This document shows positions 1-53,640 of a DNA stretch of 53,640 bases, one piece after another; the stretch's first letter is position 1; every line of letters starts with the position of its first letter. The stretch is from an uncultured Acidobacteriia bacterium (GTDB lineage Bacteria; Acidobacteriota; Terriglobia; Bryobacterales; Bryobacteraceae), in NCBI GenBank assembly GCA_903875575.1, contig CAIQWJ010000094.1:1-53640 (forward strand), read 5' to 3'. The translations under genes were made by a program, and so were the position numbers. Under the pieces are notes generated by a model that worked only from the letters and a program-made list of their open reading frames with translations, searched no databases and was not told the DNA's origin.

Positions 1-399
1 CAGAGTTCCGGTTTGTGCGGCTGGCCCGGTCTCCGCTGTCGCAGGGACCTGGAACTTCGTCACGACATCGAAAGTTCCCGTCACCACTGAAATATCCTTG
101 CCGGCGGAAAACGAATACTTTTCGAGCGCGGGCTTCGGGTACGTGATGACGCCGTCTTTGAGTGGTCCACCGGTCCACTTCACCGTGAGCGGAATGAGGT
201 TCGGCTCGGTCGGTGTATGGCTGTTGGCATGGAAGCCGGCCGGGATCGCCACCTTGAGGGTGACGGTCGCCGCGGTACCCCGCTTCGTCTTGACCGTGGT
301 CTGGGGTTCGATCTTCACTTCCGGAGCCATCTGGGCTGATGCCAGAATCGCGAAGGCCGCCAAGAGCGCAAGAAAATTAGAGTAGGTTTTGTATCGCAT
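1..399 (-). CDS. Secreted DsbD N-terminal-domain-like protein (partial, 3' end off the window)
   Basis: The reading frame runs from an ATG at 397-399 to the window edge, 133 codons without a stop. It starts with a signal-peptide-like stretch (MRYKTYSNFLALLAAFAILASA) and continues as a beta-rich domain with the pattern IPAGFHANSH followed by PLTVKW and ITYPKP. This is the pattern of the periplasmic N-terminal domain of the DsbD/ScsB family (family knowledge), which passes electrons from a membrane core to periplasmic thiol proteins. The start lies 23 bp inside the upstream thioredoxin gene, so the two are probably translationally coupled, and the TlpA-like neighbour fits a thiol-redox role. 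Whether a membrane DsbD core follows cannot be seen here. Confidence 0.7.
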   Translation of the reverse strand, partial: MRYKTYSNFLALLAAFAILASAQMAPEVKIEPQTTVKTKRGTAATVTLKVAIPAGFHANSHTPTEPNLIPLTVKWTGGPLKDGVITYPKPALEKYSFSAGKDISVVTGTFDVVTKFQVPATAETGPAAQTGTL

Positions 400-928
400 C
401 GTCGAATTCTTTCTTATCCACCAGACCTACGTGGATGGAGGCAATACGGCCTTCGCGATCCACCATGAAGGTGGTTGGCAGGGCTTCCACGTCGCCGTAC
501 TGATCGCTGGTCTTGTCGTCGCCAAGGACGATCTGGTAGTTGATTTTCTTTTCCGCCACGAAGGGCTTCACGTCTTTCCAGCCGCCATCGTCCATGGAGA
601 CGCCGAGCACCGTAAAGCCGCGGTCCTTGTACTTACGCTGAAACTCGGTGAACCAGGGGATTTCGATGCCACAGGGGCCGCACCAGGTGGCCCAGAAATC
701 CAGCAGGACGACTTTCCCTTTGTAGTCGGAAAGATGGACGACCTTGCCGTTGACATCTTTCAGTTCGAAATCCGGGGCCTTCTTGCGGGAAGCTTCCGGC
801 TTAAGGGGTTTGTGGACGGCGGGCTTATCGGGCCAGCCGACGGTACCGAGGACGACGGCAATGCCGGTGATGATGGCCAGCAGAATAAAAAAACGGCCGG
901 GCTTAACGGAATGGGCGCTGAAGTTCAC
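377..928 (-). CDS. TlpA/ResA-like membrane-anchored thioredoxin
   Basis: The 183-aa protein has one N-terminal membrane segment (about residues 12-32), so the catalytic domain faces the periplasm. The thioredoxin fold starts at about residue 52 (APDFELKDVNGK). The active site is WCGPC, with the cysteines at residues 83 and 86, followed by IEIPWF. The later LPTTFMVDREGRI holds the cis-proline typical of the AhpC-TSA/Redoxin branch. Such proteins reduce disulfides in cytochrome c maturation or other exported proteins; which client is used here is not shown. The start is GTG at 926-928, and a TATAAT on the same strand ends 8 nt before it. It lies just downstream of the HExxH protein and overlaps the DsbD-like gene. 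Confidence 0.88.
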   Translation of the reverse strand: MNFSAHSVKPGRFFILLAIITGIAVVLGTVGWPDKPAVHKPLKPEASRKKAPDFELKDVNGKVVHLSDYKGKVVLLDFWATWCGPCGIEIPWFTEFQRKYKDRGFTVLGVSMDDGGWKDVKPFVAEKKINYQIVLGDDKTSDQYGDVEALPTTFMVDREGRIASIHVGLVDKKEFDDAIQNLL

Positions 929-936
929 TTGCTCCG

Positions 937-942
937 ATTATA
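937..942 (-). promoter_or_regulatory. TATAAT -10 box directly upstream of the thioredoxin gene
   Basis: Read on the minus strand, TATAAT is followed by exactly 8 nt (CGGAGCAA) and then the GTG start of the thioredoxin gene. Transcription normally begins about 7 nt after the -10 box, so the message would start at or next to the start codon. The box overlaps the stop codon of the preceding gene. The 8-nt spacer also contains GGAG, so a conventional ribosome site on a longer operon message is equally possible. Confidence 0.4.
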
Positions 943-1432
943 TCGGGAACTGATCGGCGAGTTGTTCGGCGAACCAGCGGCGGCGGGTGGCGAGGTACTT
1001 TCCGGCCAGGGTGACCTCCGTGCGGACGTTGGTTTCCAGTGCGGCGGCGGTGTCGCAGAAGGCCTCGCAGCAGTATTCGCGCCATTTTCGGGTTCGATGG
1101 CGCGGGTCTGCGGAAGTGAGCGCGAGCTTCCGCAATTCCGCTGACCAGCCAGTTTCGCCGCGGACACGGGCGGTCAGTTCGGTTTGCAGCAGCGCCTCCC
1201 AGGTGAGGCGCTTTGGGTTGCCCAGGCGTACCCAGACGAAGTGGAAAAGCTCGTGGGTCAGGATACGCTTGTGTTCCTGCGGGTTGCGGCGCAGATCCTG
1301 ATCCAGCACCATGCGACGTTCGCGGATAAACGTTGCCGCGTGGGCTTGGTTGCCTGCGGTATCGAGGAGATTTCGGGCGTACTGAAGTGTGATGGGGCGA
1401 CCGTAGAACCGGGCGTCAAACGGTACCGTCAT
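938..1432 (-). CDS. Small HExxH protein, candidate metallopeptidase
   Basis: The 164-aa protein has no signal peptide and no family that I recognise. Residues 60-64 read HELFH in a helix-like context (RILTHELFHFVW), which matches the zinc-binding HExxH motif. About 60 residues later CCEAFCD (121-127) gives an ExxxD pattern, which in gluzincin peptidases supplies the third zinc ligand (E123). It is shorter than most known gluzincins, so this may be a minimal domain or a non-peptidase zinc protein. It starts 7 bp after the stop of a carboxypeptidase-regulatory-like gene and is followed closely by the thioredoxin gene, so it probably belongs to that operon. Confidence 0.55.
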   Translation of the reverse strand: MTVPFDARFYGRPITLQYARNLLDTAGNQAHAATFIRERRMVLDQDLRRNPQEHKRILTHELFHFVWVRLGNPKRLTWEALLQTELTARVRGETGWSAELRKLALTSADPRHRTRKWREYCCEAFCDTAAALETNVRTEVTLAGKYLATRRRWFAEQLADQFPI

Positions 1433-1439
1433 GGCACGA

Positions 1440-2921
1440 TCATGGCACTATCATAGCCAGCGGTACGTTCGCCGTCTCGCCTTCATGCAGTGCGATGTTG
1501 GTGGCTTTGTCCCTCGCGAGCGGGTCATCCGAGTCGACTTCAAAGCTGCTCACAAGGCGGTAGCTGCCGGGGGGGAGACCCTTGAAGCTGAAATTGCCGC
1601 GCTCATCCGCGCGGGTAGCCCAGCTTCGGATGGGCACTTCGAGGGCATCAGGATTGAGCAACTCCAGATAGACAGGGGCTCCGATGGAGGATTTCGCTGG
1701 GGAAGAGACCGTGCCGGCGATTGTGGCAGGTTTGGTGGACAGGGTTACCGCGAAGCTGGGCGCCCCTGCGATATCGAAGGCGAACCAGCCATCGACAGGG
1801 GTCTGCGGCGGGGCAGGGTTGGTCTGGTTCTGGATGGAAGCCAGATAGTTTTGGGGCTTCGTCTGGACGGTGAATTCCCAATGGCCGGGGGGCAGCATGG
1901 AACCGGGTGCCAGGGGTTGTTCGGGACCGGCACCATCGAGATCGCAACGGCGTGCGATGAGGGGGTAATCGCCCGTTCCGGCGATGGAAACGGGCATGAG
2001 CGGCGGGCACTCGACATGGACATAGATGTTGCGATCGACTGGAACGCGCTGGTAGCCCGCGCAGGCAAAGCCTTCGGCGAGGAGTTCCACGTTGCCGGGC
2101 GGGATGTTGGCGGCGGAGAAGCGACCCGCGGAGGTAGCGACCAGGCGCCGGCCAGTGTCGGTAATGAGGGTCAGGCGAAGGGGGCGGGGTTTGCCCTGTG
2201 CGTCGACCGGGCCGGTGACCTCGCCGCCGAGTTCGTAAAGCGGACCTTCAACGGTGTGAATGACGATGAGCGTCTGGATGTCGCCTGTCCGCACGCGCAC
2301 TCGTTCCGCCGAGGAGACCGCGGTACCGAACTTGAAGTACGAGGGTACGAGCGTGACGGTGTCATCGAGGCCGCCGCCGCCGGAGCGCGCGATGTACGTG
2401 CCGGGTTCGAGTTCACCGAAGCGGAAGCTGCCGCGATCATCCGTAGTGGCTTCGGCAACGCGCTGGATGGGGGGGCGGGAGGTATATAGGCTGACGGGCC
2501 AGCCCGGAATACCGATGTTGTTGTCATCGACTACGGAGCCCATAATCACGGCCTGATGGCGCATGATGACATTTCGGGCATCGGCGGGGTCTGTGACAGC
2601 GGAGACTCCGGCGGCGATTTGAACAGGCGTTCCGGGCCGCCCGGGGCGGGACTGGCCATACTCTGCGGCGGCGTAGCCGAGGCGCGTGGCGCGGATCAGA
2701 TACCAGCCGGGCGGAACGTCCGGGAATAGATAGGCTCCGCGCTCGTCGGTCTGGACGGATACTGCTCCCCCCGCCGTGCCAGGCAGCGGGATAAGCGCAA
2801 CCCTGGTGCGTGCGAGTTGTAACTGCGTTTCTTCGTCGAAAATGGTGCCGTGAAGGGTGGCGGCGTTGAGGCGAAGCAGCAGAAGCGCCGCGAGGCTCAG
2901 GCACTTGAGGGCGGACTTCAT
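1440..2921 (-). CDS. Secreted carboxypeptidase-regulatory-like (CarboxypepD_reg) protein, copy 2
   Basis: The 493-aa protein has a signal peptide (about 1-20) followed at once by a beta-sandwich of the carboxypeptidase regulatory type (GTIFDEETQLQLARTRVAL, then ERGAYLFPDVPPGWYLIRA). A second such domain follows at about residues 128-190 (GSVVDDNNIGIPGW ... DRGSFRFGELEPGTYIARSG) and a third near the C-terminus (GTVSSPAKSSIGAPVYLE ... RGNFSFKGLPPGSYRLVS). Acidobacteriota carry many such secreted proteins; the domains are thought to bind glycans or proteins, and no catalytic site is visible. It overlaps the upstream paralogue by 4 bp (ATGA), so the two are coupled. Confidence 0.8.
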   Translation of the reverse strand: MKSALKCLSLAALLLLRLNAATLHGTIFDEETQLQLARTRVALIPLPGTAGGAVSVQTDERGAYLFPDVPPGWYLIRATRLGYAAAEYGQSRPGRPGTPVQIAAGVSAVTDPADARNVIMRHQAVIMGSVVDDNNIGIPGWPVSLYTSRPPIQRVAEATTDDRGSFRFGELEPGTYIARSGGGGLDDTVTLVPSYFKFGTAVSSAERVRVRTGDIQTLIVIHTVEGPLYELGGEVTGPVDAQGKPRPLRLTLITDTGRRLVATSAGRFSAANIPPGNVELLAEGFACAGYQRVPVDRNIYVHVECPPLMPVSIAGTGDYPLIARRCDLDGAGPEQPLAPGSMLPPGHWEFTVQTKPQNYLASIQNQTNPAPPQTPVDGWFAFDIAGAPSFAVTLSTKPATIAGTVSSPAKSSIGAPVYLELLNPDALEVPIRSWATRADERGNFSFKGLPPGSYRLVSSFEVDSDDPLARDKATNIALHEGETANVPLAMIVP

Positions 2922-4387
2922 GGCAGCACCAACTCCAGCGGTTGGGTGCTGGTGTTGCCTTCCGAGGTGGAAACGGTGCTCAGCTTTTGGGCGTTGGCGA
3001 GATCGTTCGGGTCCAGATCAAAGCCGCTGATGATGGAGTAATTGCCAGGCGCCAGGCCCCCCATCGAATAGTGGCCCTGCGGATTTGCGCGGCCGGTCCA
3101 CGCCTGGCCGGTGCCGAGGTTGGTCAGAAATATGGGTGCGCCCGCCACCGGGTTGCCACCAGTGGTAACCACACCGGCAATGCTGGCTGGACTGGAGGAT
3201 AACAATATGGCCACGCGGGTATAAGTTCCTGCATCGAAACCCCACCACGCACCTGCGCGGGTTGCCAGTGTCCCGGAGTTGCGCACGGACGAGATATAGT
3301 AATCGCCGGGTGGGATCTGAATCTCCCAGTGACCCGGGGCGAGGAGTTCGTTACGCTTGAGAGCGTGCTCTTCCGCCGCGCCATCGAGGTCGACGCGGCG
3401 GATGACCACGGGACCTGTCGGCGTGGCACCGCTAAAGGTGAAACTGGCGGGGCCGTAAGGACTACAGGCGAGCTTCAGATTGTCTTTGTCTTTGTCGACC
3501 AGCAGCTTCGTGTAGCTGCCGCATTCGTTGCCCAGGGTGTCGAAACCTTTCACGATGAGTTCCACGGGGCCTGGCTGAACACCGGCGGTTGAGAAGGGCA
3601 ATGGCTTACTGTAGGCGCTGGCGATTTCCTTCCGGCCAGTGTCGGTGATGAGGGTGAGAGTGGCGGTCCGGTCGGGAATCGGGATCAGGGTGCCGCTCAG
3701 AGTGAAGAAGCGGCCTTTGACGGGCTTGATGTTGACGTTGGGTTTCGTCTCGCCGACGCGCAGGCTCACGGCGGTGGCGTCGGCCAGTTCTATGGCCGCC
3801 TTCGCATAGGTGGCCAGGACGGGCGTGTGATCGTCCAGTTGCCCGGGGCCGCTGCGTACCAGATAGGTACCGGGGTCGAGTTCGCCGACGCGATAGTTAC
3901 CGCGCTCGTCGGTGAGCACCTGCGCGATGTGTCGAACGGGTTTGCCCGAACTGTAGACGTGGACCTGCCATTTGGCGATGCCGACGCCGTTTTCATCGAA
4001 GACGGCACCGGTGATGGCGGGGAGGTGGCTCATCTTGATTTCGAGGAAGCCGGTGGTGTGATCGTCCGCCACTTCGAAGGCGTGGCCGGGCCTGCCGGGG
4101 CGCAACTGGCCGGATTCGGCGGGTGCGTAGCCGCGGCGGGTGGCGCGAAGTGTGTACCAGCCAGGCATAACGCTGAGAATTACAAAGGAGCCTCTTGGGC
4201 CGGTGCGTACGGGAGTTGAGCTTGCCGGAGTACCGGGCAGGGGTACGAGGGATACCTGGGTGCGGGCGAGAGGATTGCCGGTTTCTTCGTCGAGGACAAC
4301 ACCCTCCACGACTGCGGCGCGCAGCGCGGGGAGAGCGCAGAGGGGCAGAAGCGTTATGGCCAGGGCGCGAAGAAAAAACCACCGCAT
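2918..4387 (-). CDS. Secreted carboxypeptidase-regulatory-like protein, copy 1
   Basis: The 489-aa protein has a signal peptide (about residues 1-25) and the same plan as its downstream neighbour: an N-terminal GVVLDEETGNPLARTQVSL domain, a middle GAVFDENGVGIAKW domain with ERGNYRVGELDPGTYLVRSG, and a C-terminal GVVTTGGNPVAGAPIFL domain with PQGHYSMGGLAPGNYSI. The two proteins match in length and domain order and share short identities throughout, so they come from a tandem duplication. It is the first gene of a run that continues through the HExxH protein, the thioredoxin and the DsbD-like protein. The function is unknown; export and a structural or binding role are inferred. Confidence 0.8.
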   Translation of the reverse strand: MRWFFLRALAITLLPLCALPALRAAVVEGVVLDEETGNPLARTQVSLVPLPGTPASSTPVRTGPRGSFVILSVMPGWYTLRATRRGYAPAESGQLRPGRPGHAFEVADDHTTGFLEIKMSHLPAITGAVFDENGVGIAKWQVHVYSSGKPVRHIAQVLTDERGNYRVGELDPGTYLVRSGPGQLDDHTPVLATYAKAAIELADATAVSLRVGETKPNVNIKPVKGRFFTLSGTLIPIPDRTATLTLITDTGRKEIASAYSKPLPFSTAGVQPGPVELIVKGFDTLGNECGSYTKLLVDKDKDNLKLACSPYGPASFTFSGATPTGPVVIRRVDLDGAAEEHALKRNELLAPGHWEIQIPPGDYYISSVRNSGTLATRAGAWWGFDAGTYTRVAILLSSSPASIAGVVTTGGNPVAGAPIFLTNLGTGQAWTGRANPQGHYSMGGLAPGNYSIISGFDLDPNDLANAQKLSTVSTSEGNTSTQPLELVLP

Positions 4388-4435
4388 TTGATTACATGAC
4401 GCGGCGGGGCGTGAGACTGTGCAGGATTGTGGCTA

Positions 4436-5338
4436 TTACTTCGGAATCGAAATGGTGAATTCTCCGGTTTCGTCCACAATCTGGTAACCGGCGGGGACCT
4501 GGAAGAGCGCGGGATCGGGCTCGTCGATGGTGAAGTCTTTCATGATGGTGGTGGAGTCGCTCTCCGGTCCGCTGTTTTTCGATTGGATCATCAGGCCCCA
4601 CTGAGTCGCGGTCCATGTCTCGGTTACCGTGGTGACCGGCGCGTCATTGCCCTGGTAGGTGCCCACAGGATAGGTCATCGTATTGCGCTGGCCCGTAACG
4701 TTGATGCCGAACATGGTCTGGGTGCCGAGATTCTCATTTGTCATGGTGGTCCCGTTCTGCATGGTCCGCGGAGGCATCTGAATCACGCGCGCCGCAGCGA
4801 CTGCGGGGCCCGGGGCCTGATTCGTCCGGGCCTGTACGGGAACCCGATGGGCTATCTTGTGGACGTCGTCCAGTATGTAGTGGTATCCCGTTACCGGGTC
4901 GATGATCTCGGCCAATCGTTGAATTCTGGGTTCGACATTTGCGCCGTTCATGGCTATTGCCGGCGGCCGGGTCATGGTGACATCGGTGCGGGTGCGTCCC
5001 ATGGTGTCGCGATACGTCATGGGCTGTTCAAAGGCCGGTTGATTCAGATGAGTGCCGTTGGCCAGAGTCCGCACCGTTTGCGAACTGGTGCGTCCGGAGT
5101 AGGGCGCACCGGTGAAGGCGAAGACGGTGGATCCGGGGCTGAATTTGTAGGTGAAAGTTGTTCCCGTGTTGTCGCTGCGCATGGAACTCATGCCGCCTGG
5201 GCCGGCGAAAGTCGCGCTGGCAGTACCCACACCGCCACCTATTCCGCTAACGACGGTACCTCCGCTCTGCGGGAAGGCTGAACCGACGGCGGCCAAAGCC
5301 AGCGTGGCGGCCGCGGCGATCATTTGATAATGGCGCAT
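4436..5338 (-). CDS. Secreted protein of unknown function with one YRD-type repeat domain
   Basis: The 300-aa protein has a signal peptide (about 1-24). The mature part is one copy of a domain found twice in the upstream neighbour. The order of signatures is GAPYSGRTSSQTVRTLANGT, a YRDTMGRTRTDV core, an IDPVTGYHYILDDVHKIAHR segment, NLGTQTMFGINVTGQR, a TYPVGTYQGND motif, and a C-terminal EPDPALFQVPAGYQIVDETG. No catalytic motif, lipobox or membrane segment was seen. I do not recognise a named family. It is 18 bp from the related upstream gene, so they are probably co-transcribed. Confidence 0.7.
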   Translation of the reverse strand: MRHYQMIAAAATLALAAVGSAFPQSGGTVVSGIGGGVGTASATFAGPGGMSSMRSDNTGTTFTYKFSPGSTVFAFTGAPYSGRTSSQTVRTLANGTHLNQPAFEQPMTYRDTMGRTRTDVTMTRPPAIAMNGANVEPRIQRLAEIIDPVTGYHYILDDVHKIAHRVPVQARTNQAPGPAVAAARVIQMPPRTMQNGTTMTNENLGTQTMFGINVTGQRNTMTYPVGTYQGNDAPVTTVTETWTATQWGLMIQSKNSGPESDSTTIMKDFTIDEPDPALFQVPAGYQIVDETGEFTISIPK

Positions 5339-5356
5339 TAGGTATGAACTCCTTCG

Positions 5357-6775
5357 TTACTTCTTTGCCTGGATCTGGTTGCCGAACTCGTCAATAATCC
5401 GGTAAGTGGCCGGCACCTGAAACTGCGAGGAATCGGGCTCGCGGGTGCTGAAATTCTTCATGGTGAGGGTGGATTCGTCAGTTGCGGTGGTCGTTTTCTC
5501 CAGCAGTATCACGCCTTCGTTGCGAGCGGTCCAGATTTCGCTGACTTTGCGCTGACCGGTCGCCGCCTTCGGCGCGGTAGTGGTGCGGACGCCGTTCGCC
5601 GTGACGCCAGAGATTTGCTGGGTGCCCAGCGAGTCACTGGTGGAGATAAAATCCGCGTTCGCGGCGTTCGTCGCCGGGGCTGGTTGCGATGAGAGGGCGC
5701 TCCGGTAGGCAACGTGATTCACAAAATCCAGGTTATAGATGTAGCCGGAAGTTGGATCTTTGATTTCGACTCCGCCCGGCGCAATACCGCGCCCAGGCCA
5801 CTCGGTGCGAACGCGACCCTGAGAATCTCGCCACGCGGAGTGCGTCGTCTGCTCTGGCCGGGCAAGATGCGACCCGTCCGGCTGAATCTGGAAGCCGGTG
5901 GCTCGCATGGAGCCGGAAAACGGGGCATTCGGAATGGTGGCGGGGGTCACGCCCTGGCTGGAGAGTTTGGTTACCGTTGCGGCGGGATTGCGTGGTACGG
6001 AGATTCTGAAGTCGCTGGTTTCTTCGATCACGCGGTAGTCGGGAGGCGGCGCAAAGAGGCTGGCCAGGGGTTCGCCGATCACGACGTCTGCCAGTGAGAA
6101 GTTGCTTTCGAGGGTTCCTGGCTCAATGGTTCGGGACGAGACGACCAGGTTGCCCATGGCAGGCGCAATCCAGGATTCAAACTCCGCGGTTACTTCGCGG
6201 TCATTGCCCTGATGGGTGCCGGGCGGGTATGTGGTGGTCGTCTTGCGCCCGTAAGCCGTCATGCCCAGAATCGTGCGGGTTCCGAGATCTTCGGTGCGAG
6301 TCACGACCTTATCCGCAGAGGTGACCGTACCGGCTTCGATCCGCATTGCCTGGCTCTTGCCGGCGGGAACGGGCACAGTTCTGATGACAACGCCCGCCAG
6401 TTTGTGCGCGATCTTGTTGCCGGGGTCAAGAACGTACTCGCAGCCGAGAATGGGATCCATGATCGTCACCATGTAGGGGCTGTCCCGAAAGGCGACCTGC
6501 TGTTCGGTGTGATTGCGGCCGGCGGAATCGCGATAGAAAAGCGCGGTTTGGTTTTGCATGATTCGCGTGCCATCGGGCCGCGTCTGCACGCCGTTGGTAA
6601 TGCGTTTCGTGGAATAGGGCGCGCCGGAGACGGTGGTGAACGTGAGTTCTTTGATACGAACCGTGATGACGGCGGTATCGCCGGTGGTCTGCATGGAGAC
6701 CATCTGCTGGGCGCACAGGGCAACGGGGAACAGGGCTATTGGGGCCACTGCTAGTATGCCGGACCAACGCATCAA
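5357..6775 (-). CDS. Secreted protein with two tandem copies of the same YRD-type domain
   Basis: The 472-aa protein has a signal peptide (about 1-22). Two homologous halves can be read. The first has GAPYSTKRITNG, FYRDSAGRNHTEQ, DPILGCEYVLDPGNKIAHK, LGTRTILGMTAYGRKTTT and TYPPGTHQGND. The second, from about residue 278, has NAPFSGSMRATG, AWRDSQGRVRTEW, DPTSGYIYNLDFVNHVAYR, LGTQQISGVTANGVRTTT and EPDSSQFQVPATYRIIDEFG. With the single copy next door this makes three copies in two genes. Function is unknown. The conserved YxLD and AxR patterns suggest a fixed fold rather than low-complexity drift. Confidence 0.7.
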   Translation of the reverse strand: MMRWSGILAVAPIALFPVALCAQQMVSMQTTGDTAVITVRIKELTFTTVSGAPYSTKRITNGVQTRPDGTRIMQNQTALFYRDSAGRNHTEQQVAFRDSPYMVTIMDPILGCEYVLDPGNKIAHKLAGVVIRTVPVPAGKSQAMRIEAGTVTSADKVVTRTEDLGTRTILGMTAYGRKTTTTYPPGTHQGNDREVTAEFESWIAPAMGNLVVSSRTIEPGTLESNFSLADVVIGEPLASLFAPPPDYRVIEETSDFRISVPRNPAATVTKLSSQGVTPATIPNAPFSGSMRATGFQIQPDGSHLARPEQTTHSAWRDSQGRVRTEWPGRGIAPGGVEIKDPTSGYIYNLDFVNHVAYRSALSSQPAPATNAANADFISTSDSLGTQQISGVTANGVRTTTAPKAATGQRKVSEIWTARNEGVILLEKTTTATDESTLTMKNFSTREPDSSQFQVPATYRIIDEFGNQIQAKK

Positions 6776-6885
6776 TCACCTCCGATTCCGATTTTAAACC
6801 GGTTTTGGCGGATGGTGGCTGAAATATTGTGACAGTATGAATTCTTTAGTTAATGCTTATGACACGTCTGCGGGATACTGGGCCG

Positions 6886-7503
6886 ATGAAACCACTGGTG
6901 GGGAGATTTGTGCGGCTGGAGCCGCTGGACATCCGACATGTGGATGGCCTGGTGGAAGCTGCTGCCGCAGAGCCATCGTTATATCGCTGGTCACCTGTGC
7001 CACAGGGCAGGACGGCGACGGTTCGCTATGTGGTGTTGGCGCACGCTCAGGATGGGGGCACTGCGGTGCCATTTGCGACGGTGTGATTGAGCGATGGGGT
7101 AATTATCGGGTCGACCCGTTTCTGGAATCTGGAGTGGTGGGCGTGGCCGGAAGGTCACGCGAGGCATGGCCGGACGGCACCGGACGTTTGCGAGATTGGG
7201 CACACATGGCTGACGCGATCCGCCATCCGGACTGAGGCGAACACGGAGGCGAAGCTGCTGATGCTGACGTACGCGTTCGAAACCTGGGGAGTGGTTCGGG
7301 TTTGTCTGCACACGGATGTGCGGAACGATCGATCGCGGGCGGCGATGGAGCGACTGGGGTGTAAGTTCGAAGGGATCCTTCGGGGGCACCGGATGTCCGT
7401 TGATTTCGGCATTCGCAATTCAGCGCGGTATTCGATGATTGCGGAGGACTGGCCGGAGGCAAAGGTGAGGTTGCAGGGGTTACTGAATCGGGAGCGTGGC
7501 TAG
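6886..7503 (+). pseudogene. GNAT acetyltransferase gene interrupted by one in-frame TGA
   Basis: From the ATG at 6886 the frame reads KPLVGRFVRLEPLDIRHVDG, the usual N-terminus of a RimJ/RimL-type GNAT enzyme. It stops at TGA 7084-7086 and continues in the same frame with LSDGVIIGSTRFWNLEWW, IGHTWLTRS, NTEAKLLMLTYAFETWGVVRV and NDRSRAAMERLGCKFEGILR, which are the acetyl-CoA-binding and C-terminal parts of the same fold. There is no frameshift and the total length (205 codons) is normal. A CGA-to-TGA transition would explain it. An upstream ATG at 6853 is in frame. Either the gene is dead, the stop is read through, or the base is a sequencing error. The 3' end overlaps the thrB stop by 4 bp. 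Confidence 0.75.
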
Positions 7504-8399
7504 AGGAATTCGTAGCCGCTGACTGCTACGCCGGAGGTTATCACTTCTGTGGTGCAGCCGTTCATGGCGAATGTCTGTCGGACAAGTTCGCAGACTTCGT
7601 CATAGCCCTGTTCGTAGAACACCAGTACCGCGGGACCGGCACCGCTCAGCGTGCAGCCCAGCAGGCCAGGAGCGCGCAGGCGCAAAATCTCAGTCAGACC
7701 CGGCACGAGTTGGGAGCGGAACGGCTGGTGCAGCCGGTCATCGAGAGCGGCTGGGAACGCGGATGTATTGCCGGTTGCGATCGCCGCCATCAGCAGTGCC
7801 GCGCGCTGGATATTGAACGTGGCATCTGCCCTGGAATAGACGTCAGGGAGCACCGCGCGGGCTTGCTTTGTGGGGAGCGCGAAATTCGGCACGACCACGG
7901 CTACCCGGAAATTCGGCGGCATTTCCAATCGCACGGCGCGGGTGTTGCCGCCTGGTTCCACCGCACTTGCGACCACCGAGCCGAGCACGCTGGCTGCGAC
8001 GTTATCGGGATGGCCTTCGAGCCGGGCTGCTTCGTCGAGAATGCGTTGCTGCTTCCAATCGAGGCCCAGGAGGCGGGCCCCAATGATGACGCCCGCGGTA
8101 ATGGCGGCGGCGCTGGAGCCGAGTCCTTTGCCGAGCGGGATCTCATTGTGGATTTCGAGATCCGCAGCGGGCAGGGCCATGTGGGCGCGGCTGGCCACGG
8201 TCAGAGCGGTCTGCCAGATCAGGTTGTCTTCTTTGCAGGAAACCAGCGCGGCGTCGCGGCCGGTGCACTGGATGTTCAGCTTACTGGCCGGCGCAAAACG
8301 GCAGGTCAGATAGACCTGAAGGGCGATGCCCAGAGCATCGAAGCCTGGTCCGAGGTTGGCACTGGAGCCGGGAACGCGAAGGGTAGTGGCAGGACTCAA
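7500..8399 (-). CDS. thrB: Homoserine kinase
   Basis: The 299-aa protein is a GHMP kinase. It opens with RVPGSSANLGPGFDALG (residues 8-24) and has the ATP-binding loop PLGKGLGSSAAA at 88-99; near the end LGCTLSGAGPAVL is the third GHMP motif. The enzyme phosphorylates homoserine with ATP in threonine synthesis. Length is normal for the family. The start is TTG (8397-8399), chosen because the conserved N-terminus begins only seven residues later; GATAAT lies 6 nt upstream and no clear ribosome site is seen. No other threonine gene is beside it. Confidence 0.92.
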   Translation of the reverse strand: MSPATTLRVPGSSANLGPGFDALGIALQVYLTCRFAPASKLNIQCTGRDAALVSCKEDNLIWQTALTVASRAHMALPAADLEIHNEIPLGKGLGSSAAAITAGVIIGARLLGLDWKQQRILDEAARLEGHPDNVAASVLGSVVASAVEPGGNTRAVRLEMPPNFRVAVVVPNFALPTKQARAVLPDVYSRADATFNIQRAALLMAAIATGNTSAFPAALDDRLHQPFRSQLVPGLTEILRLRAPGLLGCTLSGAGPAVLVFYEQGYDEVCELVRQTFAMNGCTTEVITSGVAVSGYEFL

Positions 8400-8465
8400 T
8401 TAGCTATTATCTAATCCCCGTTTCGATGGGGCGAAAATACGCAGCGCGGCTCGGGCGGAAGCCGA

Positions 8466-8471
8466 TAAGAT
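8466..8471 (+). promoter_or_regulatory. Possible -10 box (TAAGAT) for the small PilZ-like gene
   Basis: TAAGAT ends 7 nt before the ATG at 8479 and no purine-rich ribosome site lies between, so a leaderless message is possible. It also lies in the 79-bp divergent gap shared with thrB. The match to the consensus is only moderate. Confidence 0.3.
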
Positions 8472-8478
8472 AACTCAT

Positions 8479-8781
8479 ATGGACGAGCCCTGCTATCTTT
8501 GTTCGCATCTGGTGCGGCTGGTGGTGGAGGGCACCGAACAATGGGTGAACCTGGAAGAAATCCGGGAGTCTGGCGCGGTGGTGGAGTGTGAGGAAGCAGT
8601 GGGATGCGGGGCTTCGGTGTATCTGCTGGCAGAGCGCCAATTCTACGAGGGCCGTGTGGTGTCGTCGGAGATGCACTCTTTCGGCTGCCGTGTGGAGATT
8701 GAATTTTCGCCCGCGACGCTCTGGAGACCGGAAGACTGGACGCCGGAACATTTGCTGGATCCGGAAAAGTTGAAACGCTGA
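8479..8781 (+). CDS. Small PilZ-like protein
   Basis: The 100-aa cytoplasmic protein has a CxxC pair at residues 5 and 8 (PCYLCSH). Its beta-rich middle (VNLEEIRESGAVVECEEAVGCGASVYLL, then YEGRVVSSEMHSFGCRVEIEF) resembles the later strands of PilZ domains. The RxxxR motif needed for cyclic-di-GMP binding is not evident, so ligand binding is doubtful. The C-terminus WRPEDWTPEHLLDPEKL is hydrophilic. It is transcribed divergently from thrB. A structural family assignment is likely, a function is not. Confidence 0.6.
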   Translation: MDEPCYLCSHLVRLVVEGTEQWVNLEEIRESGAVVECEEAVGCGASVYLLAERQFYEGRVVSSEMHSFGCRVEIEFSPATLWRPEDWTPEHLLDPEKLKR

Positions 8782-8824
8782 AAGGGGCAGCCACTGGTTC
8801 GGAAGTAGCAGGTTGCCCGCAGAT

Positions 8825-8846
8825 CGCTCCCTTGCGGTTGCGGCTC
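8825..8846. repeat. Dispersed intergenic repeat, copy 1
   Basis: The 20 bases from 8825 (CGCTCCCTTGCGGTTGCGGC) occur again unchanged at 47081-47100, with a close variant at 47017-47038. All copies are in intergenic DNA downstream of genes. CCGC/GCGG halves give weak self-complementarity. It is probably one member of a genome-wide intergenic repeat family. Confidence 0.6.
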
Positions 8847-8856
8847 TCCAGGGGTG

Positions 8857-9092
8857 CGCATGGGGGGCTGCCGTCGGCGCATGTCAGGCGTGGCGCAAGG
8901 GGGGGCCGTAGGCGGATGCCAAGTGTGCGCAAGTGGGGTGCGGCCAGCGGATGTCTGGTGTACGCAATGGGCCGCCGTAGGCGAATGTCCTGCCTACGAA
9001 CGGGGTTGCCGCCAGCGCATGTCGGTTGCACGCAAGTGGGGTGCCGTCGGCGGATGTCCGGCGTACGTAAGTGGGCTGCGGTCAGCGGATGT
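8857..9092. repeat. Seven-unit degenerate tandem repeat (34-37 bp) ending in the frr stop codon
   Basis: Units begin at about 8857, 8894, 8928, 8963, 8997, 9031 and 9066, at spacings of 37, 34, 35, 34, 34 and 35 bp. Each has a CGCAAGTGGGG-like start, a GCCGTCGGCG-like middle and a (G/C)ATGTC end. Units differ at several positions. The last unit contains the final codons and stop of frr (complement of CTCGACATCCGCTGA), so the array may have grown out of the gene end. It fills most of the gap between the PilZ-like gene and frr. No spacers are present, so it is not a CRISPR array. Confidence 0.7.
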
Positions 9093-9648
9093 CGAGAATC
9101 TCTTTCTCTTTGGTTTTCGCCGCCTCGTCCAGTTTCTTGATCCAGACGTCGGTCAGCTTCTGCATCTCGTCCTGCCCCTTGCGGTCGTCGTCTTCGGAGA
9201 TCTTCTTGTCCTTCGCCAGGCGCTTGATGTGCTCGTTGGAATCGCGGCGAATGTTGCGCAGCGCCACGCGGTGGTCTTCTACCACGCCGTTCAGCTTCTT
9301 CACCAGTTCCTTGCGGCGCTCTTCGGTCAGCGGCGGAATGGGCAGGCGGATGATCTTACCGTCGTTAGCGGGGTTGATGCCGAGATCGGAGGTGCGGATC
9401 GTCTTCTCAATGGTGGCCAGAAGCGACGCGTCCCAGGGCTGCACCGTAATCATGCCGGGCTCGGGTACGTGCAGGTTCGCCACCTGATTGAGCGGCGTGG
9501 GCGTGCCATAGTAATCCACCCGGATGGTATCCAGAATGTGGATGGAGGCGCGACCAGTGCGGATGGCCCCCATGGCATGCTGTAAGTCGGTAAGGGCTTT
9601 CTCCATGCGCTGTTTTGCGCTGGCTTCGATTTCCGATACGGTATTCAT
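9082..9648 (-). CDS. frr: Ribosome recycling factor
   Basis: The 188-aa protein matches RRF along its whole length (usual length about 185). It shows KALTDLQHAMGAIRTGRAS, the hinge region VDYYGTPTPLNQVANL, and NDGKIIRLPIPPLTEERRKELVKKL. RRF, together with EF-G, splits ribosomes after termination. It follows pyrH by 24 bp, the common bacterial tsf-pyrH-frr order. The final codons are shared with the last unit of a tandem repeat. Confidence 0.97.
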   Translation of the reverse strand: MNTVSEIEASAKQRMEKALTDLQHAMGAIRTGRASIHILDTIRVDYYGTPTPLNQVANLHVPEPGMITVQPWDASLLATIEKTIRTSDLGINPANDGKIIRLPIPPLTEERRKELVKKLNGVVEDHRVALRNIRRDSNEHIKRLAKDKKISEDDDRKGQDEMQKLTDVWIKKLDEAAKTKEKEILDIR

Positions 9649-9672
9649 TGGCTTTCGTTTCCGATGTGTGGG

Positions 9673-10380
9673 CTAGCTGATAACTGTTCCGACCGGCTCA
9701 CCGGTCGCCATTCGCATTATATTGCCATGCGTGTTGAGATTGAACACGATGATGGGAAGTTTGTTGTCGCGGCACATGGCGATTGACGTGGCATCCATCA
9801 CGCCCAGAGACTCGGTCAGCACTTTCGTGTAGGCGATATTGCGGAACATCACGGCATCTGTGTGCTTCATCGGGTCTTTGTCGTAGACGCCATCGACCTT
9901 AGTGGCCTTGGCAATTACCTGCGCTTTGATTTCGAGGGCGCGGAGGGTAGCTGCGGTGTCGGTGGAGAAAAACGGGTTGGAAGTTCCGGCCGCGAAGATC
10001 ACGATACGGCCTTTTTCCAAATGCCGGATGGCGCGCCGCCGGATGTACGGCTCGGCGACCTGATGCATCTGGATGGCGCTCATGACGCGTGTATGGTGGC
10101 CGATCTTTTCGAGGGCATCCTGGAGCGCCAGGGCATTGATCACCGTGGCCAGCATGCCCATGTGGTCGCCCGTGACGCGGTCCATATCTTTGGCGGCGAG
10201 GGCGATGCCGCGGAAGATATTGCCGCCGCCGACAACCACGCCGATCTGCACGCCTTCGCGCGCGACCGCCGCGATTTCAATGGCCAGCTCACGGACACGT
10301 TCGGCGTCCAGGCCAAAGGATTGCGGCCCCGCCATGGCTTCGCCGCTGAGTTTGAGGAGAATGCGTTCGTATTTCGGCAC
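9673..10380 (-). CDS. pyrH: UMP kinase
   Basis: The 235-aa protein is a bacterial-type UMP kinase of the amino-acid kinase fold, converting UMP to UDP. It shows LLKLSGEAM at the N-terminus, [44 protein letters not shown] and the final [14 protein letters not shown]. The start is GTG at 10378-10380; the usual N-terminus [13 protein letters not shown] follows at once. TAGACT, a weak -10 candidate, lies 6 nt upstream and no ribosome site is obvious. A strong terminator separates it from tsf, so pyrH-frr may be transcribed separately. Confidence 0.97.
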
Positions 10381-10434
10381 GCTAAGAGTCTATGGTAACT
10401 GGTGAGGTTTTAAGAATGGACAGGATGCAAAAAA

Positions 10435-10457
10435 GGGGGGCAGAAACTCTGCCCCCC
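10435..10457 (-). terminator. Rho-independent terminator after tsf
   Basis: A perfect 10-bp stem (GGGGGGCAGA at 10435-10444 paired with TCTGCCCCCC at 10448-10457) with a 3-nt loop is followed on the minus strand by six T residues (10434-10429). It lies 10 bp after the tsf stop codon and should end the rpsB-tsf transcript. Confidence 0.92.
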
Positions 10458-10467
10458 GATTGAAAAA

Positions 10468-11094
10468 CTACGCTGCGGCTTCCGGCTGGTCCGGGACGCC
10501 ATCGCCGACCTTGAAGCGTGCAAAGCGGGAAACCGAGATATTCTCGCCCAGTTTGGCAATCTTCGTCTTGATCAGCTGTTCGATGGTGGTCGTGTTGTCC
10601 TTCACGAAGGGCTGCTCATACAGGCAAACTTCTTCGTAGAACTTCGACATACGGCCTTCCACGATCTTGGCCGCGATCTGCTCGGGCTTGCCTTCGTGAA
10701 TGGCGCGGGCGAGCTGGATTTCTTTTTCCTTCTCGATCGCTGCCGGGGTTACTTCTTCGCGGCGGATGAACTGAGGATCGGTGGCGGCGATGTGCATCGC
10801 CACGTCGCGAACCAGTTCCTGGAAATCGTCGGTGCGGGCCACGAAATCGGACTCGCAGTTGACTTCCACCATCACGCCGAGCTGAGCGCCGGCGTGGATA
10901 TAGGTCCCCACCGTACCCTGCTTGGTGGAGCGGGTGGCCTTCTTGCCGGCGGAGGCGATACCGCGCTTACGCAGTACCACTTCGCCCTCGGCGATATCGC
11001 CGTTGGCTTCCGCGAGCGCCTTCTTGCACTCCATCATTCCGGCTCCGGTGCGATCCCGGAGCTCCTTTACCAAAGCTGCTGTAATTTCTGCCAT
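10468..11094 (-). CDS. tsf: Elongation factor Ts (short form)
   Basis: EF-Ts exchanges GDP on EF-Tu. The start at 11094 gives a 208-aa protein beginning MAEITAALVKELRDRTGAGMM, the conserved N-terminus; the longer frame to 11139 adds 15 unconserved residues and runs into the rpsB end. TGAGMMECKKAL (residues 17-28) and EVNCESDFVART identify the family. It is shorter than the E. coli protein (about 283 aa) and fits the short form with one core subdomain. It follows rpsB with a 10-bp gap and is ended by a terminator. Confidence 0.96.
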   Translation of the reverse strand: MAEITAALVKELRDRTGAGMMECKKALAEANGDIAEGEVVLRKRGIASAGKKATRSTKQGTVGTYIHAGAQLGVMVEVNCESDFVARTDDFQELVRDVAMHIAATDPQFIRREEVTPAAIEKEKEIQLARAIHEGKPEQIAAKIVEGRMSKFYEEVCLYEQPFVKDNTTTIEQLIKTKIAKLGENISVSRFARFKVGDGVPDQPEAAA

Positions 11095-11104
11095 GTCGAT
11101 TCTC

Positions 11105-12004
<900 letters not shown>

Positions 12005-12139
12005 ACTGACTCCTTGTTTGCTGTTTAAACTGCTGTTTTGAGCGGGTTTAATGCAGCGATTGCGTCCGGCCGGCAGTCACACGCGGCCCTAAGCGAGATT
12101 TGCGTGAGGCGTGACGGAGGACAAAGCTAACGGACAATC

Positions 12140-12175
12140 GGGGCGCGGCCGACAAACGAATGTCGACCGCACCCC
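12140..12175. other. 15-bp stem-loop between rpsI and rpsB
   Basis: The arms GGGGCGCGGCCGACA (12140-12154) and TGTCGACCGCACCCC (12161-12175) pair with only two mismatches, which are wobble pairs on one of the strands, around a 6-nt loop. No T-run follows. It lies downstream of the rpsI terminator and about 135 bp upstream of rpsB, so it could be a second termination element or part of an S2 leader structure. Confidence 0.5.
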
Positions 12176-12188
12176 GGCCACAAATACA

Positions 12189-12216
12189 GGAGCGAACCGG
12201 GTTGGCAGTTCGCTCC
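12189..12216 (-). terminator. Terminator-like hairpin after rpsI
   Basis: A perfect 9-bp stem (GGAGCGAAC at 12189-12197 with GTTCGCTCC at 12208-12216) lies 8 bp after the rpsI stop codon. On the minus strand it is followed by TGTATTTGTGG, a weak T-tract. It probably ends the rplM-rpsI transcript. Confidence 0.65.
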
Positions 12217-12224
12217 GATAAAAC

Positions 12225-12629
12225 CTAGCGCTTCGAGAACTGGAAGCGTGCGCGAGCGCCCTTCTGGCCGTACTTCTTGCGCTCGTGTTCGCGGGGATCG
12301 CGAGTCAGCAAGCCGGCTTTCTTGAGCGGTCCACGCAGTTCAGCGTTGAATTCCACCAGTGCGCGGGCGATGCCGAGACGGATGGCACCGGACTGGCCGG
12401 CGATTCCGCCGCCATCGGCTAGCACAACCACGTCAAAGCGATCCGCCATTTCGACGACCGTGAGCGGAAACTTCGCCGGGATACGGCCCGCCTCGGTGGG
12501 GAAATATTCTTCGAATGCGCGACCGTTGACCGTGATCTTACCGGTACCGCCGGGACGCAGGAATACGCGGGCCACGCTGCGCTTGCGGCGGCCGGTGGCG
12601 AGATACTGTTCGATTTTCTTGATTGCCAA
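12225..12629 (-). CDS. rpsI: Ribosomal protein S9
   Basis: The 134-aa protein has the S9 patterns [20 protein letters not shown] near the N-terminus, [21 protein letters not shown] in the middle, and the basic end [18 protein letters not shown] that reaches the P-site tRNA in the small subunit. The length is normal. It lies 19 bp downstream of rplM, the usual bacterial order, and is followed by a hairpin. Confidence 0.97.
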
Positions 12630-12648
12630 AATCTGATACCTTCCTGAA

Positions 12649-13113
12649 CTATTTACCAGCCGCCGCTTCCGCGGGCAGACCGGACTTGATCTTGAGAGCC
12701 ACCGGTTTCTGGGCGGCGTGCGGGTGTTTGTCGCCCGCGTAAACTTTCAGCTTCCGGTACATCTGCTTCCCAAGTTTCGTCTTGGGGAGCATGCCGGAAA
12801 TAGCTTCCTCGATCATACGGGCGGGACGGGTGGCGCGAACTTTCGCCGCGTCGGTTTCAACCAGTCCGCCTGGATAACCGGTGAAGTGCCGGTATAACTT
12901 CTGGGTGTCTTTTTTGCCTGTCAGCTTCACCTTTTCGGCGTTGATGACAACCACGTGATCGCCCGCGTCAATGAAAGGCGTCCACGTTGTTTTGTGCTTG
13001 CCCATCAATAACCTGGCGGCATGGCTGGCGAGCTTGCCCAGGACAACATCATTGGCATCAACTACATGCCAGTTTCTATCAATCCCCTGTTTTGTGGGGA
13101 ACACGGTACTCAT
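12649..13113 (-). CDS. rplM: Ribosomal protein L13
   Basis: From the ATG at 13111-13113 the protein has 154 aa. It shows [59 protein letters not shown] and [22 protein letters not shown], all L13 signatures. The frame is open to 13209, but the extra 32 residues are unlike L13 and lie across the promoter. The C-terminus has a short alanine-rich extension beyond the usual 142 residues. It starts the rplM-rpsI operon. Confidence 0.96.
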
Positions 13114-13149
13114 GAACACACGACTCCGATGGATTCTTAAAGCTTTTTT

Positions 13150-13158
13150 AGTATAGCA
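13150..13158 (-). promoter_or_regulatory. Extended -10 promoter of rplM-rpsI
   Basis: The minus strand reads TGCTATACT, an extended -10 element, about 37 nt before the rplM start codon. Transcription would begin near 13143, giving a leader of about 30 nt that holds GGAG about 12 nt before the ATG. No good -35 hexamer is seen at the usual distance. Confidence 0.55.
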
Positions 13159-13237
13159 GGGGTGGTACGCGCGTGGGGAAAGGTGAACGATATTGGGTGA
13201 CGAAGGCAACCGACCGATGTTTATTCTCCGGTCTCCT

Positions 13238-14074
13238 TCATGGGATAGCGCGCCAGCATGGCGCTCGAAAGGGATAGCGCGCCAGCATGGCGCTCGAAAT
13301 CTCGCGTGAGGATGGCCAAACGCCGCCTACAGAGCCGGCATGCCGCTGGTATGCGCCGAGATTTTGAGGATCTGGCTGGACGGGCATGTCGTTTTCCAGG
13401 AAGACAAATCCCACGGCGTTGCTGGGAAGTTGACCGATGAACCGTTCCGCATCTTCTATCATGCTTCGGGTGCGCCGATGCAGTGTGGTGATGTCCAGAG
13501 GGTGTTCCATGGCAAGGAAGCGGAATTCTTCCGCGTCAAAACGGCTGTGCCGGGTGATATCGGCCAGCATTTCTTCGGGAGACTGACCGGGGAAGCGCCC
13601 TACGGCCGCGCAGATCACGGCTCCAGGAGGAAGAATCGTCTCATGAATGGTCAGGAGATCGACGACGTCGCGGGGTTCCCGCCGGTCCGCTGCTGCTGAC
13701 GCTTTGTTCGTTGCAAGGTCTACAGGGTGGAGAACGTAACCGAAAATATCGTCCTTCCGGGCTGGGAAGAAGCGGAAGGCGCTGTCAGCTACCCATTCGA
13801 GGGGCATTTTCTGTCCGAATCGCTACAACTCGGCGTCACGTTTGCCAGCTGTGATCTTTTTCCATCGGAATGTGAATCCGGCCGCGATCAAAGCAAGCGC
13901 ATCTGCCTCAGATGCCGCTTCCAGCCGTTGCTGTGAGTCCTGAAAAATGTCGATGTCGCGCGAAAAGCGTGGTCCGTCATGGTTCAATGCGATGCCACCG
14001 GCAATATAACTGTCGGGACTGCGTTGCGCGGCCAGGGCACGCAGGACTTCGGATTGCAGCTTAGTGAGCGGCAC
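13238..14074 (-). pseudogene. Nucleotidyltransferase (AbiEii-like toxin family) with in-frame TAG and altered C-terminus
   Basis: The first part (from ATG 14074) reads SYIAGGIALNHDGPRFSRDIDIFQD, the GG...RxSxDID pattern of MNT/AbiEii-type nucleotidyltransferases. It ends at TAG 13823-13825. The same frame continues RFGQKMPLEWVADSAFRFFP, FGYVLHPVDLATNKASA and EPRDVVDLLTIHE, the rest of the same family. A CAG-to-TAG change would explain the stop. A perfect 29-bp tandem duplication at the 3' end shifts the frame and replaces the expected ending ARYPMKETGE with an unrelated one. The gene overlaps its small upstream partner by 14 bp. It is probably inactive as a single protein; reinitiation at ATG 13807 would give only the C-terminal half. 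Confidence 0.75.
13242..13299. repeat. Perfect 29-bp tandem duplication in the nucleotidyltransferase 3' end
   Basis: The bases 13242-13270 (starting GGGATAGCGCGCC) are repeated exactly at 13271-13299. Since 29 is not a multiple of three, the duplication changes the reading frame of the last codons of the overlapping gene. Perfect identity suggests it is recent. Confidence 0.95.
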
Positions 14075-14276
14075 GGCAAATGCCTTCGATCTGCTCCGCT
14101 AATCGCCGACCGTCCATCCCGCCGTGTGTCCGCAGGGATTTCGTGATTGCCAGGGCATCGGCGGGTGTCGGGTCGGGTACCGGGCGACCGCTCCACAACG
14201 CTGTCACTCCGAATTCTTCAAACGCCCGGCGATAGAGGCTTGCGAGATCCAGTGGTTCTGCGGGTGTAACTGGCAT
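14061..14276 (-). CDS. Small partner protein of the AbiEii-like nucleotidyltransferase (antitoxin-like)
   Basis: The 71-aa protein reads LASLYRRAFEEFGVTALWSGRPVPDPTPADALAITKSLRTHGGMDGRRLAEQIEGICRAAH. Small proteins with this DALAI...LRxHGGMDGRRLAEQIE pattern are found directly before nucleotidyltransferases of this type (family knowledge, from memory). Its end overlaps the start of the downstream gene by 14 bp. It appears intact although the partner is broken. Calling it an antitoxin is an inference from the arrangement. Confidence 0.65.
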   Translation of the reverse strand: MPVTPAEPLDLASLYRRAFEEFGVTALWSGRPVPDPTPADALAITKSLRTHGGMDGRRLAEQIEGICRAAH

Positions 14277-14316
14277 GGTGAATTCCGCTCTCTATCCAGT
14301 GTAGGCCAAAGGAGCC

Positions 14317-15669
14317 TTACTGGTTTCGTCCCGGGTAGTGGTTCCGAACAATTGCCAGCCCTATAAAGGTGACCGCCGTCGCGACGGCCAGCACCATGAG
14401 GTATCCGAAGCTCCCCGCCTGAATCACCGCCGCGCCACCGAGAGAACTCATGATGCCGCCGATGCGTCCCACCGCCGCGGTACACGCAACTCCGGAAGCG
14501 CGCACCCGCGTCGGGTAGACGTGCGACGCCAGTGCATATAAGGTAGTCTGTACGGCGTTGACGAACAGCCCGTTCAGGCCGATTCCCGCGATCAGCAGGG
14601 TGTGGTCGCTTCCGGGTCCGATGTGTACGAGCGCCAGAGCGAGAGCGCTCACCGTGGCTGCCGCTGCCCCCACGAGCATCGGACGGCGCGAACCCACCGC
14701 TGTCACGATCACCGTGCAGATCAGGACGCCGAGCACGCCGCCGAAGTTGTAGGCAGCCAGACCGGAACTCGCGGTTCCGATATCAAGTCCCTGCGCCGTC
14801 AGCATGGCGGGCAGCCAGCCGAACACCAGATAAACACCGGTCATGCAGGCGAAGCACGCGAGCCAGAGTCCTGTGGTATCGCGCCGCAGTTCCGGGCTGA
14901 ACAATTGGCTTATGAAGCCTGATGTCTGATTGCCGGTCTTGACCGCGCCGGCAGTGAAAGTGTTCCCGTCGCTTACGGCATGTCCCATCCGCACCAGAAT
15001 GCGGGCGAGTTCTTCCTTCTTCTCCGCGAACCGCGCCAGATAACGGGGGGATTCGGGCAACGCCACCAGTAACAGTAGCGCGAATAAAAGGGGAGCTGCG
15101 CCGCCAATCATATAGAGGGCATGCCAGCCCAATGCGGGAAGCACGCGCGCAGCAACCAGCCCCGCGATCATGCCGCCCAAAGGCACGCACACGATGGTCA
15201 GGGTGACCGCCATCGCCCGTCGGCGCAACGGCGCGAATTCAGCCACCAATGCGCTGGCATTGGGCAGCGCACCTCCCACGCCTATTCCCGCAATTGTTCG
15301 CAAAACCCCAAGCTGCCACAGCGAATGACAAAACGCCGTGGCGATGGTACCCACGCCAAAGATCAGCACGCAGCCGATCAGCGACACGCGGCGCCCGAAG
15401 CGATCGCCACAATACCCCGCGAACGGACTCCCGCAGGCCATGCCGGCGAGTCCCAGCGCTGCAATGGGAGCGAACGCCCCGCGCGTGACGTGCCACTCGC
15501 GCATGATCGAAGGAATGGCAAAGCCGAGAATCTGGATGTCGAAGCCGTCGAAGATGACGGCGAGGGCCGCCAGCAGCGTCAGAGCCTTTTGGTAAGTGCC
15601 CCAACGTCCGGTATCGAGAAGCAGGCCGACATCAACTGGAACCGCGCTACTACTGGTTTGAGTCTGCAA
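14317..15669 (-). CDS. MFS transporter, aromatic acid:H+ symporter (AAHS)-like
   Basis: The 450-aa protein has about 12 hydrophobic segments. The start of helix 1 reads LLAALAVIFDGFDIQILGFAIPSI, which matches the DGFD motif of PcaK/BenK-type carriers; the loop 2-3 motif is GDRFGRR, with a related R-R pattern (GSRRP) in the second half. AAHS carriers import benzoate-like or protocatechuate-like acids. The substrate is unproven, and related carriers move other organic acids. It starts 9 bp from the DUF1080 gene stop, so they may share a transcript. The aromatic-cleavage operon is 32 kb away. Confidence 0.8.
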   Translation of the reverse strand: MQTQTSSSAVPVDVGLLLDTGRWGTYQKALTLLAALAVIFDGFDIQILGFAIPSIMREWHVTRGAFAPIAALGLAGMACGSPFAGYCGDRFGRRVSLIGCVLIFGVGTIATAFCHSLWQLGVLRTIAGIGVGGALPNASALVAEFAPLRRRAMAVTLTIVCVPLGGMIAGLVAARVLPALGWHALYMIGGAAPLLFALLLLVALPESPRYLARFAEKKEELARILVRMGHAVSDGNTFTAGAVKTGNQTSGFISQLFSPELRRDTTGLWLACFACMTGVYLVFGWLPAMLTAQGLDIGTASSGLAAYNFGGVLGVLICTVIVTAVGSRRPMLVGAAAATVSALALALVHIGPGSDHTLLIAGIGLNGLFVNAVQTTLYALASHVYPTRVRASGVACTAAVGRIGGIMSSLGGAAVIQAGSFGYLMVLAVATAVTFIGLAIVRNHYPGRNQ

Positions 15670-15678
15670 GTGTCGTCC

Positions 15679-17169
15679 CTAGTTCAGCTTTTTCAGCCAG
15701 ATGTTACGCACAGAGACCTTGGTGGTGGCCTCGATCTCAATGCCGAAAAGGCCGGGCTGGTTGTTGGAGGAATCCGGGTCGTCGTCCACCATCACCGCCA
15801 TCAACTGACCGTTCACGACATGGATGAAAGTGCCACCCCGGGCGATGATAATGTACTCGTTCCAGTCGTTCATCTTCACCAGCTTGCCGAGTTCGGCGCG
15901 GTCACCGATGGTGCCCATGATGCGTCTGCCACCCAGACCATCGCCCTCCACTACCTCTCCGCGCCACGCCATGATGCGCATGGGCGTGTTTTCGGAATAG
16001 AACTGGCCGGTGTAAACCTGACTGGGCCAGAAATCGGCCTGAGGACCCGTCATCATCCATGCGAGGTTGACAGGGCCGACGTTCGCCGTGACGGCTGGTG
16101 AGATGCCCGAAAGCCAGGGGATGCCAGTCTTGCTGCGATATTGCAGACCGCTGCCGCCGGTGCCTTCCACCTTCATTTCGAACTTCAGCGTGAAGTCCTT
16201 TGCTACTACGTCGCGGTAGGCGATATAGGTGTTGCCGCTGGGGTTGGTTGGTGTGGATTCGCCGACGATAGCTCCGCCTTCCGCGCGCCAGAATTTCGGA
16301 TTGCCGTCCCAACCCTTGAGGCTGACGCCATCAAAAAGGGTGACGTAGCCGCGATGGTCATTGAAATTGTAGGGTTCGCCTTCCAGACCATTGGTGGTGG
16401 GGTAGTTGCCGTTGTCGGCGATCAGCCGCGTGAGCTGTTCCGCGTCAAGTTTGTTGGGGCCTGCCTGAATCTTCGCGAAGGCGGTCGCGCGCGCGCTGGC
16501 AAGCGCCAACTCCGCCGTCGCCACTGCCGTTGCTTTCGTCTGAATGGCTGCATCGTTGCGCGGTTCAGTGTAAGCGGCTGCCGTCATGGCAGTGCGCGCT
16601 TCGGTCAGCGCCTGGGTGAGTTTCGTCAGATCATCTGTCATGGCGAGCAGTACTTTGGCCTGGGTCGCTGTGGCATGCGGGAACGTAATTGCCCCGCGAC
16701 CAAGGCCGCCGCCTCGTCCTGCGGCGGCACCGGGCGCTGCGGCACCCGAAGCTCCGCGACCACCGGCTGCTCCACCGCCGCCGCGACCACCGCCGCCGGC
16801 ACCAGCACCGGCCGCGAGCGCAGAGACCTGATCGGCGGCCAGTTTAGCTGGGGAGGCCTGGATCTTTGCGAATGCATCAGCGCGGCCTTTGGCCAGGGCC
16901 AGTTCTGCCGCGTTCACGGCTGCAACCTTCGCCTGAATGTCGGAGTTGTTGCGAGGATCAGCCAGGGATGCCGCCACTACGGCACTTCGGGCGGCGGTCA
17001 GCGCCTGATTGAGCGGCGCCGCGTCCGCATTCATCTGCGCGATGGCCGCTGTCTGTTCCGGCGTTACATTCGGAATGCCGCCACCGCGGCTGCCACCAGG
17101 GGCCTGAGCAAACGCGAAGGTGCTGAAAACGAGGATGGAAAAGGCGATAGAGACGGTGCGTCTGGGCAT
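15679..17169 (-). CDS. Secreted DUF1080 (3-keto-disaccharide hydrolase-like) protein with duplicated helical N-terminus
   Basis: The 496-aa protein has a signal peptide (1-21). Two related helical repeats follow: residues about 50-120 (ALTAARSAVVAASLADPRN ... ALAKGRADAFAKIQASP) and about 185-250 (ALTEARTAMTAAAYTEPRN ... ALASARATAFAKIQAGP), separated by a Gly/Ala-rich linker. The C-terminal half is DUF1080, with YVTLFDGVSLKGWDG, IVGESTP, KDFTLKFEMKVEG, GSGLQYRSK and NDWNEYIIIARG. DUF1080 domains are laminin-G-like folds, some of which hydrolyse 3-keto-glycosides. Export and sugar processing are inferred. The repeat-domain fusion is unusual to me. Confidence 0.82.
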   Translation of the reverse strand: MPRRTVSIAFSILVFSTFAFAQAPGGSRGGGIPNVTPEQTAAIAQMNADAAPLNQALTAARSAVVAASLADPRNNSDIQAKVAAVNAAELALAKGRADAFAKIQASPAKLAADQVSALAAGAGAGGGGRGGGGAAGGRGASGAAAPGAAAGRGGGLGRGAITFPHATATQAKVLLAMTDDLTKLTQALTEARTAMTAAAYTEPRNDAAIQTKATAVATAELALASARATAFAKIQAGPNKLDAEQLTRLIADNGNYPTTNGLEGEPYNFNDHRGYVTLFDGVSLKGWDGNPKFWRAEGGAIVGESTPTNPSGNTYIAYRDVVAKDFTLKFEMKVEGTGGSGLQYRSKTGIPWLSGISPAVTANVGPVNLAWMMTGPQADFWPSQVYTGQFYSENTPMRIMAWRGEVVEGDGLGGRRIMGTIGDRAELGKLVKMNDWNEYIIIARGGTFIHVVNGQLMAVMVDDDPDSSNNQPGLFGIEIEATTKVSVRNIWLKKLN

Positions 17170-17211
17170 GAATCGATTTACTCCGGTGCATCGAAGTATA
17201 TCGAATCCGGC

Positions 17212-17622
17212 TCAGCAGAGAATTGTGGCGGGTTTGCTGTCCAGGTTTCGCGGCAACTCGCGGATTTCCAGCACGAACGAGGTCAGCACCATCCCGAACT
17301 CCGGATGCCAGAACTCCATCCTCATTTCGCGGCCGATGTAGCGGTTGCGGATCATCGGGGTGCCCCACGTGGAACCGTGAAACCGGACAGTGACAGGCTC
17401 CGGGCAGTACTTCGGATGCCCCGACATCAGCACCCGCCCCTCGCCCTGGTTGACCAGCGTGTAGGTGTGGTGTCGCGTGGTCACTTCGAGCACTGTGCCA
17501 ATCGCCAGATCATTCAGCGAAACACCGCCATCGATCTCGGACTGAAAGATGGCGTTGTTGATCGCTTCATCGAAGTACGGAATCGCCTGAAAGCGTCCGC
17601 TGTCTGACAATAATTCGGCCAT
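17212..17622 (-). CDS. Hypothetical protein, possibly PilZ-like fold
   Basis: The 136-aa protein has no signal peptide or membrane segment. Readable features are ISLND-type start GGVSLNDLAIGTVLEVTT, HTYTLVNQGEGRVLMSGHPKYCPEP, and FHGSTWGTPMIRNRYIGREMRMEFWHPEFG. It looks like a compact beta protein. I do not recognise a named family. It lies between the DUF5818 gene and the DUF1080 gene, all on the same strand. Confidence 0.6.
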   Translation of the reverse strand: MAELLSDSGRFQAIPYFDEAINNAIFQSEIDGGVSLNDLAIGTVLEVTTRHHTYTLVNQGEGRVLMSGHPKYCPEPVTVRFHGSTWGTPMIRNRYIGREMRMEFWHPEFGMVLTSFVLEIRELPRNLDSKPATILC

Positions 17623-17641
17623 GCTGCTCTTATAGGTGCAC

Positions 17642-17671
17642 GCGGGCCGCCAAACGATGCGGGCGGCCCGC
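17642..17671. terminator. Strong GC hairpin after the DUF5818 gene
   Basis: A perfect 10-bp stem (GCGGGCCGCC at 17642-17651 with GGCGGCCCGC at 17662-17671) lies 12 bp after the stop of the DUF5818-like gene. No T-run follows, so it may act as a terminator only with Rho, or as an RNA-stabilising 3' end. Confidence 0.5.
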
Positions 17672-17682
17672 CTGTATTTGTA

Positions 17683-17997
17683 CTATTTCGCAGCTTCGAT
17701 CTTCGTCACCTGAATCGAATCACCCTTGGCCGAGACGGTACCCGTGACTACGACCTTCTGGCCGGCGAACTGTTCCGGCGCTTTCTGGTCGCTGAGTGTG
17801 TAAGACTTCTTACCATCAAATATGGCGTATTTCGCGCCGGCTTTGACGCACGCGATGGTGCATTTGCCGTCGGCTCCCATCTTCATGGAGGAGTGGTCTT
17901 TGCCGCACATGGAATCCGTGATGGTACCCGTGAAGGTCTGGTCCGCGGCGCTCAGAAACAAGGCAGCGGCGAGCATGAGTGCGATGGTGGTTTTCAT
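17683..17997 (-). CDS. Small secreted DUF5818-like protein
   Basis: The 104-aa protein has a signal peptide (1-18). The mature part reads QTFTGTITDSMCGKDHSSM, then ADGKCTIACVKAGAKYAIFDGKKSYTLSDQ and QKVVVTGTVSAKGDSIQVTKI, an OB-like beta barrel with three conserved cysteines. This pattern is common in secreted proteins of Acidobacteriota (DUF5818-type). The cysteine and histidine content might bind a metal, and the copper-efflux operon is immediately upstream, but a link is only suggestive. Confidence 0.72.
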   Translation of the reverse strand: MKTTIALMLAAALFLSAADQTFTGTITDSMCGKDHSSMKMGADGKCTIACVKAGAKYAIFDGKKSYTLSDQKAPEQFAGQKVVVTGTVSAKGDSIQVTKIEAAK

Positions 17998-18015
17998 GGT
18001 AATTCTCCCTTTATT

Positions 18016-18744
18016 TTACCTTGAATTGGTGGTGGTGAGTGTTTGAAGGCCCTGCGACCGGTTGATTTGCCTCCACAACCGGTTGAAATGGTCCTCCGCC
18101 AATACTTCCTTTAATTGGAAGCGGAAATCGCCTTCGTGGGCCGCGAGGGTCAGATCAAACGGCCCTGAGGTGGAAACGTTGTCGAGGTCATGGATTCGCC
18201 AGGTTCGGGATTCCTCGCCCTCGGCAGACTTGTAGACGATGCGATCAGTCCCGAAGCTCAGGACGCCTTGGGAACCGCTTCGTCCATGGATCAGTTTCAC
18301 GGGCAACTGCCAGTCGGTCTGCACGCGCTCGTCCGCCAGCGCGGCGACAAAGCGGGCGTCCAGGCGATCACGCCAGGCGGCATAAAGCTCCGTCACCATG
18401 GCGGGCGGCAGTTGGTCGAACACGAATTCGCGATCCCGGCCCAGTTCCCAGCGCTGGTCTTCATAGGTCAGGATGTGCAGAGTCTTCGTCCCCAGCGTGA
18501 GCTTCTGGATGTCCTCGTATTTCCACTGCCGGGAATGAATCGTCACACGGTTCTTCTTGTCCCGTTCCTCAAACGCGAGGGACTCCGGTGTGACCTTCAG
18601 CGTGCCAACAACGCCCTTGCGCAGATGGACGTGCCTCACCTGCCACGCACCCTGCTGCGCGAAAGCGAGCGAAGGCACACAGAGCAGCGCGATTAGAATT
18701 GCGCGCGAGCCAGTTTTGGTTTCAGTTCGAAATGCCATTTCCAC
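18016..18744 (-). CDS. Secreted hypothetical protein at the end of the Cus operon
   Basis: The 242-aa protein has a signal peptide (about residues 12-29, RAILIALLCVPSLAFAQQ). The body is hydrophilic with VTPESLAFEERDKKNRVTIHSRQWKYEDIQKLTLGTKTLHILTYED, like a PH-type beta domain, repeated loosely later (LSFGTDRIVYKSAEGEESRTWRIHDLDNVSTSGPFDLTL). Its start lies inside the 3' end of the cusA-like gene (52-bp overlap), so it is translated from the same message. A start at 18738 is equally good. Function unknown. Confidence 0.65.
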   Translation of the reverse strand: MEMAFRTETKTGSRAILIALLCVPSLAFAQQGAWQVRHVHLRKGVVGTLKVTPESLAFEERDKKNRVTIHSRQWKYEDIQKLTLGTKTLHILTYEDQRWELGRDREFVFDQLPPAMVTELYAAWRDRLDARFVAALADERVQTDWQLPVKLIHGRSGSQGVLSFGTDRIVYKSAEGEESRTWRIHDLDNVSTSGPFDLTLAAHEGDFRFQLKEVLAEDHFNRLWRQINRSQGLQTLTTTNSR

Positions 18745-21700
18745 ACCTCATAAATTGCCGGATAAACCATCAGTTCCAGGATGAAAGAAGTAAAGATGCC
18801 GCCGATCATAGGTGCCGCGATGCGCTTCATCACGTCCGCACCCGTCCCCACCGACCACATGATGGGTGTCAGCCCCAGAAACATCGCCGCCACCGTCATG
18901 AACTTTGGGCGAATGCGCTTGACCGCGCCTTCCATAATCGCCTCGCGCAGCGCGGGCAACCCGTCGAGACGCCCCTCGTTTGATGCCTTCTCATAGGCGA
19001 TATCGAGATAGAGCAGCATGAAAACGGCAGTCTCCGCATCCACGCCCATCAGCGCGATCAGCCCAACCCAGACCCCGATGCTCATGTTGTAACCGAGCAG
19101 ATACAGCAGCCAGATCGCACCCACCGCGGAGAAGGGAACTGCGAGCATGATCAGAATCGTCTTGAAGGCCGAGCGTGTATTCAGATACAGCAGCATCAGC
19201 ACCAGGAACAGTGTCAGCGGCAGCACCACGGTCAGCCGCTGTTTCACGCGGGCGATCGCTTCGTACTGGCCGCTCCACGCGATGGAATAACCGGCCGGCA
19301 ACGTGAGCCCGCGGTTCACCGCTTCGCGCGCCTCGGTGACGTAGCCGCCGACGTCACGCCCGGTGACATCCACGTACACGTAACCGCTCAGCAGGCCGTT
19401 CTCATTGCGCAGCATGGAAGGCCCTGCGGTCAGCTTGACGTCGCCGAGCTGCGAGAGCGGAACCTGCTGCCCATTCGCCGCCGCCACTGGAATGCGTCCG
19501 ATGGCCGCCGGGTTGTCGCGATACCCCTGCTGATAACGGATGTTGACGGGATAACGTTCCCGGCCTTCCACAGTGGTGGTCACGTTTTCGCCGCCGATGG
19601 CGCCGGTGACGATCATCTGCACGTCGTCCATGGAAAGTCCGTAACGCGCCAACTGGTCGCGATGCCACTCGATATCCAGAAAGTAACCGCCACTGGTCCT
19701 TTCCGCGAATGCACTGCGTGTGCCGCGAACAGGTGCCAGCAGGCCTTCGATCTGCCTGCCGATCTTCTCGATCTGCGCGGTATCCGAGCCGAAGATCTTG
19801 ACGCCCACTGGAGTTCGGATGCCAGTGGTCAGCATGTCGATGCGGTTGCGGATCGGCATCGTCCACGCATTCGACACGCCGGGCATGCGCAGCGCTTCGT
19901 TCATTTGATCGATCAGGTCTTCCTGCGAAATGTGGTCCGGCGTGATGTGGCGGAAATACGGGAGCAGGGAAGGCGGAGCCCAGGCGCTGTACCATGTGTC
20001 GGCGTGACGCCACTCGGTCACGGGCTTCAGGGTGACCACGGTCTCCGCCATGGAGAGCGGCGCGGGGTCGGTGGAGGTTTCGGCCCGGCCCGCTTTCCCC
20101 AGCACCTGGTCCACTTCCGGGAAACGCGCCAGAATCCGGTCCTGCGTCTGAAGCAGTTTCTGCGCTTCGGTAGCTGAGATGCCCGGCACCGTAGTGGGCA
20201 TGTAAAGCAGCGCGCCTTCATCGAGCGGCGGCATAAACTCCGAACCCAGCTTCTGATACACCGGCCACGTCAAATACACCAGCGCGACCGCAGCCCCCAG
20301 CACCAGCCACTTCCAGCGCAGCGTCCACGCCGCCACAGGGTGGTAAACGCGGATCAACACACGGCTGATGGGATGATTTTCTTCCGAACGGATCTTGCCG
20401 ATAAGGACCGCGCTCACCAGTCGGGCCATCCAGCGCGGGCGAAATTCGAAATTCTTCGCGTGCGTGAAGAGCAGGCGGAGGGCGGGGTCCAGCGTGATCG
20501 CCAGCACTGCGGCGACAATCATGGAAAAGTTCTTCGTGTAAGCGAGCGGCGTGAACAACCGGCCTTCCTGCGCTTCCAGTGTCAGTACCGGCAGAAAGGA
20601 AACCGCGATCACCAGCAGTGCGAAGAAACTCGGCCCACCTACTTCTTTCACCGCGTTGATTACTACCCGGTGATAGTCCTCGTGTCGGCCGTTCCGTTCC
20701 CATTCTTCCAGCTTCTTGTGCGTTTGTTCCACTACTACGATGGAGGCGTCCACCATGGCTCCCACGGCAATGGCGATGCCTCCCAGAGACATGATGTTCG
20801 CGGTCACGCCCAGCAGCTTCATGGGGATGAAGGAAATCAGAATAGCGACGGGGATCGTAATGACCGGAATCACGGCGCTGGGGAAGTGCCAAAGGAAGAT
20901 CATAATCACCAGCGCGACAATGATCAGCTCTTCCGTGAGGGTGTGTTTCAGGTTATCCACCGAACGAAGAATCAGGTCAGAACGGTCATAGACAGGGATG
21001 ACTTTCACGCCCGCGGGCAGGCCTGGCTGGATATCCTTGAGCTTCGTCTTCACCCGATCGATCACAGCCAGTGCGTTTTCGCCCTGTCGCATGACGATGA
21101 TGCCGGAAACTGCCTCACCCTTTCCGTTCCAGTCCGAAATGCCGCGCCGAACGTCGGAGCCGAGCACGACCTCGCCCACGTCCCGCACCCTCACGGCCAC
21201 GCCGTCGGGTGAATTCATGAGTGGAATGTTGCCCAAATCTGCTGTGGATTGCGCGTAACCTCTCCCGCGCACCATATATTCGGCTCCGCTCATTTCCACC
21301 AGACGCCCGCCCACGTCGTTGTTGCCAGTGCGAATGCCGTCCACCACTTTGCTGATCGGGATGTTGAAGGCCCGCAGCTTCGCGGGATCGACGTTGACCT
21401 GGTACTGGCGTACGAAGCCGCCGAGCGGTGCCACTTCCGCCACGCCGGGCACGGACTGCAACTGGTAACGCAGAAACCAGTCCTGTACGGAGCGCAACTC
21501 CGCGAGGTCGTGTTTCCCGGAGGTGTCAGTCAGTACATACTGGAAGACCCAGCCCACGCCGGTCGCGTCCGGGCCGAGTTCCGTTCGCACTCCCTGCGGC
21601 AAACGCGGCAGCACGGCCTGGAGATATTCGAGCGCGCGCGAACGTGCCCAGTAGATGTCAGTGCCTTCGTTGAAGATGATGTAGACGTAGGAGTAGCCAA

Positions 21701-21959
21701 AGTCGGAAAACCCGCGCACCGTACGCACGCCGGGTACGGAAAGCATGGCCGTCGTGATCGGATAGGTGACCTGATCTTCCATGATGTCCGGGCTGCGGTC
21801 CCAGCGCGAGTAGACGATGACCTGCGTGTCGCTGAGATCGGGAATCGCGTCCAGCGGGATGTGGATCATCGACCACCAGCCCGCGGCCACCGCGCCCAAT
21901 ACCAGCACGATCACCATGAATTTGTTGCGGCCCGAGAATTCGATGATGCGATCGATCAT
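18693..21959 (-). CDS. cusA: CusA-type heavy-metal efflux RND permease
   Basis: The 1088-aa protein has the 12-helix plan of HME-RND pumps, with two large periplasmic loops. Signatures include PDLSDTQVIVYSRW, PGVRTVRGFSDFGYSYVYIIF, GLPAGVKVIPVYDRSDLI, GGIAIAVGAMVDASIVVVEQTHK in helix 4, LGSEFMPPLDEGALLYMPTTVPGIS and NRIDMLTTGIRTPVGVKIFG. The last two place it nearer to CusA (Cu(I)/Ag(I)) than to CzcA, since a Met sits at the position equivalent to a copper-relay methionine of CusA (from memory). It uses proton flow to push metal out through CusB and the TolC-like channel. It overlaps cusB by 4 bp. Confidence 0.9.
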   Translation of the reverse strand: MIDRIIEFSGRNKFMVIVLVLGAVAAGWWSMIHIPLDAIPDLSDTQVIVYSRWDRSPDIMEDQVTYPITTAMLSVPGVRTVRGFSDFGYSYVYIIFNEGTDIYWARSRALEYLQAVLPRLPQGVRTELGPDATGVGWVFQYVLTDTSGKHDLAELRSVQDWFLRYQLQSVPGVAEVAPLGGFVRQYQVNVDPAKLRAFNIPISKVVDGIRTGNNDVGGRLVEMSGAEYMVRGRGYAQSTADLGNIPLMNSPDGVAVRVRDVGEVVLGSDVRRGISDWNGKGEAVSGIIVMRQGENALAVIDRVKTKLKDIQPGLPAGVKVIPVYDRSDLILRSVDNLKHTLTEELIIVALVIMIFLWHFPSAVIPVITIPVAILISFIPMKLLGVTANIMSLGGIAIAVGAMVDASIVVVEQTHKKLEEWERNGRHEDYHRVVINAVKEVGGPSFFALLVIAVSFLPVLTLEAQEGRLFTPLAYTKNFSMIVAAVLAITLDPALRLLFTHAKNFEFRPRWMARLVSAVLIGKIRSEENHPISRVLIRVYHPVAAWTLRWKWLVLGAAVALVYLTWPVYQKLGSEFMPPLDEGALLYMPTTVPGISATEAQKLLQTQDRILARFPEVDQVLGKAGRAETSTDPAPLSMAETVVTLKPVTEWRHADTWYSAWAPPSLLPYFRHITPDHISQEDLIDQMNEALRMPGVSNAWTMPIRNRIDMLTTGIRTPVGVKIFGSDTAQIEKIGRQIEGLLAPVRGTRSAFAERTSGGYFLDIEWHRDQLARYGLSMDDVQMIVTGAIGGENVTTTVEGRERYPVNIRYQQGYRDNPAAIGRIPVAAANGQQVPLSQLGDVKLTAGPSMLRNENGLLSGYVYVDVTGRDVGGYVTEAREAVNRGLTLPAGYSIAWSGQYEAIARVKQRLTVVLPLTLFLVLMLLYLNTRSAFKTILIMLAVPFSAVGAIWLLYLLGYNMSIGVWVGLIALMGVDAETAVFMLLYLDIAYEKASNEGRLDGLPALREAIMEGAVKRIRPKFMTVAAMFLGLTPIMWSVGTGADVMKRIAAPMIGGIFTSFILELMVYPAIYEVWKWHFELKPKLARAQF

Positions 21960-23197
21960 TTCGTCCCCGCCTTCATCTGGCTGTCGGAATTGAGCAGAAA
22001 CACGCCGGAGGCCGCGTAACGCTCTCCCGCTTTCAGACCGCTGAGGATCTCCACACGCTCACCCAGACGCTCGCCCGTCTCCACGGTGCGCGGTTCGAAG
22101 TGGCCGTTGCCTGAGTCGAAGAACATGGTCTTCGAAGTTCCCGCGTCCAGCACCGCTTCCGCCGGAACCATGAGCCGTCGGGTTCCGCCGGACTCCAGTT
22201 CCACGTCGGCGTACATGTCGGGTTTCAGCGCGCCCGGATTCGGCATTACGAAACGAACTTTGAGCGTGCGTGTTGCGGGATCCACCTGCGGCTGAATGTA
22301 AGCGACCTTCGCGGTCAAAGTGCCGCCGCCACCGGGGAACGAGATGCGCGCGGTTTGCCCCACATGGACCCGCGCTGCGTCGGCTTCGAACACATCGGCA
22401 ATCACCCACACCTGACTCAGGTCAGCCAGAGTGTAGAGTTCCGTTTCGGGTGTGAACTTCTGCCCGGGGAAAGCGTTGCGGGCGGTGATGAAACCGCTGG
22501 CGGGCGCAAACAGGGTGATAGACGCCAACGGCTTCTCGGTGCGCTCCACTTCGTCGATCTGCGCGGGCGTCATGCGTAGCAGTTCCAAACGCTTTCGCGA
22601 CGCCTCCACAAGCGCGTGGCTGTTGGCTGCGGAATCGTGCATGGAACTCGCCTGCATGGCGGCCACTGCCTTGATGGCCAGCAGGAACTCCTGTTCGCTG
22701 GCGTGCAGTTCGGGGCTGTAATAAGTGAGGAGTGGCTCGCCTTTCGCGATGAACTTACCGGTGAAATCGGCGACTACGGTATCGATCCAGCCGTCGGTCC
22801 TTGCCTGCACGCGGGTCATTCGCGTTTCATCCGCCATCACGCGGCCCACGGCGTGCAGGCTATCGGTTGGATTGCTCCACGCGGCAGTTTCATAGCGAAC
22901 GCCAATCAGTTGCTGCTGCTCAGCGGCGGTGCGAACGCTGTTGTCGGCCGGCGCAGCATCGCTAGCGCCCTGCGAGCCATCCGGGTATACCGGCACCAGC
23001 TTCATACCGCAATCCGGTGCGATGCCCGGCTTGTCGGACTTGTACCAGGTGTGCATCGGGTCCACGTAATAAGTGGGCTTGCGATTATCTTTGGCGACTG
23101 CGGTGCGCGTGCTGTACCAGCGCCCGTAGCCGAAGCCGCCGGCTACCAGCGCGGCCACAAAAACAACGAATAGCAGAAACTTCAGCAGCCTCATCAT
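21956..23197 (-). CDS. cusB: CusB-like periplasmic adaptor with heavy-metal-binding domain
   Basis: The 413-aa protein has an N-terminal membrane anchor (about 5-26). Next comes a heavy-metal-binding domain, YYVDPMHTWYKSDKPGIAPDCGMKLVPV (about 43-70), where Met, His and Cys can hold copper. The usual adaptor parts follow: RVQARTDGWIDTVVADFTGKFIAKGEPLLTYYSPEL (lipoyl half), a helical hairpin, SGFITARNAFPGQKFTPETELYTLADLSQVWVIADVFE and the membrane-proximal part. It links the RND pump to the outer channel and hands over metal. It overlaps both neighbours by 4 bp. Confidence 0.9.
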   Translation of the reverse strand: MMRLLKFLLFVVFVAALVAGGFGYGRWYSTRTAVAKDNRKPTYYVDPMHTWYKSDKPGIAPDCGMKLVPVYPDGSQGASDAAPADNSVRTAAEQQQLIGVRYETAAWSNPTDSLHAVGRVMADETRMTRVQARTDGWIDTVVADFTGKFIAKGEPLLTYYSPELHASEQEFLLAIKAVAAMQASSMHDSAANSHALVEASRKRLELLRMTPAQIDEVERTEKPLASITLFAPASGFITARNAFPGQKFTPETELYTLADLSQVWVIADVFEADAARVHVGQTARISFPGGGGTLTAKVAYIQPQVDPATRTLKVRFVMPNPGALKPDMYADVELESGGTRRLMVPAEAVLDAGTSKTMFFDSGNGHFEPRTVETGERLGERVEILSGLKAGERYAASGVFLLNSDSQMKAGTK

Positions 23198-24459
23198 TTT
23201 GCGTCTCCAAACACCGGTGCTCCGGTCAGTTCTTCCAGCTTTGTCAGTGCCAGCACGTACTTCAGTTCTTCTTCGTGCAGGCGCTCCTCCGCGTCGATCT
23301 TCGCTGTCAGGTTGGCCATCACCGGAGCGAAGTCCCCGGCACCGGCCTTATAGCTGTTCATCGCCGATTCCACGGTGAGATCATTTTGCGGCAAGATCGT
23401 GTCGCGATACAGTTGCGCGATCTTCCACGCCGATTGCGCTGCGAGGTAAGCTTCACGCACGCGAAACTGAACGCTCTGTGTGGTGGCCTCGTAGTCGCGC
23501 TTCACCTCAGAGAGGCGGCTCACTTCGGCGCTCAGAGCCGGGCGCTCCCGTTGTTCCTGATGGATCCTCAGCGGAATATCCACCCGCACCTGATACATCG
23601 GTGCCATGCCACCCTGATTGAAGAAGCCTGCCGCAACGGTGTAATCCGGGTGCAGGTCTTTGCGCGCCAGATTGACAGCCAGTTCGCCGCGCTCAATCGC
23701 CTTCTGCGCTTTCCGAAGTTCGGGCGACAGGTCGTCGGCCTGCCGCAACAGATCCTCCACGCTCAGCCGAAGTGGAGCGGCCTCGCTCATCACGGGTTCG
23801 CCAATCGGCGTTGCGGGATTCCGGTTGAGCAGGTAGTTGATCTCCGCCTCGGACGTGTTCTTGTCCGTCTCCATCTCCACAATCCGGGTTTCCAGCATGG
23901 CAAGCTCAGTCTGCGTCCGAAAGATGTCCTGCTGCGGCGTTTTACCCTGCGAATAGCGAACCTCGGAGATCCGCAGCATCCTCGTGGTCAGTTCCTGCGC
24001 CTGCGCCAGTAAAGCCAGCGACGCCCACGCATGGTGCAAACGATGGAAAGCCTCGGAAACCCGCGAACGCAGGCTCCATTCCACGGCGCGATACTGCTGT
24101 AGTTCCGCATCGGCCTCTTTCACCGCAATGGCACCACGCAGATTCAGCTTGCCGGGGTACGGCAATTCCTGGGAAACCATGACTCCGATATTGCTGGTGG
24201 CATCGCGACCCAGGCCCTGTCCCGGCAGCGGGCCGCCGTTGCTCGTGTAACCGGCCGAAAGTACCGGATCCGGCAAGGCACGCATCTGAGACGGCTTCTG
24301 CCGTGCCGCTTCAAATCGCTTTTGCGCCGCGAGTAATTCCGGATTCCTGGCGAGCGCGGTCGCGATCAACTCCGACAGGCGGGCCGGCTCTTCGCCTTGC
24401 GCCGCGGGAACTGCAAAACAGAGCGCGGCCAATAAAGGGACTGCGCAGCAACTGGACAT
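23194..24459 (-). CDS. cusC: TolC-family outer-membrane efflux protein (CusC/CzcC-like)
   Basis: From the ATG at 24457-24459 the protein has 421 aa with a signal peptide (SSCCAVPLLAALCFAVPAAQG); the frame is open to 24510 but that extension adds 17 residues ahead of the signal. The TolC repeat is visible twice: LSELIATALARNPELLAAQ with PDPVLSAGY, and VEDLLRQADDLSPELRKAQ with PDYTVAAGFFNQGG. Long helical stretches fit the periplasmic barrel. It forms the outer-membrane exit of the pump. It overlaps cusB by 4 bp and lies 100 bp after the Cys-rich gene. Confidence 0.87.
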   Translation of the reverse strand: MSSCCAVPLLAALCFAVPAAQGEEPARLSELIATALARNPELLAAQKRFEAARQKPSQMRALPDPVLSAGYTSNGGPLPGQGLGRDATSNIGVMVSQELPYPGKLNLRGAIAVKEADAELQQYRAVEWSLRSRVSEAFHRLHHAWASLALLAQAQELTTRMLRISEVRYSQGKTPQQDIFRTQTELAMLETRIVEMETDKNTSEAEINYLLNRNPATPIGEPVMSEAAPLRLSVEDLLRQADDLSPELRKAQKAIERGELAVNLARKDLHPDYTVAAGFFNQGGMAPMYQVRVDIPLRIHQEQRERPALSAEVSRLSEVKRDYEATTQSVQFRVREAYLAAQSAWKIAQLYRDTILPQNDLTVESAMNSYKAGAGDFAPVMANLTAKIDAEERLHEEELKYVLALTKLEELTGAPVFGDAK

Positions 24460-24558
24460 CGTTTCCTCGATTACCGTGGGGCTGCCGCCAGGACAGGCGG
24501 CGTCGATCATGCGCGCAGGCGCACGACTGCTTTCAGACAGGTGTAATTGAGGTTGGAA

Positions 24559-24933
24559 TCAGACGCGGAGCAGGGAGTGGAGGAGATTCAGATCGGGCGG
24601 TGGCGGAATATGCAGCGTTGCCATCGCCGAATGGCGACCGTGTCGAATCGCCGACGGGACCTGGTAGCCCAGGCCTGGGAGCAGCGCAAGCGCGTCAGAA
24701 GGCGCGACAGGCACGACCGCAACAGTCGCGGCGGGCACGTTGGAGGGATGCAGATTGCATTCGCGGGAGGTGGGCGCCGTCCCGGGCTTCGATTTGCAAC
24801 TGCCGTGTTTGCAGCAATCATGCGCCACCTTCGCCAGCGGCATCAGGTCCTGGGCACACGCCAGACCCCCGCCCCAGACGAGCGTGATCGCCATCAGAAG
24901 ACACGTCAGGTTTCGCACCAGGATTCGTCGCAA
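24559..24933 (-). CDS. Small secreted Cys/His-rich protein heading the Cus operon
   Basis: The 124-aa protein has a signal peptide (about 9-27, CLLMAITLVWGGGLACAQ). The mature part has KVAHDCCKHGSCKSKPG and then RECNLHPS, giving four cysteines and three histidines in about 30 residues, followed by a proline and alanine-rich tail without cysteines. The arrangement suggests binding of copper or silver in the periplasm ahead of the efflux pump. It resembles in style the small DUF2946-type proteins near copper genes, but I cannot confirm membership. Confidence 0.6.
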   Translation of the reverse strand: MRRILVRNLTCLLMAITLVWGGGLACAQDLMPLAKVAHDCCKHGSCKSKPGTAPTSRECNLHPSNVPAATVAVVPVAPSDALALLPGLGYQVPSAIRHGRHSAMATLHIPPPPDLNLLHSLLRV

Positions 24934-25029
24934 CGCTGCACCTTAAGCATTCTAAATTGCATCTAAAAGGCCAAACAGGGATTTCGTTTGTCCTCAATCA
25001 GTTTAGCGCAGTCTGCGGGCAAGGTTGCC

Positions 25030-25045
25030 TGCGCCATATGGCGCA
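25030..25045. promoter_or_regulatory. Perfect 16-bp palindrome in the divergent promoter region
   Basis: TGCGCCATATGGCGCA is its own complement, a typical operator for a dimeric regulator. It lies 97 bp before the Cys-rich/Cus operon start and 50 bp before the sphingolipid operon start, so it could serve either. TTGACG at 25060-25065 is a -35 candidate for the plus strand, but no well-spaced -10 follows. Confidence 0.55.
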
Positions 25046-25094
25046 ATAGCACAGATCTCTTGACGCAAACGATTGAGTTAAAATGGAGAAATAG

Positions 25095-25799
25095 ATGGAA
25101 AAGCTCTTCAGGTGGGCAGGTGTCGGTGTTTTTGTCGCGGTCGCCGGTGGCGGCCTGTTTGTAGTTGAGAGCCATGCCTCGCAGCCGGCGCTGATCGTGC
25201 TGGATACCTCGCGGGCAATCTCCGCGACCGCTACGAAGGCCACGGGCACACTGGTTCCCGCCGGTTGGGAACTCAAAGTCAAGGCCGGTCAGGCGGACAT
25301 TGCCGGACTCTCCGATCCGAACGACGAGGCTGCTCTTCGCTTCCGCAGTGCTCGCTCGTCTTTCGCCCTGGAACGCGCGCTCGACGTGGATCCCAACCAG
25401 ACGCCTTATCTCAACTGGAAATGGAAAGTCACGCAATTGCCGAAAGGTGGCGATTTCCGCCACAGTTCCACCGACGACCAGGCCGCACAGGTGATGGTCG
25501 CCTTCGCTGACAATCGCATCCTCGCCTACATCTGGGACAGCACTGCGCCGCAGGGTCTGATGGAAAGTGCCAGTTCCATTCCGCTGGTCCACATCTTCGC
25601 CATTGTCTGCCGTTCCGGCCTGAACGACGTGAACCGCTGGCTTCAGGAAATTCGTAACGTTGCGGCCGATTACCAGAAGGCCTACGGCAAGCCGGCTCCC
25701 CACGTGAAGGGCCTGCGCCTTCAAATCAATTCTCAACACACCGGTAGCAGCGCCGAAAGCTACTTCGGCGAAGTGGAATTTCGCAACACCCAGTCATGA
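25095..25799 (+). CDS. DUF3047 protein, first gene of the sphingolipid-like operon
   Basis: The 234-aa protein has an N-terminal signal or anchor (about 8-28). The domain reads TLVPAGWELKVKAGQADIAGLSD, DPNQTPYLNWKWKVTQLPKGGDFRHSSTDDQAAQVMVAF, and ILAYIWDSTAPQGL, the pattern of DUF3047, whose W-KWKV and DDQAAQV segments are conserved. The function of DUF3047 is unknown. It is likely periplasmic. The ATG has GGAG about 8 nt upstream. It overlaps the epimerase by 4 bp, so it is tied to the lipid genes; a role in lipid handling at the envelope is only a guess. Confidence 0.82.
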   Translation: MEKLFRWAGVGVFVAVAGGGLFVVESHASQPALIVLDTSRAISATATKATGTLVPAGWELKVKAGQADIAGLSDPNDEAALRFRSARSSFALERALDVDPNQTPYLNWKWKVTQLPKGGDFRHSSTDDQAAQVMVAFADNRILAYIWDSTAPQGLMESASSIPLVHIFAIVCRSGLNDVNRWLQEIRNVAADYQKAYGKPAPHVKGLRLQINSQHTGSSAESYFGEVEFRNTQS

Positions 25800-26773
25800 T
25801 CCTGGTCACCGGAGCCACCGGCTTCATCGGAGGCCATCTGGTGGAGCGCCTGCTCGCGCGGCGTGAACGTGTTCGCGTCCTGGTGCGAAAGTCCGGCCCC
25901 TTTGAGAAATCCCCGGTGGAATTGGTCCGCGGCGACCTGCTGACGGGCGATGGTCTGCCCCGCGCTTTGGCCGGCGTCGATACCGTGATCCATCTGGCAG
26001 GCGTTACCAAGGCTCTCACCACCGCCGACTATTACGACGGCAACGTTCGCGCTACGGAAAATCTGTCCCGCGCCATCGCGACGGTTAACGCGACCAGTCC
26101 GCGTCCGCTGCGCACCGTTCATGTCAGTTCGCTCGCGGCCATCGGCCCGAGTCCCGACGGGACTCCGATTCTGGAAGACGCCGAACCTCACCCAATCGCA
26201 CATTACGGAAGATCCAAGCTGGAAGGCGAGCGCAAACTGCGCACCATTCTGCCGGATGCCGTGATTGTTCGCCCGCCTGCCGTTTACGGCCCCCGCGATA
26301 CCGATGTCTTCGAGATCCTGAAATCGGTAAATCAGGGGCTCGTGATCCAGGCGGGTTCCGGCGAGAAGCATTTCAGCGTCATTTACGTCATGGATCTGGT
26401 GGATGGCATCATCGCCGCAGCCCGCGAACCACGCGCTGTGGGACGCGCCTATTTCCTGGCCAGTCCCCATATTTCGTCGTGGAGTGAACTCATTGGCATC
26501 GCCGCGCGTATTATGGGACGGTCCCCCCGCATGGTCACTGTCCCCGTCTCCGCTGCCCTTGCCGTCGGCTTCTGCGCCGAAATGTGGGCCCGTCTGACAA
26601 GAAGACCCGGCATCATTTCACGGGACAAGGTGGCCGAACTGCAATGCCCGTATTGGGTCTGCGACACGCGCCGGGCGAAGGCAGAACTTGGCTTCGAAGC
26701 CGTCACCGGTATCGAGCAGGGGCTGGAAAACACACTCTCCTGGTATCGTGAGGCCGGATGGCTGAAGTACTAG
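25796..26773 (+). CDS. NAD-dependent epimerase/dehydratase, candidate ceramide reductase (CerR-like)
   Basis: The 325-aa protein is an extended short-chain dehydrogenase. The nucleotide loop TGATGFIGGH is at residues 5-14, a DTVIHLAG strand follows, VSSLAAIGPS supplies the catalytic serine and HYGRSKLEGE the YxxxK pair. In Caulobacter the enzyme CerR of this superfamily reduces the 3-keto group during ceramide synthesis (established in general terms). Here the placement between a PAP2 protein and the acyltransferase/SPT pair supports the same job, but other sugar or sterol-type substrates are possible for such enzymes. It overlaps the next gene by 16 bp. Confidence 0.75.
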   Translation: MILVTGATGFIGGHLVERLLARRERVRVLVRKSGPFEKSPVELVRGDLLTGDGLPRALAGVDTVIHLAGVTKALTTADYYDGNVRATENLSRAIATVNATSPRPLRTVHVSSLAAIGPSPDGTPILEDAEPHPIAHYGRSKLEGERKLRTILPDAVIVRPPAVYGPRDTDVFEILKSVNQGLVIQAGSGEKHFSVIYVMDLVDGIIAAAREPRAVGRAYFLASPHISSWSELIGIAARIMGRSPRMVTVPVSAALAVGFCAEMWARLTRRPGIISRDKVAELQCPYWVCDTRRAKAELGFEAVTGIEQGLENTLSWYREAGWLKY

Positions 26774-27663
26774 AGAACTCCCTTCCGCCTGTCGACTGGT
26801 CACACGGTTTCTGGCCGGTGGACAAGGTGATCCTGGCGTACTTTGCAGCCATGTGCGCCGTTGAGATCTGCTGTTTTTCGCAAATCCCGGAAGCAGCCTG
26901 GCTCATTGCCCTGCATGGCATCGGTGCCATCCTGATTGTGGCCGCAACCAGATACAACGGCCGGGCAGTCTGGGTCTTCCGCCACTGGTACCCCATCCCT
27001 TTCGTCGCCTGCTGCTACCGGGAGATGGCCATCCTGATCGTCGCCCTGCGTCATGCACGTTATGACCAGGCCCTCGCAGACCTCGATTTCGCTTTCTGGC
27101 ACGCGAATCCGTCCGTCTGGCTGGAGCGCATCTACTCGCCCGCGCTTTCGGAATACTTACAGATCATTTATACATTATTTATACCGGTGGTCCTGTTCGT
27201 GCCCTGGCTGGTCTGGCACCGTAAGAAATACACGGAATTCCGCTACATGGCTTTCCTGCTGGCACTGGGCTTCCTGGCGTCCTATCTGGGTTACCCGCTG
27301 GTGCCTGCGCGCGGTCCCAGATACTCGCTCGCGCAGTTCCAGCATGCGCCTTTGCAGGGCCTCTGGCTCTTTGACTGGATGCAGACCACTCTCAACCGTC
27401 TGGAGCGGGAACACTACGATTGCTTCCCCAGCGGCCACACCGAACTGACAGTACTGGCCTTTTGGCTCGGCCGATCCGTCTCAAAACGCCTCTTCCGAAT
27501 GTACTTTTTATACACTCTGAGCATTGTTTTTGCTACAGTTTATCTACGGTACCATTACACGGTCGATCTCCTGGCTGGTGTTCTGGTTGCGCTTGTACTC
27601 ATTCTTGCGGCACCAGTTTTGTACCGCGGACTGTCTGAAAAGGGAGATTTGATTGGCGATTGA
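26758..27663 (+). CDS. PAP2-superfamily membrane protein, AUR1-like (candidate phosphoceramide head-group enzyme)
   Basis: The 301-aa protein has six or more membrane helices. The PAP2 motifs are CFPSGHTELT (about residues 222-231) and YLRYHYTVDLLAG (about 262-274), with PARGPRY before them. The HYxVDLxAG form resembles fungal inositol-phosphoceramide synthase AUR1 as well as phosphatases. In this operon it could move a phospho-head group onto ceramide, or remove phosphate from a lipid intermediate. It overlaps the epimerase by 16 bp and the acyltransferase by 11 bp. Confidence 0.75.
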   Translation: MAEVLENSLPPVDWSHGFWPVDKVILAYFAAMCAVEICCFSQIPEAAWLIALHGIGAILIVAATRYNGRAVWVFRHWYPIPFVACCYREMAILIVALRHARYDQALADLDFAFWHANPSVWLERIYSPALSEYLQIIYTLFIPVVLFVPWLVWHRKKYTEFRYMAFLLALGFLASYLGYPLVPARGPRYSLAQFQHAPLQGLWLFDWMQTTLNRLEREHYDCFPSGHTELTVLAFWLGRSVSKRLFRMYFLYTLSIVFATVYLRYHYTVDLLAGVLVALVLILAAPVLYRGLSEKGDLIGD

Positions 27664-28783
27664 AGTCGTTGCGATCAGCGGCAAAAGCGGATTGAAACAA
27701 TTCGTGGAATTCCCGCATTCCATCTATGCCGGCGATCCGCATTGGGTCCCGCCACTGCACATCGCGGTGAAAGAGTTACTCGACAAAGAGAAGCATCCGT
27801 TTTACGCCAACGCGGAAGCCGAGTTCTTCGTCGCCAAGCGCGATGGCAAACTGGTTGGCCGCATTGCAGCCATCATCGACCGGAACCACAATAAGTTCCA
27901 CGACGAAAAAGCGGGCTTCTTTGGCTTCTTCGAGTCGATTGACGACGCGGAAGTCGCCAACGCGCTCCTAAATACAGCCCGGAAGTGGGTCTTCGAGCGG
28001 GGTGCCGAATTCATTCGCGGTCCCGTCAATCCCTCCACCAACTACGAATGTGGTCTGCTCGTGGAAGGCTACGATGCGAGTCCCATGGTCATGATGACCT
28101 ACAACCCGCGGTACTACCCGCGTTTGCTGGAGCAGGCCGGTTTTCAGAAGATTAAGGATCTCCACTCGTTCGTGAATTCAGCCGATGGCGTGGACCTCAA
28201 GAAGATCGGTCGCGTGGCGGACCGCGCCCTCCAGCGGAACGAAGTCACCATCCGCCCCATCAATTTGAAGGACTTTGCGGGCGAAGTGGAGCGCATCTGG
28301 GACGTCTACAACGCCGCTTGGGAAAAGAACTGGGGTTTCATTCCGATGACCAAAGAGGAGTTCTTCCTCATGGGAAAAGAGATGAAACAGATCCTCAAAC
28401 AGGAGATGGTTCTGATCGGCGAGTGCAAGGGTCGTATGATAGGTTTTGCTCTGGCGTTACCGGATGTTAACGTAGCGCTGAAACCGGCCAACGGGCGTCT
28501 GCTTCCCACGGGGCTGCTGAAGATACTGTATTACCAGCGGAAGATCCGCGCCGTGCGGGTGATTGCGCTGGGTGTGGTGGAGGAATTTCGCGCGACCGGC
28601 GTTGCAGCCGGGTTTTATGCGGCGCTCGTGAGAAATGCCCGGAAGCTCGGGTATGACCAGGAATGCGAGATGTCGTGGATACTGGAAGATAACGTTCTGA
28701 TGACAAGGTCCCTCGAACTCATGGGGGCAAGACGTACCAAGACGTACCGTCTGTACCAGTCATCGGAGCGGAGCGGGAACTAA
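27653..28783 (+). CDS. GNAT-like acyltransferase, candidate bacterial ceramide synthase (bCerS-like)
   Basis: The 376-aa protein has the pattern DPHWVPPLHIAVKELLDKEKHPFY, AEFFVAKRDGKLVGRIAAIIDRNHN, GFFGFFESIDDAEVANALL, and GPVNPSTNYECGLLVEGYD. A second GNAT-like half contains KNWGFIPMTKEEF and VVEEFRATGVAAGFYAALVRNARKLGY, an acetyl-CoA-loop-like stretch. The Caulobacter ceramide synthase bCerS is a GNAT-fold N-acyltransferase found with SPT (from memory), and context makes this the best candidate for N-acylation of the sphingoid base. The start is TTG at 27653 with GGGAG six bases upstream; no ATG lies near. Confidence 0.68.
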   Translation: MAIEVVAISGKSGLKQFVEFPHSIYAGDPHWVPPLHIAVKELLDKEKHPFYANAEAEFFVAKRDGKLVGRIAAIIDRNHNKFHDEKAGFFGFFESIDDAEVANALLNTARKWVFERGAEFIRGPVNPSTNYECGLLVEGYDASPMVMMTYNPRYYPRLLEQAGFQKIKDLHSFVNSADGVDLKKIGRVADRALQRNEVTIRPINLKDFAGEVERIWDVYNAAWEKNWGFIPMTKEEFFLMGKEMKQILKQEMVLIGECKGRMIGFALALPDVNVALKPANGRLLPTGLLKILYYQRKIRAVRVIALGVVEEFRATGVAAGFYAALVRNARKLGYDQECEMSWILEDNVLMTRSLELMGARRTKTYRLYQSSERSGN

Positions 28784-28787
28784 TAGA

Positions 28788-30068
28788 ATGAGCGCCTTAA
28801 CAGCACGCGTCACCACGATTCCGAAAACCAACGGCGGCCCCAGCGTCGTCCCAAATCATTCGGGCAGCACATCGGGCAGCAAAGACGTTTTCGAGAAGTG
28901 CCGCAATTTCACCCGGCCGTCCGAACTCCAGGCCGCCGGGCTTTACATGTATTTCGAGACTTTCGGCGATCGCGAAGGCTGCGCTCCCGGTGAAGTCCGC
29001 CGCGGGGATCGAAAGATCCTGATGTTCGGCTCGAACGATTATCTCGACCTCATCACGCACCCGGAAGTGATGGAAGCCGCCGCCCAGGCCGCGCTCCGTT
29101 ACGGCAGCGGTTGCAGTGGTTCACGCCTGCTCAACGGGACTCTCGATATTCACGTCAAACTGGAAGCTGAACTTGCCGCGTTCGTGCGGAAAGACGCTGC
29201 CATCATTTTCGGCACTGGCTTTCAGGCGAACTACGCCACGCTTTCCGCTCTGACCGATAAGGGCGATACCCTGGTTTGCGACCATAACCTCCACGCCAGT
29301 CTGGTGGAAGGCGCGCTGCGTTCCAACGCGCGCATGGTCCGGTTCCGGCATAACGATCTCGATCACTTCGAACGCTGCCTTGAAAACTGCAAGTGGGACG
29401 AACGCGTTCTCGTGGTTTCCGAAGGCGTCTTCAGCATGGAAGGCGACGTAGCGGATCTGCGCGGTATCGTACCGATTGCCAAGCAGTCTGGTGCGCGTAT
29501 CTTTGTCGACGAGGCGCACGGTATTGGCGTGCTGGGTGCAACAGGCGCCGGTGCGGCCGAACACCTCGGCGTGCTGGACGATGTCGATCTCATCATGGGC
29601 ACTTTCAGTAAGTCGCTGGCTTCTGTTGGCGGCTTTATTGCGGGCGAGAAGACGGTGATCGATTATCTGAAGCACACGGCGCGTCCGTTCGTGTTTTCGG
29701 CGAGTCTGCCGCCTGCCTCGGTGGCCGCGGCTGCGAAGGCCCTCGAGATCATCAAGTCGGAGCCGGAACGCCGCACGCATCTGCTGCGCATTGCGAACCT
29801 GCTGCGCTCGGAACTGATGTCACGTGGTTATACGCTGCTGGATGGCGAAACGGCCATCGTGCCGGTAGTGTTTAACAGCGACGCGGACCTCTGCCGCCTC
29901 AGCAAGACGCTGCTCGAAGAGGGGATCTACATCAATCCGATTCTTCGTCCGGCTGCCTCGCAGAATCTGCTGCGCATTTCCTGCACGGCGGCGCATACCG
30001 AAGCTCACGTGGAGCGGCTGGTGAGCACGATTGAGAAGACGGTTGTCAGCCTCGGCATCGAACGCTAA
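28788..30068 (+). CDS. spt: Serine palmitoyltransferase-like alpha-oxoamine synthase
   Basis: The 426-aa protein is a PLP-dependent alpha-oxoamine synthase. It shows FGSNDYLDLITHPEV, YGSGCSGSRLLNGTLDIHVKLE, FGTGFQANYATLSAL, DEAHGIGVLGATGAG, the lysine loop TFSKSLASVGGFIAG and RPFVFSASLPP. The family includes SPT, KBL, BioF and HemA. Overall length, the extended N-terminus (about 50 residues) and the neighbouring ceramide-type genes favour SPT, which joins serine and palmitoyl-CoA to 3-ketodihydrosphingosine. No biotin or threonine-degradation genes are near. It starts 4 bp after the acyltransferase stop and closes the operon. Confidence 0.8.
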   Translation: MSALTARVTTIPKTNGGPSVVPNHSGSTSGSKDVFEKCRNFTRPSELQAAGLYMYFETFGDREGCAPGEVRRGDRKILMFGSNDYLDLITHPEVMEAAAQAALRYGSGCSGSRLLNGTLDIHVKLEAELAAFVRKDAAIIFGTGFQANYATLSALTDKGDTLVCDHNLHASLVEGALRSNARMVRFRHNDLDHFERCLENCKWDERVLVVSEGVFSMEGDVADLRGIVPIAKQSGARIFVDEAHGIGVLGATGAGAAEHLGVLDDVDLIMGTFSKSLASVGGFIAGEKTVIDYLKHTARPFVFSASLPPASVAAAAKALEIIKSEPERRTHLLRIANLLRSELMSRGYTLLDGETAIVPVVFNSDADLCRLSKTLLEEGIYINPILRPAASQNLLRISCTAAHTEAHVERLVSTIEKTVVSLGIER

Positions 30069-30360
30069 GCGCTCCGTTACGCCCATCGAACTCGTGCGTC
30101 TGGCTGGAGTGGGAAAGATGTCCACAGCCAGCTCCACTCTCGGCCTGTGACGAAGTCCTGCGAGTTCTGTACGGACCGCTAATTTCCCAATTTTGTCCCG
30201 TCTCTCTGCTCGCTTCTGCTTCGCCGGCTTTCCCGCTCTGCAGATCCTATACGCATTCGTTAGGATGACGCTCAATTCCCTGGCGCGTGGCGACCATCAA
30301 GGGGAACTCCGGTCAAAACCTGACTGAGTATTGTTCAACTGGTAATCTGATACAGAACTC
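30069..30360. other. Intergenic region after the sphingolipid operon
   Basis: No gene is supported here. It contains a stretch of about 85 bp (30193-30278) that resembles 38040-38128, beginning with the same 15 bases (TTGTCCCGTCTCTCT). The following promoter for the sigma/kinase genes must lie in this interval but no clear consensus was seen. Confidence 0.5.
30193..30278. repeat. Conserved intergenic element, copy A
   Basis: It shares TTGTCCCGTCTCTCT, then TTCTG, TTTCCC, a TCTG and TATACG in the same order and nearly the same spacing as 38040-38128. The intervening bases differ. The two copies precede an ECF sigma gene and a peptidase gene by about 80 bp. Confidence 0.5.
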
Positions 30361-30936
30361 ATGCCACAGTCTGGCGAACTCGGGCGCGTCATCGATGAAG
30401 TTTAGGGTGGCCGGAAGGCGAGCGTAGATCGCCTCTTTGGACTCCTGTATCCCGAACTCCGGCGTATCGCCGCTGCGCACATGCGGGCTGAAAAACCTGG
30501 TCACTCGTGGAGCCCGACCATGCTGGTCAGCGAGCTCTATCTCGAGTTGTTGAAGAACCGGGCGCTGGACGGCGACGACGGCGAAGATGACCGCCGCCGG
30601 ATTTTCCTCGGGATCTCAGGTTTCTGCATGAAGCGTCTTCTGATTGCGCACACAAGGCCATTGAGCAGGCGCGCCGTTCGCGCCGGTGAAGGCTCGTTAC
30701 TCGACCTTCCGGCCGAAGCGTTCGATCCCGAAAGCATTGTCTTCGTGGAGACGATGTTGGCGAACATCGGGGGAATCGACGCGCGACTGAGAACCGTGGT
30801 GGAATTACGCGTCTTTCATGGCAGGTCTGCCATCGAAATCGCAGCCGAAATTGGGTGCTCCGAACGCACGGTAGGCACCCTTTGGGCCTTCGCGCGAAAG
30901 TGGCTGGCTACGCAGCTCGCGGAACGCGAACGGTGA
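30361..30936 (+). pseudogene. ECF sigma factor gene with in-frame TAG near its start
   Basis: From ATG 30361 the frame reads MPQSGELGRVIDEV, stops at TAG 30403-30405, then continues GGRKASVDRLFGLLYPELRRIAAAHMRAEKPGHSWSPTMLVSELYLELL. This is the normal N-terminus of the acidobacterial/planctomycete ECF subfamily (region 2). Region 4 is intact at the C-terminus (LRTVVELRVFHGRSAIEIAAEIGCSERTVGTLWAFARKWL). The first ATG after the stop (30481) would lose part of region 2. A CAG-to-TAG change would explain the stop. The last codons overlap the kinase GTG (GTGA), so it is coupled to the kinase. Confidence 0.75.
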
Positions 30937-33563
30937 CGCAATCGGATTGGTCGCTTACCCTTGCGCTGTTTGAAGCGGCGGGAGAACTTCTTCCCGGCGA
31001 GCAGCGCGCCTGGGTGGAATCTTCCGGCGCACCCCCGCATGTTATCGAAGAGGTCTTCGGGTTGCTCGATGAAGAACCAGAACCGGAGCAGCCCAAACCT
31101 GGGCGAGTTTACGGGCGATATACACTTACGGCTCAACTGGGGCGCGGAGGGATGGGCGTGGTCTTTTCCGCGCTGGACAGCGAGTTGGGCCGCCCGGTTG
31201 CTTTGAAATTCCTTCGGAGTGGCATTCTGATTCAGGAGTCCGTGGAACTGCTTGCCCGGGAGGCGCGGGCTACCTCAGCGTTGAATCATCCAAATATTAT
31301 TACGGTCTACGATGTTCTTCGAACGGACACTGCGGTTGCCATCGTTTCTGAACTGGTGGAGGGGCAGCCGTTGCGTGCCTTTTGCGCCACGCCTCAGCCG
31401 CTCTCCCGAATCGCCTCCTGGGGCGCGCAGGCGGCACGTGGACTGGGTGCAGCCCATGCCCGGAATATCATTCACGGCGACGTTAAGCCGGAAAATATAA
31501 TGCTTCGGGAAGACGGCCAGATCAAGTTGCTGGATTTTGGACTGGCCCGTCGAGTGGGTTCAGGGGAACGAAATCCCGCACTGGCGCTTGGTTCGCCAGG
31601 CTATATGTCGCCCGAGCAAATGGAAGGCCTGCCCGTTACCGCTGCTACGGACGTTTTTTCGCTTGGCCTTGTTCTGCGGGAACTGACACTGGGCCAGTGC
31701 TCATTCCAGGGTTTGCCAGGGGGGCGGCAGGTTCCGAATAGTCGCCTGGCAACGCTGCTGAAGGCCATGCTGGAGGCTGATCCGAATCGGAGACCGGGCT
31801 CCAGGGAGGTCGCAGACACACTTGCCCGTTTGGAAGCGAATCGCGGTCGAATCGCGCCGTGGCTGGCGGCCATTATGGCAATCGCGTTACTTGGCGTCGC
31901 TGTCGGGGTATTGCGACAGCTCCCTCCTCATTCCCCTGTAATCACCCCGGTTACGAACTACGCGGGAGTGGCGGCCGAACCTACGCTCTCGCCCGACGGA
32001 AAACAGGTCGCGTTCACTTGGTCCGGGCTGGACGACCGCCGCAATATCTATGTCAGAACGATCGCTGGCGAGGACTTGCGCCGCCTGACCGACAGTCCGC
32101 GCGAAGACTGGAGTCCCGCCTGGTCTCCCGATGGGAAATGGATCGCCTGGCTTCGCCGGAGTCCGGACGGAGGAGACGAAGAGATTCGGGAGAGTCCGGC
32201 GGCCGGAGGGCCGGAGCGCGTAGTGGGGCGCGTCGTCGATCATCAGGGCTATCGCGGCCTTGCCTGGTGGCCCGACTCCGGGTCTCTTATCGTTCGCGAT
32301 GCCTATCAGGACGCTCGGCCACTGGTACGCCTGTTCCCGGATGGTTCCAGGACACCATTGACGCTTTCGAAGGAAAACCAGGACTCACGACCCGTTGTGT
32401 CGCCGAATGGCCGCACCCTCGCCTTCACGCGGGTTGAATCTGGCCGATTCTCGATCTGCACCATGGCACTTCCCCGGGGCTTACCTGTCTGCCGCGAACT
32501 CGATTCCTCCATTTCATCGATCGCTTGGCTGGGCGACTCGCGCAGTTTGCTTGTGAGCGGCCACACCGGTATCAAGGTGTTCGACGGTAAGGAGACGCTC
32601 AAACCCCTCATTGCCGGCGACGTCATCGATGTGGTGGCAGACCCTCGGACCGGGCGCGTGTTGTTCGCTCAAACGACGCAGGATACGAACATCTGGCGGC
32701 TTGACGTCAACTCCGGCGCGAAGTCGAGATTCATCGCCTCGAACCGTGAAGACAGCGAACCGGAATATTCGCCAACGGGTGACCAGATTGTCTTCCGCTC
32801 TGATCGTTCCGGCTATCAGCAGCTCTATGTCTGCGATAAGGATGGCGGCCATTTACGCCCGGTTACGAAACTCCGTGCGCAGGACCTCGGGAGTGCGCGG
32901 TGGTCACCCGATGGCAAATGGATTGCCTTTGACGGCACGTTCGAAGACGGCGGCCCCCAGCGGTATCCCGGCAACACCAACGTCTATATCGTGAATGCTG
33001 CGGGCGGCAAACCACGGAGGCTAACCGACGACGCTGTCGACAGCATCGTGCCTGGGTGGTCCCGGGACGGCCGCTGGGTCTACTTTACGAAAGATTTCGG
33101 AAGCCGGCGCGAAACATGGAAGGTTTCCGTAGACGGGACGGCACCAATCCTGACGACTGCCTCGGAGGCCTTCGACCTGGCGGAAAGTGACGACGGAAAG
33201 TGGCTTTACTACTCAAGGCAGCGAGAAAAACAGAGTGGCATCTGGCGCCGGCCCGCTGCCGGCGGCGACGCCGAACGAGTGCCGGGAACTGAAAACCTCG
33301 TCTATCGCTCGTGGGCGCTTCGCCACGATCACCTTTTTTTCCAGCAACAGGGCCTCCCCGGAGGGTTTGCCGACCTCGATTTGCGGACCTTCGCGATCAG
33401 GTCGGCGGGCACGGGGCCAAAGACCATCTTTAACGGTCCGCGTAACATCACGGTCTCACCAGACGGACGAACTCTCCTCTATACACAACTCGACCTCGTG
33501 ACGGGCGATCTTTACCGCTTCGACCTCGAGGGCTTCAACATGCCCGCCCCAAATGGGCGCTGA
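30933..33563 (+). CDS. Membrane Ser/Thr protein kinase with PD40/TolB-like sensor half
   Basis: From GTG 30933 the protein has 876 aa. Residues about 61-310 are a kinase: LGRGGMGVVF loop, K92 in VALKF, the catalytic loop HGDVKPENIM (181-190, with Gly in place of the usual Arg) and DFG at 201-203, then GSPGYMSPEQ. One membrane helix follows at about 316-336. The C-terminal half has repeated PD40/WD40-like blades (LSPDGKQVAFTWSG, WSPDGKWIAW, YSPTGDQIVFRSDRSG, WSPDGKWIAFDG) forming an extracytoplasmic propeller. The frame upstream to 30855 lies inside the sigma gene. It is probably a sensor kinase working with that sigma factor. Confidence 0.88.
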   Translation: MTQSDWSLTLALFEAAGELLPGEQRAWVESSGAPPHVIEEVFGLLDEEPEPEQPKPGRVYGRYTLTAQLGRGGMGVVFSALDSELGRPVALKFLRSGILIQESVELLAREARATSALNHPNIITVYDVLRTDTAVAIVSELVEGQPLRAFCATPQPLSRIASWGAQAARGLGAAHARNIIHGDVKPENIMLREDGQIKLLDFGLARRVGSGERNPALALGSPGYMSPEQMEGLPVTAATDVFSLGLVLRELTLGQCSFQGLPGGRQVPNSRLATLLKAMLEADPNRRPGSREVADTLARLEANRGRIAPWLAAIMAIALLGVAVGVLRQLPPHSPVITPVTNYAGVAAEPTLSPDGKQVAFTWSGLDDRRNIYVRTIAGEDLRRLTDSPREDWSPAWSPDGKWIAWLRRSPDGGDEEIRESPAAGGPERVVGRVVDHQGYRGLAWWPDSGSLIVRDAYQDARPLVRLFPDGSRTPLTLSKENQDSRPVVSPNGRTLAFTRVESGRFSICTMALPRGLPVCRELDSSISSIAWLGDSRSLLVSGHTGIKVFDGKETLKPLIAGDVIDVVADPRTGRVLFAQTTQDTNIWRLDVNSGAKSRFIASNREDSEPEYSPTGDQIVFRSDRSGYQQLYVCDKDGGHLRPVTKLRAQDLGSARWSPDGKWIAFDGTFEDGGPQRYPGNTNVYIVNAAGGKPRRLTDDAVDSIVPGWSRDGRWVYFTKDFGSRRETWKVSVDGTAPILTTASEAFDLAESDDGKWLYYSRQREKQSGIWRRPAAGGDAERVPGTENLVYRSWALRHDHLFFQQQGLPGGFADLDLRTFAIRSAGTGPKTIFNGPRNITVSPDGRTLLYTQLDLVTGDLYRFDLEGFNMPAPNGR

Positions 33564-34144
33564 CAATGGCCAGCGAAGAGCGTCAGCGCGCCGGCGAACA
33601 ATAGCCAGCTCGCGGGTTCAGGAGTTGACGAGGACGCCGTCAGCATCGCATCGGAAACGGAGAAATCGACAGGCGTCGGCAGTCCAAAGCCGGAAGCCGC
33701 TGGATTCATGTCGAGGGGCCCATACAGAAGTGCGGTGACCGGGTTCACGGAAATCGTGCCGGTTCCCGTTCCCGTGACCAGGAAGTCAATCGTAAAAAGA
33801 ACTGTATCGCCTGGCAACTGATCGGCTGCGTCCAACTGGTCGTAGATGGTGGTGATGGAAATTGCCGTCGGGTCGATGGTGTCAAAGCTGATGCCGCCAA
33901 TCACGCTGTTGGTCGCGAAATAGCCGCTTTCGGTGAGCGACTGCGCCGAAAGGAACGACGGGAAGTCGAGATCGATCTGATAGCCCTGAACGACGTCCCC
34001 CGAACCAAGAGTAAGGGCCACGTCGACATTGATTGTCGAGCCCGCCGTAACGCTTGACGGCGCTGCCACAGTGAATACGCTGGCGGCCGACGCGACGCCG
34101 GCAGCGCAAAGGGTGAGCACGAACGCTTTCAAAAAGAACTTCAT
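33512..34144 (-). CDS. PEP-CTERM protein with cohesin-like domain
   Basis: The 210-aa protein has a signal peptide (1-20). Residues about 24-165 form a cohesin-type beta sandwich (FTVAAPSSVTAGSTINVDVALTLGSGDVVQGYQIDLDFPSFLSA, then GDTVLFTIDFLVTGTGTGTISV). The C-terminus holds PEPASWLLFAGALTLFAG, a PEP-CTERM sorting signal, here followed by an unusually long tail (HCQRPFGAGMLKPSRSKR) that runs 52 bp into the oppositely directed kinase gene. Cohesins bind dockerins; the gene just upstream ends in a dockerin. Exosortase would process the C-terminus; no exosortase gene is in the window. Confidence 0.75.
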   Translation of the reverse strand: MKFFLKAFVLTLCAAGVASAASVFTVAAPSSVTAGSTINVDVALTLGSGDVVQGYQIDLDFPSFLSAQSLTESGYFATNSVIGGISFDTIDPTAISITTIYDQLDAADQLPGDTVLFTIDFLVTGTGTGTISVNPVTALLYGPLDMNPAASGFGLPTPVDFSVSDAMLTASSSTPEPASWLLFAGALTLFAGHCQRPFGAGMLKPSRSKR

Positions 34145-34172
34145 TGGTTTCCTCGGTTTTCCTGCTCTGTGT

Positions 34173-37100
34173 TTATTGGCATTTCGTGCCGGAGGGTAGG
34201 TGCCCGGTCACCACCGCGAGGTCGAGAGCGTTCACGACGCCGTCATTGTTGAAATCCGTCGCCTGGTTGTACTTTGGCGTGCCGCGGTAAGCGCCTATGG
34301 AAGCTTTCACCAGGGTCACATCCGCACAACTGACCGCTCCATCCTGATTCGCGTCTCCGGCCGCATAGACATTCAAAGTGAGCGTCTGTTGCGCCCCACC
34401 GATACCATTGGCGGCTGTTACTGTGACCGGGTACGGTCCTGCCGTCTGCGGCAGGATGATGCCGGAGATCACGGCCGTGCCGGTGGATTGTCCGCTCGGG
34501 CCCGTGGTCTTGAGAGTGAGGCCGGGAGGCAGAGAACCGGACACGATTTGATAACTCATACCGCTGACCGGTTCGCTTCCGTACGACTGCCCCAGCGGTA
34601 CCCTCGGAAATCCGGTTGCTTGAATGGTGTAGTTGGTGACCAACCCCGAATAAACCGCCACGGTATTGGGTCCGGTGAACGCGGGCGGTTCATTGACCAG
34701 CACATGCATCGTCTGGCTCTGCGCGCCCTGCGTAGTGGCGAGCGTGAGCAGCGTGTCGTATTCCCCTCCGCTCCCCGCTGGTGGCAGCCCTTCGAATGCC
34801 CAGCCACCATTGCCGGTGGAAAGAAACGTCACCGCGGGAGGTAGGGAGCCGGAGATAGACACGGTGGCACCGGGGATACTCGTCCTCGGAGGATTGTTGA
34901 ATGACGAGCCGGCATTTCCGATCGCATAAAGGGGGGCTGGCAGCAAAGGAAGCTCTTCGGTTGCGTAGAGCAGCGGCGCGTTGCAGTTGCTCTGTCCCTG
35001 TACTCCGGCAGTGGCTACTGTAAGCGAGAGAGAGCCGCTAATATTGATTGACGAAAGCGGCGGCGTCCCGCCGAGAATGGCCGTTCCATCGCCCTGATCG
35101 GCAAGGGTCATCCACGACGGCGCACTGCAGCCTGCCAGCGAGAAACTGACCGCGTTGCCGCCTGTGCCTGAAGTCGTCAAACGGATACTGTTTGCCGTCC
35201 CCTGGATGAATGTTGCCGGGTTGTTGTTCAGAACCGCCGGCCACGGTTGCTGCGCGGACAGCACCACTTGTGTCTGCGCCTGCGTGTGCGAGGAACTTGA
35301 TGCAGCAGTGAGATTGAAAAGGGTACCCTGATAAGAATAGAGTCCGCTCGCGACCGGTGCCAGCGCCGCTGTTCCGGAAATCGTTGCGGTCCCGTTGCCG
35401 TTATCGGTAAACGTCAAGCCCGGGAACAGGCCTCCCGGATACGACCAGGAAATCGGTTTCGTGCCGGAAGCCGCTATCGTCCACGAATAGGGGATCCCCG
35501 AGACGACGACTGGCGGCGCAAAGGGCACAATTGCCACCGGATTGGTCAGGCCAACGGTAACCGTCTGTGTGTCGTGAAAGGGCGTGCCGTTGCTTGCCGA
35601 CAGGCTGAAGCTGTAATTTCCCTCCGAAACCACACCGTTCGTCAGGGTTGCCGTGCCGGTGCCGGGGTTCGACGTAAAGGTAAAGCCCGCCGGGAGTGTA
35701 CTGGTCAGCAAGATCGTCGGCGAGGGTGTACCCGACGCGGCAATAGTGAAACTGTTGGAGCTGCCCGCCGCCGCGCCGAAAGTGTTATTGCTCGTGAAAT
35801 GGGGCTGAATACTGAGGCTGATCTCAGTGGCGTTGCCGTTGGCGTCCTTAAACGCTATGGCCGGAGTAACGAAGGAGTCGCAGCCGCTCGTGTTGCCCGT
35901 CGTGTAGCCGTTGGGGCCGGCTGGACACACGTTTGGCGTGGTCGAAGAAATCACTTCCTTCGCTACCGCAAAAAGATTCCCCACCAGGGATGCGATATAG
36001 TTCGTCCCCGTTCCGTCCACCACGTGAAGCGTCGGCGACAGGCTGTAGACCGTATTCCCTTTGGCGTCCATGCCCCGCTGCGTGAACCATCCTCCATAGG
36101 TGGACGCGGTCCATTTTGTTCCGAACCAGTCTGTGTATGTGAAGTTGTTGGCGGCGGTCTCTGAGAATCCCGGGCCGCTCGGAGCAATCACGACAACGGG
36201 ATAATCGGTGACGCGGTGCGCAGGCGGAACCGTCGTGCTGTCGGTCTCGGGAAGCGTTACTTCGTTGAGACAGAAGCGAATCTTCAGGAAACCGGTCGAA
36301 TCGTTAACCAGGCCTTCGAGGCTGGGTGGGTTGGCCTGCGCCTGTGCGTTTTCCGCATCCATGCCGTCCAGTCTGGCCTTGACCTGTTGTTCCTGCGCAA
36401 CCTCAATTGTGCTGGCGATTACGGCGATGACGCACAAAATGACGACGCCGACCGGACCCGTTGAGGCCACGGCCAACCCCGAGATGCCAAATGCGGCTGC
36501 ACCACCGGCAGTAGTGAGCGCTCCTGCCGCGACGTAAGCGGCCGTTGCCGCGGCAAAAAAGGCTACCGTGGCCCCGCCTGCGATACTTCCGTATCGCAGG
36601 GCCTGCGATGTATCCTGCACCGAATGATAGAGGGTCGTGTTGCCGTTGGCATCGCTGGCCGTCGCTGCGCCGTAACTCGACGGAATCGCCGCCGTCAGAA
36701 AGTAATCGCGCGTCGGAACAGGAGCGTTGACTTCAAACAGGGAAACGACGCCGCTATGGCCGCAATAAAAGCTGGAATCGTATGTCAGTCCATACTGCGA
36801 AGCCACGTTTGCGTCGGGCCTCCAGGCGCAGGGATTGCTTTCCCAGTTGTTGCGATTGGCGATGGCTGTGGACCATTGCTGTTTCTCGTGAGACCAGGCC
36901 TTGTACTGGAGCCAGTTGTAGATGCTCGCTTCGTCTGCGGTTCGGGTATCCGAGGGTTTCTTGATGATGTTGGTTACGTATGCCAGCATCATGACGCGCA
37001 GTTCCGTGTAGACGTCGGATCGCGCGTACTGTTTAATCAGCGCCGCATCGGAAGAGGGGAGGCCGTGATAGCTCAGGAATGCCTGTACCACATTTCCATC

Positions 37101-37325
37101 GAGAGCCGGGGGAGCTGTACAGTCAGTCACGAAGTAGTTGGAGCCGTTTGTGACGCAGTTCACAGGCCCGGCGGCCTGTGCTGCACGCACGAAACTGAGA
37201 CTCGTAAGACCGGGAGGCGCGGGCAGGAGGCACAGAGCGAGGCCGAGGCTCAGCGGTCTGAATAGAAGGGAAGCGCGGATGCTTTCGAGTATGTTCTGGT
37301 ATCTGAGGGGTGGGCCACTTAGCAT
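34173..37325 (-). CDS. Large secreted protein with Ig-like repeats and C-terminal dockerin
   Basis: From ATG 37323-37325 the protein has 1050 aa with a signal peptide (about 18-50). The N-terminal region (about 60-250) has several cysteines, then a Gly/Ala-rich hydrophobic stretch (about 245-310) that looks membrane-inserting. From about 480 there are repeated putative Ig-type blocks of the He_PIG style (AASGTPSPTILLTSTLPAGFTFTSNPGTGTATLTNG and similar). The end is a type I dockerin: GDANQDGAVSCADVTLVKASIG and DFNNDGVVNALDLAVVTGHL, two Ca-binding loops. The frame is open to 37436 but that part is not secretion-like. It is followed 28 bp later by the cohesin-like gene. Confidence 0.78.
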   Translation of the reverse strand: MLSGPPLRYQNILESIRASLLFRPLSLGLALCLLPAPPGLTSLSFVRAAQAAGPVNCVTNGSNYFVTDCTAPPALDGNVVQAFLSYHGLPSSDAALIKQYARSDVYTELRVMMLAYVTNIIKKPSDTRTADEASIYNWLQYKAWSHEKQQWSTAIANRNNWESNPCAWRPDANVASQYGLTYDSSFYCGHSGVVSLFEVNAPVPTRDYFLTAAIPSSYGAATASDANGNTTLYHSVQDTSQALRYGSIAGGATVAFFAAATAAYVAAGALTTAGGAAAFGISGLAVASTGPVGVVILCVIAVIASTIEVAQEQQVKARLDGMDAENAQAQANPPSLEGLVNDSTGFLKIRFCLNEVTLPETDSTTVPPAHRVTDYPVVVIAPSGPGFSETAANNFTYTDWFGTKWTASTYGGWFTQRGMDAKGNTVYSLSPTLHVVDGTGTNYIASLVGNLFAVAKEVISSTTPNVCPAGPNGYTTGNTSGCDSFVTPAIAFKDANGNATEISLSIQPHFTSNNTFGAAAGSSNSFTIAASGTPSPTILLTSTLPAGFTFTSNPGTGTATLTNGVVSEGNYSFSLSASNGTPFHDTQTVTVGLTNPVAIVPFAPPVVVSGIPYSWTIAASGTKPISWSYPGGLFPGLTFTDNGNGTATISGTAALAPVASGLYSYQGTLFNLTAASSSSHTQAQTQVVLSAQQPWPAVLNNNPATFIQGTANSIRLTTSGTGGNAVSFSLAGCSAPSWMTLADQGDGTAILGGTPPLSSINISGSLSLTVATAGVQGQSNCNAPLLYATEELPLLPAPLYAIGNAGSSFNNPPRTSIPGATVSISGSLPPAVTFLSTGNGGWAFEGLPPAGSGGEYDTLLTLATTQGAQSQTMHVLVNEPPAFTGPNTVAVYSGLVTNYTIQATGFPRVPLGQSYGSEPVSGMSYQIVSGSLPPGLTLKTTGPSGQSTGTAVISGIILPQTAGPYPVTVTAANGIGGAQQTLTLNVYAAGDANQDGAVSCADVTLVKASIGAYRGTPKYNQATDFNNDGVVNALDLAVVTGHLPSGTKCQ

Positions 37326-37647
37326 CGTCAATCTGTCCTTAAGTTCTAAAGTGCGAGCGCATCCCAAAAATCGGAAGCCCGAACCTGAAATATTTTTCGT
37401 TCCGGCAAAAACAGAAGCTGTGTCGACGAACGACAACGAGCTGTTGACGCCAGAGATTCCCGGACTTCTCCTGTATCTCCCACATTACGCGCGTTCTTGC
37501 CCGATTCAGGGAACGCAGTGGTCCTGACACCCCTGGATGACGGCATCACAAACTATACGTGCGTGGTCCGCCCCTTGCGCGCGAGGTGCTCTTGTTGGCT
37601 CTGCCCAAAGCGGACGAGCGCTTCCGGACTTCTGTTAACATCAGGCC
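37326..37647. other. Intergenic region between dockerin gene and small antitoxin-like gene
   Basis: About 320 bp with no supported gene. It must hold the divergent promoters of the dockerin/cohesin pair and of the small plus-strand gene. No clear -35/-10 pair, repeat or RNA gene was recognised. Confidence 0.5.
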
Positions 37648-37854
37648 ATGGCGTTGATCAACGAAATCCGCATGGATCGCACTGCAATCTCTGTCGTCAC
37701 CACGGAAACGCCTTCGGATGCCAAGGAATACTGGAAGACGCGGACTGTGGAAGAGCGTCTTGCGGCGCTGGAATTGACTCGTCAAGTTCTGAACGGCTAC
37801 GACCCGGATACCACGCGATTTCAAAGAGTTCTTGAAATCGCTCGATGCCCATAA
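37648..37854 (+). CDS. Small antitoxin-like protein next to a nucleotidyltransferase remnant
   Basis: The 68-aa protein reads EIRMDRTAISVVTTETPSDAKEYWKTRTVEERLAALELTRQVLNGYDPDTTRFQRVLEIARCP. Short proteins with MDRT..SV, YW..(R/K)T.EERL.ALEL.RQ and (T/A)RFQRVLE are commonly found just before, and overlapping, nucleotidyltransferase genes (from memory). It looks complete. The partner gene begins within its 3' end but is decayed. A role as antitoxin is inferred. Confidence 0.65.
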   Translation: MALINEIRMDRTAISVVTTETPSDAKEYWKTRTVEERLAALELTRQVLNGYDPDTTRFQRVLEIARCP

Positions 37855-37910
37855 CGCGGTTTCTGCTGGTCGGCTTCTATGCCGTGACCGCGTTTGGCCA
37901 TGTCCACTGG
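37808..37910 (+). pseudogene. Remnant of a nucleotidyltransferase toxin-like gene
   Basis: In the frame starting with ATA (37808) the DNA reads IPRDFKEFLKSLDAHNA. Two bases further in frame it reads RFLLVGFYAVTAFGHVHW. Joined, this is the usual start of a DUF6036-type nucleotidyltransferase (PRDFKEFLKLLN..n..rFLLVGGYAVTAFGHVR). A 2-bp deletion in GCGCGG at about 37856, a likely ATG-to-ATA start change, and loss of everything after HVHW, including the catalytic Asp pair, make it dead. The frame runs on to 38192 with no recognisable similarity. Confidence 0.65.
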
Positions 37911-38204
37911 TGTTTCGGTCACCTACCCGTGAGTGGACGCACACCTGGCCAAGGCGAGGAAGATGACCACAACCAGGATCCAAAGACGACCGGTGATAAT
38001 GCTCCGCGAAGAGATGGTGGAGCGCTCGTTCCACCAATGTTGTCCCGTCTCTCTCCGTCTCTTCTGTCTTTGAAATTTTCCCATTCTGTACTGGGTATAC
38101 GGGCCGATACGAGAGGTGTCTCATTCGCACGGGTCTCACGCGGTAGGTTCAGCCACTACCCCGGACTCCGCTATACTGAACCTCATAGCTGAGGGGTTAA
38201 CCAT
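37911..38204. other. Intergenic region before the S10 peptidase
   Basis: No gene is supported. On the minus strand a fragment reading ISSRSIITGRLWILVVVIFLALA looks like a piece of a membrane protein N-terminus without a usable frame around it, possibly debris. The region contains element copy B and presumably the peptidase promoter. Confidence 0.4.
38040..38128. repeat. Conserved intergenic element, copy B
   Basis: See copy A at 30193: the order TTGTCCCGTCTCTCT, TTCTG, TTTCCC, TTCTG, TATACG and a terminal CTCATTC is kept with a 1-nt difference in length up to TATACG. It lies 77 bp before the peptidase start. Confidence 0.5.
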
Positions 38205-39863
38205 TTGATGAAAATCCACCGACTTACAGGTTTTCTGATCATTCTGGCAGGGATCGTCAACGCACAAGCCCCGCCCACCCCGCCGGTGGCCGAAGTCGCC
38301 AAATCCGCCTCCGCGGACGCGAAGCCCGTCGACCGCCGTTCACCTCCGGATTCCACCACAGAGAACTCAGTCACCGTCGGTGGCCAAAAGATAAACTACA
38401 CCGCCGTGGCCGGCACCCTCACCGTCGGTGCCACCGACACCTACGATGCCATGCTCGCGCTCGATGGCCAGTTGCTGCCCGATGCCGGCATGAATCCGCC
38501 CGATCCCAACAAGCCTGACGACGCGCCCGCCACCGCGCGCATGTTCTACACCGCCTACTTCCGCAAAGACGCCACGCCGGGCACGCGCCCCGTCGTCTTC
38601 TTCTACAACGGCGGCCCCGGTTCGTCCACCATGTGGCTGCATATGGGCTCTTTCGGTCCTCGGCGCGTTGTGACTCCCGATACCGAACACAAGACCGGCG
38701 CACCTTACTCCATCGTGGAGAACCAATACAGCCTGCTCGATGCTGCCGATCTCGTTTTCATCGACGCCCCCGGTGCCGGCTTCAGCCGGATTCAGGGTAA
38801 GGACAAGGAGAAGTCGTTCTACGGTGTCGATCAGGACGCCCACGCGTTCGACCGTTTCATCCGCCGCTTTCTGACGAAATACGACCGCTGGAACTCCCCC
38901 AAATATCTGTTTGGCGAATCCTACGGGACGCCGCGTTCCGCCGTGCTGAGCGCGCTGCTCCAGAACGTAGATCTCAACGGCATCGTGCTGCTCTCTGCGA
39001 TTCTCAGCTTCGATAATTCCCCGGACGGCCCGCGATGGAATCCCGGTGTGGACCAGCCTTACGCGCTCGCGCTGCCGACTTACGCGGCCACGGCGTTCTA
39101 TCACCACAAGCTCCCCAAACAACCTGCCGCGCTGGAGCCTTTCCTGCGCGAGGTGGAGGATTTCGCGCTGGGGGAATATGAGTCGGCGCTGCTGGCGGGA
39201 TCGCTGCTTACAGAACAGCGGCAGCGTGCAATCGCAGAGAAGCTGCACAACTACACGGGGCTGTCGGTGGACTATCTGTTGAAGGCGAACCTCCGTGTCT
39301 CGGGCGGAGCGTTTTCGAAGACTCTTCAGGACGAGACTGGAACCACCACAGGACGCCTGGACACCCGCTACCGTGGTCCGGATCTGAATCGGCTTTCGGA
39401 AGAGGCGGAATATGACCCGATGTCGAGCGCCATCGCCGCCGCATACACGACTGCGGTCAACCAGTATTTGCGGACGGAACTGAAGTATGGCAGGGATCTG
39501 AGTTACAAGCCCAATATCTATGGCGATACGGGAGCTTCATGGGATCTGCGTCATCAGGCACCCGGTGGGCCGCCGGTCGGGCAGGGTGAGGGTGCGCCGA
39601 ATACGATGCCGGATCTGGCCTATACGATGAAGTCGAACCCGAAGATGCGCGTGATGCTGGCGGGAGGGTATTTCGATCTGGCGACGCCGTTTTTTCAGGG
39701 GATCTACGAGATGCACCATTTGCCGATTCCGCAGGCGCTTCAGCAGAATATCACCTATAAATACTTCGAGTCCGGCCACATGGTCTACGTGAATGAGGGT
39801 GTGCTGAAGCAGTTCCATGACGACCTGGTCAAGTTCGTGCAGGATACCGAGGCAGGGAAGTAG
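38205..39863 (+). CDS. S10-family serine carboxypeptidase-like protein
   Basis: The 552-aa protein has a signal peptide (1-20). The S10 signatures are VVFFYNGGPGSSTMWLHMGSFGP (oxyanion hole), the nucleophile in KYLFGESYGT (S239), the Asp in GGYFDLATPF and the His in FESGHMVYV. S10 enzymes remove C-terminal amino acids, usually at acid pH; here the enzyme would act in the periplasm or outside. The start used is the first of two adjacent ATG codons. A 9-bp GC hairpin lies just past the stop. No operon partner is seen. Confidence 0.88.
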   Translation: MMKIHRLTGFLIILAGIVNAQAPPTPPVAEVAKSASADAKPVDRRSPPDSTTENSVTVGGQKINYTAVAGTLTVGATDTYDAMLALDGQLLPDAGMNPPDPNKPDDAPATARMFYTAYFRKDATPGTRPVVFFYNGGPGSSTMWLHMGSFGPRRVVTPDTEHKTGAPYSIVENQYSLLDAADLVFIDAPGAGFSRIQGKDKEKSFYGVDQDAHAFDRFIRRFLTKYDRWNSPKYLFGESYGTPRSAVLSALLQNVDLNGIVLLSAILSFDNSPDGPRWNPGVDQPYALALPTYAATAFYHHKLPKQPAALEPFLREVEDFALGEYESALLAGSLLTEQRQRAIAEKLHNYTGLSVDYLLKANLRVSGGAFSKTLQDETGTTTGRLDTRYRGPDLNRLSEEAEYDPMSSAIAAAYTTAVNQYLRTELKYGRDLSYKPNIYGDTGASWDLRHQAPGGPPVGQGEGAPNTMPDLAYTMKSNPKMRVMLAGGYFDLATPFFQGIYEMHHLPIPQALQQNITYKYFESGHMVYVNEGVLKQFHDDLVKFVQDTEAGK

Positions 39864-39883
39864 TCGCCTTCCTGAAAATCAGG

Positions 39884-39914
39884 GGCGGCGCGCTGCCCCT
39901 GCAGCCGCGCCGCC
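39884..39914. terminator. Bidirectional hairpin between convergent genes
   Basis: GGCGGCGCG (39884-39892) pairs with CGCGCCGCC (39906-39914) in the 66-bp gap between the peptidase gene and the isomerase gene, which point toward each other. No clear T-run is present on either side. Confidence 0.5.
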
Positions 39915-39929
39915 ACAATCAAACAGTTA

Positions 39930-40880
39930 CTACGCGTCGCAGATCTCGATCGCTTTTTCCAGCGTCGCGATCGGCTCATGACCCGCGGCCGGCGAATACT
40001 CGTGGCAGATATAACCGGTATAGCCCAGGTCCGCGATCGCCTGCGCCACGAACCGGTAGTTGATCTCCTGCGTCTCGTCGATATCGTGACGCCCGGGGTT
40101 CCCACCTGTATGGAAGTGACCGATCCACTGGAAATTGTCTCGGATATTCCGCACCAAATCGCCATCCTGAATCTGCGCGTGATAAATGTCGTACAGAATC
40201 TTGACCCGCGGTGAATTGACGCGTTTCATGACGTCCACACCCCAGGCGATGTGGTCAAACATGTAGTCTTTGTGATTCACCTTGCTGTTCAGATACTCCA
40301 TGCAGATGTTGATGCCCTTGTCTTCCGCATGTGCTTTGACCTTGTTCAGGAACAGAACGCAGTTATCCGCACCTTCCTCATAGGCCATGCCCGCGCGCGC
40401 CCCCGAAAACGTAATGATGCTGGGCACGCCGTTCGCCGCCGCGAGGTCGATGCCTTCATGCATCGTTTTCTCGATCCGGTCATGATTTTCTTTGCGATTC
40501 AGCGCGCTGTTGATATTGCCACCCGGATTCTGATACATGGTCGGCGTGATGCCGTACTTCTTCAGAATGGCCCACTGCTCCGGAGTGTTGATCAGGTCAT
40601 AGCCCTTGATCCCGAGTCGCGCTGCTTCCCGGCACTGCTCTTCCAGCGTCCCAAGACCGCCGAAGACGCCGGACGTCACTCCCTGCTTAATACGCCCCTT
40701 GCGCGCCGCAGGCTGTACGTCAGAAGGCGGCAGCGGGCGGGGAGGACCGCCACGTCCACCTCCACGTCCTGAACCTCCGCCGGGACCGCTGGCCCCAAAA
40801 GGACCGGCAGGCGGTGCCTGAGCCTGCGCAAGTAATACGGGGGCCGCCGCAACGGCCGGTAAAAAATCTCTGCGACGCAT
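39930..40880 (-). CDS. Exported sugar-phosphate isomerase/epimerase-like TIM-barrel (hydroxypyruvate isomerase-like)
   Basis: The 316-aa protein starts RRRDFLPAVAAAPVLLAQA, a Tat signal (RRxFL), followed by a Gly/Pro-rich linker. The barrel has GIKGYDLINTPEQWAIL, ITFSGARAGMAYEEGADNC, ICMEYLNSKVNHKDYMFDHIAWGVDVMKRVNSPRVKILYDIYHAQIQDGDL and WIGHFHTGGNPGRHDIDETQEINY. The Glu, Asp, His and Glu of these segments form the metal site of the xylose-isomerase-like family (AP_endonuc_2). It resembles hydroxypyruvate isomerases; export makes a sugar or keto-sugar substrate from the periplasm likely. Confidence 0.82.
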   Translation of the reverse strand: MRRRDFLPAVAAAPVLLAQAQAPPAGPFGASGPGGGSGRGGGRGGPPRPLPPSDVQPAARKGRIKQGVTSGVFGGLGTLEEQCREAARLGIKGYDLINTPEQWAILKKYGITPTMYQNPGGNINSALNRKENHDRIEKTMHEGIDLAAANGVPSIITFSGARAGMAYEEGADNCVLFLNKVKAHAEDKGINICMEYLNSKVNHKDYMFDHIAWGVDVMKRVNSPRVKILYDIYHAQIQDGDLVRNIRDNFQWIGHFHTGGNPGRHDIDETQEINYRFVAQAIADLGYTGYICHEYSPAAGHEPIATLEKAIEICDA

Positions 40881-40954
40881 CTTGTTTCTCCTTGGAAACT
40901 GAAATCACAGGTAGTCTATCGCATCCGGTGCCGGACAACCAGCCACCGCCGAGC

Positions 40955-42085
40955 TCAGTTATCCGAAGGCTTCTCCACTTTGTCGATCGCCAGCACATCC
41001 ACCGCAGCCTTGCCTGACTCCATCTTGAGTCCCAACTGCTGCGTCATCGACGTAAACAGATCCGGATGCGCCGGATTCTCCGGTGGTGGCGGCACCTTCA
41101 TCCCCATCCCCACAAACTGCGTCTCATCGGGCGTCCACAACAGCGTGAAATCGAACTTCCCCTCCAGCCCCGTCTGATCCACTACGGGCCTATCCAGCAC
41201 CGCCGACTGCAGCAGCCCCGCAAAATCCTTCATCGTCGCGTTCCTGACGATAAGATCGCCCAGTCCGCGGAAACCCAGTCCCGGCAGTTGCTTCGGATCC
41301 GACGCACTCTTATCGATCTTCGCCCCCGTCTTCGCCACGTTAATGGTGAAAACCGTCAGTTCCTTCTTTTCCAGATGAAATTTCAGTTGAAAGCGATCTG
41401 CCAGCAGCTTCTTGATCATCCCCTTCAGTTGAGCGTCGCTTGGCACACCAGGCCTGTCCGGTACCGCCGCCAGATCGTATTTCTCAGTGTCCATCCAGCT
41501 CAGCCCGCCCGAAATCTGCCTCGCATGCAACCCGTAAGCAAACGTGATCAGATCGTTCAGAGTCGTGTTCAGCGTAGAAAAATTACGCCCATTCACGCGG
41601 ATGCCCTTGCCCGGCGCATCCGGCACGCTCGGCTTGATGGTCGCCACGTCGAACGACGGAGAAGCGTCGGCCGCCATCGGCACCACGGGCGGTGGTGGTT
41701 CCGGTATCGCCCACGCCGTCTTCTCGTTCGCCAGCGTGAAATTCAGCGGCAACGGCGACGGCCCCTGCGTAAACGTGCCCGTGATCGAGGTCGCATCCGT
41801 ATTGCTCAACTTGCCTTCATACGATCCCCCAATCGCCGGAATCGTCATCTTCACTGCCGTCCCTGTCAGCGTAATCGCGCTCACGGGGATCGACTGCCCA
41901 CCCTGATCGATGCTGTAAAACTGTCCCTTCAACCCGGTATCGGCTTTCGAGATCTTCAGCACAATACGTAAATCCCGGCCGCCTGCCTGGAGCGTCCCCT
42001 GCCACGTGCCTGAAATATCCTGGCCAAACAAAACGCTTCCGGACAACGCCACCAACATGGCCAACAACGGTTTCAGCTTCTTCAC
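40955..42085 (-). CDS. TIGR03435-family secreted protein
   Basis: From GTG 42083-42085 the protein has 376 aa with a signal peptide (KKLKPLLAMLVALSGSVLFGQ); AGAGAG-type purines lie just upstream. The frame is open to 42145 but the extension is not needed. An N-terminal beta domain (ISGTWQGTLQAGGRDLRIVLKI, about 22-125) precedes the TIGR03435 domain: SFDVATIKPS, STLNTTLNDLITFAYGLHARQISGGLSWMDTEKYDL, LLADRFQLKFHLEKKELTVFTINVAK, and TGLEGKFDFTLLWTPDE. The family is expanded in soil Acidobacteriota; its function is unknown. The downstream-of-sigma location is common for it. Confidence 0.85.
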   Translation of the reverse strand: MKKLKPLLAMLVALSGSVLFGQDISGTWQGTLQAGGRDLRIVLKISKADTGLKGQFYSIDQGGQSIPVSAITLTGTAVKMTIPAIGGSYEGKLSNTDATSITGTFTQGPSPLPLNFTLANEKTAWAIPEPPPPVVPMAADASPSFDVATIKPSVPDAPGKGIRVNGRNFSTLNTTLNDLITFAYGLHARQISGGLSWMDTEKYDLAAVPDRPGVPSDAQLKGMIKKLLADRFQLKFHLEKKELTVFTINVAKTGAKIDKSASDPKQLPGLGFRGLGDLIVRNATMKDFAGLLQSAVLDRPVVDQTGLEGKFDFTLLWTPDETQFVGMGMKVPPPPENPAHPDLFTSMTQQLGLKMESGKAAVDVLAIDKVEKPSDN

Positions 42086-42146
42086 GAATTCTCTCTTTCT
42101 TTGGAAAACCTGAACCCGGAACTTCGGGGCTGTGCTGCCGCCCATT

Positions 42147-42719
42147 CTAGCGCGAATGCGCCATCAAACCGGTGACTTCATCGCGGTCCCGTCCCGCCTT
42201 CTCCGCCGCCTTGCCAAACGCAAACCACACCAAACCCAGCGTCGCCACCGCGACCACAAACGGCCCGGGTCCAGCCAGAAAATGATAGAGCCATGACGCT
42301 GGGTCAAGCCCCCTCGCCTTCGCCGCAGCCTCCGGCCCCCCACCCCAACACGATGCCGCAATACCGGGAATAAACAGCAAGAGCCGGTGCCTGAACTCCC
42401 TGTAGCCCCGCTGTCTTTCCTCATGCTGCCCCACCAAAAACTGAGCGCAGGGTTCACTGATGCCATCACGCCGCCGAGGCCGAAGGGCAGGCCCGAACAG
42501 GTATACGATCACGCCCAGCGTCCATGCCTGCCCAATCCTGATCCACAGCTGATCCAGTCTCACCGCGTTGTACAGCAGCCACGCCGCAAGCGCCAGCATG
42601 ACCACTACTACGCCACGGCTCACAGGCTTGTTCAGTTTTTCCCGCGCCTCCGCCAACGCGCAGAGTTCGTCCGCTGTCAGCCTTATCGAGGGCCCATCAT
42701 CCTCAAACAGTTCAGGCAT
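42147..42719 (-). CDS. Membrane protein coupled to an ECF sigma factor (possible anti-sigma)
   Basis: The 190-aa protein has a short cytoplasmic N-terminus (DDGPSIRLTADELCALAEAREKLNKP), two helices at about 35-52 and 62-78, a hydrophobic segment at about 111-125 and a further one at about 145-168. It overlaps the sigma gene by 8 bp. Its position and topology suggest an anti-sigma factor, but there is no ZAS zinc motif (HxxxCxxC) and no other recognisable anti-sigma domain, so this is only an inference. Confidence 0.55.
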   Translation of the reverse strand: MPELFEDDGPSIRLTADELCALAEAREKLNKPVSRGVVVVMLALAAWLLYNAVRLDQLWIRIGQAWTLGVIVYLFGPALRPRRRDGISEPCAQFLVGQHEERQRGYREFRHRLLLFIPGIAASCWGGGPEAAAKARGLDPASWLYHFLAGPGPFVVAVATLGLVWFAFGKAAEKAGRDRDEVTGLMAHSR

Positions 42720-43236
42720 TCTCGCCTCCTTCCTGATACTTCTCCCGCAACATCCTCTTAATCCGGTGAATCTTCGTCGCCACGTTCACCGGCGAAACCC
42801 CCGTCACTTCCGCGATCGCCCCGGCAGACTCGCCTTCCATGTACAGCAAAATCACCTGCCGATCCAACGGTTTCAACCGATGAATCAGCTCCAGCACCAT
42901 CGCGGCCGATACCCGCTGCTCCACCTGCGTCGCGCCGTCCACCGCAGGCAGTCCAGCGTCCAGAGTCTCCAGATCCACCAGCCTTGAACTCATCCGGCGC
43001 GCCCGCACAATATGCGAGGCCCCTACATTGTGCGCAATCCGATAAACCCATGTCCGCAAACTGCACCGCCCGTCGAACGACCGGAAGCTCAGCCACAACT
43101 CCAGATGCATCTCCTGCAATAGATCCCGCTGCCGGTCCGCATTCGCCTCATAGCCGCGCGCCACCCGACGCATCGCCGCGGCATTCGCCCCGCTCGCCTC
43201 CACATACAGCGCGTCCTGTCTGTCCCGATCCACCAA
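42712..43236 (-). CDS. ECF-type RNA polymerase sigma factor
   Basis: The 174-aa protein has region 2 (YEANADRQRDLLQEMHLELWLSFRSFDGRCSLRTWVYRIAHNVGASHIVRARR) and region 4 (LIHRLKPLDRQVILLYMEGESAGAIAEVTGVSPVNVATKIHRIKRMLREKYQ), the latter with the helix-turn-helix. It directs polymerase to a small set of promoters. The start is TTG 43236 or GTG 43233, both just after GGGAG. It leads a two-gene unit with the membrane protein and is divergent from the LarA-like gene. Confidence 0.9.
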   Translation of the reverse strand: MVDRDRQDALYVEASGANAAAMRRVARGYEANADRQRDLLQEMHLELWLSFRSFDGRCSLRTWVYRIAHNVGASHIVRARRMSSRLVDLETLDAGLPAVDGATQVEQRVSAAMVLELIHRLKPLDRQVILLYMEGESAGAIAEVTGVSPVNVATKIHRIKRMLREKYQEGGENA

Positions 43237-43301
43237 ACTCCCGTCTGTCGCTTCTGTTTGTTATAGACACCGGCCGCGGCCTGTTTCTTACACGCAGCCA
43301 T

Positions 43302-43310
43302 TGATATAAT
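43302..43310 (+). promoter_or_regulatory. Extended -10 (TGATATAAT) 8 nt before the LarA-like start
   Basis: A full TGnTATAAT ends at 43310, and the GTG start codon is at 43319. The 8-nt spacer TCATCACT has no ribosome-binding purines, so transcription would start at or next to the GTG: a leaderless message. Confidence 0.6.
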
Positions 43311-43318
43311 TCATCACT

Positions 43319-44587
43319 GTGAACCTTTCCCGCATGCTCCTGGTTGCCCAGGCCTTCCCCGATCGCCGCCTCTCGGATATCCCAGGCGAAATCTTCAAGG
43401 AACTCACCGCCTCCGGCTTCGGCGCGGGCCTCGCCCCCGGTTCCTCCGTCGCCATCGGCGTCGGCAGTCGCGGTATCTCCAACATCGACACCATCGTTCG
43501 CGCCGTGGTCGATTACTGGAAGTCCCGTCAGTGCGTCCCCTTCATCTTCCCCGCCATGGGCAGTCACGGTGCCGCTACCGCCGAAGGCCAGACCGACGTT
43601 CTCGCCCATTACGGCATCACCCCCGAAACCATGGGTTGCGAACTCCGCAGTTCGCTCGATGTCATCAGCCTCGGAACCTCCCCCGAAGGCATCGAAGTCT
43701 TTCTCGACAAACACGCCTCTCAGGCCGCCGGCGTCTTCCTCGTCGGACGCATCAAGCAGCATACCGATTTCGCCGGCAAAATCGAATCCGGCCTCTATAA
43801 AATGATGGCCATCGGCCTCGGCAAATGGGCCGGCGCAAAGAACTATCACATGCACGCCCATCGGCTCGGTCTCGAAGGCGTCATCCGCTCTGTTGGCCGT
43901 CAGGTCCTCGGCTCCGGCAAAATCCTCGGCGGCCTCGCCATACTCGAAGACGCTTTCCACAACACAGCCAAACTCGCAGCCGTCCCCGCCGCCAGCATGG
44001 AAGCCCGCGAAGAAGAGCTCCTCGCCCTCTCCAAGACCTGGGCGGCTACGCTCCCGCTCGATCTTGACCTTCTAATCATCGATGAAATGGGCAAGAACTT
44101 CTCCGGCGCGGGCATGGATACCAAGATCATCAATCGCGGCGTCGAAGGTCAGATCAATCCCTGGCCCGGCCTCCCCCACGTCGAGCGCATCTTCGTACGC
44201 GGCCTGAGCGACCACTCTTACGGCAACGCCTCCGGCATCGGCCTCGCAGAAATCGTCACTGACCGTCTGGCCAACGCCATCGATAACAACGCCACCTGGC
44301 TCAACGTCCTCACCGCTACCACTCCGCGCTGCGGCAAACTCCCGATCCATTTCCCCACGGACCGCGAATGCATCGAGCGCGTTGTCCCCACCATCGGAAA
44401 GCTCGATTTCACGCAGGTCCGCATCGGCTGGATCGCCAACACGCTGGCCGTCTCACCCATCGCGCTCTCTGAGAACATGCGCGCCGAAATTGAGGCCAAC
44501 CCGCTCCTGTCTATCATTCAGGAAGCGCACGAACTGCCCTACGGCGCGGACAACAACCTGATCAATGTGTTCCAGCCCGCACACTAA
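43319..44587 (+). CDS. LarA/DUF2088-like protein (lactate-racemase N-terminal-domain family)
   Basis: The 422-aa protein has VAIGVGSRGISNIDTIVRAVVDYW, the core PFIFPAMGSHGAATAEGQTDVLAHYGI, VGRIKQHTDFAGKIESGLYKMMAIGLGKW and LLIIDEMGKNFSGAGMDTKI. These match the LarA-type N-terminal domain family (DUF2088). LarA needs a nickel-pincer cofactor and racemises lactate, but relatives act on other 2-hydroxy acids, and the cofactor-making genes are not in the window. The GTG start fits the leaderless promoter; ATG 43333 is an alternative. It lies 8 bp before the RNB gene. Confidence 0.75.
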   Translation: MNLSRMLLVAQAFPDRRLSDIPGEIFKELTASGFGAGLAPGSSVAIGVGSRGISNIDTIVRAVVDYWKSRQCVPFIFPAMGSHGAATAEGQTDVLAHYGITPETMGCELRSSLDVISLGTSPEGIEVFLDKHASQAAGVFLVGRIKQHTDFAGKIESGLYKMMAIGLGKWAGAKNYHMHAHRLGLEGVIRSVGRQVLGSGKILGGLAILEDAFHNTAKLAAVPAASMEAREEELLALSKTWAATLPLDLDLLIIDEMGKNFSGAGMDTKIINRGVEGQINPWPGLPHVERIFVRGLSDHSYGNASGIGLAEIVTDRLANAIDNNATWLNVLTATTPRCGKLPIHFPTDRECIERVVPTIGKLDFTQVRIGWIANTLAVSPIALSENMRAEIEANPLLSIIQEAHELPYGADNNLINVFQPAH

Positions 44588-44595
44588 TACCACGC

Positions 44596-46065
44596 ATGCC
44601 ACACCCCCCCTTTGACCTCGCCGCAGCCGCCCGCCAGACCATGCTCGACCAGGGCTTCCAGCCCGATTTCCACCCCGCTGTCGACCAGCAAATGGCCGCA
44701 CTCCGCGCCCAGTCTACCCTCCCCGCCGCCCCCAACCTCCAGGACCTCCGCCACCTCCTCTGGTCCTCCATCGATAACGATTCCTCCCGCGATCTTGACC
44801 AGATCGAAGTCGCCGAACGCCTCCCGTCCGTGGGGGTGACCAAGGGCGGCATCCGCGTCCTCATCGCGATTGCCGATGTCGATTCCGACGTCCCCGCCAA
44901 CTCCCCCATCGATCTCCACGCTGCCATCGAAACCACCTCTGTGTACACCGGCGTCCGCACCTTCCCCATGCTCCCCGAAGCCCTCTCGACGGGCCTCACC
45001 TCCCTCAACGAAGCTTCCGACCGCCTCGCCATCGTCACCGATTTCACCGTCGCTCCAGACGGCACCATCTCATCTGGCACCGTTTACCGCGCTCTCGTCC
45101 GCAATCAGGCCCAACTCACCTACAACGGCGTCGGTCCGTGGCTCGAAGGCACTGCGCCCGCCCCCGCCAAAGTCGTCGCATCCCCCGCGCTCCAGGCTCA
45201 GCTCAAACTCCAGGACGAAGCAGCCCGCCTCCTCCTCGATGAACGCCACCGTATGGGTGCCCTCTCCCTCGACCGGGCCGAAGCCGAAGCCGTCCTCTCC
45301 GATGGCCACGTCACCGGCATCAACACCCGGCAGAAGAACCGCGCCACCGAACTCATCGAGAACTTCATGGTCGCCGCCAACGGCGTCATGGCGCGCACCC
45401 TCAAAGCCGCTGGCGTCTCCTCCATCGCCCGCGTCGTCCGTACCCCCGAACGCTGGCCCCGCATCGTCACCCTGGCGGCACAGTACGGCACCACATTGCC
45501 CGCGACCCCGGATTCCGGCGCCCTCAACCAGTTCCTCCTCGCCCGCAAAGCTGCCGACCCCGACCACTACGCCGATATCTCCCTCGCCATCGTCAAACTC
45601 ATGGGCCCCGGCGAATACGTCCTGGCCCGACCCTCTGATCCCACCCTCGGCCACTTCGCGCTCGCCACCCTCGACTACACTCACTCCACCGCCCCCAACC
45701 GCCGCTTCGCCGACACCGTCACCCAACGCCTCATCAAAGCCGCCATCGCCAAAACCCCTCCCCCCTATTCCGACCCCCAACTCGACGCCATCTCCAAAAA
45801 CTGCACCCTCAAAGAGGACGCCGCCCGCAAAGTCGAACGCATCATGAACAAACGCATCGCCGCCGTCGCCCTCCAGCCCCGCATCGGACAAACCTTCCCC
45901 GCCGTCGTCACCGGCGTCACCCCCAAAGGCACCTTCGTCCGCATCACCAACCCCATCGCCGAAGGCATCCTCATCCACCCCGAAGGCGTCGACGTTGGCG
46001 ACAAACTACAAGTGAAGCTCGTCTCAGCCGATCCCCAGCGTGGCTACCTCGATTTCGCCCGCTAG
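44596..46065 (+). CDS. RNB-domain exoribonuclease (RNase II/R family)
   Basis: The 489-aa protein has the RNB core: LLWSSIDNDSSRDLDQIEVAE with the metal-binding aspartates, VLIAIADVDSDVPANSPIDLHA, TFPMLPEALSTGLTSLNEASDRLAIVTDF, and APNRRFADTVTQRLI. The C-terminus holds an S1-like RNA-binding barrel (GQTFPAVVTGVTPKGTFVRI ... DVGDKLQVKLVSADPQRGYLDFAR). It lacks the N-terminal cold-shock domains of E. coli RNase R. It degrades RNA from the 3' end in the cytoplasm. The coding strand is markedly C-rich at third positions, which creates long false frames on the other strand. Confidence 0.88.
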   Translation: MPHPPFDLAAAARQTMLDQGFQPDFHPAVDQQMAALRAQSTLPAAPNLQDLRHLLWSSIDNDSSRDLDQIEVAERLPSVGVTKGGIRVLIAIADVDSDVPANSPIDLHAAIETTSVYTGVRTFPMLPEALSTGLTSLNEASDRLAIVTDFTVAPDGTISSGTVYRALVRNQAQLTYNGVGPWLEGTAPAPAKVVASPALQAQLKLQDEAARLLLDERHRMGALSLDRAEAEAVLSDGHVTGINTRQKNRATELIENFMVAANGVMARTLKAAGVSSIARVVRTPERWPRIVTLAAQYGTTLPATPDSGALNQFLLARKAADPDHYADISLAIVKLMGPGEYVLARPSDPTLGHFALATLDYTHSTAPNRRFADTVTQRLIKAAIAKTPPPYSDPQLDAISKNCTLKEDAARKVERIMNKRIAAVALQPRIGQTFPAVVTGVTPKGTFVRITNPIAEGILIHPEGVDVGDKLQVKLVSADPQRGYLDFAR

Positions 46066-46079
46066 TCAAGACAAAAGTC

Positions 46080-46088
46080 TGCTATAAT
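46080..46088 (+). promoter_or_regulatory. Extended -10 (TGCTATAAT) 8 nt before the small 84-aa gene
   Basis: TGCTATAAT ends at 46088 and the ATG is at 46097, with AGGGTTAA between. The predicted message starts within 1-2 nt of the ATG. AGGG could be a weak ribosome site only if transcription begins further upstream. Confidence 0.6.
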
Positions 46089-46096
46089 AGGGTTAA

Positions 46097-46351
46097 ATGA
46101 TTGACCGTCACACAATTAACGATTCCTTCTACTGCGGGCGGTTAAGAGATGACAGCATTGTCAGTGTCATGACCACCGGCGCCTACGTCATGGCCGAATA
46201 CGACGAGCAGACCGGCGACATCCGCTGGTATCGCGTTGTAAACGCTACCCAGAAGGAAAGTCTCCACAACTGGCTGCGCCAGCATTTCCCGATCAAAGCG
46301 CGCGTAGCCAAGCCCCGTCCGGTTGCCGCCAAAAAGTCCGTGGCCGCCTAA
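46097..46351 (+). CDS. Small hypothetical protein before a NusG paralogue
   Basis: The 84-aa protein reads NDSFYCGRLRDDSIVSVMTTGAYVMAEYDEQTGDIRWYRVVNATQKESLHNWLRQHFP and then a basic tail (IKARVAKPRPVAAKKSVAA). It looks like a small alpha/beta domain with a nucleic-acid-binding-like Lys/Arg tail. No family is recognised. It has its own promoter and precedes the NusG-like gene by about 150 bp, so it may be co-expressed with it. Confidence 0.6.
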   Translation: MIDRHTINDSFYCGRLRDDSIVSVMTTGAYVMAEYDEQTGDIRWYRVVNATQKESLHNWLRQHFPIKARVAKPRPVAAKKSVAA

Positions 46352-46442
46352 GGAACCGCGACCCAAAGGGAGCGTTTGCACCATCAACGCCCGCATCCGT
46401 TTTCCCATCGCGACCACTTTGGGTTCTCCACTACCCATTCGC

Positions 46443-46448
46443 TACAAT
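46443..46448 (+). promoter_or_regulatory. Possible -10 (TACAAT) for the NusG-like gene
   Basis: TACAAT lies 51 nt before the chosen GTG start, leaving a leader of about 45 nt that contains GGGGGGA. No good -35 is seen, so this is tentative. Confidence 0.35.
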
Positions 46449-46499
46449 ATGTCCAGACACTGATTACAGTGCGAGCGATGTTTGGGGGGAAATCAAAAA

Positions 46500-47003
46500 G
46501 TGGACAACTGGTACGCCTTAACCGTCAAGCCGCGCCACGAATTCTCCGTCCTCAACGGCCTCAACTCCCTCGGTGAAGCCGAGGGTTTCGTACCCACCTA
46601 CAAAGACAAGCGCCGCTGGTCTGACCGCGTCAAAGTCCTCGATGTCCCCCTCTTCACGGGCTACGTCTTCGCCAAATTCAACGTCGAAACCATCCGAGTT
46701 CCCATCCTCCGCCTCGGCGGCGTCAAATCCATCGTCGGCTCCCAGGGTGCCGCTACCCCGATCCCCGAAGAAGAGATCGAAAACATTCGCGGCCTTGTCG
46801 CCTCGGGCTTCCCCCTTCAGGAATGGCCCTTCCTCAAAAAAGGTCAGCGCGTTCGCGTTGACCACGGCCCGCTGCGCGGCGTCGAAGGAGTCATCCTCTC
46901 CCGCAAAGACGAATGGATGATGGTGGTTTCCATTGACCTCCTCCAGCGCAGCGTCGCCGTGGTCCTTGATCGCTCCGTCCTCAAGCCCACGAACGCTGCC
47001 TGA
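46500..47003 (+). CDS. Orphan NusG-family antiterminator (UpxY/RfaH/LoaP-like)
   Basis: From GTG 46500, which has GGGGGGA nine bases upstream, the protein has 167 aa; TTG 46482 would add six residues. The NGN domain is NWYALTVKPRHEFSVLNGL ... FVPTYKDKRRWSDRVKVLDVPLFTGYVFAKFN, and the KOW domain is LKKGQRVRVDHGPLRGVEGVILSRKDEW. Specialised NusG paralogues load onto polymerase to let it pass terminators in long operons, often polysaccharide clusters. No secE or ribosomal gene is nearby, so it is not the housekeeping NusG. No long operon follows here. Confidence 0.88.
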   Translation: MDNWYALTVKPRHEFSVLNGLNSLGEAEGFVPTYKDKRRWSDRVKVLDVPLFTGYVFAKFNVETIRVPILRLGGVKSIVGSQGAATPIPEEEIENIRGLVASGFPLQEWPFLKKGQRVRVDHGPLRGVEGVILSRKDEWMMVVSIDLLQRSVAVVLDRSVLKPTNAA

Positions 47004-47016
47004 CATCCGCAATAGT

Positions 47017-47038
47017 CGCGCCCTCGCGGTTGCGGCTC
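47017..47038. repeat. Dispersed intergenic repeat, copy 2 (variant)
   Basis: CGCGCCCTCGCGGTTGCGGC is a variant of the 20-base sequence at 8825 and 47081, here just after the NusG-like gene. Confidence 0.5.
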
Positions 47039-47053
47039 ATAACGGGCGGTCTG

Positions 47054-47180
47054 GCAGGTGCTGAAAAGCGGGTTTGTGACCGCTCCCTTGCGGTTGCGGC
47101 ACGTAAGCGCTGTCGAATCATCAGCCGCTGCTGAGCCCCGCGCGCCAGCAAGCGGTTTTATGAGTTTTTCAGTACCCTGC
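47054..47180. mobile_element. MITE-like 127-bp element with imperfect terminal inverted repeats
   Basis: The left end GCAGGTGCTGAAAA (47054-47067) and the complement of the right end, GCAGGGTACTGAAAA (47166-47180), match apart from one extra base and one change. The inside holds copy 3 of the dispersed repeat (47081-47100) and a GC-rich self-complementary part (CAGCCGCTGCTGAG ... AGCAAGCGG). There is no reading frame. It ends at the SDR stop codon. It may be a non-autonomous mobile element or a structured intergenic repeat; no target-site duplication was found. Confidence 0.4.
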
Positions 47181-47932
47181 TAGTGCAGGTAACCGCCGCC
47201 ATCGCAGAGTATCATCTGGCCGGTAATGAGTTCGGCGTCGTCGCTGGCGAGGAACGCGATCAGACCGGCCAGGTGCTCGGGTTGTACGCGCTTTTTGATC
47301 GACTGGTTGCCCATCACGCGGTTGAAGGCTTCTTCCTGGGAGTGTTCCGTCGTGCCCGGGGTTGCCACCATGCCTGGCATGACAGCATTGACGGGGATAC
47401 CCTGTTCGCCCATTTCTTTCGCGAGGACTCGCGTCATGCCCATCACTGCTCCCTTGCTGGCCACGTAGGCCATTTGGCCGGGGTTGGCGAGGAAGTAAGT
47501 CCGGGACGCCACCATGATGACGCGGGGCGTCTGGCTCTTCAGGATGAGTGGATAGCAGGCCTTCGTCATCAGGAAGTAGCCGAGATAGTTCACGTCGATG
47601 AAGCGCTCGACTTCGGCCTTGGAGAGTTCGTGCCAGGGCTTACGGCCTGAAAGAATGCCGGCGTTGTTCACCAGGATGTCGATGCGTCCGTGACGAGATT
47701 CGATTTCTTTCACCGCCGCGGCGATCTGGTCTTCATTGGAGCAATCGCAGATGATGGAATTCGCTTCGCCACCAGCCGCTTTGATCTCGGCGACAGCCGC
47801 GGAGCCGTCGTTCAGGTCCAGGATTTCAATGACGGCACCTTCACTGGCTAAGCGCAGAGCAGCCGCCTTGCCCAGCCCTGCCGCCGCGCCTGTCACTACG
47901 GCTACACGATTCTTCAAACGTCCTTCACTCAC
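47180..47932 (-). CDS. Short-chain dehydrogenase/reductase in the aromatic-cleavage operon
   Basis: The 250-aa protein is a classical SDR: VVTGAAAGLGKAAALRLA (NAD(P) loop), DILVNNAGILSG, and the catalytic ASRTYFLANPGQMAYVASKGA with Ser and YxxxK, then PVNAVMPGMVATPGT. It overlaps the dioxygenase gene by 4 bp. In classical protocatechuate 4,5-cleavage the ring-opened semialdehyde is oxidised by LigC, which is of another fold; this SDR could replace it or reduce a related compound. The substrate is unknown. Confidence 0.85.
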   Translation of the reverse strand: MSEGRLKNRVAVVTGAAAGLGKAAALRLASEGAVIEILDLNDGSAAVAEIKAAGGEANSIICDCSNEDQIAAAVKEIESRHGRIDILVNNAGILSGRKPWHELSKAEVERFIDVNYLGYFLMTKACYPLILKSQTPRVIMVASRTYFLANPGQMAYVASKGAVMGMTRVLAKEMGEQGIPVNAVMPGMVATPGTTEHSQEEAFNRVMGNQSIKKRVQPEHLAGLIAFLASDDAELITGQMILCDGGGYLH

Positions 47933-49086
47933 TGCTTTGCCTCCCTTGCGATTCTGCGTTGTTCCGCCTGCACGATCACGAGCGCCATCAACATGCCAAG
48001 CGGGTGCGCACCGGCATCTACTAACGGATGCGATTTCAGCGAGCGGAGCACGTCAATGCTTTCGTCTTTCAATAAACCCAGCGCGGCGGTTTCCGGTTCG
48101 GTCAGGTTGTACTGCGCGCCCACGGCCGCCGTATCTTCAAAGAGCCTGCGGCGCAGATCCTGCGAGTGGCGCAGGTCGAAGATCACCTTGTTCAAACGGT
48201 AGACTGCCGGGTCCGGGTGCTTGTAGAACTGGTAGCCGCCGGCGTCTTCGAACTTCCACTTCGGCGCTGGTTCCGGGGTGGTGGGGCCGTTGCCGTGGTT
48301 CGGGATGAAGCGCATGACGGCGTGGCCGTGGTGCCATGTCGGCTGGTAGGTCAGCAGTTCGCCGGGCTGATTGCCGATGGCACCGAACAGCACCATCCAC
48401 GGCAGCATTTCGGTATTGCCGACTTCGTCGAGTTGTTCGTTGGTGAGGTCGAGCAGGACGCCGGGGTTGCCGCGTTCCATGTGGGCGATGGCCCACCAAT
48501 CGAAATCGAAGGCGGGTTGCGGATATTTCCATGTCCCCGGATAGTGGGACATGCCGCCGCTGGCGACGATGGCGACGCGTTCATTGCCGCGTTCCACGAC
48601 TTCGCGAATGGCCTTGCCCAGCGCTTCGCAGCGGCGAGCTTTGGGGAGTGGTGGCAGATAGGCATTGACGAACAGCGGAACTACCGGGATGTTGCGTCCT
48701 TCGATTACCCATTCGTAGACGGCAGCGAAGGAGTGACCCATGACGGCATCCTGCGAGTAAGTCATGTCGAAGCCAGCATCGACCAGCTTGTCGAGTAATT
48801 CTTCGGCGAGGGGATGCGTCTGGAGTTCGTAATCGCGGCCCGCGAACGAGGCCTGCGCGGTTTTGCCCGCGACGATGGCGAAGGTGGGAACGGCCGAGAG
48901 GAAGAACGTTTCGAGGTGATCGCTGCCGATCACAATGATGACGTCGGGCTTCGTCTCATCGAGGGACTTGCCCAGTTCGCGCATGGCCGCGATATCGGCA
49001 TCGAGCTGCGCGGGGTCTTCTGATGGCGGGCGCGTGAATAACTGCGGCGCATGAACGGTGGCCATTGCCGCTACGATTTGTCCCAT
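47929..49086 (-). CDS. Class III extradiol dioxygenase with fused LigB and LigA-like parts (gallate dioxygenase-like)
   Basis: The 385-aa protein has the LigB metal site: H12 (MATVHAPQLF), H57 (GSDHLETFF) and E226 (GNTEMLPW), plus H118 (MGHSF) and H181 (GGMSHYPG) in the active site. The last about 100 residues (YRLNKVIFDLRHSQDLRRRLFED ... SHPLVDAGAHPLGMLMAL) match the LigA subunit, as in the fused gallate dioxygenases GalA and DesB, which are slightly longer (about 420). It opens the ring of gallate, or possibly protocatechuate, between carbons 4 and 5 using Fe(II). Next to a GalB-like and a GalC-like gene. Confidence 0.85.
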   Translation of the reverse strand: MGQIVAAMATVHAPQLFTRPPSEDPAQLDADIAAMRELGKSLDETKPDVIIVIGSDHLETFFLSAVPTFAIVAGKTAQASFAGRDYELQTHPLAEELLDKLVDAGFDMTYSQDAVMGHSFAAVYEWVIEGRNIPVVPLFVNAYLPPLPKARRCEALGKAIREVVERGNERVAIVASGGMSHYPGTWKYPQPAFDFDWWAIAHMERGNPGVLLDLTNEQLDEVGNTEMLPWMVLFGAIGNQPGELLTYQPTWHHGHAVMRFIPNHGNGPTTPEPAPKWKFEDAGGYQFYKHPDPAVYRLNKVIFDLRHSQDLRRRLFEDTAAVGAQYNLTEPETAALGLLKDESIDVLRSLKSHPLVDAGAHPLGMLMALVIVQAEQRRIAREAKQ

Positions 49087-49095
49087 GGTGTGTCC

Positions 49096-49794
49096 TTATA
49101 CCTCTTCGTCCACGTATTCGACGCCCAGTTCTTTCAGCTTGGCCCGCAGACCGTAGAAATCGAGACCGAGTTCGCCGGCCTTCAGGCGTGCGCGGGACTT
49201 TTCTTCCCTGGCAATGCGGTCCGCGCCAAGTTTCGCAACTTCTTCCGCGCGATCGCGAGGGACGACGACAACGCCATCGTTATCGGCAACGATGACGTCG
49301 CCCGGATTGACCGTTGTGCCGGCGCAGACCACGGGCACGTTCACGGAGCCCGCGGTTGCTTTGACGGTGCCCTGCGCGGAGATGGCTTTTGCCCAGACGG
49401 GGAAGCCCATGGCGGTGAGATCTGTGGTGTCGCGAATGCCCGCGTCAATGATGAGGCCGACGACGCCGTGCGTCTGACAGGAGGCACCGAGGAGATCGCC
49501 AAACATGCCATCGGTGGAGGGCGAAGTGGTGGTGACTACCAGGATATCGCCGGGGCGCACGGTTTCCATGGCGGCGTGAATCATGAGGTTATCGCCGGGC
49601 TGGCAGGATACGGTGATGGCGACGCCCGCTGTTTTGGCACCCTGATAAATGGGGCGCATATACGGGAGCATGAGACCGGTGCGGCCCTGCGCTTCATGGA
49701 CGGTGGCAACGCCCTGTTCGCCGAGCGCGGCGATGAAGGCGGCATCGGGTCGACGGACGTTGCGGATGACGCGGGGTTTCCAAAGACCGCTCAT
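49096..49794 (-). CDS. galC: 4-carboxy-4-hydroxy-2-oxoadipate aldolase (LigK/GalC, RraA family)
   Basis: The 232-aa protein has the RraA-like fold with GVATVHEAQGRTGLM, QPGDNLMIHAAMETVRPGDILVVTTTS, FGDLLGASCQTHGVVGLIIDAGIRDTTDLTAMGFPVWAKAISAQGTVKA and VNPGDVIVADNDGVVVVPRDRAEEV. The D(I/V)R-D loop holds the metal and pyruvate enolate. These enzymes split 4-carboxy-4-hydroxy-2-oxoadipate into pyruvate and oxaloacetate, the last step of gallate or protocatechuate 4,5-cleavage. It overlaps the hydratase gene by 4 bp. Confidence 0.85.
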   Translation of the reverse strand: MSGLWKPRVIRNVRRPDAAFIAALGEQGVATVHEAQGRTGLMLPYMRPIYQGAKTAGVAITVSCQPGDNLMIHAAMETVRPGDILVVTTTSPSTDGMFGDLLGASCQTHGVVGLIIDAGIRDTTDLTAMGFPVWAKAISAQGTVKATAGSVNVPVVCAGTTVNPGDVIVADNDGVVVVPRDRAEEVAKLGADRIAREEKSRARLKAGELGLDFYGLRAKLKELGVEYVDEEV

Positions 49795-50513
49795 GACAGT
49801 TCACTCGTGACCTGAGGATAGACGCGCTGGAAGGCTTCCGCGTATTTGATGCCTTTGCTGCCGCCGTTGCGCACGGCTTGCGTGCCGCGGCGCTTACCGA
49901 GATCGGTGTAATACGTCCAGAGATGGCCCTGGGCTTCCATGGATTCCATCGACTTGTGTTTCGTCTCCCAGACAGGTGTGACATCAAGCAGAACCTGTGG
50001 CTTGAAGTCACATTGTTCGGGCTGGTGCGGTTCGAACATAAAGACCGGCGGGGCTTCGAGCGGCTTGCCGGGGGCAGGGTAGCCAAGGGCCTGGGCGTAG
50101 ACGCGGGTTTCGAGTGTGATGCGGTTGGCGGTGGGGTGATCCGGGTTGTAGGGATCGAGATAAGGATGGGTCAGGACGAACTCGGGCTGGAGTTCGCGGT
50201 ACTCGGCGACCATGGCCTCAATGGTTTCCTGGGTGGGCAGGATGGGGTAATCGCCGGAATCGAAAAAACGAATCTCGGCACCGAGGATTTCGGCGGCGCG
50301 AGTGGATTCAGCGCGGCGGATTTCCTTCACACGTTCGATGGTCATGCCCGGCTGTTTCCAGGCACCCTGACTTTCGCCACGCTCGCCGAACGAGAGGCAA
50401 AGGATACGGACGCGGTAACCGCGAGAAGCATAGAGAGCGATGGCACCGCCGGCTCTCCAGACGAAATCGGCCGCGTGGGCGCTGACGACGAGGATGTTTT
50501 TCTGATCTGCCAT
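49791..50513 (-). CDS. galB: PIG-L-family 4-oxalomesaconate hydratase (GalB-like)
   Basis: The 240-aa protein is of the LmbE/PIG-L family: VVSAHAADFVWRAGGAIALYASRGYRVRILCLSFGERGESQGAW, ESTRAAEILGAEIRFFDSGDYP and FVLTHPYLDPYNPDHPTANRITLE. The usual AHPDD zinc motif is AHAAD here, as in Pseudomonas GalB (AHSAD, from memory), which hydrates 4-oxalomesaconate instead of removing acetyl groups. The gene order with dioxygenase and aldolase supports this. It overlaps galC by 4 bp and is 14 bp from the DUF6282 gene. Confidence 0.82.
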   Translation of the reverse strand: MADQKNILVVSAHAADFVWRAGGAIALYASRGYRVRILCLSFGERGESQGAWKQPGMTIERVKEIRRAESTRAAEILGAEIRFFDSGDYPILPTQETIEAMVAEYRELQPEFVLTHPYLDPYNPDHPTANRITLETRVYAQALGYPAPGKPLEAPPVFMFEPHQPEQCDFKPQVLLDVTPVWETKHKSMESMEAQGHLWTYYTDLGKRRGTQAVRNGGSKGIKYAEAFQRVYPQVTSELS

Positions 50514-50527
50514 AGGGTAATCGCTTT

Positions 50528-51460
50528 CTATTGAACCAGCGTGGTCGGGTTCGAGACCGTCATGTGGCGGATCTGCTGCACTGTGAAGCCGTCATTGAGC
50601 AGCATCTGGGCGAACATGGCGAAGCCTTCGGAGACGCCGGGGTTGATGGTCTGGCCAAGGTCGGTGGCAAGGATGCAGCGTTCGGGGCCGACGACGCGGA
50701 TGCTGTTGAGCACTTCTTCCCACGGGGCTTTGCCGGTATGCATGGTGGTGAAGCAGTGTTCGATGAGCGCGCCGAGGTCGGCCAGATCTTTCTGTTCCTG
50801 CGCGGTGAGATTTTGGGACGGGAATTCGGCGTGGGTGACGACGACTTTGCGCAGACCCATTGCTTTGGCGGAGCGCACGAGGGCGAAGATTTCGCGGCGG
50901 CCGAGGTGGCCGGTGGCGAGGATCATGTCGTGCTTCTTTATGATTTCGAGGCAGGAGGTGGCGACGGGGGTCAGGTTGCCCTCGGAATCGATAACGGTCA
51001 TGGGGGGCGGGTTGAGGCCGGTGGCGGCGAGTTCGAGCTGGATCTGCGCCCAGAAGGGGAGTTTCTTATTGGTGCCACCGGGGCGGCCGGCGGTTTCGTT
51101 GGCGGCATCGACGGTGGGCATCCAGACGATTTTGCAGCCGGAGCGGCCGGCGAGTTCGAGGGCAACGGGGTTGAGGCCGCCGACGCTGTGATTGAGGGTG
51201 ATGGCACCGCACGCGTGGATGCCGGGGACGGCTTTGGTGACGACGGCGGCGCGTTCGGCGGTGGGGAAGTAGTGGGACTTGAGGACGAAACCCTTCAGGC
51301 CTTTGGCGAGGAATTCTTTGGCGAGGTCGAGATCGTCTATGCGGCGGGCAATGACGTCCGGGGCGACGTGGACCTGGAGGTCATAGGCGCCCTGGAGGGA
51401 TTCCCAGGCTTCGGAGGAGAGGGACATACCCTCTTTGGAGACGACGGGTTCTGAGCTCAT
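50528..51460 (-). CDS. DUF6282 amidohydrolase-like protein, first gene of the aromatic operon
   Basis: The 310-aa protein reads LQGAYDLQVHVAPDVIARRIDDLDLAKEFLAKGLKGFVLKSHYFPTAERAAVV, CKIVWMPTVDAANE, DMILATGHLGRREIFALVRSA and KVVVTHAEFPSQNLT. The HxH-like HVAPD, the K-SH, GHL and THAE points look like the metal ligands of a TIM-barrel hydrolase (DUF6282). LigI, which opens 2-pyrone-4,6-dicarboxylate, is also an amidohydrolase, so a similar ring-opening step is a reasonable guess, but the family is not LigI. The ATG has AGGAA five bases upstream; ATG 51427 is an alternative. Confidence 0.75.
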   Translation of the reverse strand: MSSEPVVSKEGMSLSSEAWESLQGAYDLQVHVAPDVIARRIDDLDLAKEFLAKGLKGFVLKSHYFPTAERAAVVTKAVPGIHACGAITLNHSVGGLNPVALELAGRSGCKIVWMPTVDAANETAGRPGGTNKKLPFWAQIQLELAATGLNPPPMTVIDSEGNLTPVATSCLEIIKKHDMILATGHLGRREIFALVRSAKAMGLRKVVVTHAEFPSQNLTAQEQKDLADLGALIEHCFTTMHTGKAPWEEVLNSIRVVGPERCILATDLGQTINPGVSEGFAMFAQMLLNDGFTVQQIRHMTVSNPTTLVQ

Positions 51461-51796
51461 GCGTTCCTAAATGATAACTGATATGGCAGAGTGCGTGGAA
51501 CCCGATGCTCGGGTCTTCCCGGGTTGTTTCTCAGGTTCGAAAGGGGGTTTCTCAGGTTCGACGATTTTGCTAAGTGGCTTGTTTTCGGTATGTTGCCAGG
51601 TTCGAACCGCGCCCCCGTTTTTTCGGGCGGGACGAGAACATAATGGCCACGGATGAACACGGATGAATACAGATCCGTCGCGAGTCAGGGGGATTTCGGG
51701 TTTTGTCGCGGCGGTTGCCATATGAAGAGTTTTAACATGGCTGGATGCCGGAAAGAGTGTATGTTATTGATTTTATTAATAAAAATCGACAGTACT
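51461..51796. other. Promoter region of the aromatic operon and gene-free DNA
   Basis: No gene is supported. It contains three copies of CAGGTTCGA upstream of the aromatic operon and, at 51643-51665, the ATGGCCACGGATGAACACGG type of simple repeat often seen as intergenic filler. TATCAT (minus strand, 51476-51471) is a possible -10 for the operon, 10 nt before the start codon. Confidence 0.5.
51532..51605. promoter_or_regulatory. Three direct repeats of CAGGTTCGA (operator-like) upstream of the aromatic operon
   Basis: CAGGTTCGA occurs at 51532-51540, 51553-51561 and 51597-51605, all in the same orientation, spaced 21 and 44 bp, that is near two and four helical turns. The first two share the longer GTTTCTCAGGTTCGA. 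They lie 72-145 bp before the first gene, where an activator site would be expected. Confidence 0.5.
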
Positions 51797-51987
51797 TCAA
51801 GGGGCGAGCGTTTGGAGATCGACGTCGCTGAAGTGCCCGAAACCCTGGTCCAAGGTGCTCAGCCGCAGCTTCCTGTGATGGAGAATGCCGCCAGACCGTC
51901 GAACCAGCGCAACGCCAGTTCATGGTGTTCATGATGCCGCACCAGCAGAGGCAACAGAACGCTGATGTCAGCCAAACATTGCTTCAT
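51797..51987 (-). pseudogene. Internally deleted VapC-like PIN toxin
   Basis: From ATG 51985-51987 the frame reads KQCLADISVLLPLLVRHHEHHELALRWFDGL, the N-terminus of a PIN-domain toxin (D8 at the first acidic site). It ends at 51859. In another frame the C-terminal part LSTLDQGFGHFSDVDLQTLAP follows directly, the usual end of such proteins. About 70-80 middle codons with two of the catalytic acids are missing, so the toxin is dead. The start overlaps the antitoxin end by 20 bp. Confidence 0.75.
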
Positions 51988-52191
51988 CGATTTGCTTTCG
52001 GTTCAAGGGTTTCATGTGGGGCGCGCCCGCGTCTCCGATAGTGGGTGGTGCCTTTCGTACCTTGCGGTTCTCCGGTGCCAGCATGGAACGGACGGTATCG
52101 ATGAAGAACTGCCGAAGGGAAATCCCGCTGACAGCCACGCTGATCTTCGCCTGCGCCGGAAAATCATCGGGAAGTTCGCCGTGGTTCGCAT
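51968..52191 (-). pseudogene. Frameshifted VapB-like antitoxin
   Basis: From ATG 52189-52191 the DNA reads MRTTAN and then, one base out of frame, LPDDFPAQAKISVAVSGISLRQFFIDTVRSMLAPE followed by a C-terminal tail KAPPTIGDAGAPHMKPLNRKQIDEAMFG. Restoring a single C in AACTTCCC would give an ordinary ribbon-helix-helix antitoxin. As it stands, only a GTG at 52208-52210 could start the longer frame. It overlaps the deleted vapC start. Confidence 0.65.
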
Positions 52192-52210
52192 ATGCCGTAT
52201 CTATTTCCAC

Positions 52211-52618
52211 GCAAGAGTCGCAAAGGGACGTAAAGCGCCAAGAAGAGGCTATTTGGCTCGCATGGCGAAGCAGTTACATGGCGTCGCGGCCGATTACCGC
52301 CAGATAGTGCGTGCCATCCAGTTCGTGGGTGATCGGGAAGTGTGGGTCCAGCGGATTTGGTCGGGGAAATTGCCTGTGATTGGCAAATCTGACCTTGCTG
52401 GGAAGGGGCACGGCACCTCGCAGCCAGTCATTCAACCATCATGTTGGGGCCGATATTAAGCGTCTCTCCTGGTCGCTGCCCGAAATATATATCGGTCCAG
52501 AATCTGTTTATTGGTTGCAGTATCTATGAAAAGTGTCAGATACTGTCCTACGGGATCAATCTGGTGATACTGCGAGTCGATCGGCACGCCGCATTGGTTT
52601 TGCACCCTAGTTTTGCCC
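52211..52618. other. Gene-free region before the collagen-like gene
   Basis: About 400 bp with no supported gene. It includes a CGCAAAGGGACGTAAAGCGCCAAG stretch (about 52218-52241) of the simple-repeat kind common between genes. AT-rich tracts near 52481-52530 may hold the promoter of the downstream gene but no clear box was found. Confidence 0.45.
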
Positions 52619-53640
52619 TTGAAGCATAAAACGGTTGGAAAATTAATGAGTGGCCTGGCTCTCCTGCCTTTGGCCGCTATTGCCCAGAGCCTGCCTTTGG
52701 TGCAGGATTCTTACGTAATTCCCGGCAACGGCACCAATTTTGGAACCACCGCGTCCATCAATGTGGGTGGTGGCGGTGCCAGTCAGGCCCTGGTACAGTT
52801 TGATCTGTCCGCGTTGCCGGCGGGCACGACGGCTACTAACATTGCGAAAGCAACCTTGACCCTGTTCGTGAACAAGGTTGCCACCCCGGGAACGGTGAAC
52901 ATCTCCGTTGCGAATGGTTCCTGGACGGAATTTGGCGTTACCGGTGTGGGCTCGCCAGTTGCCGCAGCCGCAGTTGCCAGCGGCGTCTCCGTTACGGCAG
53001 CGAGTTCTTACCTGTTCGTCGATGCAACCAACGCGGTGAAGAGTTGGCTGACGGCGACGAACAATAACGGATTTATCGTCACGCCGAATGATGGCACGGT
53101 CAATGTCTCGATTGACAGCAAAGAAAGCACCACAACCAGCCATCCGGCTACACTGACCATCACGTTGACATCCACAGGCGCCACTGGCGCAACGGGGTCC
53201 GCCGGTTCAACCGGGGCGACGGGTGCGACCGGTGCTACTGGTGCCACAGGAGTTGGCACGGCGGGAGCGACGGGAGCCACAGGAAACAACGGAGCGACGG
53301 GTGCGACCGGTGCGACCGGTGCGACAGGCACCACGGGCGTTGGCACGGCGGGAGCGACGGGAGCCACAGGAAACAACGGAGCGACGGGTGCAACTGGCGT
53401 GACTGGTGCCACGGGCGTTGGCACGGTGGGAGCGACGGGAGCCACAGGAAACAACGGAGCGACGGGTGCGACCGGTGCGACAGGCACCACGGGCGTTGGC
53501 ACGGCGGGAGCGACGGGAGCCACAGGAAGCAACGGAGCGACGGGTGCAACTGGCGTGACTGGTGCCACGGGCGTTGGCACGGTGGGAGCGACGGGAGCCA
53601 CAGGAAACAACGGAGCGACGGGTGCGACCGGTGCGACAGG
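52619..53640 (+). CDS. Secreted DNRLRE-type protein with collagen-like repeats (partial)
   Basis: The frame is open to the window end, about 340 codons. TTG 52619 gives [22 protein letters not shown], a full signal peptide; ATG 52646 would leave it without its basic start. Residues about 27-185 form a DNRLRE-like beta domain ([65 protein letters not shown]). From about residue 187 the sequence is GATGATG-type collagen repeat with NNG and GVGT interruptions. It probably makes a surface filament; prolines are absent, so threonine glycosylation may stabilise it. Confidence 0.8.
53282..53640. repeat. 78-bp tandem repeat inside the collagen-like gene
   Basis: GGAAAC/GGAAGC marks lie at 53282, 53369, 53447, 53525 and 53603, spaced 87, 78, 78 and 78 bp. 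Each 78-bp unit encodes 26 residues: eight Gly-X-Y triplets and one two-residue break (GV before GTV or GTA). The first interval has three extra codons (GAT). Units are nearly identical, so copy number may vary among strains. Confidence 0.85.

Follow-up and report, generated by a model that had tools for sequence, protein, structure and literature searches.

A five-gene acidobacterial operon unites predicted ceramide synthesis genes with an AUR1-like PAP2 protein and a DUF3047 protein

Which lipid is made by an operon in which ceramide-type genes lie beside a relative of AUR1, an enzyme of fungi, and a member of the DUF3047 family? The window, by which we mean the whole 53,640-nucleotide stretch analyzed from an uncultured Bryobacteraceae bacterium, contains five ORFs on the + strand that overlap by 4, 16 and 11 bp, with a 4-bp gap before the last (Table 1). 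These coordinates agree with the layout given in the initial annotation, and its five family assignments are borne out by Pfam profiles that all score above their cut-offs (in parentheses): DUF3047, 106.8 (27); Epimerase, 112.1 (20.9); PAP2_3, 66.5 (27); Acetyltransf_1, 29.6 (20.7); and Aminotran_1_2, 202.4 (19.7). The identical five-gene order is found in 37 of 46 related loci, where the gene overlaps are often equal (−4 or −1, and −16), whereas the widest family outside the five genes reaches only 9 of 42 loci; the set is therefore more than a chance assembly. Promoters and terminators at the locus were about as numerous as in shuffled sequence. Four divergent loci of the order have the PAP2–GNAT pair without the DUF3047 and epimerase genes. 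We consider it likely that the five genes form one transcription unit for a phosphosphingolipid.

Table 1. Positions of the operon genes and sequence motifs in the window
Feature	Position	Strand	Evidence
Shine-Dalgarno-like GGAG, 6 bases 5' of first start codon	25085..25088	+	Sequence reading
DUF3047 protein, 234 aa	25095..25799	+	Pfam PF11249, 106.8 bits
CerR-like NAD-dependent epimerase/dehydratase-family reductase, 325 aa	25796..26773	+	Pfam Epimerase; identity to CerR positions
AUR1-like PAP2_3 membrane protein, 301 aa, proposed to transfer a head group to ceramide	26758..27663	+	PAP2_3 profile
PSGH codons (residues 224-227), active-site motif C2	27427..27438	+	H227 invariant in 43 sequences
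HYTVDLLAG codons (residues 266-274), AUR1-type motif C3	27553..27579	+	No variation at H266 or D270 in 43 sequences
bCerS-like GNAT-fold N-acyltransferase, 376 aa	27653..28783	+	Similarity to bCerS positions
Serine palmitoyltransferase-like alpha-oxoamine synthase, 426 aa	28788..30068	+	Tree; PDB match
PLP-lysine motif GTFSKSLASVGG, residues 271-282	29598..29633	+	Sequence reading

The last gene encodes a protein resembling serine palmitoyltransferase (SPT). In a tree whose rows cover SPT, BioF, KBL and HemA, with KBL, HemA and E. coli BioF as long branches, this protein lies inside a 32-row SPT clade (98/95), separate from the BioF clade (98/90), and not with BioF or KBL, the grouping that the initial annotation had named as evidence against its reading. 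The PLP-lysine motif GTFSKS is present in the window's protein and in 23 of the 32 SPT rows versus none of the 5 others; the lysine of GTFSKSLASVGG presumably binds PLP. On the tree and this motif we reject a BioF, KBL or HemA identity. Among NCBIfam models, the SPT equivalog NF047600 (SerpalmtaseCFB) scores best at 441.1 and stays below its cut-off of 640. A search of the window's genome at E 1e-3 returned no second member of the alpha-oxoamine synthase family, and hence no BioF. From its sequence, the predicted activity of the SPT-like protein is condensation of serine with a long-chain acyl thioester.

SPT is closely related to cysteate acyltransferase and BioF, and the window's SPT group sits on a long stem (1.02), which would suit a different amino-ketone lipid as the product, either a sulfonolipid made from cysteate or a 1-deoxyceramide made from alanine. 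The latter lipids have been ascribed to Black Sea bacteria with Spt-like proteins (PMC11334938). We regard such a product as improbable, however, because matches in the PDB rank SPT (350 bits) above a BioF/KBL-type enzyme (249 bits) and cysteate acyltransferase (226 bits), and because the neighboring genes resemble bCerS and CerR. A 1-deoxyceramide, moreover, lacks the C1 hydroxyl that the PAP2 step would need.

The partner proteins also resemble known ceramide enzymes. The initial annotation would have been refuted by an acyltransferase dissimilar to bCerS; instead, the GNAT protein shows full-length similarity to the gene that occupies the bCerS position in Roseomonas mucosa (37% over 97%, E 7e-69) and 36% identity to that of Klebsiella michiganensis, these reference genes being named by gene content and published clusters and not by assay. 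The bCerS references fall inside the GNAT family tree without forming the sister group of the window's clade, and a PDB sequence search with this protein gave nothing of weight. N-acylation of a sphingoid base is its putative activity. The epimerase-family protein is closer to the Roseomonas CerR position (34%, 123 bits; 26% for Klebsiella) than to its best paralogue in the window's own genome (29%, 67 bits), and no N-terminal signal is apparent in its sequence. The CerR of Caulobacter is periplasmic (PMC11087976). With the tree and the similarities to bCerS and CerR all in favor of the ceramide reading first proposed for these genes, we are confident that SPT, GNAT and epimerase constitute a ceramide core.

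The PAP2 protein has the motifs PS-x-H and HYxVDLxAG in common with fungal AUR1 (inositol phosphorylceramide synthase). The second of these, already recognized in the initial annotation, begins at residue 266, where HYTVDLLAG aligns with HYFVDLMAG of AUR1, and the catalytic His-His-Asp (H227, H266 and D270) is constant across 43 sequences. The AUR1 likeness is strengthened by profile comparison (E 1.6e-4 and 2.4e-4) and by a full-length fold match that spans 258–263 residues, beyond the shared PAP2 core. The two proteins nevertheless differ, with 15–17% identity and a GPR in the window's protein where AUR1 has a PPW stretch. We predict with good confidence that the PAP2 protein is a ceramide head-group transferase. 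A lipid phosphatase acting on ceramide phosphate, phosphatidate or undecaprenyl diphosphate, with the ceramide core as described and any head group made elsewhere, seems unlikely to us, although PAP2 is a phosphatase superfamily, the catalytic His-His-Asp is common to its phosphatases and transferases, and LpxE reaches a profile match of similar strength to AUR1 (E 2.3e-4). The phosphatase reading also draws on the wider genome sample, where the PAP2 gene is often apart from the ceramide genes in surroundings that we read as housekeeping-like. In 60 of the 74 genomes that hold both, however, the PAP2 subfamily and GNAT lie on different contigs, and their separation may be only apparent. Lipid phosphate phosphatases, the PAP2 enzymes with C1-C2-C3 motifs, are marked by KxxxxxxRP and SRx5Hx3D, both absent from the window's protein, where only the PSGH and HYTVD form occurs.

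Across genomes, GNAT occurs without the PAP2 subfamily in 22 of 96 cases and the subfamily without GNAT in 5 of 79, in tests that ignore kinship. PAP2 relatives had no match in the plasmid collection at E 1e-5. A MIPS gene is present in the window's genome, but it gives no specific support because MIPS occurs in 141 of 150 genomes from the order, most of which lack GNAT (27 of 150 have it).

The remaining gene encodes the DUF3047 protein. Its AlphaFold2 model (mean pLDDT 91.2) has a hydrophobic N-terminus with a helix at residues 8–24, resembling a signal peptide, followed by a jelly-roll beta-sandwich, and the protein is probably secreted. The fold neighbors are ciliary doublet-microtubule chains, glucuronyl C5-epimerase, complex I assembly intermediates and carbohydrate-binding modules; a PDB sequence search found nothing of weight, and a literature search on DUF3047 yielded no role. 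The suggestion that DUF3047 is a candidate for lipid handling finds no support for the Pfam family as a whole, with GNAT in 4 of 14 DUF3047 genomes versus 68 of 247 overall in the sample of the window's phylum, and is supported for the near subfamily, which is in the operon and whose genomes mostly have the pathway. With a near/distant cut that was chosen after the results were seen, near DUF3047 accompanies the PAP2 subfamily in 18 of 21 genomes (9 of 10 without genomes pre-picked for DUF3047). In a separate comparison that covered 34 of 37 considered loci, GNAT is in 1 of 11 genomes with distant DUF3047. Lowering the cut to 110 bits leaves a weak association of DUF3047 with GNAT (19 of 36, p 0.05, kinship ignored).

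DUF3047 might instead stand outside the pathway, as a mobile secreted protein that became trapped in a single lineage's operon. This is the less probable reading, but one of some weight: the family-wide GNAT link is absent, GNAT is missing from 5 of the 19 non-Acidobacteriota genomes that have near DUF3047 (one of them a record titled chromosome), and among 37 lone or other-phylum loci the widest other family reaches 5, so that lone copies have no widely shared neighbors. Four lone copies in Acidobacteriota are in genomes that also carry the operon, in one case with no DUF3047 beside the operon. Against trapping are the order kept in 37 of 46 loci, the company of the PAP2 subfamily, the rarity of GNAT with distant DUF3047, and a Desulfobacteraceae MAG where the linkage recurs in another gene order with an SPT not sister to the window's group. 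On balance we favor a DUF3047 that serves the ceramide pathway.

The operon would thus probably make a ceramide to which the AUR1 relative adds a phosphate head group. We infer the catalytic steps, their order and location, the head group and the role of DUF3047 from the observed families, operon conservation, folds, motifs and co-occurrence. SPT would yield 3-ketosphinganine from its two substrates, the bCerS-like GNAT would N-acylate this product, and the CerR-like reductase would reduce the keto group to give (dihydro)ceramide. The AUR1-type PAP2 protein, acting on the outer side of the inner membrane, would then take a phospho-head group, most likely inositol or ethanolamine, off a glycerophospholipid and place it on the hydroxyl of the ceramide. 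The probably secreted jelly-roll DUF3047 protein would be an accessory on that side, most likely as a binder of the product's polar head or as an aid to the reductase or transferase. More tentatively still, the subfamily of AUR1-type PAP2 proteins with VPAxGPR, FPSGHT and TVYLRYHYxxD may be the standing head-group transferase of ceramide makers from no fewer than four phyla (Acidobacteriota, Nitrospirota, Methylomirabilota and Desulfobacterota) and near DUF3047 its periplasmic lectin-like helper. Such a phosphosphingolipid route would run alongside the one that Caulobacter takes by ceramide kinase, and DUF3047 would gain its first role.

Similar and dissimilar features appear when the operon is set beside known systems. 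The ceramide genes of Caulobacter crescentus include aasR, cerR, acpR, spt and cerS (PMC11324152, PMC11087976); the window's operon likewise has SPT, a bCerS-like acyltransferase and a CerR-like reductase, but it lacks an acyl-AMP ligase or ACP gene, and a PAP2 protein takes the place of the ceramide kinase and further enzymes. BT_1522, the phosphoinositol-dihydroceramide synthase of Bacteroides thetaiotaomicron (PMC9246714), is also an AUR1-like protein of a sphingolipid-making bacterium, although its gene belongs to an inositol-lipid cluster and the window's to the ceramide operon; on NF052609, the NCBIfam model of this function (phosphoinositol dihydroceramide synthase), the window's protein scores 17.8 bits and does not reach the cut-off of 480. 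The same core pathway is present in the Spt-bCerS-CerR gene sets of about 40 bacterial phyla, with no mention of PAP2 and DUF3047 companions in the available portion of that survey (PMC11334938). A literature search for serine palmitoyltransferase with PAP2 in bacteria returned Aspergillus work only. Ceramides of Solibacter usitatus, probably a member of the window's order Bryobacterales, have reportedly been described (Halamka 2024).

In our judgement, ceramide head groups and the enzymes that add them are open questions for most soil and sediment bacteria. If the proposed pathway is true, one gene would predict phosphoceramide makers by sequence in several phyla, the enzyme targeted by antifungals in yeast would have a bacterial counterpart within a ceramide operon, and DUF3047 would acquire a testable role. 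Soil lipid data raise the question of whether Acidobacteriota make soil sphingolipids (PMC9969633), and a predicted ceramide operon in a soil-type Acidobacteriota genome bears on the source of these lipids.

The five genes encode, in order, a DUF3047 protein, an epimerase, a PAP2 protein, a GNAT and a serine palmitoyltransferase-like protein (SPT). Reading of the ORFs and Pfam assignments bear out the coordinates, overlaps and families given for them in the initial annotation, and GGAG lies 6 bases 5′ of the first start codon. On both flanks the genes are apparently unrelated to the operon, with an ECF sigma factor and a protein kinase on the 3′ side. A contig of a genome from the window's own genus (G376:C183) carries the operon found on PLEX01000200.1, a record titled Bryobacterales bacterium (locus L115).

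Coordinates of the operon and of other features discussed in the text
Feature	Sequence	Position	Strand
Five-gene operon	window	25095-30068	+
Three genes before the operon, reading like an RND heavy-metal efflux system	window	18693-24510	-
myo-Inositol-phosphate synthase gene	L223 (window's genome)	8902-10269	
yghO	L195 (Escherichia coli K-12)	9044-10216	
Region with the ceramide gene set	L199 (Klebsiella michiganensis plasmid NZ_CP106839.1)	110000-127000	

The ceramide core is already known, and ceramides from Solibacter usitatus are reportedly the subject, by its title, of a 2024 paper by Halamka. In a tree of 37 proteins with long-branch outgroups, the window's SPT and those of the related operons share a clade with SPTs of Bacteroidota and with the SPTs of the Roseomonas and Klebsiella gene sets (98/95), separate from BioF (98/90), KBL and HemA. 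The SPT-like identity proposed initially is supported, and a reading of the protein as BioF, KBL or HemA is rejected on this placement and on a sequence motif: of the 32 SPT rows, 23 carry GTFSKS and 26 the shorter TFSKS, whereas none of the 5 others has either. The best PDB match of the window SPT is a serine palmitoyltransferase (350 bits), followed by a BioF/KBL-type enzyme (249 bits) and a cysteate acyltransferase (226 bits); its score against the curated SPT model is below the cut-off. At E 1e-3, no alpha-oxoamine synthase other than this one was found in the genome of the window, neither BioF nor KBL.

The suggested likeness of the GNAT to bCerS and of the epimerase to CerR was recovered as well, at 37% and 36% identity to the Roseomonas and Klebsiella acyltransferases and 34% and 26% to the corresponding reductases. 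On a plasmid of Roseomonas mucosa, an apparent Caulobacter-type set comprises genes for a fatty acyl-AMP ligase, an SDR, an ACP and a PLP enzyme, along with one gene of the diacylglycerol kinase family, two for LptF/LptG and one whose product is annotated as dATP pyrophosphohydrolase; K. michiganensis has a gene set resembling it. The latter (fatty acyl-AMP ligase, CerR-like, ACP, SPT, bCerS-like and LptF) lies on a plasmid typed as conjugative and is possibly mobile. In a tree, the sister of the bCerS-like protein from Klebsiella is YghO of E. coli, which is annotated as a putative transcriptional regulator with its start inside an IS5 copy. On a Rubrobacter radiotolerans plasmid (L201), a gene of the LTA synthase family, encoding a possible further phospho-head-group enzyme, comes after SPT-, GNAT- and reductase-like genes.

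Scanning named genomes with an alignment of the window's DUF3047 gave 170 relatives, and the analysis went on with the best 80. The first 46 of these (L115–L160, some from one and the same genome) are Acidobacteriota by title, mostly Bryobacterales, Bryobacteraceae, Solibacter or Terriglobia, and 37 of the 46 have all five genes in identical order. Among the other nine, four stop at a contig edge, two lack the epimerase and three are lone DUF3047 copies; a 47th Acidobacteriota locus (L163) is another lone copy. Overlaps are frequently identical to the base between operon loci, and the commonest family outside the five occurs in 9 of 42 loci. The operon is thus a real, conserved unit. A GNAT-seeded view, complementing this DUF3047-seeded scan, was obtained from 150 genomes of the order. 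GNAT matched in 27, and all five genes stand in order in 14 of the 22 loci fetched, weaker matches being left out. Elsewhere GNAT is split in two pieces (L101), the epimerase is missing (L094) or the locus runs off the contig (L086, L095). DUF3047 and the epimerase are both absent from L098, L099, L100 and L102, the last close to a contig end; these divergent loci retain the PAP2–GNAT pair, and SPT adjoins it only in L098. Given 27 matching genomes in 150 and the incomplete loci, the operon is patchy. At least 19 genomes that belong to the window's class but lie outside its family gave no GNAT match.

The operon's gene families recur in other phyla. A Desulfobacteraceae MAG (L172) has the same five families rearranged as SPT–GNAT–epimerase–PAP2–DUF3047; in the SPT tree, the protein of this MAG is not the sister of the window's group. 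Among regions from Nitrospirae and NC10 that hold a complete GNAT (L236–L247), epimerase and SPT adjoin GNAT in 12 of 12 and PAP2 of the window's subfamily in 11 of 12, a count omitting a second GNAT copy without SPT (L251) and a region cut by a contig end (L252).

We then considered 245 genomes from the phylum of G402, whose locus L165 is titled Nitrospirae. GNAT is present in 97 (96 after removal of one weak match), and 79 hold a PAP2 of the subfamily scoring at least 130 bits (92 including weak matches). They occur together in 74 genomes (Fisher p 4e-36, genomes treated without kinship correction); 8 pairs lie within 10 kb, 6 farther apart on one contig and 60 on separate contigs. As far as distances show on these contigs, proximity by itself thus does not account for the link. 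The 22 of 96 GNAT genomes without the PAP2 subfamily count against it. SPT adjoins GNAT in 9 of 10 regions fetched; in the tenth genome, SPT and epimerase adjoin PAP2 instead. A gene of ~155 aa, which reads like an NYN-type nuclease, directly precedes PAP2 in 10 of 17 loci of this sample (L265–L278).

The proposal that DUF3047 is a lipid-handling candidate is supported for the subfamily near the window's protein, which co-occurs with GNAT and PAP2, but not for the whole Pfam family: in the sample drawn from the window's phylum, GNAT is present in 4 of 14 DUF3047 genomes versus 68 of 247 overall. Of the 37 lone or other-phylum DUF3047 loci, 34 had their genomes searched for GNAT (L180, L182 and L191 belong by accession to genomes already covered); it is present in 18 of 33 genomes, including all 3 from Acidobacteriota (L117, L145/L156, L163). 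With a boundary chosen after the results were known, GNAT is present in 14 of 19 genomes with near DUF3047 (L161–L162, L164–L179, L181) and in 1 of 11 with distant DUF3047 (L183–L190, L192–L194). The five near-DUF3047 genomes without GNAT (L161, L166, L170, L173, L175; L170 titled a chromosome) count against the association; three have PAP2 (G398, G403, G409). DUF3047 reaches at least 150 bits in 21 of the 245 genomes of the G402 sample, with PAP2 in 18 and GNAT in 16; minus genomes chosen earlier for DUF3047, each is present in 9 of 10. Tandem pairs of DUF3047 genes occur in Methylomirabilota (L177, L178, L179).

myo-Inositol-phosphate synthase is encoded in 141 of the 150 order genomes, including the window's, where a nucleotide-sugar-epimerase-like gene immediately follows it; an inositol donor is therefore possible, although not specific. 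PAP2 scored below the cut-off of the curated phosphoinositol-dihydroceramide model, and on general grounds an ethanolamine head group is as likely as inositol. The literature searched makes no mention of an AUR1-like PAP2 subfamily as a regular companion of the ceramide core over several phyla, or of near DUF3047 accompanying the two. The product of the operon is most likely a phosphosphingolipid.
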